From Oscillospiraceae bacterium (lineage in GTDB: Bacteria; Bacillota; Clostridia; Oscillospirales; CAG-272): a stretch of DNA of 64,000 nucleotides. The first letter of the stretch is position 1; each line of letters begins with the position of its first letter. Under the pieces are notes generated by a model, which was not told the DNA's origin, did not search any database, and saw only the letters and a program-made list of their open reading frames with translations. A program made the translations under genes and the position numbers. The stretch covers positions 1 to 64,000 of the forward strand of contig SVTR01000010.1 of assembly GCA_015063685.1 (NCBI GenBank), read 5' to 3'. Positions 1 to 64,000 of the stretch are shown here, piece after piece.

Positions 1-60
1 TTTTTGTATAGTAAAACCACGCGTTAGACGCGTGGTTCGGTAAGAATTAGATAGTTGATA

Positions 61-89
61 ATGACATAAAAACTCCTTTGCTGTATAAT
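61..89 (+). promoter_or_regulatory. Promoter of the IS200 transposase gene
   Basis: ATGACA at 61-66 and TATAAT at 84-89 are 17 bp apart. The predicted start near 96 lies downstream of the segment 73-84, which can pair with the tnpA ribosome binding site. Only transcripts entering from outside would carry that pairing segment. Confidence 0.6.
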
Positions 90-132
90 AGAAGTGCGGC
101 TGCCAACTGCACAAATAAAAACAGCAAAGGAG
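73..132 (+). promoter_or_regulatory. Shine-Dalgarno-sequestering stem in the tnpA 5' region
   Basis: Bases 73-84 are exactly complementary to 121-132, which contain the AAAGGAG ribosome binding site of tnpA. A read-through RNA would fold the site into a 12-bp stem. Similar occlusion is known for IS200 and limits expression from outside promoters. Confidence 0.65.
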
Positions 133-142
133 GTCATTTAAG

Positions 143-604
143 ATGAGCATAAATGACGTAAATAGTTTATCACATACGAAGTGGAATTGCAAGTACCATA
201 TTGTATTTGCCCCGAAATATCGGCGGAAAGTATTTTATTATGAAAAACGAGAAGCGATAGGGAAAATATTAAGGCAATTATGTGAATGGAAAGGTGTACG
301 GATCATAGAAGCAGAAGTGTGTCCCGACCATATACATATGCTGGTAGAAATACCGCCCAAAATTTCTGTATCGAGTTTCATGGGATACTTGAAGGGTAAA
401 AGCAGCACGATGCTGTATGAGCAATTCGGCGAATTGAAATATAAGTACAGGAATCGAGAATTTTGGTGCAAGGGATACTACGTGGATACGGTAGGAAAGA
501 ATGAGAGCCGAATTGCGGAGTATATTGCCAATCAACTTAAAGAAGATATGTTAGGCGAACAGTTAACGATCAGCGAACCTGGCCCGTTCACGGGCGGCAA
601 GTAA
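143..604 (+). CDS. tnpA: IS200/IS605-family transposase TnpA (Y1 HUH)
   Basis: This 153-residue protein has the usual length of an IS200 TnpA. It catalyses single-strand cut-and-paste through a phosphotyrosine link. The HUH metal motif is visible as HIHML near residues 63-67, preceded by CPD. The C-terminal helix has the tyrosine pattern of the family (GYYVDTVGKNESRIAEYI, about residues 111-128). The start has a strong AAAGGAGG site at 127-133. No companion tnpB is present, as in IS200 sensu stricto. The frame is intact, so the element may still be active. Confidence 0.93.
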   Translation: MSINDVNSLSHTKWNCKYHIVFAPKYRRKVFYYEKREAIGKILRQLCEWKGVRIIEAEVCPDHIHMLVEIPPKISVSSFMGYLKGKSSTMLYEQFGELKYKYRNREFWCKGYYVDTVGKNESRIAEYIANQLKEDMLGEQLTISEPGPFTGGK

Positions 605-775
605 CAGTCTCCACGCAGTTGGCAGTTCGTATAGATGCGTTTACGCATAGCGAAGAACCGAGGGCTATGCCCGCATGTGAAAAACCACCCGCTTGGCGGG
701 TGGATGTTTATTATGTTAAAATCAAAAAAATACCAAAAAGTCAAAAATAATTTTCCGAAATCGGAACAAAACCCC

Positions 776-804
776 TTGACAAAGCGGAGATGTTGGTGTA
801 TAAT
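776..804 (+). promoter_or_regulatory. Sigma-A promoter of recA-recX
   Basis: TTGACA (776-781) and TATAAT (799-804) are separated by exactly 17 bp, about 75 bp before recA. No LexA-type GAAC-N4-GTTC palindrome was seen nearby, so SOS control is not supported by the sequence. Confidence 0.85.
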
Positions 805-878
805 GATTCCAACAAAGACAAAATGACCGTGCAGGGGAGGACGATCTCCGCCCGCGCGGATACGCAGGAGGATATATC

Positions 879-2018
879 ATGGCAAAAGCATCCAAGAAGA
901 CCCTTGCCCCTATGGTGGCACACGACGCTGACAGAGAAGAGAAGCGCAAGGCTTTGCAGACCGCGATGAAGCAGATCGAAAAGGACTTTGGCGAAGGCTC
1001 CATCATGAAGCTGGGCGACAACCAGCGCATGACGGTACAGGCGGTTCATACCGGTTCTTTGTCTCTTGACATGGCCCTGGGTATCGGCGGCGTGCCCCGC
1101 GGCCGTATCGTGGAGATCTATGGCCCTGAGTCCTCGGGTAAGACCACCGTGGCGCTGCACATCGTAGCCGAGGTGCAAAAGGCAGGCGGCGAGGCGGCCT
1201 TCATTGACGCGGAGCACGCCTTGGATCCCGTGTATGCCAAGGCTCTGGGTGTTGATACTGACAACCTGCTGGTTTCCCAGCCCGACTGCGGCGAGGATGC
1301 TCTGTCGATCTGTGAGTCCCTGGTGCGCTCCGGCGCTGTGGACGTGGTGGTGGTAGACTCCGTAGCCGCCCTGGTTCCCCGCCAGGAGATCGAGGGTGAT
1401 ATGGGAGCCGCTACCGTGGGTATGCAGGCGAGACTTATGTCTCAGGCCATGAGAAAGCTGTCTGCTGTGATCTCCAAGAGCCAGGCCGTGGTCATCTTCA
1501 TCAACCAGCTCCGTGAGAAGGTGGGGGTCATGTATGGCAACCCCGAGACCACACCCGGCGGTCGCGCCTTGAAGTTCTACGCTTCCGTCCGTATTGATGT
1601 GCGCCGCACCGAGCAGCTCAAGAAGGGCACCGAGGTATACGGCAACCACGTTCGTTGCAAGATCGTGAAGAATAAGGTAGCGCCTCCCTTTAAGGTGGCT
1701 GAATTTGATATTTTGTACGGCAAGGGTATTTCCCGTGCCAGCGAGATCCTGGACTTTGCCATCGAGCTGGATATCATCAAAAAGAGTGGCTCTTGGTTCT
1801 CCTACGACGGGCAGCGCTTGGGCCAGGGTAAGGACACCATCCGCCAGATGGTAGAGGATAATCCCGAATTTATGGATGAGCTGGAGGCCAAGGTAAGAGC
1901 CGCCGGTGAGACGTCGGATCTGTTGGCCGCCAAGGAATTTGAGTTGGACGACGATGACGACGATCTGGAGGATGAGGCTTACGACATCCGCACCCTGGGC
2001 GATGACGATGAGTCCTAA
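879..2018 (+). CDS. recA: Recombinase RecA
   Basis: RecA forms ATP-dependent filaments on single-stranded DNA, carries out strand exchange and triggers LexA cleavage. The 379-residue length is close to the usual 340-380. The Walker A motif GPESSGKTT lies at about residues 82-90, followed by the conserved [20 protein letters not shown] and [21 protein letters not shown] segments. The C-terminus is strongly acidic ([10 protein letters not shown]), as expected for the regulatory tail. The start is fixed by a CAGGAGGA site at 865-872. The gene overlaps recX, which begins inside its last codons, so the two form one operon under the promoter at 776-804. Confidence 0.98.
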
Positions 2019-2790
2019 AGCCTTTCGCTTGGTGGACGCTTTGCCGGCGTCTGAAAAAAAAGCAAACGAGGTGCCTGCGCATACCCCCCCGCCCGAGGTC
2101 AGGATCCCGTCTCGAAGGGGAAAAACCGAGACGCTTGATCCCGGGCGGTCATATAAGCATTTGGCCAATCCCGGAATTGTAGAGATCACGCCCATGGCCG
2201 AGGAAGCCTTGGTGTTGGTCACCCTGCTGATCAATCGTGATGACGGCGACGGCGTGGGACGGCGGCAGATCCGCCTGATGTCTCAGCAATACGCCGATTT
2301 GCGTCCAGCTGTGGGGGAGGTGACCCCGGAGTTTGCGGATACTTTGATCCGCGCGGGGGCGCTGTGCGACGCCATCCGCAAGGGGATCGAGCTGCTGGGC
2401 TACGGTGCCATGTCCCGCCGCCGTCTGTCACAGAAGCTGACTCTCCGAAAAATGGACGCCGAGACGGTTTCGGCAGCGTTGGACTACCTGGAGACCCACG
2501 GCTACTTGACCGAGACGGATGATGCCATCCGATTCGCGGAGCAGGGGGTGAAAAAGCTGTGGGGACCCCGTCGCATAAAGGAGGATCTTTTCGCCCGCGG
2601 ATTTCCCTCCGAGGCGGTCAGCGACGCCATGGCTTCCCTGGAAGAGGTGGATTTTTCGGAAAACTGCGCACGGGTGATTGTCAAAAAGTATGGAGCATGT
2701 CCCACCGATTATGCACAACGACGAAAAATGATCGCGGCGCTGATGCGGTTGGGGTATACCTCCGATCATATCAGAGAAGCTATGAAATGA
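2002..2790 (+). CDS. recX: Regulatory protein RecX
   Basis: RecX caps RecA filaments and limits their growth. The protein has about 262 residues with the helical-repeat pattern of the family: [19 protein letters not shown], then [20 protein letters not shown], then [14 protein letters not shown] and ending in [22 protein letters not shown]. The start is placed at 2002 (or 2008, two codons on), overlapping the 3' end of recA; the reading frame is open further upstream but would then lie deep inside recA. An N-terminal region of about 60 residues is less conserved. A strong terminator follows at once. Translation is probably coupled to recA. Confidence 0.9.
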
Positions 2791-2806
2791 GTGCTTTTCA
2801 AAGATA

Positions 2807-2847
2807 AAACACGGGAACGGCCATGGCCGTTCCCGTGTTGTTTTTGT
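2807..2847 (+). terminator. Intrinsic terminator of recA-recX
   Basis: A near-perfect palindrome (about 13-15 bp per arm, centred on 2823) is followed by a T run at 2841-2845. Confidence 0.9.
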
Positions 2848-2850
2848 AAA

Positions 2851-4818
2851 TCAATAGGTAACCGTCAAAGCTTCTCCGGCGGGCAGATCGTAGGTCTTGC
2901 CCCCCAGGATCAAGATGCCGCCGGCACGGGTGGCGGTGACGGTGCAGGTGTGCGCGTCCATCTTGATGCTGACGGTGTGCCCCTCGGGCAGGGGCACGGT
3001 GCCCTCCATGTGCTTGTAGAGACCGCGGTTGGGTTCTACGGCAAAGGTCTTATAGGCTACCGAGGTGGGATAAACGCCCATACAGTAGCGTCCCAGCAGG
3101 TAGATGGGACCACCGCCCCAGGCGTGGCACAGGGAGCAGCCGTACTTCATGCCGTACATGCCGTAGTGCTGAATGCCCTCGTGCTCGGGGATGTATTCCT
3201 CCCAGATGGAGGTAGCACCCAACGCCACCATGCCGCCCCAGTAGGACTCGATCTTCTTCTGGGCGTATCTCAGCTTGCCCATCTTACAGAGGGCGTTCAG
3301 CTCGAAGAACTCAAAGTAGGGGGTGGTGATGTGGGTGATTTCATCATTTTCCAACACGCAACGAACGATCTTGCGGGCGCGCTTCTCCGAGACGAAATCG
3401 TACATGATGGCAAAAATGTTGGCGTGGCGGGTGACGTTTTCCCTGCCTGTGGTGTAGCAGTCTACAAAGGCACCGCGATCCTCACGCCAGTAGTCCCGCA
3501 TGATGTTGCGCTTCAGCTTGTCGGCCGCCTTGCGGTAGCTGTTGCCGTCCAGCCCGACCAGCTCGGAGAGCGCTGCCATGGCGTTGCGGCATTGCCACAG
3601 GAGGATCTGCTCGGCGCAAAGAGCGCCACCCTTATCCATGTCAGACCAGTCGATGAACACCCAGTCGCCGGGCATACCGTATACGTAGCCCGCGTCGTCC
3701 AACCGTCCGTTGATGAAATCGTACAACGCCTTCAGGCGGTCGTAGTAGATCTCGATAAACTGCTTGTCACCGGTGGCGAAATAATATTCGTAGGCGCCGA
3801 TGATCAGATACATGGAGTAATCGTTGATGTTGTTGATGTGCTGGATGTAGGGGGGCTTGCCCAGAAGGGCAATGATGGTGCGCTTGGTGATGGCGGGATC
3901 GAAATACAGGTAGCGGTTGGCCATGTAGGACTGATAGGCGTCTCCCGACCAGACCCAGCGGTCGCGCTTGATGCCGTCCAGATAGAACTCGCGGGAGTTG
4001 AGGTGGAGGGTGTAGGCGCAGATATCCCAGATCTTGTTGACGCTCCTTCGGTTACATTGGAAGGTGGCCCTGTCCTCAAGGGGGAGATACTCGTATTCTG
4101 CCCAGACCGAAAGGGGCTTCTTTTGCTCTGTCAGGATGCAGATGTAACGGAAGGCGCGGGGGGCGAGGCTGTAGGAGGTCTGACCGCTGACGCTCTCCTT
4201 GATGAGGGCCTCAGGGTAGTCCAGGGCTTCCTCACGGGATTCGCCGTAGGTCACCCGGATGGCGGCGTCCGCTTCGGCGCCCTCTATGCGCAGGACGCTG
4301 TACATTTCCCGTCCGAAATCGTAAAGCACGCCCGCCTCGGTTTGGGTGACCTTCACGGGGTCGCAGTGCTCATAGGCGAATTTGAAGATGCGGGGATCGT
4401 CGGTGGGCTGAGTATAAGCGGGGTCACATCCGACGGGGACGGCCTTGCCTGCCAGGTGATCGGTGAGCCAGGTTTCGTCCGAGACCAGATACTTGCTGTT
4501 GACGTACAGGCAGGGGAAGCCTTCGGTGGCCAGCATGCACACGCGCACGGCGTGATCGCCTGCGGGGACGCGGATATCGGTGTTCACAGGATGGCGCACG
4601 TTGTCAATGGTAACGTAGGCCTTATGGGGGGTGATGATGTGGACCGTGTCCTCCTCGTCGGAATGGTAGGCCTTGCCGAAGCTGGCGTTGGGGTAGGGGG
4701 CGGACATAGCCCAAAAGGGAGGATATTCGCAACCGAATTCCTCGCGGCGGGTGTGAAGCTTCATGCTGTGGTACAACTCGAAATCACCGTTGTACCAGAT
4801 CCATTTTGCCTGTTTCAT
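2851..4818 (-). CDS. GH78-like alpha-L-rhamnosidase (six-hairpin glycosidase)
   Basis: The 655-residue protein probably removes terminal alpha-L-rhamnose from plant glycans or glycosides. After an N-terminal beta-sandwich region comes the (alpha/alpha)6 barrel with the GH78 signature KRDRWVWSGDAYQS near residue 283, and later ATSIWEEYIPEHE and GYGCSLCHAWGGGP-like segments typical of the catalytic face. No signal peptide is seen, so it is likely cytoplasmic and acts on imported oligosaccharides. The start at 4818 has a good AAAGGAG site; an upstream extension would run into repeats. It is convergent with recX and has no downstream partner. The 5' side is occupied by a palindromic repeat locus, and no clear promoter was found. 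Confidence 0.85.
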   Translation of the reverse strand: MKQAKWIWYNGDFELYHSMKLHTRREEFGCEYPPFWAMSAPYPNASFGKAYHSDEEDTVHIITPHKAYVTIDNVRHPVNTDIRVPAGDHAVRVCMLATEGFPCLYVNSKYLVSDETWLTDHLAGKAVPVGCDPAYTQPTDDPRIFKFAYEHCDPVKVTQTEAGVLYDFGREMYSVLRIEGAEADAAIRVTYGESREEALDYPEALIKESVSGQTSYSLAPRAFRYICILTEQKKPLSVWAEYEYLPLEDRATFQCNRRSVNKIWDICAYTLHLNSREFYLDGIKRDRWVWSGDAYQSYMANRYLYFDPAITKRTIIALLGKPPYIQHINNINDYSMYLIIGAYEYYFATGDKQFIEIYYDRLKALYDFINGRLDDAGYVYGMPGDWVFIDWSDMDKGGALCAEQILLWQCRNAMAALSELVGLDGNSYRKAADKLKRNIMRDYWREDRGAFVDCYTTGRENVTRHANIFAIMYDFVSEKRARKIVRCVLENDEITHITTPYFEFFELNALCKMGKLRYAQKKIESYWGGMVALGATSIWEEYIPEHEGIQHYGMYGMKYGCSLCHAWGGGPIYLLGRYCMGVYPTSVAYKTFAVEPNRGLYKHMEGTVPLPEGHTVSIKMDAHTCTVTATRAGGILILGGKTYDLPAGEALTVTY

Positions 4819-4880
4819 AGGGGACTCCTTTTCAGTGTATTGGGGGGTAATGGAGGGCAGGGGAAAACGTAGGTTGGGGG

Positions 4881-5084
4881 ATTCGTCATATAAATTGTTG
4901 TTTAGCGGGCAGTGCCCGCGGCCATCGCTCGGGGTAGTGCATCCTGTGCTTACCACATCCCGCGATGGGCGATTCGTCATATAAATTGTTGTTTACCGGC
5001 CGTGCCGGCTGCCATTGCTCGGGGATGTTTAACCCATGCAGGCCGCATACCGCGATGGGCGATATAACGGTAAATTGTTGTTTA
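4881..5084 (-). repeat. 90-bp hairpin repeat, locus 1, left array (minus orientation)
   Basis: Three copies of the core TAAATTGTTGTTTA lie at 4891-4904, 4982-4995 and 5071-5084, 91 and 89 bp apart. Each interval holds a GC-rich hairpin next to the core whose arms differ but still pair (for example GCGGGC/GCCCGC and CCGGC/GCCGG around a CAC-G/T loop), then a GCTCGGGGATG-like segment and a CGCGATGGGCGAT segment. The array lies on the 5' side of the GH78 gene. Confidence 0.8.
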
Positions 5085-5106
5085 TGGGCGTTTACTGACC
5101 AACGCG

Positions 5107-5233
5107 GTCATCCTGAGCAAGGCCGCTGGCCGCGCCGAAGGATCTCTTTATACCTGTAAAAAACCATTGTCATAAAAAGGTTTTGCTTCCTGTGGGATCC
5201 TTCGACTCGGGCATCGCCCTCGCTCAGGATGAC
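5107..5233. repeat. Central inverted-repeat element of locus 1 (MITE-like)
   Basis: The 40-bp ends are imperfect inverted repeats: both begin with GTCATCCTGAGC when read inward and both contain CGAAGGATC. The middle is AT-rich and has no gene. It sits between two opposed arrays of the 90-bp repeat. No transposase is encoded. Confidence 0.65.
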
Positions 5234-5259
5234 TGTTTCAAGGCGGGGCACAACAACGC

Positions 5260-5361
5260 TAAACAACAATTTATCTGCCTAATCGCCCATCGCGGTATGC
5301 GGCCTGCATGGGCTGAACATCCCCGAGCTTTGGCTGCCGCACGGCGGCAAACAACAATTTA
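5260..5361 (+). repeat. 90-bp hairpin repeat, locus 1, right array (plus orientation)
   Basis: Core AAACAACAATTTA occurs at 5261-5273 and 5349-5361 (88 bp apart). Between them are the CGCCCATCGCG segment, a GAACATCCCCGAGC segment and a GCCGC-ACG-GCGGC hairpin. The unit is the reverse complement of those in the left array, so the locus as a whole is a large palindrome. Confidence 0.8.
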
Positions 5362-5458
5362 CCGTTTTCAATCTAATCATACTATACCATATTTTCCCGG
5401 GAATTGCAAGTGGCGCAGACACTTAGAAGCACATTTTTTGAAAATTTTGGCAAGGCAC

Positions 5459-5487
5459 TTTACAAAATCTCATGCTTGTGCTATAAT
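5459..5487 (+). promoter_or_regulatory. Promoter of the DUF6809-like gene and its leader (copy 1)
   Basis: TTTACA (5459-5464) and TATAAT (5482-5487) have 17-bp spacing. The predicted start coincides with the first base of the leader P1 helix. The second DUF6809-like locus has the identical TTTACA-N17-TATAAT arrangement. Confidence 0.75.
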
Positions 5488-5493
5488 GAAAGC

Positions 5494-5671
5494 ACCACAC
5501 AAAACTGAATACATGTATGCCTCAAACCGAAGTGGGTATTTTTACTATTGGTAAAAATGCTGACTTCCCTTTTCTCACTTCTGTTTGGGCGTGGAATCGG
5601 TTTTGTGTGGTAGCAAGATGAAGTCAAGCATTTTTCGGTGCGTGGCTTCGGCTGCGCACTTTTTATTTTTT
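5494..5671 (+). ncRNA. Structured 5' leader with terminator (copy 1), upstream of DUF6809-like gene
   Basis: P1 is a perfect 12-bp helix, ACCACACAAAAC at 5494-5505 with 5600-5611. Inside it, hairpin A pairs 5538-5545 with 5551-5558, and an outer stem pairs 5524-5534 with 5576-5586. The 3' half of hairpin A (5553-5566) can instead pair with 5621-5635, beyond P1, giving a pseudoknot; one base bulges. The hairpin at 5638-5659 has a cUUCGg loop and a T run at 5660-5671, the form of an intrinsic terminator, and it runs straight into the AGGAGG site. The copy at 25621-25781 keeps these elements with different helix sequences. This suggests a transcription-attenuation switch; the ligand or signal is unknown. 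Confidence 0.7.
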
Positions 5672-5684
5672 AGGAGGAAACGTC

Positions 5685-5948
5685 ATGAAAGACACGCTGA
5701 AAGATCTATGGTACGGAAACGTCGCGCCTCAAAGCAACGAGCATATCCACGCCGAGGAAATCAAGGAGCTTGCCGCGTATCTGGAAAAGCACCGCGCGGG
5801 TATCAACAACAGTCTGGACGGCGCCGGCAAGGAAAGCCTCCAAAAGCTGGCGGACTGCTACGATGAGATCTTGCTGTTGGAAAACGAAAACGCTTTTGCC
5901 CAGGGCTTTTCTTTGGCGGTCAGGATCCTCCTGGAGTCCCAAGCGTGA
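5685..5948 (+). CDS. Small DUF6809-like protein, copy 1
   Basis: The 87-residue protein is predicted to be all-helical and cytoplasmic, without signal or membrane segments. It fits the pattern I associate with DUF6809 proteins of Clostridia: an N-terminal LKDLWYGN, a central LxKLADCYDEILLLE and a C-terminal NAFAQGFSLAVRILLE. A paralogue at 25335-25601 shares the C-terminal half almost residue for residue. Function is unknown. The start has a TAGGAGGA site placed directly after the T run of a terminator-like hairpin. It is a single-gene unit, convergent with lysC. Confidence 0.85.
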   Translation: MKDTLKDLWYGNVAPQSNEHIHAEEIKELAAYLEKHRAGINNSLDGAGKESLQKLADCYDEILLLENENAFAQGFSLAVRILLESQA

Positions 5949-5987
5949 TCCCAATACACAGGCCCTCGCTAAAAACAAGCATAATAG

Positions 5988-6030
5988 AAACCCGCCGTCG
6001 GACTTGGTGATCCTGACGGCGGGTTTTCCT
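5988..6030. terminator. Bidirectional terminator between the DUF6809-like gene and lysC
   Basis: A 12-bp stem pairs 5988-5999 with 6015-6026, with T-rich sequence on the plus side and AT-rich sequence on the minus side. The flanking genes converge on it. Confidence 0.85.
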
Positions 6031-6039
6031 ATGTCGTAA

Positions 6040-7362
6040 TTATTTTACAAACTCAGCGTAAATGGCTCTCAGCGCGTCCTCATACTCGTTTTCGTCCACA
6101 CCCACGATGATGTTCAGCTCGGAGGAGCCCTGGTCGATCATACGGATGTTGACGTCGGCGCGAGCCAAGGCGTCGCACACACGGGCGGCCGTACCCTTGG
6201 CCTTGACCATGCCGCGGCCTACCACGGCCACCAGCGCCAAATCGTCCTCAATGAACACGCTGTCGGGACGAACGGTGCGGGAGATGGACTGCATGAGTCT
6301 GTCGCGGCGACCCTCCAGGGCATGGGAGGAGATCACGATACTCATGGTGTCGATGCCGGAGGGCAGATGCTCAAAGGAAATGTTGTTCTCTTCAAAGATC
6401 TCCAGTACCTTGCGACCAAAGCCCACCTCGGAGTTCATCATGTCCTTTTCGATGGTGAGCACCGAGAAGCCCTTCTTGCCGGCGATACCCGTGATGACCT
6501 TGCCCAGATCATAGCCCGTGGCGTGAGCGACGATCATGGTACCGGCGTCCTCGGGACGGTTGGTGTTGCGGATATTGATGGGAATGCCTGCCATACGAAC
6601 GGGGAACACCGCATCCTCGTGCAGGACGGTGGCGCCCATGTAGGAAAGCTCACGGAGCTCACGGTAGGTGATCTCCTGGATGATGCAGGGATTGTCGATG
6701 ATGCGGGGGTCGGCCATCATGAAGCCGGACACGTCGGTCCAGTTCTCGTAAAGATCCGCACCTGCGGCGCGGGCTACGATGGAGCCGGTGATATCCGAGC
6801 CGCCGCGGGAGAAGGTCTTGACCGTGCCGTTGGGCATGCCGCCGTAGAAGCCGGGGATAACGGCGTAGTCGTGCTGCTTCAGCTCATCGGAAAGCACGGC
6901 CTGGGTCTTTTCCTCGTCCAGGGTGCCGTTGTCACGGAAAAAGATAACGTTCTCGGCGTCAATGAAATCAAAGCCCAGATATTTAGCCAGAATCAGGCTG
7001 TTCAGATACTCGCCGCGGCTGGCGGCATAGTCACGGCCGGATGCGTGGAGCATGGCATTTTTGACGTATTCAAGCTCGCCGGACAGGTCGAAATCCAGGC
7101 CCAGCTCGTTGATGATGCTGTTGTATCTGTCACAGATACGGTCGTAAGCGGCGTCGATGACCTCGCGGGGCTCCTTGGCCTTGATGAGATTATAGCATTC
7201 GTAAAGCAGGTCGGTGACCTTGGTATCCTGCTTGTCGCGCTTGCCGGGGGCGGAGGGCACCACGAAGCGGCGGGTGGGGTCGGCCTTGACGATGGAGGCA
7301 ACCTGTCTGAAATGATCGGCGTCGGCCAGAGAGCTACCGCCGAATTTGACTACTTTGATCAT
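6040..7362 (-). CDS. lysC: Aspartokinase
   Basis: The enzyme phosphorylates L-aspartate, the first step towards lysine, threonine, methionine and diaminopimelate. The 440-residue protein starts with the kinase motif KVVKFGGSSLA, contains SRGGSDITGSIVARA and an ENWTDVSGFMMADPRI stretch, and ends with two ACT domains (from about residue 310, with the second around VVGRGMVKAKGTAARV), which bind the feedback amino acid. An AAAGGAG site precedes the ATG. Upstream there is only a 100-bp gap to an ABC transporter gene on the same strand. A lysine riboswitch would not fit there, and none was seen. Confidence 0.96.
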   Translation of the reverse strand: MIKVVKFGGSSLADADHFRQVASIVKADPTRRFVVPSAPGKRDKQDTKVTDLLYECYNLIKAKEPREVIDAAYDRICDRYNSIINELGLDFDLSGELEYVKNAMLHASGRDYAASRGEYLNSLILAKYLGFDFIDAENVIFFRDNGTLDEEKTQAVLSDELKQHDYAVIPGFYGGMPNGTVKTFSRGGSDITGSIVARAAGADLYENWTDVSGFMMADPRIIDNPCIIQEITYRELRELSYMGATVLHEDAVFPVRMAGIPINIRNTNRPEDAGTMIVAHATGYDLGKVITGIAGKKGFSVLTIEKDMMNSEVGFGRKVLEIFEENNISFEHLPSGIDTMSIVISSHALEGRRDRLMQSISRTVRPDSVFIEDDLALVAVVGRGMVKAKGTAARVCDALARADVNIRMIDQGSSELNIIVGVDENEYEDALRAIYAEFVK

Positions 7363-7462
7363 GGAATGAATCTCCTTTGTGAAATGATTCTATAGATATG
7401 TGATCCCTCTATCATGAAAATATGGGGATTGGGCTGAAAGGGTGAAGGGAGGGGAGGATGGT

Positions 7463-9523
7463 TTACTTTTCTCTTCCCGGGTGCTTGCTGTGGGGAAACG
7501 TACCGTGGGGCGGATGACCGTCAGGCGTTCTGCCCTCGGGGGGCATAGATTCCGCGGCTGATTCCCCCAAGACGCTCTCACCGTCGGTGATATACCGCTT
7601 GGCCTGGGTGGTGAACAGCTCGTAGTACCGTCCCTGCTTGGCCATGAGGGTGCGGTGATCGCCCTCCTCAATGAGCTTGCCGTATTCCAGCACAAGGATC
7701 TTGGAGGCAACCGTAGCGCTGGACAGGCGGTGAGACACGAAAATGGTGGTTTTATCCGTGCGGAGCCTGTCAAACTGGTTGAAGATCTCCTGCTCGGCCA
7801 TGGGGTCGAGAGAGGCGGTGGGCTCGTCCAGAATGAGAACGTCGGACTCGCTGTAGAAGGCGCGGGCGATGGCCAGCTTTTGCCATTGGCCGATGGAGAG
7901 CTCAATGCCGTTCTCCTCAAAAATACGCATGAGGGGGGTGTTGTAGCCGTCGGGCAGGCGGGTGATGTAGTCCTCGGCGTCGGCTTCCTTGGCCGCTTGC
8001 ATGACGGCCTGTTCGTCGGGCTTTTTGTAGATGTCACCGAACTGCACGTTCTCGGACACCGTCACCGCGTACTTGCCGAAGTCCTGGAAGATGATACCGA
8101 ACATACGGTAGAGATCCTCCACCTCGTATACGCGGATATCCTGACCGTCCAGCAGAATGCGACCCTCGGTGGGATCGTACAAGCGGGTCAGAAGCTTGAG
8201 CAGGGTGGTTTTTCCTGCGCCATTGAGGCCCACCAGCACCAAGGTCTCCCCGGGGCGGATGGTAAAGCTTACGTCGTCCAGCACCTTTCTTTCGGTGCCG
8301 GGGTAGATGAAGCTGACGTGCTCAAAGGTGATGGTATGGGGCTGACCGTGTGCCACCTTGAGGGGCGCATCCTTGGGGGTATCGCCCGTAATGATCCCGG
8401 GCTGAGGCACCACCGAAGGCTCTTCCTTGAGGAAGGAGGTCAGATTGTCGATGAAGAGGGTACCCTCGTAAATGGTGGCGGACACCGAAATGAGGGCGGC
8501 TACCTGACCGGCGATAGAGGTCAGCGCGCCTGTGTAGAGGGAGTAGTCGCCGATCATGTCCTTGCCTGTGACCACGAGATACGCAAACCAGGCGAAGAAC
8601 GCGCAGTTGACCACAGAGGAGACAACGGTGATGGCCACGTGCCAGGCATTCTCCCGGAGGATGAGGGCGCGGATGCCCGAAAAATACTTGTCAAAGGTCT
8701 CGCGGTATCGGCCGATGAAGGTGTCGGCCAGGCCGAACATTCTGACTTCCTTGGCCATGTCCTTGTTGACCATCAGATCGGAATAGTAATTCATCTGTCT
8801 GCGGTCCTTGGAGCGGCGGCGCATGTATTGGAAGTTTTTGCGGCGGTAGTAGAAATTGATGATGGCGGAGGGGACGGAAACGGCGATCATCACCAGCGCC
8901 GCCCACCACATATTGGCGTCCACAATGAGGATGACCAGGTAGGACACAAAGGTGATAACGGTACTGACGATGGAGAAGGTGGCCGACAGGATCTGGATGG
9001 GGCGCATGCCCGCTTCGCGGTTGGCGTTTTCCAGCTTTTCGTAGAAGGCGGGCAGGTCGAAGGAGCAGATGTCCAGCTCCTTGGCCTTGTGCATGATCTC
9101 CAGCTTGACGGTTCTCACCACCAGCTCACCCGCAATACGGGTGACCGTATTTTTCAGGGTGTTGACGATGCTGTTCAGGATGTTGTAGGCAAACATGAAG
9201 ACCAGCAGGAAGAAGACGGTGTGTTCGAGGAAGGCCTTCAGGTCACCCGAAAAGGAGCCGTGACTGCTTTGCAGAGCGTTGAGCACCTGCTGGGAAATCT
9301 TGGAGCCCACCACGGGCATGATGCCCTGGAACAACGCAATGAAAAGCATGGCAAAAAGGATCCAGGGACCGGTTTTCCATACCAGCTTGAAAATATAGGC
9401 CATGCGGGTGAAAAAGCCACCCAAAAGGGCTTTCAGATAGCGAGGAACGTCCCCGAGGTTCTTGGGAGGGGGGATCTGGGCGTATTGGAATTGTCTCATG
9501 CCGGGAGGAGGTCCGGGAGGCAT
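7463..9523 (-). CDS. ABC exporter, fused membrane and ATPase domains (MsbA/multidrug type)
   Basis: This 686-residue half-transporter should work as a homodimer in the membrane. A proline-rich N-terminus (PPGPPPGM) leads into six transmembrane helices (about residues 35-340). The nucleotide-binding domain follows with Walker A GLNGAGKTT near residue 430, the signature LSIGQWQ near 540 and Walker B/D-loop LDEPTASLD near 569. The signature is LSIGQ rather than LSGGQ, a common variant. A proline/histidine-rich tail follows the ATPase domain. The start at 9523 has a GAAAGGTG site. Substrate is unknown. lysC lies 100 bp downstream on the same strand. Confidence 0.93.
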   Translation of the reverse strand: MPPGPPPGMRQFQYAQIPPPKNLGDVPRYLKALLGGFFTRMAYIFKLVWKTGPWILFAMLFIALFQGIMPVVGSKISQQVLNALQSSHGSFSGDLKAFLEHTVFFLLVFMFAYNILNSIVNTLKNTVTRIAGELVVRTVKLEIMHKAKELDICSFDLPAFYEKLENANREAGMRPIQILSATFSIVSTVITFVSYLVILIVDANMWWAALVMIAVSVPSAIINFYYRRKNFQYMRRRSKDRRQMNYYSDLMVNKDMAKEVRMFGLADTFIGRYRETFDKYFSGIRALILRENAWHVAITVVSSVVNCAFFAWFAYLVVTGKDMIGDYSLYTGALTSIAGQVAALISVSATIYEGTLFIDNLTSFLKEEPSVVPQPGIITGDTPKDAPLKVAHGQPHTITFEHVSFIYPGTERKVLDDVSFTIRPGETLVLVGLNGAGKTTLLKLLTRLYDPTEGRILLDGQDIRVYEVEDLYRMFGIIFQDFGKYAVTVSENVQFGDIYKKPDEQAVMQAAKEADAEDYITRLPDGYNTPLMRIFEENGIELSIGQWQKLAIARAFYSESDVLILDEPTASLDPMAEQEIFNQFDRLRTDKTTIFVSHRLSSATVASKILVLEYGKLIEEGDHRTLMAKQGRYYELFTTQAKRYITDGESVLGESAAESMPPEGRTPDGHPPHGTFPHSKHPGREK

Positions 9524-9701
9524 CAGAGATCACACCTTTCTCTTTGGATTTGGTGAGTCAATACATTTTTGTCCGATATATAATCTAAATATTAATTTTA
9601 CCATTATACCTTGAACGGTTGTGGAATATAATGTAATAATTTTGTAAATTGATGCGAGAAAAAACGAAAAACATCATATGGGGCAATTGAAGATTTTTAT
9701 A

Positions 9702-9730
9702 TTGACAATGCGTTTTTTTCGGTGTATAAT
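9702..9730 (+). promoter_or_regulatory. Sigma-A promoter of the transketolase operon
   Basis: TTGACA (9702-9707) and TATAAT (9725-9730), 17-bp spacing. An ATG at 9736 lies at the likely transcription start, so the downstream ATG at 9796 is the translation start. Confidence 0.85.
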
Positions 9731-9795
9731 ATATTATGGATATCGTTTTACTCTTCCCGCATCACGCGAGAACAAGCCGAAAGGAAATCAATACC

Positions 9796-10632
9796 ATGGA
9801 TGCAAAAAAGCTGACTGAACTTCAAAAAAATGCCACAGAGATCCGCATGGGGATCATCGAGGGCGTACACGCCGCAGGCGCGGGTCACCCCGGCGGCTCC
9901 TTGTCTATCGCTGATCTGATGGCGTATTTGTATTTTGCCGAGATGAAGGTGGATCCCAAGGATCCCAAGAATCCCGACCGCGACCGTCTGGTGCTGTCCA
10001 AGGGTCACGCCGCCCCCGCCCTCTATGCCACTCTCGCGCTGAAGGGCTACTTCCCTGTGGAGGATCTCAAGACCCTCCGCCAGGCGAATTCCCACCTGCA
10101 GGGTCACCCCGACATGAAAAAGACTCCCGGCGTGGACATGACCTCGGGCTCTTTGGGTCAGGGTATTTCCGCCGCTTGCGGTATGGCACTCTGCGCAAAG
10201 CTTGATAAGAAGGACTACCGCGTCTACGCCATTGTCGGTGACGGCGAGAGTGAGGAGGGTCAGGTTTGGGAGGCCATTATGTTCGCCGCCCACAACAAGC
10301 TGGACAACCTCTGTATCATCATTGACTATAACGGTCTGCAGATCGACGGCGCCATCCATGAGATCGTCAGCCCCGCTCCCTACGAGGAGAAGATCGCCGC
10401 TTTTGGCTGTCACCCCATCACCATAGACGCCCACGATCTCCTCGCCATCGAGGCCGCTGTTGAAGAGGCTAAGACCGTCAAGGAGAGACCCACGGTCATC
10501 GTGGCCAAGTCGGTGAAGGGCAAGGGTGTTTCCTTCATGGAAAATCAGGTCAAATGGCATGGCTCCGCGCCTAATGACGAGCAATATGCACAGGCCATGG
10601 CTGAGCTGAACGCCACTTTGGCCGCGCTGTGA
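9796..10632 (+). CDS. Transketolase, N-terminal (thiamine-binding) subunit
   Basis: Together with the next gene it transfers two-carbon units in the non-oxidative pentose phosphate pathway. The 278-residue protein contains the thiamine diphosphate motif GDGESEEGQVWEA and the conserved segments AGAGHPGGSLSIADL and SKGHAAPALYA. The start at 9796 has an AAAGGAAA site; 20 further codons upstream are open but overlap the promoter start point. Two-gene transketolases are usual in Clostridia and archaea. The next gene starts 18 bp later. Confidence 0.95.
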   Translation: MDAKKLTELQKNATEIRMGIIEGVHAAGAGHPGGSLSIADLMAYLYFAEMKVDPKDPKNPDRDRLVLSKGHAAPALYATLALKGYFPVEDLKTLRQANSHLQGHPDMKKTPGVDMTSGSLGQGISAACGMALCAKLDKKDYRVYAIVGDGESEEGQVWEAIMFAAHNKLDNLCIIIDYNGLQIDGAIHEIVSPAPYEEKIAAFGCHPITIDAHDLLAIEAAVEEAKTVKERPTVIVAKSVKGKGVSFMENQVKWHGSAPNDEQYAQAMAELNATLAAL

Positions 10633-10649
10633 GAAAGGGGGATACACAC

Positions 10650-11600
10650 ATGAAATTGGGAGATAAGATCGCTACCCGTGAAGCCTACGGCAAGACGCTG
10701 GTAGAGTTGGGTGAAAGCAATGACTTTGTGGTTCTGGATGCCGACCTCGCGGAGGCGACCAAGACTGTATACTTCAAGAAAGCCTTCCCCGACCGCTTTG
10801 TTGATTGCGGTATCGCTGAGGGCAATATGATCGGCGTGGCCGCAGGTCTGGCCGCCGCCGGCAAGACCGTGTTCGCCTCTTCCTTTGCCATGTTCGCCGC
10901 CGGACGCGCCTTTGAGCAGATCCGCAACAGCGTGGCATACCCCCATCTGAACGTCAAGATTGCCGCTACCCATGCGGGTATTACCGTAGGCGAGGACGGC
11001 GCTACCCACCAGTGCAACGAGGACATCGCCCTCATGCGTACCCTGCCCGGTATGCTGGTCATCAATCCCTCCGACGCCGTTGAGGCTCGGGAGGCTATGA
11101 AATTTGCCCTGGAGCATGACGGCCCCTGTTACCTCCGCTTCGGTCGCTATGCGGTTCCTGTGCTTCACGACCCCGACACCTATACCTTTGAGCTGGGTAA
11201 GGGCGAGGTTCTGAGAGACGGTACCGACGTGACCATCGTGGCTACAGGTCTCATGGTCTCCATGGCTCTGGAAGCCGCCGAGACCCTCTCTGCCGAGGGT
11301 ATTTCCGCCCGCGTCATCAATATGGCCACCATCAAGCCCCTGGACGGTGAACTGCTCACCAAGGCCGCCCGCGAGACGGGTGCTGTGGTTACTGCTGAGG
11401 AGCATAGTATCATCGGTGGTTTGGGCTCTGCCGTGGCTGAAACGCTTTCCGAGAGCTGCCCCGTGCCCGTGCTTCGTGTGGGCGTTATGGATTCCTTTGG
11501 AAGATCCGGCAAGGTGCCCCCCCTCTTGGAGATGTACGGTTTGACCCCCGCTTGCATTGCCGAGAGAGCCAAGGCCGCCATTGCCGCCAAGAAAGTTTGA
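10650..11600 (+). CDS. Transketolase, C-terminal subunit
   Basis: The 316-residue partner subunit contains the pyrimidine-binding domain (REAYGKTLVELGESNDFVVLDADLAEAT, then FVDCGIAEGNMIGVAAGLAAAGKTVFASSFAMF) and the C-terminal transketolase domain (about residues 190-310). The segment ATHAGITVGEDGATHQCNEDIALMR is the family hallmark in which the pyrimidine ring is bound. A GAAAGGGGG site precedes the ATG at 10650. It is the last gene of the operon, before the terminator at 11622. Confidence 0.95.
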   Translation: MKLGDKIATREAYGKTLVELGESNDFVVLDADLAEATKTVYFKKAFPDRFVDCGIAEGNMIGVAAGLAAAGKTVFASSFAMFAAGRAFEQIRNSVAYPHLNVKIAATHAGITVGEDGATHQCNEDIALMRTLPGMLVINPSDAVEAREAMKFALEHDGPCYLRFGRYAVPVLHDPDTYTFELGKGEVLRDGTDVTIVATGLMVSMALEAAETLSAEGISARVINMATIKPLDGELLTKAARETGAVVTAEEHSIIGGLGSAVAETLSESCPVPVLRVGVMDSFGRSGKVPPLLEMYGLTPACIAERAKAAIAAKKV

Positions 11601-11621
11601 CGCAGACCTGATTTATATGAG

Positions 11622-11655
11622 AGCGCCCGATCCGTGCAGGATTGGGCGCTTTTGA
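11622..11655 (+). terminator. Intrinsic terminator of the transketolase operon
   Basis: AGCGCCCGATCC pairs with a matching arm ending at 11650 (one G-T pair), followed by TTTT. Confidence 0.8.
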
Positions 11656-11712
11656 CGCGGCAGAAAGCCTGAGATATTTTTGCGGAATCTTGTGTAATCT
11701 TTTCAAATTACC

Positions 11713-11741
11713 TTGACTTTACACCCGAAAAAATGTATAAT
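11713..11741 (+). promoter_or_regulatory. Sigma-A promoter of the MATE-HD gene pair
   Basis: TTGACT (11713-11718) and TATAAT (11736-11741), 17-bp spacing, about 50 bp before the start codon at 11791. Confidence 0.8.
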
Positions 11742-11790
11742 AAAAATGTATGTGTATTTTAGTCCTGATGTGAAAGAAGGTATGCGTATC

Positions 11791-13188
11791 ATGGCAAGGA
11801 CTGCCGCTCTCGGCAAGAGAGATATGAATATGACCGAAGGCCCGCTTTTGGGGAAAATGATTGTTTTTACCCTCCCCGTCATGGCCTCGGGTATGCTTCA
11901 ACTGCTGTTCAACGCCGCTGATGTTATGGTGGTGGGAAAATTCGCGGGGGAGGCCGCCATGGCGGCCGTGGGCTGCTGCGGTGCCCTCATTAATCTCATC
12001 ATCAACCTGTTCATTGGTCTGGCCGTGGGTGCCGGCGTCATCGCTGCCCAGGATATCGGTGCCAAACGCTACGAGGGTGTGAAGCGGTTGGTCTCCACCG
12101 CTCTGACCTCGTCTATCGTGGGCGGTATCTTCGTGGGTGTCCTCGGCTTTATACTGGCTGAGCCCTTGCTCATCCTCATGGATACGCCCGACGACGTACT
12201 GGCCGAAGCAGTCCCGTATATGCGCGCTTACTTTTGCGGTATCCCCGGTTGTCTGATCTACAACTACATGGCCGCCATCCTTCGTTCCACGGGCGACACC
12301 AAGCGCCCCCTGTATTTCTTGTCGGCGGCGGGTGTGGCTAACGTGTTCATGAATCTGCTCATGGTCTGTGTGTTCCACCTGGGTGCTATCGGCGTGGGCA
12401 TTGCTACCGCCGTGGCACAGTACGTATCTGCCACGTTGATCCTCGTTTACATGAGCCGCATGGATAGCTACTGCCGTATCACGGGCTTTGCCGTGGACAA
12501 GAGCAAGCTTCTCCGCATGATCACCATAGGGCTTCCCGCAGGACTTCAGGGTTGTATGTTTTCCCTGTCCAACGTGCTGATCCAGTCCAATATCAATACC
12601 TATCCCACCCCCGTCATCGCAGGCAACACGGCGGCCGGTAATCTGGAAGGCTTTGTCTATACCGCTATGAACTCGGTCTATCAGACCGCTCTGACCTTCA
12701 TTGGTCAGAATGTGGGCGCGGGGAAGTACGAGCGCATCAAAAAGATTTCCGGTCTCTGCGTGGCCATGGTGTCGGTCATTGGCCTGACCTTGGGCACGGG
12801 ACTGGTTGTTTTCGGTGACAAGCTGCTGCTTCTGTATGCTTCGGGCGAGAACGTGGAGGCAGTGATCGCTGCCGGCTTGAACAGACTGAGTATCATTGCT
12901 GCCAGCTATGTGCTTTGCGGCCTCATGGACGTGGGATGCGGTATTCTGCGTGGCATGGGCAGGGCCATCCAGCCTATGATCGTATCTCTGCTCGGCTCCT
13001 GCGCTTTCCGTATCATCTGGGTCAAGACCGTCTGCCCCCTGTTTCCGGGACAGATCCTGGCCCTCTACATCAGCTATCCCATCTCCTGGATCCTGACCGC
13101 AGGCGTCCATTACTTATTCTGCTTCTATTTCTACCGCCGCCTGATGAAAAAGCATCGAGAGGCCAATCTGCTAACCCAAACCCTATAA
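11791..13188 (+). CDS. MATE-family efflux transporter
   Basis: The 465-residue membrane protein has twelve predicted helices in two homologous halves, as in the multidrug and toxin extrusion family, which uses a Na+ or H+ gradient. The typical N-terminal pattern is present: GPLLGKMIVFTLPVMASGMLQLLFNAADVMVVGKF. The second half repeats it at LRMITIGLPAGLQGCMFSLSNVLIQ. ATG 11791 is preferred over 11782 because the AAGAAGG site (11774-11780) is 10 nt away rather than 1. The substrate cannot be predicted. An HD-domain gene follows 19 bp downstream. Confidence 0.93.
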   Translation: MARTAALGKRDMNMTEGPLLGKMIVFTLPVMASGMLQLLFNAADVMVVGKFAGEAAMAAVGCCGALINLIINLFIGLAVGAGVIAAQDIGAKRYEGVKRLVSTALTSSIVGGIFVGVLGFILAEPLLILMDTPDDVLAEAVPYMRAYFCGIPGCLIYNYMAAILRSTGDTKRPLYFLSAAGVANVFMNLLMVCVFHLGAIGVGIATAVAQYVSATLILVYMSRMDSYCRITGFAVDKSKLLRMITIGLPAGLQGCMFSLSNVLIQSNINTYPTPVIAGNTAAGNLEGFVYTAMNSVYQTALTFIGQNVGAGKYERIKKISGLCVAMVSVIGLTLGTGLVVFGDKLLLLYASGENVEAVIAAGLNRLSIIAASYVLCGLMDVGCGILRGMGRAIQPMIVSLLGSCAFRIIWVKTVCPLFPGQILALYISYPISWILTAGVHYLFCFYFYRRLMKKHREANLLTQTL

Positions 13189-13207
13189 CGAAAGGAAACC
13201 AATATCC

Positions 13208-13828
13208 ATGTCCGATATCAACTATACCGCCCGCGCGGCAGAGAACAGACAGAGATTCATTGATATTTTCAAGTCCAAGATCACCCGTGAGGGCAGCGAA
13301 AAGCTGCTGGCCTTCCTGACCTCCGACGGCTGTGATTTCTTTACCGCCCCCGCATCTACCCGTTACCATGGCAACTATGAGGGCGGTCTCTGCGAGCATA
13401 GCCTTAACGTGTACGACGCGCTGGTGGATATTCTGGCCCGTCCCCGTGTCCGCGATTTGTACGGCATCAGCTACTCCGACGAGAGCATTGCCATTGCCGC
13501 TCTGCTTCACGATCTGTGCAAGGTGAACTTTTACAAGGTTTCCACCCGCAACGTGAAAAACGAGCAGGGAAGATGGGAGGCCGTGCCCTTCTACACCATT
13601 GAGGACAATCTGCCCTACGGCCATGGCGAGAAGTCGGTTTACATCGTGTCGGGCTACATGCGGCTGACCCGCGACGAGGCCTTTGCCATCCGTTATCATA
13701 TGGGCTTCTCGGGCCCCGAGGATCCCGGCAACGTGGGCAAGGCGCTGGAGATGTTCCCCTTAGCGTGGGCGCTCTGCGTGGCGGATATGGAAGCGGCTTA
13801 CTTCATGGAGGGAAGCCCCAAGAAGTGA
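13208..13828 (+). CDS. HD-domain phosphohydrolase
   Basis: The 206-residue soluble protein has the HD metal motif set: EGGLCEHSLNVY (first His) and AALLHDLCKV (His-Asp), followed by HGEKS and the later histidine and aspartate positions (IRYHMGF, LCVADMEAA). These residues bind two metals and hydrolyse phosphate esters or nucleotides. It most resembles the HD domain of YhaM-type 3'-5' exonucleases but lacks an OB-fold domain. It is probably co-transcribed with the MATE gene. Substrate is unknown. Confidence 0.88.
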   Translation: MSDINYTARAAENRQRFIDIFKSKITREGSEKLLAFLTSDGCDFFTAPASTRYHGNYEGGLCEHSLNVYDALVDILARPRVRDLYGISYSDESIAIAALLHDLCKVNFYKVSTRNVKNEQGRWEAVPFYTIEDNLPYGHGEKSVYIVSGYMRLTRDEAFAIRYHMGFSGPEDPGNVGKALEMFPLAWALCVADMEAAYFMEGSPKK

Positions 13829-13965
13829 GATACTCGCTTCGCTCGTGTGAAATTCGCCTGCGGCGAGTGAAATTTTCGCTTCGCAAAAGTGAAATTCGCA
13901 AGCCGTTGGCTTGCGAGTGAAGGAAGGTTTTGCTTTGCAAAACCAATTGATTTAAAGTAGGAGGA
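13829..13965 (+). repeat. Array of short hairpins joined by GTGAAATT
   Basis: Directly after the stop codon of the HD gene come four or five units, each a constant GTGAAA(TT) followed by a different small palindrome, e.g. TCGC-ctgc-GGCGA, TTTTCGC-ttc-GCAAAA, TCGCAAGCC-gtt-GGCTTGCGA and GGTTTTGC-ttt-GCAAAACC. Stems differ in sequence but stay paired. It ends just before the next ribosome binding site. Confidence 0.75.
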
Positions 13966-13972
13966 AATCCCT

Positions 13973-14731
13973 ATGGGTAGGAGCTTAGGTTATTTTGATT
14001 CCGAAGAATTGGATCGCCCGGAACTGAATAAATGCCCCGAATGTGAGTGCTATTTTGCCTCGGAGGAATGTCCTCTCTGCGGTAAGGTCTGCCCCGAAGC
14101 CTTCAGGGCAGGGAACCGGGCGGCGGTGAAGAAGCCCAAACGGAGGCGCAACGCCTCGGGACGGGTGCAATTCATTCCCTGGTATCACACCTGGTGGTTC
14201 ATCCTCATCATGATGTTTGCCATGCCCGTGGTGGGGATCATTCTGTTCTTCTCAAGTCCCTATTCGAAGACGATCAAGATCATCGGCGCGGTGCTGGGAA
14301 TTTTGTATTTTGTGTTTATTTATCTCGGCGTGGGCTGGATGCTGCTTGACATGGTTTTCTCGGAGGATCTGGTTAACGACAAGATCTCTCGTGAGGCATA
14401 CGTGGCGCGGTGTGATGACATGAGTCCGGAGGAATACCACCGTGATGCCTATAACGAGGGAAATTATGTGACCATGGAGCTGACGGTGGCATCTGTTTAC
14501 ACCGAAGCCGGCGACTATTACGGCGATCGCTACTATCTTTGCCGTGATCAGAGCGGCGGAGATCTGTACGTGCTGTTGCTGGATTGCAGCATAGACAAAA
14601 AAACTAATTATCTGGAAGGGGATATGATCCGGGTCTACGGTGAGTGCTCCGGTATTGCTGAGTACGATATCGGCACACTCCAAAGCGGCGTTCCATGCCT
14701 TTACATGGCCTACAGCGAGCTCGTGGGATAA
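13973..14731 (+). CDS. Zinc-ribbon membrane protein of unknown function
   Basis: The 252-residue protein starts with a zinc ribbon (CPECECYFASEECPLC, about residues 19-34), then a basic stretch (KKPKRRRN), two transmembrane helices (about residues 72-92 and 100-125), and an extracytoplasmic or cytoplasmic C-terminal domain of about 110 residues (LTVASVYTEAGDYYGDRYYLC... DMIRVYGECSG). The C-terminal part has the alternating pattern of an OB-fold, like tRNA_anti-like domains in small membrane proteins. The start has a strong GTAGGAGGAAA site. I do not recognise a specific family. The next gene, spoVAC, is 58 bp downstream and could be co-transcribed. Confidence 0.8.
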   Translation: MGRSLGYFDSEELDRPELNKCPECECYFASEECPLCGKVCPEAFRAGNRAAVKKPKRRRNASGRVQFIPWYHTWWFILIMMFAMPVVGIILFFSSPYSKTIKIIGAVLGILYFVFIYLGVGWMLLDMVFSEDLVNDKISREAYVARCDDMSPEEYHRDAYNEGNYVTMELTVASVYTEAGDYYGDRYYLCRDQSGGDLYVLLLDCSIDKKTNYLEGDMIRVYGECSGIAEYDIGTLQSGVPCLYMAYSELVG

Positions 14732-14789
14732 AATTCGTATATTTCGGCTTTTTTGCGGCATACTACCTCCCAAAGAGGTGACTACCGCT

Positions 14790-15236
14790 ATGAATATGAA
14801 TAAAGAAACCTACAAAAAATACGCCGAGGCCCGAGCACCCCGATCACCCATTCTGAAAAACTGTATCCGCGCCTTTCTTGTGGGCGGTCTCATCTGCACC
14901 CTTGGTCAGGGACTTCGTGATATTTACACCCGTCTCTGCGGCATGAACCGCGAGGACGCGGGAACCCTGACCGCCGTTACCCTTGTGTTTGTTGCCGTCC
15001 TGCTGACGGGATTTGGTATCTTCGACCGCATCGCCAAGTTCGCGGGTGCTGGGACGCTGGTGCCCATCACGGGCTTTGCCAACGCCGTGGCTTCCCCTGC
15101 CATTGACAGCCAAAGTGAGGGCTGGGTGCTGGGCGTGGGCGCCAAAATCTTTACCGTGGCCGGCCCTGTGCTGCTCTACGGCACCCTGGCGGGGGCGGTG
15201 TATGGGGTGATCTATTGGATCGCAACGCTTTTTTGA
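14790..15236 (+). CDS. spoVAC: Stage V sporulation protein AC (dipicolinate channel)
   Basis: SpoVAC is an inner spore membrane protein that forms, with SpoVAE and others, the channel for loading and release of Ca-dipicolinic acid; B. subtilis SpoVAC is mechanosensitive. The 148-residue protein has the family core FLVGGLICTLGQ, then TGFGIFDRIAKFAGAGTLVP and ITGFANAVASPAIDSQSEGW, ending in a hydrophobic stretch. ATG 14790 has an AAAGAGGTG site. Usually spoVAD and spoVAE follow at once; here neither does, which is unusual. It supports an endospore-forming host. Confidence 0.92.
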   Translation: MNMNKETYKKYAEARAPRSPILKNCIRAFLVGGLICTLGQGLRDIYTRLCGMNREDAGTLTAVTLVFVAVLLTGFGIFDRIAKFAGAGTLVPITGFANAVASPAIDSQSEGWVLGVGAKIFTVAGPVLLYGTLAGAVYGVIYWIATLF

Positions 15237-15356
15237 GATATGAGATACACGCCGAGCAAGCCTGAGCAAAGCTCGGCAGATACAAGATACAAGATAGACA
15301 CGCCTGTTTCCATATCTTGTATCTCGTATCTCGGTATCTTGTATCTGCCCTCAATA
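15237..15356. repeat. GATACAA-type simple repeats in inverted arrangement
   Basis: From the spoVAC stop codon on, GATAY-type heptamers (GATACAAGATACAAGATA, 15290-15298 region) are followed by their reverse complement (TATCTTGTATCTCGTATCTC) around 15312-15350. A GAGCAAGCCTGAGCAAAGCTC hairpin lies before them. No gene is seen. Confidence 0.6.
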
Positions 15357-15379
15357 TTACACATGAAAGGAATCTTTTT

Positions 15380-16882
15380 ATGGGTAAGCATTACCTTGTC
15401 AACGACTCCCTTTTCTACGCCGACAATCCCTATGTGGCGAAGAATCCATTCCTCTCCATGGAGGCGGAGGACAAGCCTCTGCCTACATACGCGGAAGCGA
15501 AGGACAGACTTCCCAAACCCATCTGGCCGGGACATGAGGATGCCCTCGCCTGCTACGACAAAACCTGGGAGATCGCCTTCCGCAACCTCCGAAAGCCCAA
15601 CGCCGCAGGGGGCTTTGTGTCCAACTTCATCGACACCGCCTTCAACGGCTATCTGTTCATGTGGGATTCCTCCTTCATCGTCATGTTCGGACGGTATGGT
15701 TCTCACGTGTTCAATTTTCAAAAAACGCTGGACAATCTCTACTCCCATCAGCACAGAGACGGCTTTATCTGCCGCGAGATCTGCGAGGATGAGCCGGGCG
15801 AGCAGTTCCAGCGCGACGATCCCTCCTCCACAGGCCCCAACATCATGCCTTGGAGTGAGTGGGAATATTACCAGCTCACGGGCGACAAGGACAGATTGGA
15901 AAAGATCTTCTATCCCCTCCTGGCCTACCACAAGTGGCTCCAGCTTAACCGTACCTGGCGGGACGGGGCCTACTGGTCCACGGGTCTGGCCTGCGGCATG
16001 GACAACCAGCCCCGCGTGGAAAAGCACTATTGTGAGCATCAGTCCCACGGCCACAGCATCTGGGTGGATGCCTGCATTCAAATGGTCATCAGTGGCAAGG
16101 TGTTGATCGAGATGGGCAAGATCCTCGGTCACGAAGAAGACACGGCGTGGCTTGCCGAGGAAGTGGAAATGCTTACCGCCCTCATCAACGAAAAGCTCTG
16201 GAGCGAGGAGGATGCCTTCTACTTTGATATGTGGCGAAGCGGGCTGTCGGGTGTTAAATCCATCGGCGCCTACTGGTCACTGCTGGCGGATATCGTTCCC
16301 GCCGAGAGGCTTCCTCGCTTCATCGCCCACCTGGAAAATCCCAAGGAATTTAAACGCCCCCACAGAGTTCCCACCCTGTCCGCCGACCATCCTGACTATC
16401 ATGAGGACGGTCACTACTGGAAGGGAAGCGTGTGGGCACCTACCAACTACATGGTGCTGAAGGGCCTCGACCGCGTGGGCTACCACGCCCTCGCCCATGA
16501 GATTGCTTGTAACCATCTGGATAACGCTGTCAAGGTATTCAACACCACCGGCACGGTCTGGGAGAACTACTCTCCCGAGTTCGAGCAGCCCGGCAACCCC
16601 GCCCGCCCCGATTTCGTGGGCTGGACGGGACTCATCCCCATCGCGGTGCTCATCGAGTATGTGTTCGGCATCAAGGCGGACGCGAAGAATGATGAGATCG
16701 TGTGGCGGGTGAATCTTACCGAGGAGCATGGCATCGAAAAGTACCCCTTCGGCGGAAGATTCGTGGATCTCTGCTGTGAGGCCAGAGAGGATGTCGCCGC
16801 TGAGCCTGTGGTGACTGTCAAGTGTGATAGCCCCGTCCGTGTCAGAGTGATCTGGGAGGGTGGGGAGAAGGTTGTCGGATAA
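15380..16882 (+). CDS. (alpha/alpha)6-barrel glycosidase, MGH1/GH63-like
   Basis: The 500-residue protein has the features of trehalase/GH63/MGH1-like hydrolases: FMWDSSFIVMFGRYG near residue 95, FNFQKTLDNLYSHQHRDGFICREI, then GPNIMPWSEWEYYQLTGD, and near the C-terminus GSVWAPTNYMVLKGLDRVGYHALA and WENYSPEFEQPG. The Trp-Asp and the late Glu fit the usual acid/base pair. No signal peptide is visible, so it should act in the cytoplasm. The ATG at 15380 has a GAAAGGAA site. The GH106-like gene downstream suggests one locus for complex plant sugars; the substrate is uncertain. Confidence 0.78.
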   Translation: MGKHYLVNDSLFYADNPYVAKNPFLSMEAEDKPLPTYAEAKDRLPKPIWPGHEDALACYDKTWEIAFRNLRKPNAAGGFVSNFIDTAFNGYLFMWDSSFIVMFGRYGSHVFNFQKTLDNLYSHQHRDGFICREICEDEPGEQFQRDDPSSTGPNIMPWSEWEYYQLTGDKDRLEKIFYPLLAYHKWLQLNRTWRDGAYWSTGLACGMDNQPRVEKHYCEHQSHGHSIWVDACIQMVISGKVLIEMGKILGHEEDTAWLAEEVEMLTALINEKLWSEEDAFYFDMWRSGLSGVKSIGAYWSLLADIVPAERLPRFIAHLENPKEFKRPHRVPTLSADHPDYHEDGHYWKGSVWAPTNYMVLKGLDRVGYHALAHEIACNHLDNAVKVFNTTGTVWENYSPEFEQPGNPARPDFVGWTGLIPIAVLIEYVFGIKADAKNDEIVWRVNLTEEHGIEKYPFGGRFVDLCCEAREDVAAEPVVTVKCDSPVRVRVIWEGGEKVVG

Positions 16883-16898
16883 GGCTTTCTCTACCGTA

Positions 16899-17001
16899 GG
16901 GGAGGCGTTTTGCCTCCCGCTGACCCTCAAATTTTTTCGTACTTATTTTCGTTTCAAAAGTTTTCGGTAGGGGAGCCCCCTCCCCTATGATCATATTTTT
17001 T
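16899..17001 (+). other. Two hairpins between the glycosidase genes
   Basis: GGGGAGGC pairs with GCCTCCC around 16899-16918, and TAGGGGAG (16968-16975) pairs with 16980-16987, followed within 10 nt by a T run. The second could end transcription of the upstream gene. No promoter for the next gene was recognised here. Confidence 0.45.
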
Positions 17002-17029
17002 AGTCTCTATAACCGAAAGGAGAATACAT

Positions 17030-19774
17030 ATGAACTTTGATTTCAAAAACATCGACAAAAAGTACCGTCCCGTACCCTTCTGGTCCTGGAACGAGAAGCT
17101 GAACGTCCCCGAGACCCTGCGCCAGGTGGGGCTCATGGACGACGTCGGCATTGGCGGCTTCTTCATGCACGCCCGCGGCGGCCTGCAGACCGAGTACATG
17201 GGGGATGAGTGGTTCGAGAACGTCACCGCCTGCGTGGAGGACGCCGAGAAGCGGGGTATGCACGCCTGGGCCTATGACGAAAACGGCTGGCCCTCGGGCT
17301 TCGGCGGCGGCGTGGTCAACGGCAAGGGCCTGAAGTATCAGCAGAAGTACCTCCGTGTCCGCACTTTCACCCCCGACCTGGAGGATCCCCGCGGTGACAA
17401 CATCATCTGCTGCTTCGAGAACTACTGCTTCTACTACGACGTCAACCCCTTCTACGTGGACACCCTGGACGGGGAAGTGATCGCCGACTTTATCAATGAG
17501 ATCTACGAGCCTTACTACGCCAAGTACGGCTCCAATTTCGACGGCTTTTTCACCGACGAGCCCCAGATCTCCCGTAACGGTATTCCGTGGAGCTTCATCC
17601 TTCCCGCAGAGTATGAGAAGGCCTACGGCGAGCCCATCTACGACCATCTCATCGAGCTGTTCGTGGCCCGCGGGGACTACCAGACCACCCGTATGCGCTT
17701 CTGGAAGCTGGTCACCGAGCTGTTCTCCAAGAACTTCATGAAGCAGATCTATGACTGGTGCGTGGCTCATGATCTGGGCTTTACCGGCCACATGGTGCTG
17801 GAGGAGTCTTTCCACGCCCAGCTGACCTCCAACGGCGCTTGTATGCCTCACTACGAGTACCTCACTATCCCCGGTATGGACTGGCTCTGCCGTCCCATCT
17901 TCCATTGTCTCACCATGGCCCAGCTCTGCTCTGCCGCCGCCCAGACCGGCAAGAAGCAGGTGCTCTCCGAGACCTTTGCCCTCTGCGGCCACAACGTGGG
18001 CCACGACGAGCTGAAGCGCAACTACGAGTGGATGATGGTCCGCGGTGTCAACCTCATGTGCCAGCACCTGGAGGGCTACTCCCTGCGAGGCATCCGTAAG
18101 CGCGACTATCCTCCGGCCATGTACTGCCAGCAGCCCTGGTGGGCCGACTACAAGGTCTTCAACGACGCCATGAGCCGCATCGGCATGCTCCTGGCCGAGG
18201 GTGAGATCAAGGTCAACACCCTGGTCATGCACACCCAGACCTCCGCCTGGATCTGCTACGACGACAAGGCAAACGAGAACCTGAACTACTACAACGAGGA
18301 GCTTCTGAAGGTCATGTCCGCTCTGGACGCCAAGCACGTGCTCTACCACCTGGGCGACGAGATCCTCATGGAGCGTCACGGCCGCGTGGAGGGCGCCGAG
18401 CTGGTCATCGGCGAGATGCGCTACAACAAGATCGTCATTCCTCCCCACATCGCCTTCCTCCCCAACACCAACAAGCTGCTGGAGGAGTACAAGGCAAACG
18501 GCGGCCTGATCGTCACCGCAGACGAAATTGAGGCCGATCCCATCATCGACAATCCCGCCGTCACCTACATCTTCCGCGAGTTCCCCGCCGAGGGCTTCAC
18601 CATGCGCTACTTCGTCAACTCCACCGACTCCGAGCAGGCCGCTACCTTCACCTGCGGCGGTAAGATCATGGATCCCGCTACCGGCGATCTCCTGCCCTTC
18701 GACGGCACTCACGTGTTCCCCAAGTGGGGCAGCCTGGTCATCATCGACGACGGCACTCCCGCAAGTGAGCCTGTCAAGAAGCCTGCTATTCCCGCCATCG
18801 ACCTGACCGGCGCATGGAAGGTCACCTCCGCTACCGAGAACGCCCTCACTCTGGACACCTGCGACTACTGGTTCGACGGCAAGCTGGAGGAGGAGAACGG
18901 CTACATCCTCAACGTGGGCTCCCGCGCCCTGGAGCTGAAGCGTCCCGTGGATATCCGTTGCGCCTTCAAGGTCAACGCCGAGTACGTCCCCGAGACCCTG
19001 TATCTGGCCTGCGAGACCCCCGAGATCTTCGACATCACCGTTAATGGTAAGGTCGTCGATACCACCAAGGATTGCGGCTTCTTCTGCGATCACTCCTTCA
19101 GGAAGCTGGATATTTCGGGCCTGATGCAGGTGGGCCAGAATGTCATTGAGACTCACGTGCTGTTCACCCAGTCCGATGAGGTTTATGAGAACATCGAGAA
19201 GGGCAAGCAGTTCGAGAGCGAGAAGAACAAGCTGACCTACGACATGGAGATCGAGGCCATGTACCTGGTGGGCGACTTCGGCGTGAAGGGTATCGGCACC
19301 TTCGAGGAGATCCCCAACAAGGCCTCCTTCTTCGATGGCTCCTTCACCCTGGTCAAGCCCGCAAGCGAGATCACCCTGAAGAACATCGAGCGTCAGGGCT
19401 ACCTCTTCTTCTCGGGCGAGCTCTGTGTGGAGAAGACTCTGACCCTCAGCGAGGGCGACACCGCCCGTGAGCTGGTCTTTGAGAAGTCGGGTCTCAACGC
19501 CATCCGCGTAAATGTCAACGGCGAAGACGTGGCCACCGTCATGTGGGCGCCCTACTCGGTGGATCTGACCCCCTACCTCCAGGCAGGTGACAACGTGATT
19601 AAGCTGACTCTGGTCAACAACCTCCGCAACCTCCTGGGTCCCCACCACCACGTGGGCGGTGAGCTGCTGGCGGTCGCGCCTCCTCACTTCTACAAGGAGC
19701 CCTGCATCTGGAACGGCTACTCGGGCGGCTACTTCACCGAGAAGTACAGCTTCGTCAATACAAGTCTTGAATAA
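17030..19774 (+). CDS. GH106-like glycoside hydrolase (putative alpha-L-rhamnosidase)
   Basis: The 914-residue protein opens with the pattern of the GH106-related group: PVPFWSWNEKL, then GIGGFFMHARGGLQTEYM, AYDENGWPSGFGGG and FDGFFTDEPQIS (about residues 17-190), a TIM-barrel start. The C-terminal third is beta-rich, with sugar-binding-like modules (LYLACETPEIFDITVNGK; GLNAIRVNVNGEDVA). No signal peptide is seen. GH106 enzymes cut alpha-L-rhamnose from pectin. Third codon positions are almost all C or G, clearly more biased than in neighbouring genes, which fits strong expression or recent acquisition. An AAAGGAGA site precedes the ATG. A strong terminator follows. Confidence 0.85.
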   Translation: MNFDFKNIDKKYRPVPFWSWNEKLNVPETLRQVGLMDDVGIGGFFMHARGGLQTEYMGDEWFENVTACVEDAEKRGMHAWAYDENGWPSGFGGGVVNGKGLKYQQKYLRVRTFTPDLEDPRGDNIICCFENYCFYYDVNPFYVDTLDGEVIADFINEIYEPYYAKYGSNFDGFFTDEPQISRNGIPWSFILPAEYEKAYGEPIYDHLIELFVARGDYQTTRMRFWKLVTELFSKNFMKQIYDWCVAHDLGFTGHMVLEESFHAQLTSNGACMPHYEYLTIPGMDWLCRPIFHCLTMAQLCSAAAQTGKKQVLSETFALCGHNVGHDELKRNYEWMMVRGVNLMCQHLEGYSLRGIRKRDYPPAMYCQQPWWADYKVFNDAMSRIGMLLAEGEIKVNTLVMHTQTSAWICYDDKANENLNYYNEELLKVMSALDAKHVLYHLGDEILMERHGRVEGAELVIGEMRYNKIVIPPHIAFLPNTNKLLEEYKANGGLIVTADEIEADPIIDNPAVTYIFREFPAEGFTMRYFVNSTDSEQAATFTCGGKIMDPATGDLLPFDGTHVFPKWGSLVIIDDGTPASEPVKKPAIPAIDLTGAWKVTSATENALTLDTCDYWFDGKLEEENGYILNVGSRALELKRPVDIRCAFKVNAEYVPETLYLACETPEIFDITVNGKVVDTTKDCGFFCDHSFRKLDISGLMQVGQNVIETHVLFTQSDEVYENIEKGKQFESEKNKLTYDMEIEAMYLVGDFGVKGIGTFEEIPNKASFFDGSFTLVKPASEITLKNIERQGYLFFSGELCVEKTLTLSEGDTARELVFEKSGLNAIRVNVNGEDVATVMWAPYSVDLTPYLQAGDNVIKLTLVNNLRNLLGPHHHVGGELLAVAPPHFYKEPCIWNGYSGGYFTEKYSFVNTSLE

Positions 19775-19778
19775 CAAA

Positions 19779-19812
19779 AGGGGCTATCTCTCAGAGATAG
19801 CCCCTATCTTTA
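19779..19812. terminator. Bidirectional terminator between the GH106-like gene and uxaC
   Basis: GGGGCTATCTCT (19780-19791) pairs with 19793-19804; T-rich sequence follows on the plus side, and the minus side gives CCCCTTTTG. The neighbouring genes converge. Confidence 0.85.
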
Positions 19813-19885
19813 TGGGGATTTATGGGATCGGTATGTCAGATGTGGATATTGCATGCTCTCGGCCTGTATCTCTTGACAAAAAAGA

Positions 19886-21310
19886 TCAGCGGAGGGACAA
19901 CCCAAAATATCTTTCGGCGTTTTGGAAGCAGATATCCTTTATCAGCCCTCCGAGGGTGTCCATGTCCTGAGGGTACTCTCCCGACTCCACCCATTGACCC
20001 ATCAGCTCGCAGAGAATGCGGCGGAAGTATTCGTGACGGGTGTAGCTGAGGAAGCTACGGGAGTCGGTGAGCATACCGACGAAATTGCCCAGGATGCCAA
20101 CGGCTGCCAGATCGGTCAGCTGCTTTCTCATGCCCGGGATGTGGTCGTTGAACCACCATGCGCTACCGTGCTGTACCTTCCCGGGAACACCCTCTCCCTG
20201 GAAGGCGCCGGCCAGTACTGCCAGATAGGCATTGTCGGATTCCCGAAGACTGTACAGAATGGTCTTAGGCAGAAGATCACGGGCATCCAGCCAATTGAGA
20301 AGCCCTGCCATGGCATCGCTGCCTCTGTCGGGACCGATACAGTCGAAGCCGGTATCCGGGCCAAGCTCCGCAAAGCGCTTGCTGTTGGGGTTGCGCAGGC
20401 AATTACAATGGATCTGCATGACCCAGCCAAGACGAGCGCACTCGGCGCCGCAGTAGAGCAGAAGGTAGGTCATGTAGCCTGCCGTTTCTTCTTCGGACAG
20501 GGGGCGTCCGCTCATGGCCTTGGTGAAGATGGCATCTGCCGCATCCCGGGAAATGGGGCGATAGACCATATAGTCCATGCCCAGGTCTGCCGCCCGGCAG
20601 CCGTGAGATGCGAAATGCGCCATGCGGAGGTTCAGCGCTTGGGTAAGATCCGCAACGCCTCGGATCTCCATGCCCAGGGTGTCGGAGAGCTTCTGAATGT
20701 ACTCCCGCCAACCGGCCTTATGGATATGAATGGCCTTGTCGGGACGGAAGGTGGGAGCTACGATGACGTCAAAGGTAGGATCCGCGGCCAGCTTTTCGTG
20801 ATAGATCAGGTCGTCGGTGGGATCGTCGGTGGTACCGATAAAGGCCACGCGGCTTTTTTTAATGATGCTTCTGACCGAAAGCTCGGGAGACTTGAGCGCC
20901 TCCTCTGCGATGCGCCAGACCTCGGGTGCGGTATCGGCGTTCAGGATACCTTCGTAGCCGAAATACCGCTTCAGCTCTAGGTGACACCAATGGTACATGG
21001 GATTGCCGATGGCGCGAGGCAGGCAGGCGGCGAACTTGAGGAATTTGTCATAGTCCGACGCGTTTCCCGTGATGTACTTTTCGGGGATGCCGTTCCAACG
21101 CATGAGGCGCCATTTATAATGGTCTCCGGACAGCCAGAGCTGGGTCAGATTCTCAAAGCGCTTGTCCTCCCAGATTTCTTTGGGGCTGACATGGCAATGA
21201 TAGTCTATGATGGGAAGCTCGGCGGCGTAATTGTGATACAGGGTGCGTGCGGTTTCCGTGGACAGCAGAAAATCCGAGTCCATAAAAGCTTTTGCGGTAT
21301 GGGGTGCCAT
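19886..21310 (-). CDS. uxaC: Uronate (glucuronate/galacturonate) isomerase
   Basis: UxaC converts D-glucuronate to D-fructuronate and D-galacturonate to D-tagaturonate, the entry step of uronate breakdown. The 474-residue length matches the family (about 466-470). Hallmarks are DYHCHVSPKEIWED near the N-terminus (metal-binding His-x-His), MQIHCNCLRNPNSKRF, and GSAWWFNDHIPGMRKQL with the late segment DSRSFLSYTRHEYFRR. The ATG at 21310 has an AGGAGGTTCCT site. The other uronate genes (uxaA, uxaB, uxuA) are not in the window. Its closeness to rhamnosidase-like enzymes fits pectin use. Confidence 0.95.
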   Translation of the reverse strand: MAPHTAKAFMDSDFLLSTETARTLYHNYAAELPIIDYHCHVSPKEIWEDKRFENLTQLWLSGDHYKWRLMRWNGIPEKYITGNASDYDKFLKFAACLPRAIGNPMYHWCHLELKRYFGYEGILNADTAPEVWRIAEEALKSPELSVRSIIKKSRVAFIGTTDDPTDDLIYHEKLAADPTFDVIVAPTFRPDKAIHIHKAGWREYIQKLSDTLGMEIRGVADLTQALNLRMAHFASHGCRAADLGMDYMVYRPISRDAADAIFTKAMSGRPLSEEETAGYMTYLLLYCGAECARLGWVMQIHCNCLRNPNSKRFAELGPDTGFDCIGPDRGSDAMAGLLNWLDARDLLPKTILYSLRESDNAYLAVLAGAFQGEGVPGKVQHGSAWWFNDHIPGMRKQLTDLAAVGILGNFVGMLTDSRSFLSYTRHEYFRRILCELMGQWVESGEYPQDMDTLGGLIKDICFQNAERYFGLSLR

Positions 21311-21464
21311 AGGAACCTCCTCGGTTATGAAGTTTTCTTTGCGGCGTGTGCCGACCATAGAAATATTTTTGAAAATACTATAGCATTAGCATAACATAAA
21401 ACTGTAAATATTGCAAGATGTGTATTGGTATATTTTTTGAAATCTCCCGCTTTTGCGTTTGGGA

Positions 21465-22355
21465 TCACAGATATCTGAAACTCATACTTCTGCCAATCTT
21501 CTCTCCCTCGGAAAGAATACCCAGCTTAATCATCAGGCGAAGCATACTGTAGGTGGTTTTCCCGCGGATGCCCGTGGCTTTGGCATATTCCGCGGCGGTG
21601 AAGGGCGCGTTGCGCAGATCCTCCGGTAAAAAGTAAAAAGCATAATCCTCGGGCTCGTACAGCATAATATCTCCGAGGAGCGCTGTGGGAAATCGCTCGT
21701 AGCGGCTGGCGCGGGACTTCTTTTCCTTGCCGTAGCCGTCGAGCAGACGGTATTCTTCAATTTCCAACAACAACAGCCGAATGGAAAAGCGAGGGCTTCC
21801 AATGAAATCGGATAACCAATAAAGCTCTTTGGCCACGTCTCTCACCCGTCCCCGTCGGGGGCTTTTGTTGCGACTGGCCACCCGCCCATCGGCAGGATCA
21901 ATCCAGGAAAGATATTTGATCCCTGCCATAGGGTGAACTACGGTAACACGGTAGGGCGTGTTGTCAAGATACCATTGTATTTTGGAACGGAGGGGGTAAA
22001 ATCCGCCTGTCTGGACTTCAAAAATACAATTCTCTGCCAGCACGTCCGCTACGGGCTTGCGGCCGCCCTTAGGGCGCTCGTCGGCGGGCAGTATGGATAT
22101 GAGGGGGATCTCGTGGGTGGACACGTCCTCGCAGAGGTAGCGTTTTACTGTAGCGTGAAGGCGCTTTTCCTGTAGCGTGCCGATGAGGGGGGCTTGCTCC
22201 TCTCCATGGGACGGCTGAGATCCATGCCACGGCATGGCGGAAACCTCTGCGGCGATCCGTGCGAAATGAAGCTGCTCAGCCGGGGCGGGCTCCCCCTCAA
22301 AGACCCACACTTTTTTGGTATTTTTTTCTTTTTTTGAAGTTTGATCTACAGACAT
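21465..22355 (-). CDS. PD-(D/E)XK nuclease-like protein with C-terminal helix-turn-helix
   Basis: The 296-residue protein has a middle segment DVLAENCIFEVQTGGF YPLRSKI (about residues 103-125) that fits the D-x(n)-E-x-Q(T) motif of a conserved nuclease-fold family, followed by YRVTVVHPMAGIKYLSWID. The C-terminal 60 residues (APFTAAEYAKATGIRGKTTYSMLRLMIKLGILSEGEKIGRSMSFRY) look like a winged helix. A lysine-rich N-terminus of 16 residues is probably disordered. The start has a TAAGGAGCC site. It stands alone, divergent from spoIVB. A role in DNA or RNA processing is inference; proteins of this type are common but uncharacterised. Confidence 0.65.
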   Translation of the reverse strand: MSVDQTSKKEKNTKKVWVFEGEPAPAEQLHFARIAAEVSAMPWHGSQPSHGEEQAPLIGTLQEKRLHATVKRYLCEDVSTHEIPLISILPADERPKGGRKPVADVLAENCIFEVQTGGFYPLRSKIQWYLDNTPYRVTVVHPMAGIKYLSWIDPADGRVASRNKSPRRGRVRDVAKELYWLSDFIGSPRFSIRLLLLEIEEYRLLDGYGKEKKSRASRYERFPTALLGDIMLYEPEDYAFYFLPEDLRNAPFTAAEYAKATGIRGKTTYSMLRLMIKLGILSEGEKIGRSMSFRYL

Positions 22356-22527
22356 ACAGGCTCCTTATATGACAAATGGAAAGAATGTGGGGCGATGCAC
22401 GCAGGCTCTAAAAACTGCTACACATGATTGCCTCGGGATCGGCGCATAGTAAGAAAGGCAGCATTTGAAAGGTCAGCTTCAGAGGCGACCTGAAATCCAT
22501 GCAGGCTGAAAAGGAAGAGATAGTAAC

Positions 22528-23649
22528 ATGAAAAACAAATATATCAGGCTTTTATGCCTCGTGATGACCGCAGTTCTGTTGATTTTCAGCGGTATTGTGG
22601 TTACCTCGGCGGCGGGGAGCACGACACCTCCGACTTCGGTGGGGCAGGTCTACCTGGGGGGTATGCCCTTTGGGGTGAAATTCAACACCGAGGGCGTCAT
22701 GGTGGTGGGCTTTTGCGACGTGAACCGAGCCGAGGGATCAAAGGAGCATGCGGTCAATCCCGCTAAGGACGCGGGCATCAGGCTCAAGGATGTGATCACA
22801 CACGTCAACGGTACGCCCCTGACAGGCGCGGAGGACTTGACAAAAGCCGTGGAAAACTGCGGCGGTAAGCCTCTCGCGCTGACGGTGCGCCGTTTGACCG
22901 CCAAGTCGAATGCGACGAAAAGCATCAAAAATGACAGAAACGGTTTCAAAAACGTGGGGAGCGAGGTGCTGGTCATCAATGTGACCCCGATTAAATGTGG
23001 AAACGACGGTCGCTATAAGACGGGGCTTTGGATTCGTGACAGTGGCGCAGGTATCGGCACCGTGACCTTCGTCATGCCTGCCACCAACGCCTTTGCGGGG
23101 CTGGGACACGGTATTTGTGACGGAGATACGGGGGAGCTGATCCCCATGCAGAGAGGGCAGGTCACCGACGTGACCATCAGCGGTATCGACCGTGGCGAGC
23201 CCGGAGATCCCGGTGCCATCAAGGGCTACTTTGCCCCCGGAAAAACGGGAACTCTGTTGGGCAACACCGAGTGCGGTGTCTACGGTATTTACGCCAGCCG
23301 ACCTGCTACGGCCGCGAAAAAGGTAAGTATTGCTCCGAGGCAAGAGGTGCATGACGGTGACGCCACCATCCTGTGCACCCTGGATGACGGCAACCTGGGG
23401 GCGTACACCGCCACGGTCAGCCAGATCGACACGACGGCCCGAGGCTCCAAATGCTTTACCGTCAAGGTGACCGATCCCAAGCTCATCGAGAAAACGGGAG
23501 GTATCGTTCAGGGGATGTCGGGGAGTCCCATCCTCCAGGACGGTCGGCTCATCGGTGCTGTGACTCACGTGCTCATCAACGATCCCACCACGGGGTACGG
23601 GATCTTTATCGACAATATGCTCAGGGATATGCCGGAGCTTTTGAAGTAA
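22528..23649 (+). CDS. spoIVB: SpoIVB serine peptidase (stage IV sporulation)
   Basis: In known systems SpoIVB is secreted by the forespore into the intermembrane space and cuts SpoIVFA, releasing the SpoIVFB protease that activates sigma-K. The 373-residue protein has an N-terminal signal-anchor helix (about residues 7-28), a PDZ domain (about 55-130, GIRLKDVITHVNGTPL), and the S55 peptidase domain with the catalytic His in FAGLGHGICD (about residue 194) and Ser in GIVQGMSGSPILQDG (about residue 331). The ribosome site (AAAGGAAG) is modest. No sigma-A promoter was seen, which fits forespore sigma control. A terminator follows. Confidence 0.95.
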   Translation: MKNKYIRLLCLVMTAVLLIFSGIVVTSAAGSTTPPTSVGQVYLGGMPFGVKFNTEGVMVVGFCDVNRAEGSKEHAVNPAKDAGIRLKDVITHVNGTPLTGAEDLTKAVENCGGKPLALTVRRLTAKSNATKSIKNDRNGFKNVGSEVLVINVTPIKCGNDGRYKTGLWIRDSGAGIGTVTFVMPATNAFAGLGHGICDGDTGELIPMQRGQVTDVTISGIDRGEPGDPGAIKGYFAPGKTGTLLGNTECGVYGIYASRPATAAKKVSIAPRQEVHDGDATILCTLDDGNLGAYTATVSQIDTTARGSKCFTVKVTDPKLIEKTGGIVQGMSGSPILQDGRLIGAVTHVLINDPTTGYGIFIDNMLRDMPELLK

Positions 23650-23654
23650 AAAAC

Positions 23655-23685
23655 AGGGTCGTCACCAGGTGATGACCCTATTTTA
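23655..23685 (+). terminator. Intrinsic terminator of spoIVB
   Basis: AGGGTCGTCACC (23655-23666) pairs with 23668-23679 with one G-T pair; ATTTT follows. Confidence 0.8.
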
Positions 23686-23762
23686 ACATATATTTGGGAA
23701 AATTTCAACGATTTCCAAAAAAACTCCTTGATCCAACGCTCCATTTTTGGTAGAAGTATTTC

Positions 23763-23791
23763 TTGACACGTCTCCCCGTTTGTAGTATAAT
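23763..23791 (+). promoter_or_regulatory. Sigma-A promoter of the kinase pair
   Basis: TTGACA (23763-23768) and TATAAT (23786-23791), 17-bp spacing, 52 bp before the start codon. Confidence 0.85.
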
Positions 23792-23842
23792 TTTTTATCA
23801 TAGGAGACTTGAAGGCCTCCGCAAATCACGGAGGATCGCACC

Positions 23843-24424
23843 ATGAACCTGAAGGAAAGCCCCAAGAAGCCCGTCATCCTCATCGGCATGCCGGCCTGCG
23901 GCAAAAGCACCGTGGGTGTGCTTTTGGCCAAGCGGCTGGGCTATCGCTTTGTGGACTCCGATCTCCACATCCAGGAGGCCGAGGGAAAGCTCTTGCAGGA
24001 GATCATCAATGAGCAGGGCATGGAGGGATTTATCAAGATCGAAGAAAAGGTCAATCTGGATCTGGGTACCTCCGATAGCCGTTGGGTCATTGCCACCGGT
24101 GGCAGCGCGGTTTATAGCCCCGCCGCCATGGCGCATTTTCGCGAGATCGGCACCGTGGTCTACCTGAAGCTCTCCTACAAAACCGTCCGTCGCCGTCTGG
24201 GAAATTTTTCCCACCGCGGGGTGGTCATGCCTGAGGGCTACACCCTTCGGCGTCTCTACGACGAGCGGTGCTCGTTATATGAAAAATATGCCCATATCAC
24301 TATTGAAGAAGTACCGATGCCTGCGTCTGCACCTGCCGGGGAAGGGGATACCCCAAAAAGGCGTTACCGCAGAAGTATTGATCAGACCCTTGAAGTTCTG
24401 TGCGGTGCATTGGGTGTTGAATAA
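23843..24424 (+). CDS. Shikimate kinase-like P-loop kinase
   Basis: The 193-residue protein has the shikimate kinase layout: Walker A GMPACGKST near residues 15-23, FVDSDLHIQ with the DxD pair, a lid with RRRLGNFSHRG, and ERCSLYEKYAHITI. Two positions differ from true AroK: the shikimate-binding arginine of the FRxxE motif is isoleucine here (GFIKIEEKV), and the GGGS loop reads GGSAV. It may therefore phosphorylate another small molecule. A proline-rich insertion of about 15 residues (PMPASAPAGEGDTPKRR) lies near the C-terminus. An ACGGAGGAT site precedes the ATG. The pyridoxamine kinase gene begins 21 bp downstream. Confidence 0.75.
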   Translation: MNLKESPKKPVILIGMPACGKSTVGVLLAKRLGYRFVDSDLHIQEAEGKLLQEIINEQGMEGFIKIEEKVNLDLGTSDSRWVIATGGSAVYSPAAMAHFREIGTVVYLKLSYKTVRRRLGNFSHRGVVMPEGYTLRRLYDERCSLYEKYAHITIEEVPMPASAPAGEGDTPKRRYRRSIDQTLEVLCGALGVE

Positions 24425-24444
24425 ATGTGAAAGAAGGAATCACT

Positions 24445-25284
24445 ATGTCCTATCAAAGAATCCTCACCATCCAGGATATTTCCTGCCTGGGTCAATGCTC
24501 CCTCACCGTGGCGCTCCCTATCCTGTCAGCCTGCGGTCACGAGACCTGCATCCTCCCCTCTGCGGTGCTGTCAACCCACACCGCGGGATTTAAGGGCTTT
24601 ACTGTCCGTGATCTCTCGGAGGATCTGCCTGCCATCTCTGCCCATTGGAAAAAGTCCGAGATGTATTTTGACGCGATCTATACGGGCTATCTCGGTAGCA
24701 TCGGTCAGATTGATGACGTGAAGAACATTTTTAAGACCAACGCTGCCGTGGGGTGCATCAACATCGTTGACCCCGCCATGGGGGATAACGGCAAGCTCTA
24801 TCCCGCCTTTGACGTGGCCTACGCCAATGCCATGAAGACCCTTTGCGCCGAAGCTGACATTCTCCTCCCCAACATCACCGAGGCCTGCTATCTCACCGAT
24901 ACGGAATACAGGGAGTGCTATGATCACGACTATGTCATGACACTTCTTGAAAAGCTGTATGCTCTCATGGGAGGGAAGGGAACCGTGGTGCTCACCGGTG
25001 TGGGCTACGACGCCGAAACCACCGGCGTGTCGGTGTATGCCGACGGCGCGGAGCAGTATTATCCTCACCGCCGCATCTCCAGGGGATGCCACGGCACGGG
25101 AGATGTGTACGCCTCCGCCTTCGTGGGCGCGTTCATGAAGGGCAAGAATGCCTTCGAGTCTGCCAAAATCGCCGCGGATTACACCCTCCGTTGCATTGAG
25201 TACACCCAGGATGACCCTGCCCATTGGTACGGCGTGAAGTTCGAGCCTGTGCTCCGGGAGCTGATGGATATGCTGAAGGCGTGA
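24445..25284 (+). CDS. Pyridoxamine/pyridoxal kinase
   Basis: The 279-residue PfkB/ribokinase-fold enzyme phosphorylates vitamin B6 vitamers in the salvage route to pyridoxal 5'-phosphate. Recognisable segments are ILTIQDISCLGQCSLTVALPILSACGHE at the start, DPAMGDNGKLYPAF, LLPNITEACYLTD and the catalytic RGCHGTGDVYASAFVGA near residue 210. This matches the pyridoxamine kinase type common in Firmicutes. ATG 24445 has an AGAAGGA site; a GTG six codons upstream is less likely. It shares the operon with the shikimate kinase-like gene. Confidence 0.9.
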   Translation: MSYQRILTIQDISCLGQCSLTVALPILSACGHETCILPSAVLSTHTAGFKGFTVRDLSEDLPAISAHWKKSEMYFDAIYTGYLGSIGQIDDVKNIFKTNAAVGCINIVDPAMGDNGKLYPAFDVAYANAMKTLCAEADILLPNITEACYLTDTEYRECYDHDYVMTLLEKLYALMGGKGTVVLTGVGYDAETTGVSVYADGAEQYYPHRRISRGCHGTGDVYASAFVGAFMKGKNAFESAKIAADYTLRCIEYTQDDPAHWYGVKFEPVLRELMDMLKA

Positions 25285-25288
25285 CACA

Positions 25289-25328
25289 TAAAAAGCACGA
25301 GACTTTTGTTCGGTCTCGTGCTTTTTTA
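25289..25328. terminator. Bidirectional terminator between the pyridoxamine kinase and DUF6809-like copy 2
   Basis: AAGCACGAGAC (25293-25303) pairs with 25313-25323; a T run follows on plus, and an A run precedes it for the minus strand. Confidence 0.9.
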
Positions 25329-25334
25329 TTGAGA

Positions 25335-25601
25335 TCAGGTATTCAGCGCCTCGGTAACCAGCCTTGTTGCCAGAGAAAAGCCTTGAGCGAAGGCGTTTTC
25401 ACACTCTGTGAGTAAAAGCTCGTCGTAGCAATCCTTGTACTTTTGCAAAATCTCTTTGTCGTGATCATCTAATTTTTTCGATAGATCGGAAAAATGCTTG
25501 TCGAGATATTCGGATAGCCTTTTTTCTCCTGCGGCATCGTCAGAATCGTGATCCGCAAGTGCTGTTTGGATGTACCAAAGCTCGGTCAATGCTTTTTTCA
25601 T
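25335..25601 (-). CDS. Small DUF6809-like protein, copy 2
   Basis: The 88-residue paralogue of the protein at 5685-5948 shares the N-terminal LTELWY, the central LQKYKDCYDELLLTE and the C-terminal ENAFAQGFSLATRLVTEAL. The N-terminal middle (about residues 15-45) is more variable and acidic. It is helical with no signal or membrane segment; function is unknown. The start at 25601 has an ACGGAGGA site just after the leader terminator. The frame is open upstream through the leader, but the leader is better explained as RNA because copy 1 is not open in that frame. Confidence 0.85.
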   Translation of the reverse strand: MKKALTELWYIQTALADHDSDDAAGEKRLSEYLDKHFSDLSKKLDDHDKEILQKYKDCYDELLLTECENAFAQGFSLATRLVTEALNT

Positions 25602-25620
25602 CGTTGATTCCTCCGTATAT

Positions 25621-25781
25621 AAAAAGTGCGCAGCCGAAGCCACGCACCGAAAAATGTATGGCTCCAAATGCTGCCACGCAATCTTCATATATGCAAACTG
25701 CAAAAGTATACGAATAAGAGCATACATTTTTACCAAAGTAAAAATGTACACCTTCACAGTCTGCTATTCGATTACGTGGCA
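25621..25781 (-). ncRNA. Structured 5' leader with terminator (copy 2), upstream of DUF6809-like gene
   Basis: Read on the minus strand, P1 pairs TGCCACGTAATC (25781-25770) with 25683-25672: 12 bp with one G-T pair, in a sequence quite different from copy 1. Hairpin A pairs 25748-25738 with 25733-25723 (11 bp). The 3' half of A can instead pair with 25664-25649, outside P1, again with one bulged base. The terminator hairpin (25647-25626) is identical to copy 1, including the UUCG loop, with a T run at 25625-25621. P1 encloses 86 nt here and 94 nt in copy 1. The RNA class was not recognised. Confidence 0.7.
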
Positions 25782-25786
25782 CTTTG

Positions 25787-25815
25787 ATTATACCACAAAT
25801 AAACGGATTTGTAAA
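25787..25815 (-). promoter_or_regulatory. Promoter of DUF6809-like gene copy 2 and its leader
   Basis: On the minus strand TTTACA (25815-25810) and TATAAT (25792-25787) have 17-bp spacing, identical to copy 1. In both copies P1 begins five or six bases after the -10 box. Confidence 0.75.
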
Positions 25816-25985
25816 CCCTTTTTTGCTGAAAATGCCTACTTCTTCGCGGCGGAAATATATCGAAACATCCGTTGGGGGGAATGTTGTTTCTTGTGCTTCA
25901 TCACAAACCCGTCCTCTCCGTGTCAAATATTTGGGTCAATATTAACGATTTTTGCCACCGAAATTTGAAAATCGCGTGAAATATA

Positions 25986-26014
25986 TTGACAACTGAGGAA
26001 AATCGGGGTATAAT
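25986..26014 (+). promoter_or_regulatory. Sigma-A promoter of the DAHP synthase gene
   Basis: TTGACA (25986-25991) and TATAAT (26009-26014), 17-bp spacing. The leader is about 50 nt, too short for a T-box. Confidence 0.85.
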
Positions 26015-26073
26015 AAAATGAAAACTTGTGTTTTCAAGTATTTTAGCGCATTGCTCTAAGGAGATGATTCCCA

Positions 26074-27102
26074 ATGTCCATGAATTTCGTCCATAAGCTC
26101 CCTATTCCCCAGGAAACCAAGGAGCGCTATCCCCTCTCTGCCGCGGCTGCCGCGCAGAAGGTCTTGAATGACGAAGAAATCCGCCGTGTATTTGCAGGCG
26201 AATCCGAAAAGAAGCTGCTCATCATTGGTCCTTGCTCTGCTGACAGCGAGGAGCCCGTGATTGAATATGTATCCCGTCTGAAGCGTGTGTCCGAGCAGGT
26301 GTCCGACAAGCTCGTCATCGTACCCCGTATCTACACGAATAAGCCCCGCACCACCGGTGCCGGCTACAAGGGTATGCTTCACCAGCCCGATCCCCATGAG
26401 AAGCCCGATATGTATAAGGGCATTCTGGCTATCCGTGAGCTTCACACCCGTGTGCTCACCGACTTCGGTCTGCCCACCGCAGACGAGATGCTCTACCCCT
26501 CCAACTTCCGCTATCTGGACGATCTGCTGTCCTATGTGGCTGTGGGTGCCCGTTCCGTAGAGAACCAGGAGCATCGTTTGGTATCCAGCGGTATCGCTGT
26601 TCCCGTGGGTATGAAGAATCCTACCGGTGGCGATCTGTCCATTATGATGAACGCCATCACCGCCGCCCAGGGCTCTCACACCTTCCTGTTCCGCGGTTGG
26701 GAGGTCAATACCACCGGCAACCCCCTGTCCCACGCCATCATGCGCGGTTACGTGGACAAGCAAGGCGTCAGCCACCCCAACTACCACTACGAGGATCTGG
26801 CTCACCTCTGCAAGCTGTACGGTGAGACCCACCTCGCCAATCCCGCGGTCATCGTGGACGCCAACCACGCCAACTCCGGCAAGAAGTACCTGGAGCAGCC
26901 CCGCATTTGCAAGGAAGTCTTGCATAGCTGCCGCCACAATGCCGACATCAATAAGCTCTTCAAGGGCTTCATGATTGAGAGCTACCTGGAGGACGGCGCC
27001 CGCAAGATCGACGAAGAAGGCTTTGGCAAGTCCATCACCGATCCCTGCATCGGCTGGGAAAAGACAGAGAAGCTCATCCTGGATATCGCGGATCTGCTGT
27101 GA
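26074..27102 (+). CDS. aroF: 3-deoxy-7-phosphoheptulonate (DAHP) synthase, class I
   Basis: The enzyme joins phosphoenolpyruvate and erythrose 4-phosphate, the first step of aromatic amino acid synthesis. The 342-residue protein carries class I motifs: LLIIGPCSADSEEPV, a PRTTGAGYKGM segment, AVGARSVENQEHRLVSSG, GMKNPTGGD and the metal-binding IVDANHANSGK. The N-terminus has the short extension of AroF/AroG-type enzymes, where feedback inhibitors bind; which amino acid inhibits it cannot be told. An AAGGAGATG site precedes the ATG. It is probably monocistronic, since 185 bp separate it from fakA. Confidence 0.94.
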   Translation: MSMNFVHKLPIPQETKERYPLSAAAAAQKVLNDEEIRRVFAGESEKKLLIIGPCSADSEEPVIEYVSRLKRVSEQVSDKLVIVPRIYTNKPRTTGAGYKGMLHQPDPHEKPDMYKGILAIRELHTRVLTDFGLPTADEMLYPSNFRYLDDLLSYVAVGARSVENQEHRLVSSGIAVPVGMKNPTGGDLSIMMNAITAAQGSHTFLFRGWEVNTTGNPLSHAIMRGYVDKQGVSHPNYHYEDLAHLCKLYGETHLANPAVIVDANHANSGKKYLEQPRICKEVLHSCRHNADINKLFKGFMIESYLEDGARKIDEEGFGKSITDPCIGWEKTEKLILDIADLL

Positions 27103-27287
27103 TTTTTCGGGTCTCTGCCCCATACCTCGCATATCATCCTTCAAAAGCCTTTGGAAACTCATCCGTAGTTTCCGCTCACAACATCCGAGTCACTTTTTGC
27201 ATTGAAAGCTTTTGGGGTTCGGAGAGGGCTTTTTTCAAAAAGTCCCCCGGCGTACTCCTTTAATATAACGAAAGGTAGGTCAACACT

Positions 27288-28940
27288 ATGGTTATCGACG
27301 GCGAACAATTCCAGAAAATGTGTGCGTCCGCAGCCAATTCCATTGACAGTCAAAAGACCGAGATCAACAATCTAAACGTATTCCCCGTACCCGACGGCGA
27401 CACAGGCATCAACATGAGCCTGACCATGAAGCCCGTTCGCAAGATCCACTTTGCCCCCGGCCCCCTGTCCGAGACCGCAGGCAGAGTCGCTGACAGCGTG
27501 CTTCGTTCCGCACGCGGTAACTCGGGTGCCATCCTGTCCCTGTTCTTCCGCGGCATGGCCAAGTCCTTTAAGGGTCTTGACAAGGCGGAGACTCACGACA
27601 TCGCCAAGGCGATCCGCAGCGGTACCAACGAGGCGTACCGCGCCGTCAGTGCCCCCACCGAGGGTACCATCCTCACGGTTATGAGAGGCTGTGCCGACGT
27701 GGCTGAGGCAGAAGCTGAGAACTACAAGGACGATCCCGTGGCCTTCTTCGAGCTTCTGGTCAAGAACGCCGAGGAAGTGCTGAACAAGACCCCCGAGATG
27801 CTCCCCGTCCTCAAGCAGGCCAAGGTGGTTGACGCGGGCGGTAGCGGATTTGTGGCCATCCTCAAGGGTATGCTGGCTTCTTTGCGCGGCCAGGATGTTC
27901 CCGAGGTGACCGACGGCGATGATTCCGAGGGCGCTATGGGCCAGGCTGACTTTGCCGAGTTTGACGGTGAATCCATCAAGTTTGCCTACTGCACCGAGTG
28001 CATCGTGGGCAAGTCCAAGGGGTTTGCCGGCGAGGGCAAGGCAACCGCCTTCCGTGACACCATCTCCCCCTGGGGCGATAGCATGGTGTTCATTGATGAC
28101 GAGGAGATCATCAAGCTTCATATCCACACCAACGATCCCGGCCGCGTGCTCAGCGAGGCGCTGAAGTACGGTTCCCTGGAAACCGTCAAGGTGGAGAACA
28201 TGAAGAGCCAGCACTCTGCCCTCACCGCCGCAGGCGAGGAAGCTACCGAAGAGCCCATCGACACCACCGCCGTGGAGACCCCTGTGGGCTTCGTGGCCGT
28301 ATGTCTCGGCGAGGGTACTGCCAACGTGTTCCGTGATCTCGGTGTCAGCCAGATCGTCACCGGTGGCCAGACCATGAATCCCTCCACCGACGATATTCTG
28401 AATGCCGTACATCGCACCAAGGCAGAGGTGGTCTACGTCCTGCCCAACAACAAGAACATCATCATGGTGGCTAACCAGGCCGCCGAGATCATCAAGGATG
28501 GCGGTGTCCGCCGCCTGGTGGTTCTGGAGACCCGCAGCGTTCCCGAAGGCATGGCTGCCATGCTGGCCTTTGATGAGTCTGCCACTCCCGAGGAGAATGC
28601 CGTCGCCATGACCGAAGCCTTCGGTCAGGTGCACACCCTGTCGGTTACCCGTGCCGTGAAGGACGCCGCCATTGACGGTATGTCCATCAAAGCAGGGGAG
28701 TACATGGGCCTGTGTGACCGTAAGATCGGTTACACCGGCACCGGTCGACGCGCTATCGTCCTCAAGATGCTGGAGAACTTCCCCGACGCCTCCTTCATTA
28801 CCGTCCTCTACGGCTCTGATGTTACCGAGGCAGATGCCAGCAAGCTGCTCGCCAGAATGCAGGAGCAGCTTCCCGACGCGGAATTCTCGGTCATCAACGG
28901 CGGCCAGCCCTTGTATGACTACGTTATTTCCGTGGAATAA
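27288..28940 (+). CDS. fakA: DhaL/DegV-type fatty acid kinase FakA-like protein
   Basis: FakA phosphorylates exogenous fatty acids held by FakB (DegV proteins) for use in phospholipid synthesis. The 550-residue protein has the N-terminal DhaL kinase domain (about residues 10-200) with NVFPVPDGDTGINMSLTM binding ATP-Mg, VDAGGSGFVAILKGM at its end, a middle domain with YCTECIV, and a C-terminal domain (about 330-550) related to the YloV family, with NKNIIMVANQAAE. An AAAGGTAGG site precedes the ATG. No FakB gene is nearby. In many Firmicutes recG lies next to it, but not here. Confidence 0.9.
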   Translation: MVIDGEQFQKMCASAANSIDSQKTEINNLNVFPVPDGDTGINMSLTMKPVRKIHFAPGPLSETAGRVADSVLRSARGNSGAILSLFFRGMAKSFKGLDKAETHDIAKAIRSGTNEAYRAVSAPTEGTILTVMRGCADVAEAEAENYKDDPVAFFELLVKNAEEVLNKTPEMLPVLKQAKVVDAGGSGFVAILKGMLASLRGQDVPEVTDGDDSEGAMGQADFAEFDGESIKFAYCTECIVGKSKGFAGEGKATAFRDTISPWGDSMVFIDDEEIIKLHIHTNDPGRVLSEALKYGSLETVKVENMKSQHSALTAAGEEATEEPIDTTAVETPVGFVAVCLGEGTANVFRDLGVSQIVTGGQTMNPSTDDILNAVHRTKAEVVYVLPNNKNIIMVANQAAEIIKDGGVRRLVVLETRSVPEGMAAMLAFDESATPEENAVAMTEAFGQVHTLSVTRAVKDAAIDGMSIKAGEYMGLCDRKIGYTGTGRRAIVLKMLENFPDASFITVLYGSDVTEADASKLLARMQEQLPDAEFSVINGGQPLYDYVISVE

Positions 28941-28959
28941 TATCCAAAAGAAACAGAAT

Positions 28960-29004
28960 TTCGGCCATCTCTTCCCAACTTGCGGAGGCGGTGGCCGAAG
29001 TTTT
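28960..29004 (+). terminator. Probable terminator after fakA
   Basis: TTCGGCCA (28960-28967) pairs with 28992-28999, followed by GTTTTG. The loop is long (24 nt). Confidence 0.6.
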
Positions 29005-29066
29005 GCTTTACTTCACAAAAAATTTGCTTTTGAATTGTTGATTCCTCCAAAAAGTCCCTGTGCTTG

Positions 29067-29095
29067 TTGACAAAGTAACTTCAAAATGTTATAAT
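29067..29095 (+). promoter_or_regulatory. Sigma-A promoter of the CotH/RCC1 lipoprotein gene
   Basis: TTGACA (29067-29072) and TATAAT (29090-29095), 17-bp spacing. Confidence 0.85.
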
Positions 29096-29182
29096 ACAAT
29101 GAAGTATTGTCGTTGACACTGGATGATAAACTGTGATAACTTACACCTCTTCCCAAAGGGAAAGAAAGCGCAGGATTCTAAT

Positions 29183-32100
29183 ATGAAGCTATTTAAAAAA
29201 TTCAAGGATTTTCGATTGCTTTTGGTTATGCTGGGACTTCTCCTGGTTCTTGCGGTAGGCTTAGCCGCGTGCGAGAATCCGCCTGTTGTTCCCGATGATA
29301 CGACGGCATCCGAAGGCGGTGTTACGGCACTCGTGACAGGCACCCTCGGTGAGAGTCACGACGTCGAAGCTCCCTCCGAATCAAAGGAAGAGCCTACTCT
29401 CTCTGAAAGTGAATCGGGGGGCGAGGACGCGACCCAAAAGCCTTCCGAGAGCGACGGCGATGAGAGCGTTGACAACGAAACTAACCACGAAACCGTCACC
29501 TCCGAAATCAGCAGCGAAACGGTTGAGGCTGAAGAACAAACCCAGAGTGAAAGCCCTGAAACTGTAAGTGATGAAACTTCGGATGAAGGCGGTGAGACCT
29601 CTGAGATGAGTGATGATACCGCGGCAGGAGAGTCTGAGCCTCAGGAAAGTGACGCTCCCTCTGAGGAGATCACCCGTGCCCCCATCATTACACTGCCCTC
29701 TCTGGATCCCGATGAAACAGAGGAGGCTGAGCCCGAGGAAACCTTGCCCTACGATCCCTCTCTCCACCCCGGCAATGCCGACGATTACGACGGTGTCATG
29801 ATCTCGGCGGTATACGGCACAGGCAAGAAAAATACCGACGCCGTTATGGAGTCGGGCTTTGTCCAGCTTTATAATGCCAGCATGTATACCGTGCCTCTGA
29901 AGGGGGCATCGCTGTATTACAAATCCGACGGAGCCTCCCCCTTTGAGCAGTTCGTATTCCCCGAGGACGCCACCATCGCTCCCGGCGGCTACTATCTGGT
30001 CAAGTGTGAGTCCGTATCCGGATATGATCAGTCTATGGCAGTCATCGGCATGGAGTACTACGACGCCGAATGGGATGTGATCTTCGATAACCATGAAATC
30101 CGCCTGCTTTTGGCGCCCTCCGGTTGGGCCATCGGCCGAGACGAGAACATTCTGCTCTTTGACGATGCCATTTCCGCTTTTGTGGCTACCGAAAGCTATA
30201 ACGATTCGGTCTATGCCGTGGACGGTATGTCCAAAAATAAGATCGCCATTCGTACCGCCCTCAAGGAGTACAGCGGCTATCATACCGTCAATATTTCCGA
30301 GCGCGCCACGGGCGAGCTGCAAAAGGCGGCGCCTGCCGCATCCGGCGGCCGTGTCAATCCCGTCATTGCCACCAGACTGAACGAGGTCACCTTCTCTCAG
30401 CCCGCGGGCGTGTATAATAAGGCCTTTAATCTGTCCCTCACCGCGAAATCCGGCTATAAGATCTACTATACCACCGACGGTAGCGATCCTACTGTCAATG
30501 GCAAGCAGTATACGGGCGCGATCCAACTCAAGAATTCCGCGTCCATGATCTGGGGCTCCACCACCAAGGCCTGGGCCAATATGAACGGCAACGGCAGACC
30601 CACGACCTCAACCCAACCCGGTGGCTATGTGATCAAGGCGTACGCTACCAACGGCACGGAATCCACCCCTGTTTATACAAACACTTATTTCATTGTTCCC
30701 AACCTTTGCGACTACGGTGTTACCGTGATGTCCATCTCTCTGCCTGTGGATCAGATCATTGGCAGCGAGGGATTTTATAACAACTTTCTGCTTACGGGCT
30801 CTATCACGGGCGGTCGCCGCAGAGGTACCGCCATCATGGAGGTCTTTGATCCTAATGGTGAGCGTGTAGGTAACTCTACCGTGGAGCTGGCCGTCAGCGG
30901 CAACGGCTCATCCAACTTTGCCATGAAGTCCCTGCGCGTATACTACAAGGGTCACCTCAACGAGGAGGGCGGCAGGGAAGGCAACCTGGATTATGATCTC
31001 TTCAAGGGCCTTGCCAAGGATCAGCATGGACAGGTCATCACCACCTTTGACCGCCTCCTGCTCCGAAATTCCGGTAATGACTGTGGCGTGTCTTATATCC
31101 GCGACGCCTATATGCAGAGAGTGTGTGCCGGTCTTAATGTGGACACCATGGCCTCCGCCTCTACCCTGGTATTCCTCAACGGCGAGTTCTGGGGCGTTTA
31201 CAATATCCGTGAGCGCTATTCTCCCGAATACGTGGAGAGTCACTACGGCGTAGATAAGGAAAACGTGGCTGTCATTGAGAGCGACTATTCTCAGGTACAT
31301 ACCAACACCTATGCGGATTATGTGGTCTCTTCCGGTATTGAGGGCGATGCCGATCCCTTCAATGCGCTGACTGCCTACATGAAGAGCCACGATCTGTCCG
31401 ATCCCGAGGCTTATGCCTACGTGTGCAGCCAGATGGACATTGATTCCTTTATTGATATGTGGGTCACCCGTCTGTTCTTCGTTGCCCGTGATTGGCCCGA
31501 GAACAACATCAAGGTTTGGCGCAACCGAAATCCCGAGGATCCCTCCGGATTTAATACCAAGTGGCACTTCACCCTCTTGGATATGGACATGGGTCTCTCC
31601 TTCTACGACTTCACCACCGAGCACGAGAACTTTTTTTGGGCCATTACTAACAGCGGATCTGTTTGCGGTCAGATGATGCGGGATCTTCTGAAGAACCCCG
31701 ATTTCAAGGAACAATTCATTTTGCGCTACTATGAGATCGTGAACGATCACCTGACAGCAGACTATCTTTCCGCGGAATTTGAAGCCATGGTGGCTGAGCG
31801 CGATCCCCTCATGCCTCTGCAGGACAAGCGCTGGAATGACTCCGAGTTCAGTATTGGCGCATGGAACAACGCGGTCAGCCGCATCCGCAGTTTTGTGCAA
31901 AACCGTCAGTCGATTGCGCTGTCTCATATGTATTCCTTCTTCGGCATCACCGAGGCGGATATTGAGAATCTTTCTTACCGCCGCGTGACTGTCTCCTATA
32001 ACCCCGACCGAGTAACCGTCTACGTCAATGGAGAGCCTGTGTCCAACGGAACCCAGTTCCGCTTTGAGGATGCAGAGCGCACCTTTGAGGTGAGCGTGAC

Positions 32101-33301
32101 CGTGAAGGAGGGCTATACCCTCAACGGTATCGTATGGGAACCCAACAGCGGTAACGGTCAGCGGGAGGATACGGCCACCAAGGCTACCTTCAAGGTAACA
32201 TCGACGGGTACCATTTCTATCTACGCCAAGCGTGACAAGAGCGCTTCCACTGACACCGAGGGTCAGCTCGTGGCAGGCCCCACCTATACGTTCTATCTGA
32301 CGGGTACCGGCGAGCTTTACGCCTGGGGTGATAACCGAAACGGCGTGCTGGCCCTGAATAAGGGCGACGCCACCGTCGCTACCCCTGCCTTTGTCATGAA
32401 CAACGTGGCTAAGGTGGATACCACCCAGGGAGCGGCTTATGAAAACGGCGACTTGACCTGGATGACCGCCATCCTCACCAAGGACGGAAAGCTCTACACC
32501 GTAGGCGCTAATACCTGCGGGCAATTGGGCAGAAACGGCACGACGGCGGACGCCAAGCTGGCGGTCGTTCCCTTTAACGGCAAGATCGTGGACGTGAGCG
32601 TGGGCTACGACCATATGCTGATCATCGACGATAAGGGCGTTATGTGGGGTATCGGCTCCAACTCCAACGGTCAGATGGGCGCCACCAATCAGGGCGGCAC
32701 GACCCAGACCTTCCAGAAGATTGCTGAAAATGTGGCCATGATCTCTGCCGGCCGTCGTTCCACGGTTTACGTGGATGATAACGGCAAGCTGTACGGCTTG
32801 GGCGATAACCGCTGGAAGAAGCTGTCCCAGAAGCATGGCGACGTGATCACAACTCCCGTGCTTATGATGGAAAACGTGACCTATATTGCTTCGGGTGAGC
32901 ACCAGATGTTGGCGGTCACCGAAAGCGGCGATCTCTATTATGCCGGTTGGCGTGAGTTCAATTCCTTTGTCCAGGGCGGCGGTAACAACCCCACTATGCG
33001 TAAGGTAATGGGCGGCGTTGAAAAGGCAGATATCTATTTCGGCAACCTGATTATCCTCACCGAAAACGGCGATGCCTACGCCTACGGCCTCAACACCGAC
33101 GGCGGTCTCGGCAATGCGTCCATCACCGGTGGCACTACCAAAAAGATCTACTCCGGTGTCACCGATGTTGCCGCAGGCTATGGCTTTACCGTCTTTTACT
33201 GCGAGGACGGTGCCATCCGTGTCCTGGGCGACAATACCTACGGACAGGGCGGTACAGGCAAGGCCGGAGGCCGTGTCAATTTCGACGAGGTCGACGTGTA
33301 A
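29183..33301 (+). CDS. Large surface lipoprotein with LTD, CotH kinase and RCC1 propeller domains
   Basis: The 1372-residue protein starts with a lipoprotein signal (lipobox LAAC, Cys at about 30). An acidic Ser/Thr/Glu-rich linker follows (about 31-195), then a lamin-tail-like domain (about 200-303), a chitobiase C-terminal-like module (about 403-500, YYTTDGSDPT), a CotH-type kinase domain (about 546-926, RLLLRNSGNDCG and FLNGEFWGVYNIRERY), an InlB-like strand module (about 943-1020) and seven RCC1-type repeats (about 1035-1372), enough for one seven-bladed propeller. CotH kinases phosphorylate spore coat proteins in Bacillus; in surface proteins the role is open. ATG 29183 is chosen because it begins the signal peptide. 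Confidence 0.9.
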   Translation: MKLFKKFKDFRLLLVMLGLLLVLAVGLAACENPPVVPDDTTASEGGVTALVTGTLGESHDVEAPSESKEEPTLSESESGGEDATQKPSESDGDESVDNETNHETVTSEISSETVEAEEQTQSESPETVSDETSDEGGETSEMSDDTAAGESEPQESDAPSEEITRAPIITLPSLDPDETEEAEPEETLPYDPSLHPGNADDYDGVMISAVYGTGKKNTDAVMESGFVQLYNASMYTVPLKGASLYYKSDGASPFEQFVFPEDATIAPGGYYLVKCESVSGYDQSMAVIGMEYYDAEWDVIFDNHEIRLLLAPSGWAIGRDENILLFDDAISAFVATESYNDSVYAVDGMSKNKIAIRTALKEYSGYHTVNISERATGELQKAAPAASGGRVNPVIATRLNEVTFSQPAGVYNKAFNLSLTAKSGYKIYYTTDGSDPTVNGKQYTGAIQLKNSASMIWGSTTKAWANMNGNGRPTTSTQPGGYVIKAYATNGTESTPVYTNTYFIVPNLCDYGVTVMSISLPVDQIIGSEGFYNNFLLTGSITGGRRRGTAIMEVFDPNGERVGNSTVELAVSGNGSSNFAMKSLRVYYKGHLNEEGGREGNLDYDLFKGLAKDQHGQVITTFDRLLLRNSGNDCGVSYIRDAYMQRVCAGLNVDTMASASTLVFLNGEFWGVYNIRERYSPEYVESHYGVDKENVAVIESDYSQVHTNTYADYVVSSGIEGDADPFNALTAYMKSHDLSDPEAYAYVCSQMDIDSFIDMWVTRLFFVARDWPENNIKVWRNRNPEDPSGFNTKWHFTLLDMDMGLSFYDFTTEHENFFWAITNSGSVCGQMMRDLLKNPDFKEQFILRYYEIVNDHLTADYLSAEFEAMVAERDPLMPLQDKRWNDSEFSIGAWNNAVSRIRSFVQNRQSIALSHMYSFFGITEADIENLSYRRVTVSYNPDRVTVYVNGEPVSNGTQFRFEDAERTFEVSVTVKEGYTLNGIVWEPNSGNGQREDTATKATFKVTSTGTISIYAKRDKSASTDTEGQLVAGPTYTFYLTGTGELYAWGDNRNGVLALNKGDATVATPAFVMNNVAKVDTTQGAAYENGDLTWMTAILTKDGKLYTVGANTCGQLGRNGTTADAKLAVVPFNGKIVDVSVGYDHMLIIDDKGVMWGIGSNSNGQMGATNQGGTTQTFQKIAENVAMISAGRRSTVYVDDNGKLYGLGDNRWKKLSQKHGDVITTPVLMMENVTYIASGEHQMLAVTESGDLYYAGWREFNSFVQGGGNNPTMRKVMGGVEKADIYFGNLIILTENGDAYAYGLNTDGGLGNASITGGTTKKIYSGVTDVAAGYGFTVFYCEDGAIRVLGDNTYGQGGTGKAGGRVNFDEVDV

Positions 33302-33403
33302 TAGCAATTTCTGAAAAACACGGGTACAGATCCTCCGAAACAGGGGTCTGTACCCGCTCCCCTGTGTTTCACCATTTCGCATTGATTTCAATCGAGGGAT
33401 GAT

Positions 33404-34141
33404 ATGAAAAATCTCTTTATTTCCCTTGCGGGCTTTCGCATATTGATGCAGGTCAGGTATGACTATACCGTCAACCAATGCAAGGATTATGTTACAGATT
33501 TCTCTCCCGACGAAGCGGATTTTATCGTGTCTGCCTCGGAGGAGGAAATAGAGCGCGAGCGAAGCCTCGGCCAAAGCACCGGAATGACGGCTTCCTCCGG
33601 ATATGCGGAGAGCATCTGTCTCTACCGCAATTTGGCAACCCAACTGCCGGAGCGTGACGCGTTGCTTATGCACGCCGCCGTGATCTCCGACGGGGAATAT
33701 GCCTATGCCTTCACCGCTCCCAGCGGCACGGGCAAAAGCACTCATATCCGCCTATGGCGTACCGTCATTGGGGATAGCATTTTTGTCATTAACGGTGATA
33801 AGCCCATTCTTCGGTGTGTAGACGGAGTGTGGCGAGCTTACGGCACTCCCTGGTGCGGTAAGGAGGGTTGGCATACCAACACGTCAAGACCGCTGGCGGG
33901 GATCTGCTTTTTGTCCCGCGGTGAGGAAAATCGCATAACGAAGCTTTTGCCTGCCCAGTCGGTTCCTGCCATGATGCACCAGATTTTGTTGCCCACGTCT
34001 GCGGAGCGTGTCAAAACGACCCTGCGGCATTTGGATCATCTGGTAACCCACGTACCTCTCTACCGTTTGGAGTGCACCATCTCTCAGGACGCAGCACGAT
34101 TGGCTCACGACACCATGAAGCCCGCGTCTGAGAACGAATAA
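33404..34141 (+). CDS. HprK-like P-loop kinase domain protein
   Basis: The 245-residue protein resembles the C-terminal catalytic domain of HPr kinase and related PEPCK-fold proteins: LLMHAAVISDGEYAYAFTAPSGTGKSTHIRLW with Walker A APSGTGKST at about residues 107-115, then VINGDKPILR and GTPWCGKEGWHTN. It lacks the N-terminal domain of true HprK and the HprK signature region is not obvious. Proteins of this kind often sit with peptide-modification or surface genes. It follows the CotH lipoprotein gene by 102 bp on the same strand; the substrate is unknown. The ribosome site (GAGGGATG) is weak. Confidence 0.75.
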   Translation: MKNLFISLAGFRILMQVRYDYTVNQCKDYVTDFSPDEADFIVSASEEEIERERSLGQSTGMTASSGYAESICLYRNLATQLPERDALLMHAAVISDGEYAYAFTAPSGTGKSTHIRLWRTVIGDSIFVINGDKPILRCVDGVWRAYGTPWCGKEGWHTNTSRPLAGICFLSRGEENRITKLLPAQSVPAMMHQILLPTSAERVKTTLRHLDHLVTHVPLYRLECTISQDAARLAHDTMKPASENE

Positions 34142-34145
34142 TATG

Positions 34146-34199
34146 GCCGAAACCGATCGCCTGCCGACTGCGGCAGAAAACACGGTTTCGGCTTTTTCT
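34146..34199 (+). terminator. Two-part terminator after the HprK-like gene
   Basis: GCCGAAACCG (34146-34155) pairs with 34183-34192, with a nested TGCCG/CGGCA hairpin inside, and TTTTTC follows. Confidence 0.8.
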
Positions 34200-34301
34200 T
34201 GTGGACTAATCCCACTTGGTCGTCGTGATGTAAAAGAGATCCATTGATCTCCCCCAGGGCTTCTGAAATCCCGAACTTTTTCACAATTTTGAAAAAAGCC
34301 C

Positions 34302-34330
34302 TTGACAAACGAAACAATATGTTGTATAAT
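34302..34330 (+). promoter_or_regulatory. Promoter of tRNA-Ser
   Basis: TTGACA (34302-34307) and TATAAT (34325-34330), 17-bp spacing, 60 bp before the tRNA. Confidence 0.85.
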
Positions 34331-34390
34331 ATAGGACGTTGCAAGTCCTGCAAACGGCCGCTTGCAATGTTCGCGATAGCGAAGAGGTAC

Positions 34391-34481
34391 GGAGATGTAC
34401 TCAAGAGGCCGAAGAGGCGCCCCTGCTAAGGGTGTAGGGCGGGTAACCGTCGCGAGAGTTCAAATCTCTCCATCTCCGCCA
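34391..34481 (+). tRNA. tRNA-Ser (anticodon GCU)
   Basis: The acceptor arm GGAGATG (34391-34397) pairs with CATCTCC (34471-34477), then discriminator G and encoded CCA (34479-34481). The anticodon GCT is at 34425-34427 in a CTGCTAA loop. A long variable arm and a GTTCAAATC T-loop are present, as expected for tRNA-Ser. It reads AGC/AGU codons. Confidence 0.95.
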
Positions 34482-34521
34482 AAAATCGACAAGTTTCGAC
34501 AGAAGCTTGTCGATTTTACTT
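34482..34521 (+). terminator. Terminator of tRNA-Ser
   Basis: AAAATCGACAAG (34482-34493) pairs exactly with 34506-34517; T-rich sequence follows. Confidence 0.85.
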
Positions 34522-34620
34522 TTTCACTCTTCACTCTTCACTCTTCACTCTTCACTCTTCACTTTTCACTAACTCCTTGTCAATTTTTGGCGGAAGTAAT
34601 AAGTAATAGTGAATAGTGAA
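34518..34620. repeat. TTCACTC heptamer minisatellite
   Basis: Six or more tandem TTCACTC-like units lie at 34524-34570, then a short spacer and inverse-sense units (AAGTAATAAGTAATAGTGAA region, 34595-34620). The motif returns at 34778-34799, again directly behind the T run of a terminator-like hairpin. No gene is seen from 34621 to 34740. Confidence 0.7.
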
Positions 34621-34740
34621 AAGGTTCTGATGTAGCTTTTCTCCTTATGGTCGAAAAGCATTTGTTATAAAACTAAATCGCGTCAGTTCAAGCCCAAAAT
34701 AAAAAGTGGCGAAAATATCTTTTTTATCGCCCTTACACAA

Positions 34741-34776
34741 AAGAGAGCAAGTCGAACACGACTTGCTCTCTTTTAC
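34741..34776. terminator. Stand-alone terminator-like hairpin
   Basis: AAAAGAGAGCAAGTCG (34741-34756) pairs exactly with 34761-34776 around a 4-nt loop, with an A run on one side and a T run on the other. No gene directly before it was recognised. Confidence 0.65.
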
Positions 34777-34897
34777 TTTTTCACTCTTCACTTTTCACTG
34801 AATTCAAAAAGATTGGGTAGAGTTTGGATGAAGCTTGGGCAGGTGTTCAAAAAAAATACTCCCTCGACCCCCAAACTGCAATTCTTAAGCAAAAGGC

Positions 34898-34926
34898 TTG
34901 CGGTTTTTGTGCTTTTGTGGTATAAT
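34898..34926 (+). promoter_or_regulatory. Promoter of the EF-Tu-domain-like gene
   Basis: TATAAT (34921-34926) with a weak TTGCGG at 34898-34903, 17-bp spacing. The leader would be about 20 nt. Confidence 0.6.
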
Positions 34927-34949
34927 GATTTCGGAAAGGAGGTGACCGT

Positions 34950-35282
34950 ATGGAAAAAACGATATTTGAACAAGAACCTGATGTTGAAGCTCTGTTTGAA
35001 TTTATCGGGACGAGAAAACATTCCGTCGCAAACGGCTACCGTCCTCATCACTTGTTAAAAGACAACTACGCAACGACAGGTGTTCATCACTATTATGACG
35101 TACAGGTCGTTCCGCCTGATGGCAGTGCGAAAGGGACGATCACGTTTATTTCTCCTAAAGTCTATCCAAACAGTCTATGGGTAGGTAAAAAGATTAGCAT
35201 CCAAGAAGGTGAGCGCATCGTTGGTTATGCCACCATACTTAAAGTCTTGAATCCTGTCTTGTTAGGAGAGAGCGATCCATAA
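34950..35282 (+). CDS. Small protein resembling EF-Tu domain III
   Basis: The 110-residue protein has the beta-barrel pattern of the C-terminal domain of translation factors: NGYRPHHLLKDNYATTGVHHY, then GTITFISPKVYPNSLWVGKKISIQEGERIVGYATILKVLNP, close to the end of EF-Tu (IRFLPPxxxG...REGGRTVGAGVV-like). It has no GTPase domain. It may bind a partner that EF-Tu binds, or be a general beta-barrel; no function is established. A very strong GGAAAGGAGGTGA site precedes the ATG. The HD gene downstream lies 101 bp away with its own ribosome site. Confidence 0.7.
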   Translation: MEKTIFEQEPDVEALFEFIGTRKHSVANGYRPHHLLKDNYATTGVHHYYDVQVVPPDGSAKGTITFISPKVYPNSLWVGKKISIQEGERIVGYATILKVLNPVLLGESDP

Positions 35283-35383
35283 AACAACCCTTAACCTCAT
35301 GAGGGGCATATGCAATAACTAAGGTTAATTCTTAAGCCCAAAGCGCAATTCAGATAATTAATCGGCAAGAAGGAGAAGCAAAA

Positions 35384-35929
35384 ATGCTAACAGCGCAAGG
35401 CATATTTGTTCAACGACTACTCACAGAGGACGCGGTGGTTGAATCCATCCGATCCCATATGGACGAGCTGCTCGATGCTATCCCCGAGATTCGTGACATG
35501 GTGGGCTTTGAACACAAGCATCCCCACCATCATCTGGACGTGTGGGAGCATACGCTGGAGGCCTTGCGTGTATCTGAAAACGATTTGACCGTCCGCATGG
35601 TTTTACTGCTTCACGATATTGGTAAGCCCCACGTCTGTCTTGAAGGGGAAGTCAGACATTTTTACGGCCATGCCGAGAGATCTGCCCTTATGGGGCGGGA
35701 GATCCTTGCGCGGCTGGGATACGCGGAGGATGAAATAGAGAGACTTTACCGCATGATCCTGCGGCACGATACCGCCCTCACTCGCGAGGATGTTTTGCGG
35801 GAGCCGGAGCTGTCCGAAAAGCTCCTCGAGGTTCAGAGATGCGACACCCTCGCGCACAATCCCGAAAAGATCGCGCGACGCTTGGAGTATCTGGCATCGG
35901 CACGCACTTTTTTTGAAGATACCGAATAA
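35384..35929 (+). CDS. HD-domain hydrolase (tRNA nucleotidyltransferase HD-like)
   Basis: The 181-residue protein has the HD motif set: HHHLDVWEHTLEAL (His), VLLLHDIGKPHV (His-Asp), FYGHAERSALMGREILARLGY and MILRHDTAL. This matches the HD domain found after the catalytic head of CCA-adding enzymes, here without the nucleotidyltransferase part. It should be a metal-dependent phosphohydrolase. An AGAAGGAGAAG site precedes the ATG. It converges with ptsI across a shared terminator. Confidence 0.88.
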   Translation: MLTAQGIFVQRLLTEDAVVESIRSHMDELLDAIPEIRDMVGFEHKHPHHHLDVWEHTLEALRVSENDLTVRMVLLLHDIGKPHVCLEGEVRHFYGHAERSALMGREILARLGYAEDEIERLYRMILRHDTALTREDVLREPELSEKLLEVQRCDTLAHNPEKIARRLEYLASARTFFEDTE

Positions 35930-35968
35930 AAAAACGGGTCGGATCACGTAACGTCATCTGACCCGTTT
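35928..35968. terminator. Bidirectional terminator between the HD gene and ptsI
   Basis: AAACGGGTCGGAT (35932-35944) pairs with 35956-35968 (one G-T pair); on the minus strand seven T follow. Confidence 0.88.
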
Positions 35969-35972
35969 GCCG

Positions 35973-37619
35973 TCAAAAAGTCTTTTCACTTGACAGATCC
36001 AGCTTGCGGACGGTGTCTCTGATCTTTAAAACGAAAGCGGGGGACACCGAAAGCTCGTCTATCCCCATGCGCAAAAAGGCTTCGGTGAGGGTAGTGTCCG
36101 CGGCCAGCTCGCCGCAAATGCCGATCCAGGCACCGTGCTTGTGGGCGTTTTGAGCGGATAACTCGATGAGCCGCAACACCGCCTCGTGGTGAGGGTCGCA
36201 AAAACGCTCCAGGCGGGGATTCTGACGGTCGCAGGCCAATGTGTATTGGGTCAGATCGTTGGTGCCCACGCTGAAAAAATCCACAAGAGGCGCCAGCTTT
36301 TCGCTGATGAGAGCCGCGGCGGGGGTTTCAATCATGATGCCGATCTCCACGTCGTCGGCATACTTCCGCCCGCCAAAGGATAGCTCCCGCTTGACCTGCT
36401 CGCAGAGGGACAGACATTCCTTCAGCTCGGAAAGATCTGTGATCATGGGGAACATGATGCCCAATTTGCCGAAAACAGAGGCGCGGTAAAGGGCCCGAAG
36501 CTGGGTTTTGAAGATCTCGGGGCGTGTCAGACACAGACGGACGGCACGCAATCCCAGAGCAGGGTTATCTTCTTTGTCCAGGTCAAAGTAATCCACCTGC
36601 TTGTCCGCACCGATGTCCAGGGTGCGGATGATCACCTTCTTGGTAGGCATGCTTTCCAGCACCCGTCGGTAGACCTTGAATTGGCTGTCCTCGGAAGGGA
36701 AATCGTGGCTTTCGAGATAGAGAAATTCGCTTCTGAAAAGGCCGATCCCCCCCGCATCGCTCAGAAGCACCGAGCCGATGTGATCAACCGAGCCTATGTT
36801 GGCGAAAATATGGATCCTCCTGCCGTCCAGGGTGACGTTGTCCTTTCCCTTCAGCTTCTGGAGCAGCTCCTTTTTTTCCAGCTCGGTCTGCAATCTTTTT
36901 TTGGCTGCTTCCAGGGTCTTTCCGTCCGGATGAAGGATAAACTCCCCCGTAAATCCGTCGGCAATGGCCAGGTCACCGTTTTTGACGTCTGACAGGAATT
37001 TTTCGCCTACGCCGATGATGGCGGGGATGCTCATGTTCCTTGCCAAAATAGCTGTGTGAGAGTTATAGGAGCCGTTGGCGGTGACGAAGGCCAATACCTT
37101 GTCCTTGTCCAGGGTGACGGTCTCGCTGGGGGCAAGATCATCGGCGCAGATGATGGCCGGCTCCTTCAAATGAAATTCCGTGCGCCCGTTGTTGGAAAGA
37201 CAGGCGATGATCCGATTGGAAACATCCCTGACGTCCGCGGCCCGCCCCTGCATGTAAGCATCCTCCATAGCCTCAAACATGCGGGCGAAATTATCAGCGG
37301 TGACGGATACGGCGTATTCGGCGTTGACGCATTGCCCTTGGATCATCTCGGTAACGGCCTCATTGAAGTCTTCGTCATCAATCAACATGCGGTGAATGTC
37401 AAAGATCTGAGCGTTGGTTTCCCCCACCTCTACTAATGCCTTTTCATAAAGCTCCTCCAGCTGATGGGAAGCTTGCGTTTTGGCTTTCTCCAGACGTGCG
37501 AGCTCTTCTCCGGGGTGCTTGATCCTGTCCCGCTTGACAGGCACGCGATATCTCTCGTATACCGCGACCCGTCCCAGGGCGATGGCGCCGTACACCCCTT
37601 TTCCCGTATATTTTGTCAT
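35973..37619 (-). CDS. ptsI: PTS enzyme I (PEP-protein phosphotransferase)
   Basis: Enzyme I takes phosphate from phosphoenolpyruvate and passes it to HPr. The 548-residue protein has the HPr-binding N-terminal domain, the phosphohistidine segment NGSYNSHTAILARNMSIPAI (His near residue 188), and the PEP-binding barrel with IGLFRSEFLY, IMFPMITDL and the catalytic cysteine in GICGELAAD near residue 503. Length is slightly below the usual 570. An AAGAGGAC site precedes the ATG. It is the last gene of malQ-ptsH-ptsI; 21 bp separate it from ptsH. Confidence 0.96.
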   Translation of the reverse strand: MTKYTGKGVYGAIALGRVAVYERYRVPVKRDRIKHPGEELARLEKAKTQASHQLEELYEKALVEVGETNAQIFDIHRMLIDDEDFNEAVTEMIQGQCVNAEYAVSVTADNFARMFEAMEDAYMQGRAADVRDVSNRIIACLSNNGRTEFHLKEPAIICADDLAPSETVTLDKDKVLAFVTANGSYNSHTAILARNMSIPAIIGVGEKFLSDVKNGDLAIADGFTGEFILHPDGKTLEAAKKRLQTELEKKELLQKLKGKDNVTLDGRRIHIFANIGSVDHIGSVLLSDAGGIGLFRSEFLYLESHDFPSEDSQFKVYRRVLESMPTKKVIIRTLDIGADKQVDYFDLDKEDNPALGLRAVRLCLTRPEIFKTQLRALYRASVFGKLGIMFPMITDLSELKECLSLCEQVKRELSFGGRKYADDVEIGIMIETPAAALISEKLAPLVDFFSVGTNDLTQYTLACDRQNPRLERFCDPHHEAVLRLIELSAQNAHKHGAWIGICGELAADTTLTEAFLRMGIDELSVSPAFVLKIRDTVRKLDLSSEKTF

Positions 37620-37640
37620 GAACCCTTGTCCTCTTGCTAC

Positions 37641-37898
37641 TTATAGATTTTTTTCAAAAAACGTTTTCAAGGTCTCACAGGCGTCCGCCTCGTCCTCTCC
37701 GTCTATATGGACGGTGACGAGGTCTCCATGTCTGATGCCCAAACCCATGACAGACAGCAGACGATCTGCTGCCACGGTTTTTCCGTCCTTTTCAATGGTG
37801 ACGCTACTGCGTGTGCCTTTTACCGCCTTGACCAGCAACCCCGCAGGCCTTGCGTGGACGCCCAGGGGATCGCTGATGGTATAGCTGAAGCTTTTCAT
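37641..37898 (-). CDS. ptsH: Phosphocarrier protein HPr lacking the regulatory serine
   Basis: HPr carries phosphate from enzyme I to the sugar-specific EII proteins. The 85-residue protein keeps the active-site His15 in GVHARPAG and aligns without gaps to B. subtilis HPr through residue 50. Position 46, the serine phosphorylated by HPr kinase in most Firmicutes, is arginine here (AADRLLSVMGLG). This HPr therefore cannot be modified in the usual way for catabolite control. A good ribosome site (AGGAGAAAA) precedes the ATG, 13 bp after malQ. Confidence 0.93.
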   Translation of the reverse strand: MKSFSYTISDPLGVHARPAGLLVKAVKGTRSSVTIEKDGKTVAADRLLSVMGLGIRHGDLVTVHIDGEDEADACETLKTFFEKNL

Positions 37899-37911
37899 AA
37901 ATTTTCTCCTT

Positions 37912-39417
37912 TTATATCGAGTGTGACTTGCTTTGCCGGCCGAAGAGACGTGTCATATAACAGATTTCTCTTGAAAGAGATCCGCAGGTACTACCTGCAC
38001 TCATGCGCCATTGCCAATTGCCTCCCGTGGTTCCCGGGGTATTGATGCGGCTTTCGTCACCGAGTCCCAAAAAGTCCTGCATGGGGATGATACAAAGATG
38101 GGCAGGACTGCGCATGAGCAAGGCAATGAGACTGCGACTCAGGAGGTGCCGTGGGGTAAAGCGGTCACAGAGATATCCCTTGATCTGCTCTCGCTCGTTC
38201 TCGGTAATGGTTTCCAGCCAGGCGGCCAAGGTTTGATTGTCATGGGTGCCGGTGTAAGCGACGCAGTTTTCGGTGTATTTGTGAGGCAGGTGATCGCTTC
38301 CGCTACTGTCCCGCCCGTCAAAGGCGAATTGCAGTACCTTCATGCCGGGAAAGCCGCTGTCTTTCAGCAATGCTCGAACCGAATCGGTGGTATATCCCAG
38401 ATCCTCGGCAATGACCTCCTTGTCTCCCAAGGTCTCGTTGACGGCATGAAAGAGATCCATGCCGGGGCCTTTTTCCCAGTGACCGTTCTTGGCCGTGGAA
38501 TCGCCGTATGGGATGGCGTAATACTCGTCAAAGCCCCTGAAGTGATCAATGCGAACCACGTCGTAGAGGGAGAAGCAATGGTGCAGACGCTTAATCCACC
38601 AAGCGTATCCCGTGGCGGCGTGGGTGGGCCAATCATAGAGAGGATTGCCCCAAAGCTGGCCGTCGGGGGAAAAGCCGTCGGGAGGACAACCTGCCACGGC
38701 ACGGGGCTTGAGACCCTCGTCCAGTTGAAACAGGGAAGGGTGCGCCCAAACGTCGGCGCTATCCAAGGCAACGTAAATGGGGATGTCGCCAATGATGCGT
38801 ATCCCGTGCTGATTGGCGTAGTCCTTCAGGGCGTGCCATTGGCGATGGAAATGATACTGCAGGAATGTGTGAAAGGCTATGCTTTCCTTCAGATCATGCC
38901 TTGCCTTACTGAGTGCCTGAGGGTCTCTCTGTTGAAGGTCGGTTGTCCATTCGTACCAAGGCGCGCCTCCGTGGGCATCCTTGAGTGCCATAAACAGGGC
39001 GTAATCACCGAGCCACGGGGATTGGTTTTTAAAATCCTCAAGGGCGGGGTCGTGCGCATCACGACCTTTTTCAAAAGCGCTTCGGAGCAGGGGATAGCGT
39101 TGCTCGTATTGCCGCTCATAGTCCACCCGCTGTGGTGATACCCGCAATGAAGCCTCGTCACATGCCTGTCGTGTGAGCCATCCGCGGTCGATAAAATCTC
39201 CAAGGTCGATATACAGAGGGCTACCCGCGAAGGTGGAATAGGACTGATAGGGAGAATCGCCGTAGCCGGTGGGACCTAAGGGGAGAATCTGCCAGTAGGA
39301 TTGTCCCGCATCGGCGAGAAAATCTACGAAACGGTAGGCCTCGCTGTCAAAGCAGCCGATGCCGTAAGGGGAGGGAAGGGAGAAAACGGGGAGGAGGATG
39401 CCGGAGGATCGGTTCAT
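37912..39417 (-). CDS. malQ: 4-alpha-glucanotransferase (amylomaltase)
   Basis: MalQ transfers glucan chains between maltodextrins and releases glucose, feeding maltose or starch use. The 501-residue GH77 protein shows SSGILLPVFSLPSPYGIGCFD, WQILPLGPTGYGDSPYQSYS, the nucleophile region VVRIDHFRGFDEYYAIPYG, the acid/base segment EDLGYTTDSV and the late AYTGTHDNQTLAAW. An AAAGGAGCC site precedes the ATG. It starts the malQ-ptsH-ptsI set. Only about 25 bp separate its start from a palindromic repeat locus. Confidence 0.96.
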   Translation of the reverse strand: MNRSSGILLPVFSLPSPYGIGCFDSEAYRFVDFLADAGQSYWQILPLGPTGYGDSPYQSYSTFAGSPLYIDLGDFIDRGWLTRQACDEASLRVSPQRVDYERQYEQRYPLLRSAFEKGRDAHDPALEDFKNQSPWLGDYALFMALKDAHGGAPWYEWTTDLQQRDPQALSKARHDLKESIAFHTFLQYHFHRQWHALKDYANQHGIRIIGDIPIYVALDSADVWAHPSLFQLDEGLKPRAVAGCPPDGFSPDGQLWGNPLYDWPTHAATGYAWWIKRLHHCFSLYDVVRIDHFRGFDEYYAIPYGDSTAKNGHWEKGPGMDLFHAVNETLGDKEVIAEDLGYTTDSVRALLKDSGFPGMKVLQFAFDGRDSSGSDHLPHKYTENCVAYTGTHDNQTLAAWLETITENEREQIKGYLCDRFTPRHLLSRSLIALLMRSPAHLCIIPMQDFLGLGDESRINTPGTTGGNWQWRMSAGSTCGSLSREICYMTRLFGRQSKSHSI

Positions 39418-39444
39418 GGTGGGCTCCTTTGGATGTTTTTATGT

Positions 39445-39535
39445 ACGGCGGCCGTGCCGTGGCCAATGCTCGGGGATGTTCATCCTATGCCATGGACATC
39501 ACACGATGGGGAGTTAGGCAGATAAATTGTTGTTT
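39445..39535 (-). repeat. 90-bp hairpin repeat, locus 2, left unit (minus orientation)
   Basis: One unit with the core TAAATTGTTGTTT at 39523-39535, the GCTCGGGGATG segment near 39469 and the GC hairpin (CGGC-CGTG-CCG type) at 39445-39462. It matches the left array of locus 1. Confidence 0.78.
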
Positions 39536-39556
39536 GCGAGGGCTTACTATGAACCC

Positions 39557-39646
39557 GTAGGGGCGAACTGCGTTCGCCCGCCGTTCCCCAAAAGCCTTTG
39601 CTTATCAATATATTTTTTATTACGGGCGAACACAGTTCGCCCCTAC
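39557..39646. repeat. Central inverted-repeat element of locus 2
   Basis: GTAGGGGCGAACTGCGTTCG with CCCG (39557-39580) is mirrored by 39623-39646 with one mismatch. Each arm also holds a short palindrome (CGAACTGCGTTCG). The middle is AT-rich. It occupies the same place as, but differs in sequence from, the central element of locus 1. Confidence 0.65.
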
Positions 39647-39669
39647 GACCATGTTGCTCAGAAAACCGT

Positions 39670-39859
39670 AAACAACAATTTATCTGACGAATGTCCCATC
39701 GCGGTATACGGCTTACATGGGTTGAACATCCCCGGCGTTGGCAGGCGGCACGACCGCTAAACAACAATTTATCTGCCTAATCGCCCATCGCGTGATGCAG
39801 TAGGCATATGATATACTACCCCGGCGTTGGCCGCGGCACGGCCGCCAAACAACAATTTA
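39670..39859 (+). repeat. 90-bp hairpin repeat, locus 2, right array (plus orientation)
   Basis: Core AAACAACAATTTA lies at 39670-39682, 39759-39771 and 39847-39859 (89 and 88 bp apart). The hairpins next to the cores differ (GCGG-cacga-CCGC; GCGGC-acg-GCCGC) but remain paired. The last core contains the stop codon of the endonuclease gene on the minus strand (39857-39859). Confidence 0.82.
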
Positions 39860-40684
39860 TAATTCTTCTATTTCCACCATCACTCCGAAATGATCCGACA
39901 CCACGGGTCTGTTGTCACCGTTGAAGATCACTCTTGATGAGATAACCTTACATGGAAAATTGCAGAATACGTGATCTACCCGTGCCCCTGCGGCGGGAAG
40001 CTCACGGTGGGTCCATCCCGCGATCCTGCCGCTGACCGTGATGCCATTGTCCTTGCGCGAAGCTATGGCATAAGTGTCCCTCCAGCCGTCGTGGATCACA
40101 AGATCGTACCCCTCGCCCCTGGTTTCGGCGGGACTGTTGAAATCGCCCAAGAGAAAGACCCGACTGTGACCCGCCACATGGGTATGGATTCTCGCCCATT
40201 GGGCTTTGAAGGGCTCATCAGGATCATCCCACCATCCCAGATGCGCACAGTAAAACCATATGTCGCCTATGCGTGCGCCCAAAATCCGGCGGGTCTTCCA
40301 GTTATTATAGTCTTGTGTCTGGCTGATGCCAAAGATATCAGTTTTCGCTATGGGGGCGCGGCTCATGACCGCTACCCCCTCGTCGTAATGGCCGTAGCCT
40401 CTCTTGATGGGAAGCCACGTCCAATGATATCTGACACTTGCCGCGCGAAGACCTTCAATGACTCTGAAAGCGTAGTTTCCCTCGCGGATCACAACCGACG
40501 GATCACAAGGGATATAGCCGTTAAGTCGGCTCGGGGAGACTGTCGCTCCGTCCTGTCGTTGGTTGATCTCCTGTAAGGCGATGACGTCGGGGAGCTCATG
40601 GGCAACCGCCGCGATGAATTCCTTGAGCTTGTGGGCATAATTTTCCTCCACAAGACTGTGGGTGTTCAGGGTCAACAGCTTCAT
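39857..40684 (-). CDS. Endonuclease/exonuclease/phosphatase-family hydrolase
   Basis: The 275-residue protein has the metal-dependent phosphodiesterase fold: KLLTLNTHSL, LPDVIALQEINQ (metal Glu), FYCAHLGWWDD (catalytic His), VFLLGDFNSPAE (Asp-Phe-Asn) and the final VVSDHFGVMVEI (Asp-His). It could act on DNA, phospholipid head groups or sugar phosphates. Its start codon overlaps the EII stop (ATGA at 40681-40684), so translation is coupled to the PTS gene, which hints at a sugar-phosphate role. Its stop codon lies in a 90-bp repeat core. Confidence 0.88.
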   Translation of the reverse strand: MKLLTLNTHSLVEENYAHKLKEFIAAVAHELPDVIALQEINQRQDGATVSPSRLNGYIPCDPSVVIREGNYAFRVIEGLRAASVRYHWTWLPIKRGYGHYDEGVAVMSRAPIAKTDIFGISQTQDYNNWKTRRILGARIGDIWFYCAHLGWWDDPDEPFKAQWARIHTHVAGHSRVFLLGDFNSPAETRGEGYDLVIHDGWRDTYAIASRKDNGITVSGRIAGWTHRELPAAGARVDHVFCNFPCKVISSRVIFNGDNRPVVSDHFGVMVEIEEL

Positions 40685-42852
40685 AAAATATCGTTGATAT
40701 CCGACTTCAAAACGTCAGCCTTGGGGCCGTACACCGCTTGTACGCCTTCCCCCTTTTTGAGAAGGCTCAATGCCCCCTCGGCCTTCCACGCCCCCTCGTC
40801 AGCTACTTTGTCAATGTCCTTGACCGTGACGCGCAGACGTGTCATGCAGGCGTCCACCAAGACAATGTTTTCTCGGCCGCCCAAGAGGGAAATGATGCGC
40901 TCTGCTTGGCTGTCTCCGCCACTTGATGCCTCCGCAGGGCTGTCATTGGTCGTGCCGCCGTCGGAATTGTCCTTCATATAGTTGCCCAGCCGCCCGGGGG
41001 TGGCGTAGCGAAATTTGCCGATCATAAAATAAGCCACGAAATAGCCCACGATGAAGAAAGCGATACAACTGATAATGAAATTCAGAATGTCCATGCCCAG
41101 GCCCGCGTTCAGGGACATGGGGACGCGGGTGAGAAATTCTACGTTGCCGAAGGAGTGAAGGCGCAAGTCGATCACCCCCGACAGGGCAAAGGCGGCGCCC
41201 TGCAAAACGGCGTAGACGATATACAAGGGCAGGGCACAGAACATAAACATAAACTCCAAAGGCTCGGTCACACCTGTGAGGAACACCGCCAAGGCCGCCG
41301 AGAAGAACATGGAGCGGTAAGCGCGGCGCTTGTCCTTGTCCACGCGGCGGTACATGGCAAGACCTACCCCCAGAAGCAGACCCGACGCGCCGATCATCTG
41401 TCCCACCTTGAAGCGAGCGGGGGTGATGGAGGTGAGCAGGGCTTGATACGCTGCCGTATCCCCCGCGTTCTTCAGGTTGATGAGGTCAGTGATCCAGGCC
41501 AGCCACAGGGGATCCTGACCGTAGACCACCGTGCCCGCAGACGCACCTGTGAGGATTTCGTAGGTGCCGCCGAAGGAGGTGTAGTTCATGGGGATGGTCA
41601 GCATATGGTGCAGGCCGAAGGGCAGGAGCAGACGCTCCAGGGTGCCGTAAATGAAGGGCGCGAGGACGGGGGCGGTGTCAGCGGAATTAGCGATCCAGAT
41701 GCCGAAATTATTGATACCCGTCTGGATCAGGGGCCACACTACCGCCAAGATGAGAGAAACGATCACAGACCAGCCGATGACCACCAAGGGCACGAATCTC
41801 TTGCCGTTGAAGAAGGAAAGGGCATCGGGCAACTTTCGGAAGTTATAGAATTTATTGAAGACAATACCGCCAAGGAAACCCGAAATGATGCCCACGAACA
41901 CGCCCATGTTCAGGGCGGGAGATCCCAGCACCGAGGTGAAGTAGTTGGATACAAGCATTTCTTGACCAAAGATCGAATAGGTCACCGCGGCAGGGTCAGC
42001 CAGCATGGCTGAGGATACACCGAAAACCGCACCTGTGACGTTGTTGATGAGGATAAAAGCCAATAGCGCGGCAAAGGCGCCGCCTGCCCGTTCCTTGGCC
42101 CAGGAGCCGCCAATGGCCACGGCAAAAAGGATGTGAAGGTTGCCGATGATGGCCCAACCGATGTTTTCCAGAACACTGCCCACGGTGATAGCAAATTGGA
42201 TGTCCCCGCCCGCCATGGCGATGAGCTTGCCGATACTGATCATCAAGCCCGCTGCGGGCATAACGGCAATGACGGTCATCAGCACCTTGCCCAGCTTTTG
42301 GAGCAGGTCAAAGCTGGCGCCCCTGGGAGATTTTTTCTCTTTTTTAGCAGAGACGCTTTCCGGGGGGGCGCCTTCTGTTGCAGACTTGCTTTTCAGCGTC
42401 AGGAGCGGATCTCCTGCTTTGACCGTGGATTCGGTAAACGCAACAGCCATATCCTCGCCGCAGTCGGTGATGATGACGGGGGTAGTAATGTCAATTTCCT
42501 TCTGCTTGAGTAACGCAAGATCCACTTCAGCTATGAGATCGCCAACCTTGACGGTATCTCCCACCTCGACGTGGGGGGTAAATCCTTCGCCCTTGAGGGC
42601 GACCGTTTCCAAACCGATATGCACCAAGATCTCGGTTCCATCCTCAGAGGTAAACCCATAGGCGTGCTTGGCTTCGGCGATGGAGGAGATCCTGCCGTTT
42701 ACGGGACTGTAAAGATGGCCGTCCTCGGGGAGGATAGCGCAGCCATCTCCCAACACGCGGGTGGAGAAAACCTCGTCGGTGACCTGATCGAGGGAAATGA
42801 CCTTGCCGTTCAGGGGAGAGAGGAGGATGCTTTTTTTCTTTGAATGCTCCAT
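40681..42852 (-). CDS. PTS permease EII, domain order A-C-B (glucose/maltose family)
   Basis: The 723-residue protein imports and phosphorylates a sugar of the glucose superfamily. EIIA comes first (about residues 8-150, phosphorylated His78 in ILVHIGLETVALKGEGF), then a linker, EIIC (about 185-590, with INNVTGAVFG, HHMLTIPMNYTSFGG and GVTEPLEFMFMF), and EIIB last with the phospho-cysteine in ENIVLVDACMTRLRV (about residue 668). The A-C-B order is less common than C-B-A. The neighbouring malQ suggests maltose or glucose. The ribosome site lies in a small hairpin at 42862-42876. Confidence 0.93.
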   Translation of the reverse strand: MEHSKKKSILLSPLNGKVISLDQVTDEVFSTRVLGDGCAILPEDGHLYSPVNGRISSIAEAKHAYGFTSEDGTEILVHIGLETVALKGEGFTPHVEVGDTVKVGDLIAEVDLALLKQKEIDITTPVIITDCGEDMAVAFTESTVKAGDPLLTLKSKSATEGAPPESVSAKKEKKSPRGASFDLLQKLGKVLMTVIAVMPAAGLMISIGKLIAMAGGDIQFAITVGSVLENIGWAIIGNLHILFAVAIGGSWAKERAGGAFAALLAFILINNVTGAVFGVSSAMLADPAAVTYSIFGQEMLVSNYFTSVLGSPALNMGVFVGIISGFLGGIVFNKFYNFRKLPDALSFFNGKRFVPLVVIGWSVIVSLILAVVWPLIQTGINNFGIWIANSADTAPVLAPFIYGTLERLLLPFGLHHMLTIPMNYTSFGGTYEILTGASAGTVVYGQDPLWLAWITDLINLKNAGDTAAYQALLTSITPARFKVGQMIGASGLLLGVGLAMYRRVDKDKRRAYRSMFFSAALAVFLTGVTEPLEFMFMFCALPLYIVYAVLQGAAFALSGVIDLRLHSFGNVEFLTRVPMSLNAGLGMDILNFIISCIAFFIVGYFVAYFMIGKFRYATPGRLGNYMKDNSDGGTTNDSPAEASSGGDSQAERIISLLGGRENIVLVDACMTRLRVTVKDIDKVADEGAWKAEGALSLLKKGEGVQAVYGPKADVLKSDINDIL

Positions 42853-42861
42853 GATCTTGTG

Positions 42862-42876
42862 CGCCTCATAGAGGCG
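42862..42876 (-). promoter_or_regulatory. Hairpin covering the EII ribosome binding site
   Basis: CGCCTC and GAGGCG pair around a 3-nt loop 10 nt before the ATG; on the minus strand the GAGG of the ribosome site is in the stem. A second hairpin (GGGC-tttG-GCCC) lies at 42902-42913. Translational control is possible but not shown. Confidence 0.4.
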
Positions 42877-43068
42877 TCCTTTCCGAAGAAATGTGATTGA
42901 TGGGCCAAAGCCCTGTTTTATCTATTATGATTGCCAGAAATCCCTGGGATATTCGCCGTAGCGGCGTGTGGTAAAAAATAATGATGAAGGTAGGCTTGCG
43001 CCCATGGCGGCGGTAAAAACGGATGAAAAATTATCACAAAATTATTTTAACTTTTTTCAAAAAAGGGG

Positions 43069-43097
43069 TTGACAAATCGAAGCCCTTGTGGTATAAT
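43069..43097 (+). promoter_or_regulatory. Promoter of tRNA-Thr-tRNA-Tyr
   Basis: TTGACA (43069-43074) and TATAAT (43092-43097), 17-bp spacing. Confidence 0.88.
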
Positions 43098-43140
43098 ATC
43101 GTCGTTCCGCTGATGAAGGCAGAGAACGAACGAACAAAAT

Positions 43141-43215
43141 GCTGGTGTGGCTCAATGGCAGAGCAGCTGATTTGTAATCAGCAGGTTGATGGTTCGACTC
43201 CGTTCACCAGCTCCA
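43141..43215 (+). tRNA. tRNA-Thr (anticodon UGU)
   Basis: GCTGGTG (43141-43147) pairs with CACCAGC (43205-43211), then T and encoded CCA. The anticodon TGT is at 43173-43175 in a TTTGTAA loop. The T-loop reads GGTTCGACTCC. Confidence 0.96.
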
Positions 43216-43219
43216 ATAT

Positions 43220-43304
43220 GGGGGATTTCCCGAGCGGCCAAAGGGGGCAGACTGTAAATCTGTTGTCACTGACTTCGGTGGTCCGAATCCACCATCCCCC
43301 ACCA
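43220..43304 (+). tRNA. tRNA-Tyr (anticodon GUA)
   Basis: GGGGGAT (43220-43226) pairs with ATCCCCC (43294-43300), discriminator A, encoded CCA. The anticodon GTA is at 43254-43256; a long variable arm is present, as usual for bacterial tRNA-Tyr. It lies 4 bp after tRNA-Thr in the same transcript. Confidence 0.96.
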
Positions 43305-43312
43305 ACAAAAAA

Positions 43313-43347
43313 AGCACCTTTGTCGGTAGACAAAGGTGCTTTTTTTG
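43313..43347 (+). terminator. Terminator of the tRNA operon
   Basis: AGCACCTTTGTC (43313-43324) pairs exactly with 43329-43340, followed by seven T. Confidence 0.92.
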
Positions 43348-43519
43348 AATGATGTTTGCCTGCGGCAAATGATGACGGCTTCGCCTAATGATGTTCGCTA
43401 CGCGAATGATGCGTGCCTGACGGCACATTGGGGCAAACATCTCATCATTGCGGAACGCAGTGGAGCAACATCATTTTGAGCGAAGCGAAAAACATCATAT
43501 CGCCGTAAGGCGATGCATC
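43348..43519. repeat. Array of small hairpins joined by ATGATG, with opposed halves
   Basis: The left half has units of ATGATG plus a hairpin (TTTGCC-tgc-GGCAAA, TTCGC-tac-GCGAA, GTGCC-tga-CGGCAC). From about 43435 the linker reads CATCAT, the same motif on the other strand, with further hairpins (e.g. ATCGCC-gtaa-GGCGAT). The array fills the space between the tRNA terminator and the next promoter. Confidence 0.75.
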
Positions 43520-43521
43520 AT

Positions 43522-43550
43522 TTGACCAACAACTGATTTTATAGTATAAT
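43522..43550 (+). promoter_or_regulatory. Promoter of the four-helix-bundle gene
   Basis: TTGACC (43522-43527) and TATAAT (43545-43550), 17-bp spacing. Confidence 0.8.
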
Positions 43551-43572
43551 AGCGGTAATAGGAGGTGCGACT

Positions 43573-44091
43573 ATGAAAGAAAACAAACTCGTCGAGCTTT
43601 CAATGGATTTCTCCGTTGATATGATAAACCTCGTTAAATATCTGAAAGCAAATCACGAAACGATAATTTCCAGGGCATCTCTAAATACTCAGCGTGCGGC
43701 GAGATGCGAGGGATTTTTTCGTCAGACTAAACAAAAATCTGCGCGCATAGTTGACCCTATGCGAAAGAATTTTGTGACGTATGACGGAAAAAGCACCGTC
43801 ATATCGGCGTGCGATGAGTTTTTAGAGATGCCCTCCAATCAAATCGGCAGAAGCGGCACCTCAATCGGTGCAAATATTCACGAAGCACAATACGCACAAG
43901 GCACAAAGGATTTTATATCGAAATTTGAAATCGCGCTCAAGGAAGCAAGCGAAACGGGATATTGGCTTGAATTGCTCTATAGAACGAAGTATATTGACGA
44001 GCAAACCTTCAAAACGTTATCTTCTAAATGTACTTCTTTGAGAGTTATGCTGATTGCATCTTGTAAAACCGCAAAGGAAAATATCAAATGA
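43573..44091 (+). CDS. Four-helix-bundle protein with in-frame MITE insertion
   Basis: Proteins of this family (related to those encoded in 23S rRNA intervening sequences) are about 115-120 residues long. This one has 172. Residues 1-33 (ending ETIIS) and 89-172 (NQIGRSGTSIGANIHEAQ onward) join to a normal family member, while 55 residues between them are the translation of a 161-bp MITE plus its 4-bp duplication. The insertion falls between helix 1 and helix 2 and leaves the frame intact. Function of the family is unclear; several are found near mobile elements. An ATAGGAGGTG site precedes the ATG. The next gene overlaps by 4 bp. Confidence 0.9.
   Translation: MKENKLVELSMDFSVDMINLVKYLKANHETIISRASLNTQRAARCEGFFRQTKQKSARIVDPMRKNFVTYDGKSTVISACDEFLEMPSNQIGRSGTSIGANIHEAQYAQGTKDFISKFEIALKEASETGYWLELLYRTKYIDEQTFKTLSSKCTSLRVMLIASCKTAKENIK
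43673..43833 (+). mobile_element. 161-bp MITE, copy 1 (inside a coding sequence)
   Basis: The ends are imperfect inverted repeats starting GGGCATCTCTAAA. The 4-bp target duplication TCCA lies at 43669-43672 and 43834-43837. Removing one copy of TCCA plus the element restores the expected codons for ...IISNQIG. Inner palindromes (GCATAG/CTATGC; GACGG/CCGTC) are present. There is no transposase; a related full-length element must act in trans. Confidence 0.85.
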
Positions 44092-44390
44092 AGAAAGATA
44101 AAACCAATACTCTTATTTGCTTTTGGAACACGATAGGAATTGTCATTATTGCAGGCTTTCTTCTCTATAGTCTCATTGTAGGCGGTTCCGCATCACTTGG
44201 TTATTGCGAGGACAACACATACTTTTTGGGGAATCACGGTGAATATACGCAAGTTTCTGAAATCATTTATCATGTCAGTTATGTGTGGGAGATTCTGTTT
44301 TGGATTTTCATTCCACTTACACCGCTTGGATGTTTTTTGATATCGCATATTCAAGGGAAAATGGAGCAAAAGAAAAAACGGTTAGAGTAG
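44088..44390 (+). CDS. Small two-helix membrane protein
   Basis: The 100-residue protein has two predicted transmembrane helices (about residues 10-33 and 66-88), a short loop with CEDNTYFLG between them, and a basic C-terminal tail (GKMEQKKKRLE). Its ATG overlaps the stop of the four-helix-bundle gene (ATGA), so the two are translated together. I recognise no family. Base composition is AT-richer than in the surrounding metabolic genes, as is that of its partner, which suggests a gene pair acquired together. Confidence 0.7.
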   Translation: MKKDKTNTLICFWNTIGIVIIAGFLLYSLIVGGSASLGYCEDNTYFLGNHGEYTQVSEIIYHVSYVWEILFWIFIPLTPLGCFLISHIQGKMEQKKKRLE

Positions 44391-44420
44391 AACAGACACC
44401 TTTTGTCACGTTTAAGGCAA

Positions 44421-44457
44421 AAAATTCGACAAGTTTCGGCTTGTCGAATTTTTTTAT
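44421..44457 (+). terminator. Terminator of the four-helix-bundle operon
   Basis: AAAATTCGACAAG (44421-44433) pairs with 44440-44452 and is followed by a T run. It closely resembles the tRNA-Ser terminator at 34482. Confidence 0.88.
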
Positions 44458-44605
44458 CCAAGCCGCAGGCTTGGCATAGACGCTCGCAGGCTCGCTATGC
44501 CGTCGCTTCGCTCCTTACACCGCCGCACAACGTGCGGTGTATATCATCAAGGGCGGCGAGCCGCCCTTGTATCTCATCACGCGCCAGCGTGCATTTTCCT
44601 GGGGC
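44458..44605. repeat. Array of GC-rich hairpins after the terminator
   Basis: Successive palindromes CCAAGCC-gca-GGCTTGG, ACCGC-CGCACAACGTGCG-GT type, AAGGGCGGC-ga-GCCGCCCTT and a GCGCCAGCGTGC segment are joined by ATATCATCA/TATCTCATCA linkers. No gene is seen from 44458 to 44725. Confidence 0.65.
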
Positions 44606-44725
44606 TTGATGCTATACAGCGTTTCCTATAGAGCGGCACCGTTTATCCCCAATATCGTAACAAACGGGCCAAGTCAATTGCTTTCAAAAAGCTTTTGACT
44701 CAGCCCATTTTTATGTGTTCAAAAA

Positions 44726-46264
44726 TTAGTTTTCTTTCTTGCGCATGATCCAAAGTGCACCCGCAAGGGTCATCAGCAAACCTACGGGAGCCACAGTGGA
44801 TTGACAACCGCTATCCTGGGAGGCGGTAATTGCTTCGGTAGCGGCAGAGGTTCCTGCTTCGGTAGGCGCTTCGGTGGGAGCTTCGGTAGCTGCCTCGGTA
44901 GGCGCTTCGGTGGGAGCCTCGGTGGGCGCTTCGGTAGGAACTTCAGTAGGCGCCTCGGTAGGCGCTTCGGTGGGAGCCTCGGTAGGAGCCTCGGTAGGCG
45001 CCTCGGTGGGAGCCTCAGTAGGTGCTTCGGTAGGCGCCTCGGTGGGAGCTTCGGTAGGCGCCTCGGTAACGGGCTCGGTGATGGTAACGGTATACTCGCG
45101 GAGTACCTCCACCAGCTCTCCATCGTTGAGCTTCAAGCAGAATTTGACGTTGTTTTCACCCAAATTCAAGGAAGCAACATTTAGCTTTGCCAAGAAGCGA
45201 GAGCCGTTGCTGCCGCCCATAGTGGCGATGGCATCCAGCACAAGCTGCTCGGTTTCGTATGTAAAGGTTGCGTCGTACATCTCTGTATCGTTGATGATAT
45301 AGCCATACTCAAATTTTTCGGCGTGGAAGGCAGTCCAGCCCCAATCAACCAAGGTATCTACGGTGCCTTGCTCAATGGTGATGCTCTTCTCCCAGCTATC
45401 AAACTGGCCGGGGGTGAAGGCCTGACCGATCTGCTCACCGGCCGCGTCAAGATATCTCAGCTCGTCGTTGGCGACGTGAACAAAGCCTACCTCGGGAATG
45501 AGGGAGAGGTTATAGTACTCGGCCAGACCGTCGGCAATGGCGTAGCCCATAGCCTTCAGACCTTCCTCGGTAGCGAAATGACGCTCGTAGTCCTCCTTGT
45601 TGGACAGAAAGGCGCACTCCACGATCATGACCACGGGAATGTCAAACAGCTTACCGTGACGAATGACCTGGAAGTGGTCGGCGGCAGAATTATCATCGTA
45701 CTTGGCAGAAGTGCTATCCTTGGTATAGATGCGTCTTCTGGCGACACCTGTATCGTTGACCATATGATCCAGAATAAGGGTGGCACATTCGTTGGAGGCC
45801 TTACCTACCTCGGGCTTGAAGTTATTGTTGGCCACAATGATCTCCGCGCCGTTGGCAGAGGCATTGGAGAAGGAATTGTTGTGGATGGAGATGAGGGCAT
45901 CCGATTTGTACTCGGCGGCCATTTCGGCACGCTCCACAAGACCGGGACAGTCCTCGTTGTTTTCGCGGGTCAAGTAGACCTCTACGTTTTGATACTGCTC
46001 CAGGCGCTCCTTGCAGTATTCAGAGATGGAAAGGGTATAGAAAAGCTCGTTTACGCCACCGAATACTGCGGCAGCGTTGGTGCCGGTACCTGTAGAGCCA
46101 TCGGCAGACGGCTTGCCTCCGTGACCGGGGTCAAGGGTGATAACGAGGGTTTCATCCTCCTCGGCGACGGCTTCCACGAAGGGAAAAGCAACGAGAAGGG
46201 TGGAGATGGCCAGAAGAATAGCTATTGCTTTGGCGATTCTGCCAATATGAGCGGAGTAGTTCAT
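44726..46264 (-). CDS. N-acetylmuramoyl-L-alanine amidase with PTEA-repeat stalk and C-terminal anchor
   Basis: The 512-residue secreted enzyme cuts the amide bond between muramic acid and the peptide in peptidoglycan. After a signal peptide (about residues 1-34) comes the Amidase_3 domain with zinc ligands in ITLDPGHGG, ERAE and SIHNNS, and the catalytic Glu in IVECAFLSN. A beta-rich region (about 245-400) follows, then about 19 PTEA tetrapeptides forming a wall-spanning stalk. The end, SGCQSTVAP plus a hydrophobic helix and RKKEN, looks like a surface-retention signal. ATG 46264 has a GGAAGGACC site. The DNA of the stalk is a 12-bp tandem repeat and so prone to length change. Confidence 0.9.
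   Translation of the reverse strand: MNYSAHIGRIAKAIAILLAISTLLVAFPFVEAVAEEDETLVITLDPGHGGKPSADGSTGTGTNAAAVFGGVNELFYTLSISEYCKERLEQYQNVEVYLTRENNEDCPGLVERAEMAAEYKSDALISIHNNSFSNASANGAEIIVANNNFKPEVGKASNECATLILDHMVNDTGVARRRIYTKDSTSAKYDDNSAADHFQVIRHGKLFDIPVVMIVECAFLSNKEDYERHFATEEGLKAMGYAIADGLAEYYNLSLIPEVGFVHVANDELRYLDAAGEQIGQAFTPGQFDSWEKSITIEQGTVDTLVDWGWTAFHAEKFEYGYIINDTEMYDATFTYETEQLVLDAIATMGGSNGSRFLAKLNVASLNLGENNVKFCLKLNDGELVEVLREYTVTITEPVTEAPTEAPTEAPTEAPTEAPTEAPTEAPTEAPTEAPTEAPTEVPTEAPTEAPTEAPTEAATEAPTEAPTEAGTSAATEAITASQDSGCQSTVAPVGLLMTLAGALWIMRKKEN
44845..45085 (-). repeat. 12-bp tandem repeat coding for the PTEA stalk
   Basis: About 19 copies of a 12-bp unit (plus-strand form GCCTCGGTAGGC with third-position changes). 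It lies wholly inside the amidase gene. Confidence 0.9.
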
Positions 46265-46301
46265 GATGGGTCCTTCCTTTGTTTTTAAAAAATACGAGTA
46301 C

Positions 46302-46330
46302 ATTATACCACGTTTTGTAAAAAATGTCAA
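46302..46330 (-). promoter_or_regulatory. Sigma-A promoter of the amidase gene
   Basis: On the minus strand TTGACA (46330-46325) and TATAAT (46307-46302), 17-bp spacing. Confidence 0.85.
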
Positions 46331-46398
46331 GGAAGTGGGAAAATATAACTTTGATATTCATTTTGAAAACTGCTTCGAGGTCGATTTCAAATAAATAC

Positions 46399-46427
46399 TT
46401 GACTTTTGAAGGATTCTGTGGTATCAT
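46399..46427 (+). promoter_or_regulatory. Promoter of the WG-repeat lipoprotein gene
   Basis: TTGACT (46399-46404) and TATCAT (46422-46427), 17-bp spacing; divergent from the amidase promoter. Confidence 0.7.
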
Positions 46428-46471
46428 AACAGAAATGGTCATTGACCGGAAAGAGAGGACATTTAATTTAT

Positions 46472-48304
46472 ATGAACGGAAAATGGAAGCTTGCGCTGGC
46501 ATCCGGCTTGCTGGCGTTGATCATGGCGCTTGCCGCCTGCGGTGAAAATGATAGCCGAGATGATCGTGATGACGAAGAGGAAACCAGAAAGAGCAAGGTT
46601 ACTTCTGTAAAGGATGACGAGGACGAGGAAGCAACCGGAGAGACAGAGATCGGTTCCGAAAATGATTCCGAAGAGACAAAGGGTAGCTTCTGGGATCGTT
46701 TCGAAGAGGAGACCACCCGCTCCCTGAGCGAGATGGAAGTTTGTACGTATGATGTTCAGAGCATCGGCTCCTTCCATAACGGCCTGGCTAAGGTGGATTA
46801 TGAGGTCAGAGAAAGCTATGGCTACGGATCCTGGATCAGCACGAAGAGCATGTTCATCGACATTGATGGCAACGTGGTGATCAGCGGTGACAGATTCTCC
46901 AACCTGCCCCAAACCTGGGAGAACAAGGTTGCCAGACTGATCGATGAGCAGAACAACTCCCAGGCCTGCATTGTCAACAACAAGGGTGAGGTCCTGGTCT
47001 CTATGAGTGATCCCGGTGTATATTTCATTGGCTACGTTTACAACGATATGTACTACGTGATTACCGCAGAGGAGCTTCTCTCCGGTAACGTATACACCAT
47101 TACATATTACGATGGCACCGGCGCGGAGATCTGCAAGTTCGAGAATCTTACGGAATACGACAGCGATTTCCGTTATGGCGATGTAAGCACTTTCTTTGAT
47201 GAATATGGCTTTATGCAGGTCTATCTCAACGACGAGAATGTACTGGTGAAGAATGACGGCACCATCCTGACCGCCGGCGCTTACGATTACAAGTATAAGC
47301 CCGGTGAGTATTATGGCATCGCAACCAGAGAAGAGCAGATTCGCGGTAACGTGTATACCTTGTCATATTACAAGATGGACGGCACTTTGGTGAAGACCCT
47401 CGAAAATCTGTACAGCTATACCTTCGAAGAAGTTGAGCAATACGAAGAGCACGGCTATAGTGCTCTGACCCTGAACTACTGGGTGGACAACAATGATTTT
47501 ACTACAGGCGACAACGGCTATTTGATGGATGGCGAAGGCAATCTTCACACCATTGATTGCTCCGCGATTGTGTCTGCCTTTGAGAACTATTATAACGTTA
47601 CTGTAAGTAATGTACGGTATATTTTCTCCACGGGTTATTACGATGATGATTATCAGATTCGCGTATTCTTCACATATGGTGATGGATGGACGGATAGTGG
47701 ATATTATAATTTTGATATCAACACCCTGAAGGCGCTTCCTTCCGGAGATGGTTGGGAAGAAGAGACTGAGGCACCCTCTATTCCCGAGTTTGCCGGTGCT
47801 GAGAGCATCTACACTCGTTGGTCTGAGGACGGTCAGTATGCTTCCGTCGTGCTGAGAAGCAAGGACGATGTGTCTTTCTACGCTATCATGGATGCCGAGC
47901 GCAATGTGCTGATGGGGCCCACCAAGAACATTGTTCTGACGGATTCTACTTATTCCTATGTGGATGATGATGATCTCTTCCAGATCGGCGCAGATATTGC
48001 GAACCTGTGCCTTGCCAAGGACGCAACTACCGGCCGGTACGGTTATATCGACGTAAACGGCAACTGGGTGATTCCCGCGAACTTCAGCCAGATCGGTGCC
48101 TTCGAAAACGATCTCGCACCTGCGATGGATCCTACCACAAATCTGTGGGGCTACATCAATGCCTCCGGTGAGTGGGTTCTTCAGCCGAAGTACAACAGCG
48201 CCCTTTCCTTCTCTGAGGGCTACGCTACTGTTGATAATGTAAAGGTTATCGACACCAAGGGCGATGTTGTGATCGACTGCAGCTCCAAATCGAGCTCCAA
48301 CTAA
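46472..48304 (+). CDS. WG-repeat lipoprotein
   Basis: The 610-residue protein has a lipoprotein signal (lipobox LAAC, Cys near residue 23), then a highly charged stretch (about 24-80, many Asp/Glu). The rest consists of WG-type repeats, best seen at the C-terminus (TGRYGYIDVNGNWVIPANFSQIGAFENDLAPA and LWGYINASGEWVLQPKYNSALSFSEGYATV). Similar proteins are common on Clostridia surfaces and probably bind partners. ATG 46472 begins the signal peptide; the AAGAGAGGAC site is about 12 nt upstream. It is transcribed divergently from the amidase gene. Confidence 0.88.
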   Translation: MNGKWKLALASGLLALIMALAACGENDSRDDRDDEEETRKSKVTSVKDDEDEEATGETEIGSENDSEETKGSFWDRFEEETTRSLSEMEVCTYDVQSIGSFHNGLAKVDYEVRESYGYGSWISTKSMFIDIDGNVVISGDRFSNLPQTWENKVARLIDEQNNSQACIVNNKGEVLVSMSDPGVYFIGYVYNDMYYVITAEELLSGNVYTITYYDGTGAEICKFENLTEYDSDFRYGDVSTFFDEYGFMQVYLNDENVLVKNDGTILTAGAYDYKYKPGEYYGIATREEQIRGNVYTLSYYKMDGTLVKTLENLYSYTFEEVEQYEEHGYSALTLNYWVDNNDFTTGDNGYLMDGEGNLHTIDCSAIVSAFENYYNVTVSNVRYIFSTGYYDDDYQIRVFFTYGDGWTDSGYYNFDINTLKALPSGDGWEEETEAPSIPEFAGAESIYTRWSEDGQYASVVLRSKDDVSFYAIMDAERNVLMGPTKNIVLTDSTYSYVDDDDLFQIGADIANLCLAKDATTGRYGYIDVNGNWVIPANFSQIGAFENDLAPAMDPTTNLWGYINASGEWVLQPKYNSALSFSEGYATVDNVKVIDTKGDVVIDCSSKSSSN

Positions 48305-48308
48305 ACCA

Positions 48309-48348
48309 AACGGGTCGGACCACGTATGTGATCCGACCCGATCCTTTT
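48309..48348. terminator. Terminator between the WG lipoprotein and gtrA-like genes
   Basis: CGGGTCGGA (48311-48319) pairs with 48332-48340, followed by TCCTTTT. The stem resembles that of the terminator at 35928-35968. Confidence 0.75.
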
Positions 48349-48370
48349 GCGCGGTGCCACGGGGTACCGC

Positions 48371-48847
48371 TTATTTTTTATATACGAAGAATTTTCTCGC
48401 CAGATAGTTCCAAATAAAGACGATAACGATGGCCACCAGGCGGAAGATCTCGTAGCTGTTGAAGATATAGGTGGTGCCGCTCCAAATGATCAGATGGGAC
48501 AGTCCCAGGCCAATGGCACCCACAATGAAGTGGCCCATAAACTCGCCAACCTTGGTTTTGGCGCGAGCCTCCTTGGTGCCGAACACGAAGGCACGGGACA
48601 GGAGGAAGTTGGTGGTCAGGCCGCCGGTAAAGCCCACCGTGGTGGAGATGATATAGACGATTTGCTCTTGAATATCGGTCAGCTGAACCAGAGCGTATTT
48701 GCAGATAAAGGAGAAGAGCACGTCTACCACCGTGGCGATGCCGCCCACAAAAAGGTAGCGGAAGAACTGGAGGAAGCCGTTATCGGTGGGATCCAGGAAG
48801 ATGGCCTTGAATTTTCCTTTTTTCAGAAGCTCAAAAAATTCTTTCAT
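48371..48847 (-). CDS. GtrA-family membrane protein
   Basis: The 158-residue protein has four transmembrane helices (FFRYLFVGGIATVVDVLFSF; IISTTVGFTGGLTTNFLLSR; FIVGAIGLGLSHLIIW; LVAIVIVFIWNYLARKFFVY), the GtrA pattern. Family members help move lipid-linked sugars across the membrane or are partners of glycosyltransferases. The ATG overlaps the end of the FAD gene region, with a GAAGGAC site. It is the third gene of the GT39-FAD-GtrA operon, so a common role in building a surface glycan is likely. Confidence 0.9.
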   Translation of the reverse strand: MKEFFELLKKGKFKAIFLDPTDNGFLQFFRYLFVGGIATVVDVLFSFICKYALVQLTDIQEQIVYIISTTVGFTGGLTTNFLLSRAFVFGTKEARAKTKVGEFMGHFIVGAIGLGLSHLIIWSGTTYIFNSYEIFRLVAIVIVFIWNYLARKFFVYKK

Positions 48848-48848
48848 A

Positions 48849-50570
48849 TCAGTCCTTCTTGTTCTCTTTGGAGGCCTTTTTCTTGCCAACCTCAATGTTG
48901 ATGGGAGGCTTATATTCCTTCTTGGGGACTTCCTTGACGGTCACATCATGGAAATCCTCGGAAGCGGGTGTGGGAGCCATTTCCTCACTCACCTCGGCAG
49001 ACTTTTCCTCGTGATAGGATTTTTCGGTGTTGACGCTCCAAACGGCGGTTTTGTCGGTGCTGTTCGCGAGAATACCGCGCACCGCCTCGAAGGAGGTGGC
49101 CATGGAGTGGTCCATGTTGTTGTAGCGATGCTGACCGTTACGGCCCACGCACCACAGATTCTCAAAGGTGTTGAGGTAGTCGATGAGCTTGTCCATCTCA
49201 GCGTAGGTATCAAAGTAGGCGGGATATGCCTTCTTGACACATTCCTTGTGGGAATCCAGCACATTGTCGGGAGAGGTAATGACACCCATCTTGATGAGCT
49301 CAGAGACACCCAGGTTGACCCAGGCTTCCTCGGACATATTCCAGTAATCGTCGCCCTCGGAGCAGAAGTATTCCAGACCGATCCAGACGTACTTTTCGGG
49401 ATCCGAGACCATGTAAGGAGACCAGTTGTTGAAGATCTGGATGCGGCCCAGCTTCACGCCGGTATCCTGGACGTAGATCCAGCAGTCGGGGACAATATTG
49501 TTGAGGGTCTTGAGATCAGTGGTGTTGACAAGGTTGAGCTTGTCTACCAAGAGGCCTACGGTGACAAAATCGCGGTAGGGCAGGCCCTGGGCGATCAGGG
49601 ACATGTCCTCGGGCACCTCGGGGAGACCTGCGACCAGATCCTTGACGGGCATGGAGGAAATGACGATATCTGCCCCCATGCGGCAGGCCTTGCCATCGGA
49701 CTCGTAGTGGACGCCGGTGATCTTGTTATCCTCTACGTCAAAATGGGTTACGTGGCAGCCCTTGAGAATGGTACCACCCATGGCTTCCACCTCTGCGGCG
49801 GCAGTTTCCCAAAGCTGACCGGGACCCAGCTTAGGGTAGGAGAAGGACTCGATGAGGGAGGTCTCTACCTGAGCTTGCTTTTTGCCGAAGGCCTTGGAGG
49901 CCATATCCTTCAGCACGGCACGGATGGACAGACCCTTGACGCGCTGCGCGCCCCAGTCGGCAGAGATCTCGCTGGGATGGCGGCCCCAGAGCTTCTCGGT
50001 ATAGCCCTCAAAGAACATGGAGTAGAGCTGGCGGCCGAAGCGATTGATATAGAAATTTTCCAGAGAATCCTCAGGCAGCTTTTTGACGGTGGAGCCCAGA
50101 TAGCTGAAGCCGGCCTTGGCGGTGGTGCCGAGACCCATGTTCTTGATGGTGTTGGCATTCATCTTGACGGGATAATCGAAGAATTTTTTCTTGTAGTAAA
50201 TGCGGGACACGCGGTTTCTCGTGAGCATGACGCGGTCGCACTCATCGGGATCGGGGCCGTTTTCCGTGAGAGGCACCTCGCGGCCCAGCACCTTGTCATC
50301 GTACGCGGGCGCGCCCTGACGGGGCATGAGGGCGTCCCACCAGGCGTTGACCTCAGCGTCCTTGGAGAAGAAGCGGTGACCGCCGATGTCCATACGGTTG
50401 CCGTTGTAGCGAACGGTGCGGGAAATACCGCCGATTTCCTGGGATTCCTCCAGAATGACGACCTGGTAATCCTCAGACTTTTTCAGAAGCTCGAAGGCTG
50501 CGGTGATACCGGCAGGGCCGGCACCGATGATGATGACTTGTTTTTTCATAGCATTCGTCAGGCGGATCAT
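48849..50570 (-). CDS. FAD-dependent oxidoreductase (UDP-galactopyranose mutase-/protoporphyrinogen oxidase-like)
   Basis: The 573-residue protein opens with the FAD-binding motif [17 protein letters not shown] and [12 protein letters not shown], then [33 protein letters not shown] and, near residue 490, [27 protein letters not shown], as in the UGM-like oxidoreductases linked to glycosyltransferases. The C-terminal 70 residues are charged and likely disordered. ATG 50570 has an AAAGGAATC site; a second ATG seven codons on is possible. It sits between the GT39-type and GtrA genes, suggesting an altered sugar substrate; the reaction is not known. Confidence 0.85.
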
Positions 50571-50585
50571 GCCTGATTCCTTTCT

Positions 50586-52007
50586 TTATTTCGCGGCGGC
50601 TTCCAGCACGGGAAGACACTCGGTATAGAGCTCGGTGGAGATCACACAGGTGGTCAGAACGGCCAGGGCAACCACGGCCAGGATGATGCGAGCGGGAATC
50701 TTTTTCTTGGTACTCTCCCACCAAAAGCCCAGTCCGATACTGCCGTAGAGCAGGACAGGGGCGATATAGCGGAAGTGGATGGTGCAGGTCATGGGGTAAT
50801 CCATACAGAACTTGACGAAATTGCCCATGATCAGAATGGCGGCAAAGGCGATGAAGGTACGGAGCAGGGGGGATTGCTGCTTAGCGCGGATCAGTCCCCA
50901 AACAGTCAACGCCGTGAGAAGGAAGAAGAGACCCAGGGTGAGCACCATGAGGATCTTACCCTTTAGCATCTGCTCCTCGGTTTCCCAGGTCAGCGCGTTG
51001 TCGTCGAAGAGGGCGGTACGCAGGGTTTGGGACCAGATGTTGTGATCGGGGGTAGGCTTAGACCAGGATGCGTCCAAACGAAGGAAATCAGACCAAGCGG
51101 GCCAGCCGAAGCGCTCCGCCATGGTAAAGCCGGACACGTTCTGACCGGAGTTTTCGGGGAGTGCCTGGACGTAGGTGATGGGCAGGTCGTACAGCCACAG
51201 ATTGCGGATGCCCCAGAAAAGGCCTGTGGGTACGCAGATGGCTAAGAAAATGGCAAACTGCTTGATATAGTCCATCCACTTTTTGTCCTTGAAGAAGCGC
51301 ACCGCAAAGAGGAGTGCTACGGGCGGGGCAATGAGTGCTACGGTGAGCTTGGTCATCATGCCGAGGCCGATGGCCAGCGCCAGATAAACGATGGTCTTCT
51401 TTTTTGGCTCGCGGTACCAGCAAATAGCGAAATATACCGCCCAAATCGTGAACATGAAGCTCATGGCGTCGTTGTTCAGCGCCAGAGACAGATATGATAG
51501 GGTTGGGTGGAAGGACACGAGCGCGAGACCCACCATCATGGGGACGCCCTTGATGTCAAAAAGCTTTAAGATCTTGTAAACACCGATGACCGAGAAAAAG
51601 ATCGCTACGCAGGGGAGGTATTGTACCAGCTCCCATGCCCGGGCGTCGGGAATGCCCAGCATATGGAAGAAGCCCAGCAGGACAGCGGCGGTGGCGTGGA
51701 AGAAGGGGGGATTGTAGAAGGACCACCGACTGGTAGGATTGAAATTGGGCAGAGCCATCTCCCGTGTGATATACTCGATGTAGCCCAAATGTCCCGAGCC
51801 CAGCTTTTCGGAAGACAGACCCGTCACGTAGCCGAGGTCATGCTTGGAAATATTGTAAGCGGTGAGATGAGTATAATAAAGTCGAAGAATAAAGCCTAAC
51901 GCCATGATGGCGAAGCAGATCCAGGTCATATATTGACCGGTCTTTTCGGAACTGAGGAATTGAGGCTCCGTGGGCTTTTTGATGGATGCCTGAGCTTTGT
52001 GCGCCAT
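50586..52007 (-). CDS. GT-C glycosyltransferase (family 39-like, PMT_2 type)
   Basis: The 473-residue membrane protein has about ten transmembrane helices. After a short cytoplasmic tail the first outer loop has the acidic pair HDLGYVTGLSSEKLGSGHLGYIEYI with the catalytic Asp typical of ArnT/PMT-like enzymes, then SRWSFYNPPFFHATAAVLLG, a segment seen in this family. It should transfer a sugar from a polyprenyl phosphate carrier to an outside acceptor. An AAAGGAGC site precedes the ATG at 52007. It is first in the operon with the FAD oxidoreductase 15 bp downstream. Confidence 0.88.
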   Translation of the reverse strand: MAHKAQASIKKPTEPQFLSSEKTGQYMTWICFAIMALGFILRLYYTHLTAYNISKHDLGYVTGLSSEKLGSGHLGYIEYITREMALPNFNPTSRWSFYNPPFFHATAAVLLGFFHMLGIPDARAWELVQYLPCVAIFFSVIGVYKILKLFDIKGVPMMVGLALVSFHPTLSYLSLALNNDAMSFMFTIWAVYFAICWYREPKKKTIVYLALAIGLGMMTKLTVALIAPPVALLFAVRFFKDKKWMDYIKQFAIFLAICVPTGLFWGIRNLWLYDLPITYVQALPENSGQNVSGFTMAERFGWPAWSDFLRLDASWSKPTPDHNIWSQTLRTALFDDNALTWETEEQMLKGKILMVLTLGLFFLLTALTVWGLIRAKQQSPLLRTFIAFAAILIMGNFVKFCMDYPMTCTIHFRYIAPVLLYGSIGLGFWWESTKKKIPARIILAVVALAVLTTCVISTELYTECLPVLEAAAK

Positions 52008-52058
52008 GGGGAGCTCCTTTCTGCTATGCTCGCCGTGCGGAATTGCATATGCTATTAC

Positions 52059-52087
52059 AGTATACCACAAATACGCCTATATTTCAA
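52059..52087 (-). promoter_or_regulatory. Promoter of the GT39-FAD-gtrA operon
   Basis: On the minus strand TTGAAA (52087-52082) and TATACT (52064-52059), 17-bp spacing. Confidence 0.75.
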
Positions 52088-52156
52088 GGGGTATTGGAAA
52101 ATTTGTTGTATATGAAAAGATCTTTTGAATTAAAAATTTCTTTTGCATTTTCTCTA

Positions 52157-52185
52157 TTGCTTTTTGAAGAGAAATCCGTTATAAT
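52157..52185 (+). promoter_or_regulatory. Promoter of the ZIP transporter gene
   Basis: TTGCTT (52157-52162) and TATAAT (52180-52185), 17-bp spacing. The 70-nt leader holds a 7-bp hairpin (52209-52226 region); no known riboswitch was recognised. Confidence 0.65.
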
Positions 52186-52265
52186 ATGGTCAGGACTCCT
52201 CGTACAGAAGCAGGATCCCGGCTATACAGTCGGGTGACGGGCGAGCCTTTGAAAGGAGACGGAGT

Positions 52266-53069
52266 ATGGATCTTGTATTAATGACTGCGCTGGGGGTTGG
52301 CGGTGCCACCGTCATTGGCGCCCTGTTGGGCTTTGCCTTCAAAAAGATGACGCACACCTTCAGCGATATTATGTTGTCCTTTGCTGCCGGTGTCATGCTG
52401 GCTGCCGCCGTGTTGGGTTTGATTATGCCCTCGTTGGAGCGAGGCTATGCCATGTTTGCCCCTGCCGAAGGAGGCTCCGATTGGCTTGCCAAGGGCTTGG
52501 CTTTACTTATGACGGTGGCAGGCGCGTTTGCGGGTGCGGTATGCGTCAACCTCATTGATAAATTGGTGCCTCACCTCCATCGCCTGACGGGGGTGGATCA
52601 GGAGGCTCATCCTGATAAGACCGCTCAGCTGAACAAGGTGCTTTTGTTCGTCATGGCCATTGCCATCCATAATTTACCCGAGGGTATTGCCGCCGGTGTG
52701 GGCTTTGGTATGGAGGACGTGTCGGATGCCCTTATCATCGCAGGCGGCATCGCCCTTCAGAACATTCCCGAGGGCATGGTCATTATCGGCCCTATGCTGG
52801 CAGGCGGGATGAGCCATGGCCGCACCTTCATCATTGCTATCATGACGGGTGTGGTAGAGGTGTTGGGTACACTCCTGGGATATTTTGCCGTGAGCATTTC
52901 CACGGTCATATTGCCCTTTGCCCTGGCCTTTGCGGGGGGTACCATGCTTTATGTGATCAGCGACGAGATGATCCCCGAGACCCACGCCCACGGCAACGAA
53001 CGCGGCGCTACCTATGCCTTGCTGGTAGGCTTTTGTGTGATGCTGGCCTTTGATCTTTTCCTGGGGTGA
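52266..53069 (+). CDS. ZIP-family divalent metal transporter
   Basis: The 267-residue membrane protein has about eight helices and the two ZIP metal-binding motifs, AIHNLPEGIAAGVGFG (about residues 137-152) and GGIALQNIPEGMVIIGPMLAGG (about 160-181). It resembles the ZupT/GufA type, which takes up zinc and other divalent cations. A GAAAGGAGACGG site precedes the ATG. It is monocistronic with a terminator behind it. Confidence 0.94.
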   Translation: MDLVLMTALGVGGATVIGALLGFAFKKMTHTFSDIMLSFAAGVMLAAAVLGLIMPSLERGYAMFAPAEGGSDWLAKGLALLMTVAGAFAGAVCVNLIDKLVPHLHRLTGVDQEAHPDKTAQLNKVLLFVMAIAIHNLPEGIAAGVGFGMEDVSDALIIAGGIALQNIPEGMVIIGPMLAGGMSHGRTFIIAIMTGVVEVLGTLLGYFAVSISTVILPFALAFAGGTMLYVISDEMIPETHAHGNERGATYALLVGFCVMLAFDLFLG

Positions 53070-53128
53070 CGAAACGCTCAGATTTTTACACGTTCCGCGC
53101 CCCTGTGGGCAATCACTCGTTTCAAATG

Positions 53129-53157
53129 AAAAAAGCCACCGCTCGGTGGCTTTTTCT
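53129..53157. terminator. Bidirectional terminator after the ZIP gene
   Basis: AAAGCCACC pairs with GGTGGCTTT (53132-53153), A run before and T run after. Confidence 0.88.
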
Positions 53158-53595
53158 TTATTTTCTGACCTTGACCTTGAATCTGTTCTCGCAACGGGGG
53201 CATTTGGCGGTATGCTTACCCACGCGTCGGGGAAGGCGCAGGACAGACTTGCACTTGGGGCAATTGCGGAAAACGTACTCGGCCGTGTCGGCGGGGCGAC
53301 CGGCGGCTCGGCGGTGGAAGAGCTTGGATTTGAGGCGCAAAAAGGCCATATTTTCCTTTCTGCGCTTGACGATGTTCCTGGACAGGCAACGGAACAGAGT
53401 CCAGATAAACAGACCGAAGGCGATGACGTACAGGGCGAAGGACAGATAGGAAAATACGTCCGAAACCATGCCCAAAACAGAGAACACCGCGCCTAAAAAG
53501 AGCAGGACGATCTGGGTGATAAAAAGAAAATTATACAACTGGTCGGCGCCGTAGCGGCCGTAAAAGAAGCGTGCGATACGGGATTTGAAATTCAT
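53158..53595 (-). CDS. Membrane protein with C-terminal zinc ribbon
   Basis: The 145-residue protein has two transmembrane helices (about residues 24-45 and 48-68) and a C-terminal zinc ribbon, CPKCKSVLRLPRRVGKHTAKCPRC (about 113-136), in the style of MJ0042-type ribbons. The region between is basic. Function is unknown. A TTAGGAGTAAC site precedes the ATG. It is probably a single-gene unit. Confidence 0.85.
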   Translation of the reverse strand: MNFKSRIARFFYGRYGADQLYNFLFITQIVLLFLGAVFSVLGMVSDVFSYLSFALYVIAFGLFIWTLFRCLSRNIVKRRKENMAFLRLKSKLFHRRAAGRPADTAEYVFRNCPKCKSVLRLPRRVGKHTAKCPRCENRFKVKVRK

Positions 53596-53681
53596 ATTTT
53601 GGTTACTCCTAACGTTGGTACGCAGATAGCGAGGGAGAGTTGACCGAGGGGGTTAGGTGGTGAAAACCGGCGGGACAAGCT

Positions 53682-55022
53682 TCAGGTGTGGCTCTTTCCT
53701 TTATTTTTTTTGGCGTTTGCCAGCATGAGCTTGATGCGGTTTTCCTGGTTGATGGCGGTGGCACCCGCGTCATAGTCGATCGCCACCAGATTGACGTCGG
53801 GATAGGTCTCCTTGATGGGCTTCATCATGCCCTTGCCGACAATGTGGTTGGGCAGACAACCGAAGGGTTGGGTGATGACCACGTTGCCCACGCCTTCGTG
53901 GATGAGCTCGAAGATCTCGGCGGTAAGGAGCCAGCCCTCACCCATCTTGACTCCCATGCCCACGTAATCACGGGCCAGAGTACGGGTGATGCGGAAGGAT
54001 GTAGGGGGGACGAAGCGCCCGTCCTCCTTGACCGCCGCGATCAGGTCGTCCTGCTTGCCCAGGAAAAATTTGTCGGCGATCTTGTAGATCTTGGCCTTCA
54101 TCTTGCCGATGCCGTAAAGCTCATAGTCCAGCATGGCGTTGGAGACTACGTACAGGACGAAGTCGATGAGACCGCCCATGACGGGCTCGGCATCCTCGGA
54201 CACGAGAAAGTCCTCCAGACCGTTGTTACCCAGGGGGGAGAACTTGACGAAGATCTCGCCTACGATACCCACCCGCACCTTTTCATGGTTGCGGCGCGCG
54301 TCGCAATCCACACCGTCGATGGCGGCGAAGGAGGCAATGATCTCCCTGTAAGTTTTTTTGATCTTTTTGTAATTGATGGCGCCCTCGGTCATTTCCTTGG
54401 CCAGCCGTGTGCTCCACTGATCGGCCAAGGCCTCTGCCGTACCCTTGACGGCTTCGTAGGGGCGGCATTGATTGACCAGCAACAGAAGCAGATCGCCGTA
54501 GAGGATGGCATACATAAGGCGGTGGATCATGGGAATGGTCAGCTTGAAGCCGGGCATGGACTCCAGACCAGAGACGTTCAGGGAAATGACGGGAACGTAC
54601 TCAAAGCCCGCGTTGACCAGCGCCTTGCGGAGCAGGGCAATATAGTTGGAGGCGCGGCAACCGCCGCCCGTTTGGGTCAGCAGCAGGGCTACCTTGTGGG
54701 TATCATAACGACCGCTTTGCAGAGCGGAGATGAACTGACCGATGACAAGGAGGGCGGGGTAGCAGGCATCGTTGTGGACATATTTCAGACCCGCGTCGAT
54801 GACCGTTTTACTGTCTCCATGGGTGCCGTCCTCCAAAAGCTCGGTGTGGTATCCGTAATAGTTGAATACCTTTTCCATGATCTTGAAGTGACGGGGCAGC
54901 ATGGTGGGGAAGAGAATGGTATATTCCTTGCGCATCTCCTCGGTGAAGATGACACGGGGCGGCATGCCGTTGCAGGTGTCACAATTTTGATCGCACACGG
55001 GAGAATTCTTCTTGTCAGACAT
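53682..55022 (-). CDS. Acyl-CoA dehydratase activase-associated protein (2-hydroxyglutaryl-CoA dehydratase D-like part)
   Basis: The 446-residue protein corresponds to the C-terminal third of the large (about 1400-residue) acyl-CoA dehydratase activase-related proteins of Clostridia. It begins with a Cys-rich segment (CDQNCDTCNG), then FPTMLPRHFKIMEKVFNYYGY, YVHNDACYPALLVIGQF, LTQTGGGCRASNYIALLRKAL and GNVVITQPFGCLPNHIVGKGM, whose cysteines could bind an iron-sulfur cluster. Its start overlaps the end of the upstream gene by 8 bp in another frame. Relatives are fused into one polypeptide, so the two products very likely form one complex. Confidence 0.85.
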   Translation of the reverse strand: MSDKKNSPVCDQNCDTCNGMPPRVIFTEEMRKEYTILFPTMLPRHFKIMEKVFNYYGYHTELLEDGTHGDSKTVIDAGLKYVHNDACYPALLVIGQFISALQSGRYDTHKVALLLTQTGGGCRASNYIALLRKALVNAGFEYVPVISLNVSGLESMPGFKLTIPMIHRLMYAILYGDLLLLLVNQCRPYEAVKGTAEALADQWSTRLAKEMTEGAINYKKIKKTYREIIASFAAIDGVDCDARRNHEKVRVGIVGEIFVKFSPLGNNGLEDFLVSEDAEPVMGGLIDFVLYVVSNAMLDYELYGIGKMKAKIYKIADKFFLGKQDDLIAAVKEDGRFVPPTSFRITRTLARDYVGMGVKMGEGWLLTAEIFELIHEGVGNVVITQPFGCLPNHIVGKGMMKPIKETYPDVNLVAIDYDAGATAINQENRIKLMLANAKKNKGKSHT

Positions 55023-58000
55023 GGGCTGTCGCCTCCTTTCTCTTGACGCGGGAAGCCTTTTTGTCATCCTCGGCAGATACGCCGTCAGCCGTGTATTCCA
55101 AGGCGCCGATGAGGGAGCGCATACGAATGGTGACGGCACCCAAATTGGTGATCTCATCGATCTTGATCTGGGTATAGAGCTTGCCACCGGATTCCAGAAT
55201 GGCACGAACCTCGTCGGTGGTGATGGCGTCCAGACCGCATCCGAAGGACACGAGCTGTACCATCTGTACGTCGGGATTAGCCACGGCATACCGCGCGGCG
55301 GCATAAAGACGGGCATGGTAAGTCCATTGGTTCAGCACGTTGACCGAGGTCTTGGTGGTGAGTCCGGCAATGCTGTCCTCGGTGACCACCGCAAAGCCCA
55401 GGGAGGTGGCCAGGGCATCGATGCCGTGACCAATTTCAGGGTCAATGTGGTAGGGACGTCCGGAGAGGATCATGATGCGATTGCCTCTGGCTCTTGCCCA
55501 CTTGACGGCGGCCTCGCCCTCGGCGCGGACGTCTGCCATCCAGCGGTCGTAGGCGGCCAGCGCCTTTTGAACGGCACTCTTGATCTGACTCTTGGTAAAT
55601 CCGCCGAATTTGTCCTTCAGCAGAGCATAGAGCTCCTTGACGAGCTCCTTGGGTTGATTGATGTTCAGGTAGGGATAAAGGAATTCCGTTTTGCGGAGGG
55701 ATTCCATATTACCCTTCAGAAGCTCGGAATAGTAAGCCACGACAGGGCAGTTATAGTGGTTGTCGCCGGTGCCCTCGTCCACGTTGTAGGTCAGGCAAGG
55801 ATAGAAAATGGCATCCACGCCCCGCTCGATGAGGTCCTCTATATGGCCGTGCATGATTTTGGCGGGGTAGCAGGCGGTGTCCGAGGGGATGGAATACTGC
55901 CCGCGCAGGTAAAGCTTGCGGCTGGAGGGGCCGGAGAAGACCACGCGAAGCCCCAGCTCGGTGAAGAGTCTGTGCCAAAGGGGGGCCAGCTCATACATAC
56001 CCAGAGCCATGGGCAATCCGATGGTGCCTCTGTCACTATGGGTGAGAGCGGTTTCAGCCAGGGCGGCCAAGCCCTCCCGCTTGAAGCGGTGAAGGTTGGG
56101 AATGATATCCGCGCCCTCGGGGAGCTTTTTGCCTGCGCCACGCTCGCATTTGTTGCCCGAAATGTATTTTTCGCCACCCGCGAAGGTGTTGATGGTCAAA
56201 TGACAGTTATTGCCGCATCCGTGGCAGGTGGCTGCCTTGGAGCTGTGGGTAAAGGTGGACAAGGCCTCGGCATCCATGAGGGTGGATTTTTCCAGAGCCA
56301 GGGAGCGGGCGTGGAGGGCCGCGCCGAAGGCGCCCATCAGACCAGCGATCTGGGGACGGATAACCTCACCGCCGATCTCTGTTTCAAAGGCGCGGAGCAC
56401 GGCGTCATTGTAGAAGGTGCCGCCCTGCACCACAATGTGCTTGCCCAACTCATCGGCAGAGGCTGCGCGGATGACCTTGTAGATGGCGTTTTTGACAACG
56501 CTTCGGGAAAGTCCTGCGGAAATGTCTCCCACGGTGGCGCCGTCCTTTTGGGCTTGCTTTACCGAGGAGTTCATGAAGACGGTACAACGGGTGCCCAGCT
56601 CCACCGGCGCCTTGGCAAACAGACCCAGTTTGGCAAAGGCCTCTACCTCGTAGCCCATGGAGCGGGCGAAGGTCTCGATAAAGGAGCCGCAACCCGAGGA
56701 GCAGGCTTCGTTGAGCATGATGGAATCAATGGCGTCGCCCTTGATCTTAAAGCACTTGATATCCTGACCGCCGATGTCCAGGATGAAATCCACTTGGGGA
56801 TTGAAATACTTGGCGGCGGTGAAGTGAGCCATGGTTTCAACCAGACCTCTGTCCATGTGGAAAGCGTGACGGATCAATTCCTCTCCGTAGCCCGTGACGC
56901 AGGAGCCCTTGATGACCAGGCGATCTCCGCAGAGCGCATAGATTTCCTCCAGCTGCTCCTTGACAATGCCCACGGGATTGCCGCGGTTGGAATTATAGTA
57001 GGAATAGATCAGCTCGCCGTGCTCACCCATGAGCACCAGCTTGGTGGTGGTGGAGCCGCAGTCAACGCCCAAATATACGTTTCCGGGCGCTTCGGCGGTG
57101 CCGGGATAGTCGGCGGGATAGACCACCTTGACTGACGCCTTGGCATGACGGTCGCAAAAGTGTTTATATTCGGCTTCGCTTTCAAAGAGGGGATTTGTGT
57201 GAGCCGCCTCCAGCTTTTCGCGTGTGCTGGCCTCCACGCCGGCGAGAAGGTCCTCCATGGCAACGGTTTCATCCGATGCCGATGCGTAAAGAGCGGCGCC
57301 CAGAGCCACGGACAGCCGACCGTATTCAGGGAAGACGGCGTGGGCGTCGTCCAGCTTCAGGGCATCCTTAAAGGCGATGCGCAGGCCTTGGCAGTAGTAG
57401 AGAGGACCGCCCAAAAACATGACCTTGCCCTCGATCTTACGGCCTTGCGCCAGGCCGGCAATGGTCTGAGAGGCTACTGCGGCATAGATGCTGGCGGCAA
57501 TGTTTTCCTTGGCTGCTCCTTGGTTGAGGAGGGGTTGGATATCCGTTTTGGCGAAAACGCCGCAACGGGAGGCGATGGGATAGATGCGGTTGGCCTTGAG
57601 GCTCAGTGTATCCATTTCCTCAACGGTCACGTCAAGGAGGGTGGCCATCTGGTCAATGAAAGCGCCCGTACCACCGGCACAGGTGCCGTTCATGCGCTCG
57701 TCCATACCGCCCTTGAAGAAGATGACCTTGGCGTCCTCTCCGCCCAGCTCGATGACTGCGGAGGTGTCGGGCTCCAAATGAGAAATGACCTCGCCTGTGG
57801 CGAAGACCTCCTGCACAAAGGGGATGCCTGCGGCCTTGGCGAGACCCAAGCCCGCAGATCCTGAGATGGCTACCCGTACAGGACGATGACCCACCATGTC
57901 CTTGACCCGTAAAAGCAGCTCCAGGGTCTTGGGGCGCACTTGGGAAAAGTGACGCTCGTAGCAGGAGTAGACCAGTTTTCCATCACAAAAGACCACTAGC

Positions 58001-58098
58001 TTGGCGGTGGTAGAGCCGATATCTATGCCGATGGCGGCCGGAATGGAGGGATCCATGGTCTCCCAGGCTTTGGGAAGGTTTTGCATATTTTCCTGCAT
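55015..58098 (-). CDS. Acyl-CoA dehydratase activase, two BadF/HgdC-type ATPase domains
   Basis: The 1027-residue protein has two ASKHA ATPase domains: GIDIGSTTAKLVVF (about residues 26-39) and LGVDCGSTTTKLVLMGEHGE (about 345-364). Each is followed by a Cys-containing loop that can bind the shared 4Fe-4S cluster (CAGGTGAFIDQMA; ACSSGCGSFIETF). A third part (about 650-1020) with CHGCGNNCHLT and FSGPSSRKLYLRG matches DUF2229. Activases use ATP to push an electron into 2-hydroxyacyl-CoA dehydratases; this large type has no proven substrate. ATG 58098 with a CGGAG site is preferred over 58125. The partner gene overlaps by 8 bp. Confidence 0.9.
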   Translation of the reverse strand: MQENMQNLPKAWETMDPSIPAAIGIDIGSTTAKLVVFCDGKLVYSCYERHFSQVRPKTLELLLRVKDMVGHRPVRVAISGSAGLGLAKAAGIPFVQEVFATGEVISHLEPDTSAVIELGGEDAKVIFFKGGMDERMNGTCAGGTGAFIDQMATLLDVTVEEMDTLSLKANRIYPIASRCGVFAKTDIQPLLNQGAAKENIAASIYAAVASQTIAGLAQGRKIEGKVMFLGGPLYYCQGLRIAFKDALKLDDAHAVFPEYGRLSVALGAALYASASDETVAMEDLLAGVEASTREKLEAAHTNPLFESEAEYKHFCDRHAKASVKVVYPADYPGTAEAPGNVYLGVDCGSTTTKLVLMGEHGELIYSYYNSNRGNPVGIVKEQLEEIYALCGDRLVIKGSCVTGYGEELIRHAFHMDRGLVETMAHFTAAKYFNPQVDFILDIGGQDIKCFKIKGDAIDSIMLNEACSSGCGSFIETFARSMGYEVEAFAKLGLFAKAPVELGTRCTVFMNSSVKQAQKDGATVGDISAGLSRSVVKNAIYKVIRAASADELGKHIVVQGGTFYNDAVLRAFETEIGGEVIRPQIAGLMGAFGAALHARSLALEKSTLMDAEALSTFTHSSKAATCHGCGNNCHLTINTFAGGEKYISGNKCERGAGKKLPEGADIIPNLHRFKREGLAALAETALTHSDRGTIGLPMALGMYELAPLWHRLFTELGLRVVFSGPSSRKLYLRGQYSIPSDTACYPAKIMHGHIEDLIERGVDAIFYPCLTYNVDEGTGDNHYNCPVVAYYSELLKGNMESLRKTEFLYPYLNINQPKELVKELYALLKDKFGGFTKSQIKSAVQKALAAYDRWMADVRAEGEAAVKWARARGNRIMILSGRPYHIDPEIGHGIDALATSLGFAVVTEDSIAGLTTKTSVNVLNQWTYHARLYAAARYAVANPDVQMVQLVSFGCGLDAITTDEVRAILESGGKLYTQIKIDEITNLGAVTIRMRSLIGALEYTADGVSAEDDKKASRVKRKEATAHV

Positions 58099-58221
58099 AT
58101 ATGTACTCCGTTTCAAAATATCCATGTTTCTTCAATATATCATAATATCATAAAATCGTGAACATCGTATTAACTAACGATGGTGAAATTGTGTTTTGTA
58201 TCAAATGTTTTTGTGGCGCAC

Positions 58222-58250
58222 TTGACAGGGGGAAGAGGATATGCTATAAT
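58222..58250 (+). promoter_or_regulatory. Promoter of the small membrane protein gene
   Basis: TTGACA (58222-58227) and TATAAT (58245-58250), 17-bp spacing. Confidence 0.88.
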
Positions 58251-58285
58251 TTTTTTGGAATCATCAAAAAAGGAGGGACTATCCG

Positions 58286-58636
58286 ATGACATCTGAACGA
58301 AAACAGCGTTTTTTGCAGATCAAGCCCTTGATTGGGGGCGCACTGCTGGGGACGTTTGGTGCCCTGGGCTTTTATTGCATGATCGGCGCTATGTTTCTCA
58401 GTCGAAAAACGCATCCCTATTTCGAACCGTTTTGTATCGCCTGTGGCTTCGCTGCTCTGATTGCTTGCCTGTTGATCCTGATGTGGAGCTTTCGCCGCTT
58501 TTCATTGGTCAAGCGCAAGGTGTGGATATTGCTGGGTATGCTGGCGGCGACCCTCCTGCTCTTCTGTCTGTGCGTACCTATGTGGGAATACGTTATCTTC
58601 AGGTTGAGATTGTGGGTGCATCCTTATCTCAAATAA
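58286..58636 (+). CDS. Small membrane protein of unknown function
   Basis: The 116-residue protein has three predicted transmembrane helices (about residues 14-35, 48-66 and 79-98) joined by short basic loops (RRFSLVKRK). I recognise no family. The start has an AAAGGAGGGA site. A new promoter lies between it and the next gene, so it is probably transcribed alone. Confidence 0.72.
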   Translation: MTSERKQRFLQIKPLIGGALLGTFGALGFYCMIGAMFLSRKTHPYFEPFCIACGFAALIACLLILMWSFRRFSLVKRKVWILLGMLAATLLLFCLCVPMWEYVIFRLRLWVHPYLK

Positions 58637-58664
58637 AAATCTAAAGAAATTTTAACACAGTCAC

Positions 58665-58693
58665 TTGACAAGATAAAATAATTGTGATATAAT
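58665..58693 (+). promoter_or_regulatory. Promoter of the 542-residue membrane protein gene
   Basis: TTGACA (58665-58670) and TATAAT (58688-58693), 17-bp spacing. Confidence 0.88.
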
Positions 58694-58726
58694 ACATATA
58701 CCCAAAGAAAGGAAGGGTTCGAAATT

Positions 58727-60355
58727 ATGAAAAAATCTACGCGTATCATTTTGTCCGTTCTCATCGGTACGGCGTTGACGGCGGTATCTTATTACTTTAT
58801 GCTGCCGCCCATCAATCTTCAATCCACGGGATTCTGGCTGTATCTTTTGATGGTCATCTGCTTTTATGCGCTTCCTCTGGGCGTCATTAAAAACATTCCC
58901 GGTGTCAAGAATGGTCATGCCGTCAAACCCAAATTCAATAAAATCTTTATCATTATCGCCGCGATCCCTGTCGCCGTGTTGGTGTTGGGCGGGGTCATCT
59001 CCTCCTCCTTCTTCAACGCCCAAAAATATGCCGCGGTGATTGAGGTGAAGGAGTCCAACTTTGCCGAGGATATGCCCGAGGCTGACGTGGTCACCAATAT
59101 CTCCCTCATGGATACCGCCTCCGCGTCCATCCTGGGTAACCGTACCCTGGGTGCGCTATCCGACGTAGTGTCCCAGTATGATCTCAGCGAAGACTATAAC
59201 CAGATCAACTATCGGGGCACTCCCAAGAAGGTAGCCAACCTGGAATACGTGGACATTTTCCGTTGGTTTAACAACATGGAGCAGGGTATCCCCGGCTACG
59301 TCATGGTGGACCCCGTAAACAACAACGCGGAGTACGTCAAGCTGGATCAGCCCATGAAATACGTGGACAGCGGTTATCTCACCGACGACCTTATGCGTAA
59401 GCTCCGCTTCTCCTATCCCACCAAGATTTTTTCTTCGGTGAACTTTGAGATCAACGACGAGGGTCAGCCCTTCTATATCGTTTCCTGCATGGCGCCCCGG
59501 GTAGGTCTGTTCGGCGCTATGGACGTGAGTGAGGTCATCATTTTCAACCCCTGCGACGGTTCCTCCGAGATCCATCCCGTTTCCGAGGCTCCCGCCTGGC
59601 TGGATAACGTTTACGACGGCTACCTGGCCTGCGAAAAGTACGACTGGTACGGTACGCTGTCGGGCGGCTTCTGGAACTCGGTGTTCGGTCAGAAGAACTG
59701 TAAGCAGACCACCGAGGATTTCGGCTATATCGTCATTGGTGACGACGTATGGTATTTTACAGGCGTGACCTCGGTGACCAGCGACGAGTCCAACATCGGC
59801 TTTATCATCTCCAACGCCCGCACGGGTGAGTACAAGTATTATCCCGTTATCGGTGCTGAGGAGTATTCCGCCATGGGTGCCGCCGAGGGTAAGGTACAGG
59901 AAAAGGGCTACGTGGCTTCTTTCCCCTCTCTCATCAACGTGGCCGGTCAGCCCACTTATATCATGGTGCTGAAGGATCAGAACGGACTTGTGGTGCTTTA
60001 TGCGCTGGTCAACGTGGAGACCCACAACATTGTGGCCACCGGAGACGATCAGCGGGAGGCCAAGGAGGCTTATCTCGAGCTTCTTCTGGAGCGCGGTGTG
60101 ATCACCCCCGAGGAAAAGCCCGAGGTGGAGACCAAGTCTGCCGAGATCACTATAGCGGACGTGCGCTTGGCTACTGTGGGCGGTGAAACGGTTGTATATA
60201 TCACCGCTGAGGACGGTATCGTCTACAAGGGTCAGCTGGCTCTGGACGAAACCCTTATCCTGCTCCGCGCAGGGGACAGCGTAGTGGTCACTTATGAGGA
60301 AACTCAGCATGAAAAGATCCGTCTTGTCAGCGTCTGGACGCAAAGCACCCCTTGA
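58727..60355 (+). CDS. Membrane-anchored protein with large extracytoplasmic domain
   Basis: The 542-residue protein has three N-terminal helices (about residues 5-25, 36-53 and 71-93) and then about 440 residues of soluble domain with a beta-rich, repeat-like character (NLEYVDIFRWFNNMEQGIPGYVMVDPVNN; SPYPTKIFSSVNFEINDEGQPFYIVSCMAPR-like stretch; DFGYIVIGDDVWYFTGVTS). The end (about 470-540) looks like a small beta-barrel. It resembles conserved uncharacterised Firmicutes membrane proteins; a wall or spore function is possible but unproven. A GAAAGGAAGG site precedes the ATG. Confidence 0.75.
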   Translation: MKKSTRIILSVLIGTALTAVSYYFMLPPINLQSTGFWLYLLMVICFYALPLGVIKNIPGVKNGHAVKPKFNKIFIIIAAIPVAVLVLGGVISSSFFNAQKYAAVIEVKESNFAEDMPEADVVTNISLMDTASASILGNRTLGALSDVVSQYDLSEDYNQINYRGTPKKVANLEYVDIFRWFNNMEQGIPGYVMVDPVNNNAEYVKLDQPMKYVDSGYLTDDLMRKLRFSYPTKIFSSVNFEINDEGQPFYIVSCMAPRVGLFGAMDVSEVIIFNPCDGSSEIHPVSEAPAWLDNVYDGYLACEKYDWYGTLSGGFWNSVFGQKNCKQTTEDFGYIVIGDDVWYFTGVTSVTSDESNIGFIISNARTGEYKYYPVIGAEEYSAMGAAEGKVQEKGYVASFPSLINVAGQPTYIMVLKDQNGLVVLYALVNVETHNIVATGDDQREAKEAYLELLLERGVITPEEKPEVETKSAEITIADVRLATVGGETVVYITAEDGIVYKGQLALDETLILLRAGDSVVVTYEETQHEKIRLVSVWTQSTP

Positions 60356-60381
60356 TCATGCTCTTCAAATCTTAAACCAAT

Positions 60382-60542
60382 GGGTATCTCTAAAAACTCA
60401 TCGCACGCCGATATGACGGTGCTTTTTCCGTCATACGTCACAAAATTCTTTCGCATAGGGACAACTATGCGTGCAGATTTTTGTTTAGTCTGACGAAAAA
60501 ATCCCTCGCATCTCGCCGCACGCTGAGTATTTAGAGATGCCC
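60382..60542 (-). mobile_element. 161-bp MITE, copy 2 (intergenic)
   Basis: Same length and ends as the copy at 43673-43833, in the opposite orientation, flanked by the 4-bp duplication CAAT (60378-60381 and 60543-60546). The translated frame differs from copy 1 by about one residue (Val for Asp in the ARIVVPMRKN segment), so the two are recent relatives. It lies 27 bp after the stop codon of the 542-residue gene. Confidence 0.88.
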
Positions 60543-60555
60543 CAATGAATTCAAC

Positions 60556-60597
60556 AAAATCCCCCTTCGGGTCCAAAACTCGAAGGGGGATCTTTTG
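60556..60597. terminator. Bidirectional terminator between the 542-residue gene and the ABC gene
   Basis: ATCCCCCTTCG (60559-60569) pairs with 60581-60591, with A/T runs on the two sides. Confidence 0.82.
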
Positions 60598-60624
60598 TCC
60601 GACCCAGGGTCGGTCGTTTTACGC

Positions 60625-63600
60625 TTATTCGGTGCGCAGGGCCACCACGGGATCCTTCTTGGCAGCGCTTCTGGAGGGGATGATACCTGAGACCAGAGTC
60701 AGAAGCACGCTGATGGCGATCAGAATGAGGGCTGCGGGCAGGGGAAGAATCGCCTTGAGCTGAGCAATGCCTGTGAGGGCGTTCAGGATAAGGTTGATGG
60801 GGATGCACAGCAGATAGGTGACGCCCACGCCAAGGAGACCCGAGGTAAAGCCTATGATCATGGTCTCGGCGTTGAACATGCTGGACACGTTCCGCTTGGA
60901 CGCACCAATGGCGCGGAGAATACCGATCTCCTTGGTGCGCTCCTGTACTGAGATGAGGGTGATGACACCGATCATGATGGAGGACACGATGAGGGAGATG
61001 GACACGAAGGCGATGAGCACGTAGGTGATGGCGTTGATGATGGTGGTGACCGAGGACATGAGCATGCCTACCATATCGGTGTATTTCAGCTTGTCGGTCT
61101 CCTCAACGGAATTGTTGTAATCAGTGATGAACTGCTCAATGGCATCCTTGGATTCAAAATCAATGGCGTAGAAATTGATGGAGGCGGGCTTGGCCTTTTC
61201 AGCGTCGCCCAGGAGAGACAGGTTGGAATCCAGGGTTGCGTCGGTTTGGGGGGCCAGGTCGTAGAGCATATCCTGGAGCTGGTTGAACTGCTCGTCATCC
61301 ATGACCTGAAGAAGCTGAACGAAATTGTCGTCGTTGACGCTCATCTCCATGATGGAGGTGTTCATATAGTCGTAGATGCCCGTCATGGTCTCCTCGCTGC
61401 AAACGGCAGAGAGTCCCATGACCACGGTCATCCGTTGCTCCATGGTCAGGATGGGGAGGAGGGTCAGCACGTTCTTGTCGCTGAGGGTCAGTCCCTTTTG
61501 GGACAGATCCTTAAAGGCATCGCCTGCGGAGAGCTGAGCGAAGAGCATGGGGAGCATTCGTCCTCCGGTGGCATCGGTGGCCTTGATGGTCTGCATCATG
61601 CTATCCACCAGGGCACTGATCTGCTCGGTGTCCATGATAGCGGCGAAGCCCGCAAAGCTGGTGGCGTTGACGGGAGGCTCTTTTTCAAAGACATCCTTGA
61701 CCATTTCGGTCATGGAGGCATACAGGGTGTTCATGGTGGCGTCGTCGATGGTATTGATGAGCTCGTCAATGGTCTCCTTGGTGTAGGTGGTGCGCTCAAA
61801 TTTGAGACCGGTCAATACGTTGTGCTCGGGGGTGTTCTTTTGCTGGGCGATGATCTCGGACTCGGCGTTCATATCAAGGATGAGATCGGTCAGATCCTTG
61901 GTGTAGGCGATGGAGGTAGCGATGGAGGTAGCAGAGGCGCCCTTGGCGGGGCGGATGATACCCGAGATCTTCAGCTCCACACCGTGCTCGGTGACGAAGG
62001 CTTCCTGCTCGTAGTTCAGAATATCCTTGCGAATATCACGCCAGACGGGATAAGAGGTGCCGTCCACGTTGTAGGTGTTCCCGCTCTTCTCATAAAAATC
62101 AGAGGTGTTCAGCAGGCGGAAGGACATACCGAGGAACTGATCGAAGGTGAAGGGCTCGATGGGGGTTGTGTCGTATTCGCCTTCGGTCATGAGGGCCTTC
62201 ATGATTTCCTCAAGCTCGCTCTGATCCAGAATGCCCAGCATGTACAGGGCCATTTTACTGATCTGATTGTCCTCGGAAACCACCAGCACGATCTCGTTTG
62301 CCTCGTCAGGCCATTCGCCGGCCACCACCTCGTATTGGCGATCCAGAAGCTCGGGGTTGTCGATCATCTCGGACATGATGCCCATCATACCGGACATACC
62401 CGAGGCGTTCATCAGCTCGGTGATGCTTGAGAAGGCAGAGCCCATGTTGTCAAAAATGGTGGTAGGGCTGACTTGGGTCTTGCCGTCGCCGGTAAAGACC
62501 TGCAAATCAAAGTCGTAGGTGTACTGGATGGCTGAGAGGTGGGGCTCCAGGGTGTCGTAGTTTTGGTCGATGTGCTCCTTGAACTTTTCCAGATTGTTGC
62601 TGGTTGTAGCGCTCATGGCAGACATCATGGTGCCCAGAGAATCGTCAACGTAGATCAGGTTGGGATCTCTGTCGGCTTCCATAGACTCGTGCACCTCGGT
62701 CATAGCGCCCATCATGGCAGAGAAATCCTGGGTCTCCTTCTGAATGGTGAGCGGGTAGGAGGACAGGGTGTTCTCCTGAACGTAATCAATATAGGCGGTG
62801 GTACCCTGAGATACCGCCAGAATGAGGGAGATACCGATGATACCGATGGATCCCGCGAAGGAGGTCAGAGCGGTGCGTCCCTTTTTGGTGAACAGGTTCT
62901 TGAGGGAGAGCATGAAGGAGGTGCCAAAGGACATGGAAGGTTGCTTTTTCTTGTCCTTGACGGCAGCCTCTGCGATGGCTTTTACGCGCTTTTCCTCAGC
63001 GGAGACCTCCTCGTCGGTCAAGGGGGCGGAATCCCTCATGATATGGCCGTCCAGCATATTGATGATGCGGGTGGCGTAATCATTGGCCAACTCGGGGTTG
63101 TGCGTAACCATGATGATGAGACGGTCACGGGAGATGCGCTTGAGGATCTCCATGACCTGTACGCTGGTTTCGGTGTCCAGCGCGCCCGTGGGCTCGTCGG
63201 CCAGGATGATGTCGGGATTGTTGACCAAAGCGCGGGCGATGGCCACTCTCTGCATCTGACCGCCGGACATTTCGCTGGGGCGCTTGTTGAGCTGATCTCC
63301 CAGGCCTACTTCTTCCAAGGCAGCCTTGGCTCTCTGCTTGCGCTCGGCCTTGCCCACACCCGACAGGGTGAGCGCCAGCTCTACGTTCTGAAGCACCGTC
63401 TGATGGGGAATCAGATTGTAGCTTTGGAATACAAAGCCGATGGAATGGTTGCGGTAGGCATCCCAATCACGATCCTTGTATTTTTTGGTGGACGTTCCGT
63501 TGATGATCAGATCACCCTCGGTGTAGCCGTCCAGACCGCCCACGATGTTGAGCAGGGTGGTTTTGCCGCAGCCGGAGGGGCCGAGGATGGCTACGAATTC

Positions 63601-63693
63601 GGATTTGCGGAATTGCAGATCAATGCCGCGAAGCGCATGAACCACACCGCTACCGGCAGGGTAATCCTTTTTGATGTTTTTGAGTATTAACAC
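60625..63693 (-). CDS. ABC protein with fused ATPase and FtsX/MacB-type permease
   Basis: The 1022-residue protein starts with a MacB/LolD-type ATPase (about residues 1-225; Walker A GPSGCGKTT near 39, LSGGQ-type signature as MSGGQMQRV, Walker B ILADEPTGALD). A transmembrane helix near 285 leads to a large outer domain (about 310-870), and three C-terminal helices (MLMSSVTTIINAITYVLIAF; a YLLCIPINLIL segment; LPAALILIAISVLL) form the FtsX permease. Such transporters act by mechanical force in peptide export or resistance. The start is GTG (63691-63693) with a GGAGGAG site. Substrate unknown. Confidence 0.92.
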   Translation of the reverse strand: MLILKNIKKDYPAGSGVVHALRGIDLQFRKSEFVAILGPSGCGKTTLLNIVGGLDGYTEGDLIINGTSTKKYKDRDWDAYRNHSIGFVFQSYNLIPHQTVLQNVELALTLSGVGKAERKQRAKAALEEVGLGDQLNKRPSEMSGGQMQRVAIARALVNNPDIILADEPTGALDTETSVQVMEILKRISRDRLIIMVTHNPELANDYATRIINMLDGHIMRDSAPLTDEEVSAEEKRVKAIAEAAVKDKKKQPSMSFGTSFMLSLKNLFTKKGRTALTSFAGSIGIIGISLILAVSQGTTAYIDYVQENTLSSYPLTIQKETQDFSAMMGAMTEVHESMEADRDPNLIYVDDSLGTMMSAMSATTSNNLEKFKEHIDQNYDTLEPHLSAIQYTYDFDLQVFTGDGKTQVSPTTIFDNMGSAFSSITELMNASGMSGMMGIMSEMIDNPELLDRQYEVVAGEWPDEANEIVLVVSEDNQISKMALYMLGILDQSELEEIMKALMTEGEYDTTPIEPFTFDQFLGMSFRLLNTSDFYEKSGNTYNVDGTSYPVWRDIRKDILNYEQEAFVTEHGVELKISGIIRPAKGASATSIATSIAYTKDLTDLILDMNAESEIIAQQKNTPEHNVLTGLKFERTTYTKETIDELINTIDDATMNTLYASMTEMVKDVFEKEPPVNATSFAGFAAIMDTEQISALVDSMMQTIKATDATGGRMLPMLFAQLSAGDAFKDLSQKGLTLSDKNVLTLLPILTMEQRMTVVMGLSAVCSEETMTGIYDYMNTSIMEMSVNDDNFVQLLQVMDDEQFNQLQDMLYDLAPQTDATLDSNLSLLGDAEKAKPASINFYAIDFESKDAIEQFITDYNNSVEETDKLKYTDMVGMLMSSVTTIINAITYVLIAFVSISLIVSSIMIGVITLISVQERTKEIGILRAIGASKRNVSSMFNAETMIIGFTSGLLGVGVTYLLCIPINLILNALTGIAQLKAILPLPAALILIAISVLLTLVSGIIPSRSAAKKDPVVALRTE

Positions 63694-63790
63694 TGGTTCT
63701 CCTCCGTGTTCTTAACTTGTTCACAATGTGAAGCGAATATTAAATTTTCGTTACCTGGCAATGATTTTTTGAAAATAATTGACAGATAAC

Positions 63791-63819
63791 AGTATAGCAG
63801 TTTCTTGGTAAATTGTCAA
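63791..63819 (-). promoter_or_regulatory. Promoter of the ABC-permease gene
   Basis: On the minus strand TTGACA (63819-63814) and TATACT (63796-63791), 17-bp spacing. Confidence 0.8.
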
Positions 63820-63933
63820 GGGCTTGGGGAAGGGGAAAGGTTGATTTTTTTGTGATTTTGTAGGCGATGTGCAACACTTTTTCATCACAATAGCGAAGAA
63901 AGATGTCGATAGGAAGCGCTTGGGGTAAAAACA

Positions 63934-63968
63934 AAAAAGCAGGGCACCGCTTAAGTGTCCTGCTTTGA
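63934..63968 (-). terminator. Terminator of a gene entering from the right edge
   Basis: AAAGCAGGGCAC pairs with GTGTCCTGCTTT (one G-T pair) over 63936-63966; the T run lies on the minus strand, so it serves a minus-strand gene ending near 63980. Confidence 0.75.
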
Positions 63969-63979
63969 ATTTTGGATGA

Positions 63980-64000
63980 TTAGAGAGCGCTTCCGGATTC
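63980..64000 (-). CDS. Possible 3' end of a truncated minus-strand gene
   Basis: A frame open from the window edge ends with a TAA (63982-63980) 12 bp before the terminator. Only six codons are visible, so neither the frame nor the product can be judged. Confidence 0.25.
   Translation of the reverse strand, partial: ESGSAL

Follow-up and report, generated by a model that had tools for sequence, protein, structure and literature searches.

The 64,000-nt stretch of DNA analysed here (the window) contains two copies of an unnamed candidate RNA switch, each arranged in the order promoter, leader and gene (Table 1). The first copy has the clean promoter, the perfect 12-bp P1 helix and the UUCG-capped terminator claimed in the initial annotation, and this intrinsic terminator is located between the promoter and the start codon. 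The strand 5494-5505 (ACCACACAAAAC) and its partner 5600-5611 are exact reverse complements, and P1 extends inward to 5508/5597, giving 15 bp including the inner pairs. Upstream of two leaders of the source genome, similar repeats (CATCGCGGTATG..., ...AACAACAATTTAC...) were seen at window 5000-5380 and at L003 1241-1360, and these look like an interspersed repeat of that genome.

Table 1. Positions of the leader elements, genes and other features in the window
Feature	Position	Strand	Remarks
ORF	143-604	+	reads like an IS200-type transposase
Promoter	5459-5487	+	TTTACA-17-TATAAT, TG preceding the -10 (extended -10); 11/12 consensus matches
P1 5' strand	5494-5508	+	at the inferred transcript 5' end; MFE fold, covariation
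AAUA at P1/P2 junction	5508-5511	+	conserved; NAATA in 145/198 copies
P2 5' strand	5519-5534	+	MFE fold, covariation
Hairpin A (P3)	5538-5558	+	5538-5545 with 5551-5558; contains part of strand b
GGUAAAA motif	5550-5556	+	within hairpin A
Strand b (pseudoknot 5' strand)	5553-5567	+	partner 5620-5635
P2 3' strand	5576-5590	+	MFE fold
P1 3' strand	5597-5611	+	MFE fold
Strand d	5620-5635	+	partner either b (pseudoknot) or e (antiterminator, 5637-5649)
Strand e (antiterminator 3' strand)	5637-5649	+	overlaps terminator 5' arm 5638-5646
Terminator	hairpin 5638-5659 (5637-5660 with one more pair), T run 5660-5671	+	9-10 bp, UUCG loop
Shine-Dalgarno AGGAGG	5672-5677	+	T run of the terminator ends there
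DUF6809 gene	5685-5948	+	87 aa; Pfam score 63 bits (cut-off 27)
Gut-1 RNA (RF01706)	13823-13900	+	50.9 bits, threshold 50; orphan gut RNA
Second DUF6809 gene	25335-25601	-	88 aa; behind the second leader
Second full leader copy	25620-25782	-	150.8 bits

The segment 5490-5634 folds at -56.2 kcal/mol compared with a dinucleotide-shuffled mean of -30.7 (z -7.5), and the full leader, 5490-5684, reaches a z of -6.4 against shuffles. Hairpin A and P2 are mutually compatible in the predicted fold of this copy. The 3' arm of hairpin A had been proposed to pair instead with 5621-5635, and we found this helix as 5553-5567 with 5620-5635, a 15-bp pseudoknot with a single bulged A at 5627. Of the two exclusive states envisaged in the initial annotation, the pseudoknot stands and covaries among homologues, but an antiterminator formed by 5620-5632 with 5637-5649 had been overlooked. 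RNAfold predicts this antiterminator and prefers it over the terminator in the full leader. But for the antiterminator, there would be no route from the pseudoknot to the terminator. Since the linker from P1 to strand d is only about 7 nt, P1-P2 must bend if P1 and the full pseudoknot coexist. A telomerase-type U.A-U triplex in the pseudoknot was rejected on strand polarity, as it is the 5' strand that contains the A tract.

A portable cassette in gut Clostridia

When we searched the source genome with the leader by BLAST, seven copies were found. Seventeen copies were then aligned (A1) and built into a covariance model (R1), which recognizes 9-10 copies in the source genome, including the two in the window. 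Positive genomes numbered at least 72 of 118 sampled from the family, at least 69 of 197 from the order and at least 78 of 291 from the class, all lower bounds from overlapping draws, owing to strict filters and a limited number of candidates scored per genome. In the phylum draw of 299 genomes, the source genome was the sole R1 match, with none beyond the class. Up to 13 copies were detected per genome. Three scans of Rfam 15 gave nothing near the gathering threshold, with a weak sub-threshold similarity to Phe_leader, and a known RNA family was rejected on this ground; the initial proposal of a candidate new RNA agrees with this result. The motifs of a 224-motif paper published in NAR in 2017 should reportedly be contained in Rfam. 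Our literature search found no paper on DUF6809 and no description of the leader RNA. The RNA family is real, conserved and previously unnamed, and would be a new family of a known kind, the attenuator.

Named records with a specific sub-pattern of the leader belong without exception to Clostridia that are uncultured or metagenome-assembled, for the most part from the ruminant gut, and two human-gut records labelled as phage also carry it. In one of these (MT835845.1, L230, labelled Bacteriophage sp.) plainly bacterial chromosomal genes (ClpB- and YicC-like ORFs) stand beside the leader, and in the other the leader adjoins a tyrosine-integrase-like ORF, these names having been assigned by reading the ORFs. 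Plasmids gave no leader match and IMG/VR viral contigs gave no match to one exact leader pattern. As phage labels were confined to two records, of which one is plainly chromosomal, a prophage or plasmid origin was rejected.

Every copy has a sigma-70-type promoter, P1, P2, b, d and terminator, usually with a Shine-Dalgarno sequence and a gene about 20 nt further on. The order is P1 5' strand, AAUA-type junction, P2 5' strand, hairpin A with GGUAAAA, b, P2 3' strand, P1 3' strand, d, e, UUCG, f and T run. The strands b, d and e have AAAAAUGCAUGCUCC-like, GGAGCnAUGCGUUUUU-like and GUGCGUGGCUUC-like sequences, respectively, and GGUAAAA and UUUUUCGG are conserved motifs. The start of the model lies exactly 4 nt past the -10 hexamer in 168 of 192 homologues; this fixed spacing indicates that promoter and RNA form one cassette and places P1 at or within a few nucleotides of the transcript 5' end. 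Within 45 nt of the terminator, 131 of 192 copies have a gene with a Shine-Dalgarno sequence, at a median distance of 20 nt, compared with 18 at a control position, and the orientation of the leader relative to the gene is fixed. An ORF of at least 30 aa starting within 110 nt is absent behind 18 of 198 copies, some of which run off the contig.

Two variations on this arrangement were observed. First, class II leaders (L006, L007, L029, L031, L035 and others) are longer, about 205-215 nt, and have an extra early hairpin followed by its own U run, possibly a second attenuator; they mostly precede one family of small cysteine-rich proteins. Second, two to four complete promoter-leader units may stand about 200 bp apart in tandem ahead of one gene: three in L094, four in L143 and two in L096, L133, L195, L214 and L217, while in L095 and L097 a short ORF separates the units. 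Among the four units of L143 (380-1760, minus strand), units 1 and 4 resemble each other in sequence, as do units 2 and 3, giving two variants. As each unit has its own promoter, the last would decide, and upstream units would contribute only if all later ones are read through. Such arrays may give a steep rise in output once induced, or they may be no more than the outcome of duplication.

The 129 downstream proteins gave 55 Pfam families, the largest with only 10 members, and share no metabolic theme. They include 10 BspA-type LRR proteins, 9 DUF6809 proteins, several zinc ribbons and 4 AMP-binding enzymes; a lipobox-like N-terminus was seen in at least 22 proteins, and 52 are shorter than 100 aa. 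The initial description of the leader as lying ahead of a DUF6809-like gene is therefore correct here but incidental to the family, given the 9 of 129. Autoregulation specific to DUF6809 was rejected as well, because two of the seven DUF6809 genes in the source genome lack the leader that the other five carry, and most targets elsewhere are unrelated. The small cysteine-rich family (DITGIxLTPG...CxGNG...ECCCDECDY), found behind L006, L007, L029, L035, L183, L137, L161, L142, L221, L209 and L210, is absent from the Pfam matches and is probably metal-binding. Another recurrent family of about 77 aa (MNIKxELLKxYISDF...EIQKxIKN...IFEKYxID) follows L081, L198, L199, L202 and L218.

Covariation of mutually exclusive helices

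We compared, in 198 distinct copies with strands located by motif position, the duplex energy of each strand with its cognate partner and with the strand of a different copy. Cognate pairing was better for P1 (-21.4 against -11.7 kcal/mol, z -43), P2 (-17.0 against -8.5, z -37.5), hairpin A (-11.0 against -7.6, z -24.4) and the terminator (-16.2 against -13.5, z -19). The same was true of the pseudoknot b:d (-15.0 against -11.8, 3.2 better, z -16.6) and the antiterminator (-14.6 against -13.1, z -9.5), while four control strand pairings in these copies showed no cognate advantage (z -1.2 to +0.9).

Alignment of 105 homologues gave a consistent picture. P1 is 97.5% paired, with changes on both sides in 9 of 11 pairs; all 8 pairs modelled for P2 covary, and the terminator is paired in 99.9% of cells. 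P1, P2, P3 and the terminator together show 472 both-side changes, compared with 133 +/- 9 after shuffling. The inner hairpin A of the initial annotation is present and covaries, but it is the least conserved helix, with 73-78% of its cells paired, whereas P1, the pseudoknot and the terminator all exceed 90%. For the pseudoknot, pairing reaches 91% and 123 cells are changed on both sides; shuffling gave 38 +/- 5 such cells and sliding no more than 26, permutation and sliding being the sole controls for kinship of the copies. Covariation in P1 and the pseudoknot, the property on which the initial proposal had been staked in advance, is thus present in both. The antiterminator, a conserved alternative helix sharing the terminator arm, has 15 both-side changes against 3.3 +/- 1.5 shuffled, and it covaries less strongly than the other helices, strand e being constrained by its second role in the terminator. 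Since pseudoknot and antiterminator were absent from the model that made the alignment, the alignment did not favour them.

Distant copies retain both partners of d by compensation (for example GAGGGAA/UUCCUUC, GAAGUC/GACUUC, GAGGGAAC/GUUCCCUC). In the source genome, 6 of 9 copies have their best b:d match within themselves, which is what action in cis would predict; the own b:d scores of L005 and L105 are poor. Pairing in trans between copies through one common strand was rejected, since the copies differ and their own pairing is usually best. P1, P2, hairpin A, the pseudoknot, the terminator and the antiterminator exist, covary and exclude one another through shared strands.

The proposed switch and its signal

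We suggest that the leader belongs to an undescribed family of cis-acting transcription attenuators, as a portable cassette with its own promoter that switches between pseudoknot and antiterminator, and we place the probability of this reading, judged from sequence, at about 0.85. Pairing and covariation support the initial idea of an attenuating leader with a pseudoknot next to the terminator, and the switching itself would proceed as follows. Transcription would start at P1, hairpin A and P2 would form first with strand b left in the apical loop, and P1 would close before strand d is synthesised. If b is available, it would capture d in the 15-bp pseudoknot; e, the terminator 5' arm, would then be free for f, and the polymerase would stop about 165-215 nt into the transcript, before the gene (OFF). 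If b is withheld, either by hairpin A or by a ligand or protein on the loop, d:e would form in place of the terminator and the gene would be transcribed (ON). The relay would thus consist of a:b with d:e in the ON state, and of P2, b:d and e:f in the OFF state.

Strand d is common to the pseudoknot and the antiterminator, and e to the antiterminator and the terminator; in the predicted duplexes, strand a of hairpin A overlaps its own use in P2 in 182 of 198 copies. When helix energies were summed, with the pseudoknot counted as duplexes and not as a folded pseudoknot, 179 of 198 copies favoured the combination of pseudoknot and terminator over that of antiterminator and hairpin A. Because of this preference, and because b:d can form before e is made, OFF is expected to be the default state, and the signal would be an inducer that withholds b. 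We infer from the sequences that real termination would respond and change, and that the copies within a cell all answer to a single general signal.

The P1-P2 domain, with its AAUA junction and GGUAAAA loop, might directly bind a small molecule or ion and thereby set the pseudoknot, making the leader a riboswitch. In line with this tentative reading, for which the candidate antiterminator proteins are not required, the domain is compact, conserved and fused with an expression platform, and its numerous copies in a genome keep the same few unpaired letters. However, strongly conserved unpaired positions are few for an aptamer, and the targets (lipoproteins, BspA LRR proteins, DUF6809, AMP-binding enzymes, zinc ribbons, small ORFs) have no common metabolic theme. 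Such heterogeneous targets fit a global regulator, and a protein common to all copies in a genome, an RNA-binding antiterminator or the opposite, might set the switch by binding the loop or P1; the conserved GGUAAAA and UUUUUCGG motifs are in line with this. Against this, the search yielded no candidate among Hfq, ANTAR, LoaP and CAT_RBD: Hfq is absent from the source genome and does not track the RNA, and ANTAR occurs in 7 of 12 leader-bearing genomes but is absent from the other 5, including the source genome. In the same 12 genomes, LoaP exceeds the cut-off in none, with one NusG-like match each, and CAT_RBD (BglG/SacY antitermination) is found in none. As far as the assemblies are complete, these four are excluded as an obligatory partner. 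We consider ligand and protein equally likely.

It is improbable that the cassette serves to make the terminated RNA of about 165 nt, as a structured small RNA working in trans, and that read-through is secondary. P1 sealing the 5' end, copies with no close ORF and tandem units with their own promoters are compatible with a functional short RNA, and the arrays keep this minority reading alive, but 131 of 192 copies are closely followed by a Shine-Dalgarno sequence and gene, b and d co-vary copy by copy, and the antiterminator covaries, which a pure small RNA would not need. More doubtful still is a repeat, mobile cassette or type III toxin-antitoxin RNA with no role in gene regulation. Copies are many, stand in tandem arrays and sometimes at contig ends, and one adjoins the integrase-like ORF; yet orientation to the gene is fixed, the switching helices covary, plasmids and viral contigs lack the exact pattern, phage-labelled records with the leader number only two, one being plainly chromosomal, and no ToxN/CptN/TenpN-type gene is among the downstream families listed. 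Least credible is a ribosome-stalling leader-peptide attenuator: the layout recalls the attenuators of amino-acid biosynthesis and there is the sub-threshold Phe_leader similarity, but a Shine-Dalgarno sequence with a start codon occurs inside 28% of leaders compared with 36 +/- 3% of shuffles.

Returning to the cis-acting attenuator, its widest formulation would be a class-wide, undescribed riboregulator of Clostridia, for which we see an even chance: promoter-attenuator cassettes that are portable, reach 13 detected copies per genome and stand in tandem arrays of as many as four, in which pseudoknot, antiterminator and terminator compete for shared strands, and one global signal, either a new riboswitch ligand or a new RNA-protein antitermination system, controls surface and accessory genes. 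The leader is an orphan, presumably regulatory RNA that abounds in the poorly cultured Clostridia of ruminant and human guts. Covariation supports the whole switch, expression platform included, and its portability is unusual. In each genome, surface proteins, lipoproteins and uncharacterised small proteins would make up a defined regulon.

Comparison with known systems

The Bacillus-type transcriptional form of the preQ1-I riboswitch has a 34-nt aptamer, a known ligand and queuosine genes as targets. It is similar in that a pseudoknot withholds the antiterminator strand and the terminator forms, which is the same OFF logic. In contrast, its sequence and size are unrelated, and the present leaders have P1 at the transcript 5' end, about 130 nt ahead of the switch, and no gene theme. 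T-box RNAs are likewise multi-copy antitermination leaders of Bacillota, but the Rfam scans gave no T-box match, the leader has no visible specifier loop or T-box sequence, and it does not target amino-acid genes. Type III toxin-antitoxin loci (ToxI-ToxN) also have a promoter, a pseudoknotted RNA, a terminator and a small gene in that order, whereas the leader RNA has no short tandem repeat units and its downstream proteins are mutually unrelated.

Gut-1 and other structured RNAs of Clostridia come from a survey of 104 candidates (PMC2864571). Gut-1 is, like the leader, an orphan structured RNA of gut bacteria, but its match in the window is separate and does not overlap with the leader. For the ZTP and fluoride riboswitches, full-length covariation models exist (PMC13273304). 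In these, as in the leader, a pseudoknot domain is joined to a terminator with one arm shared by an alternative helix, and covariation extends into the expression platform (PMC13273304). The leader has no Rfam match to them, and its pseudoknot would favour the terminator instead of opposing it.
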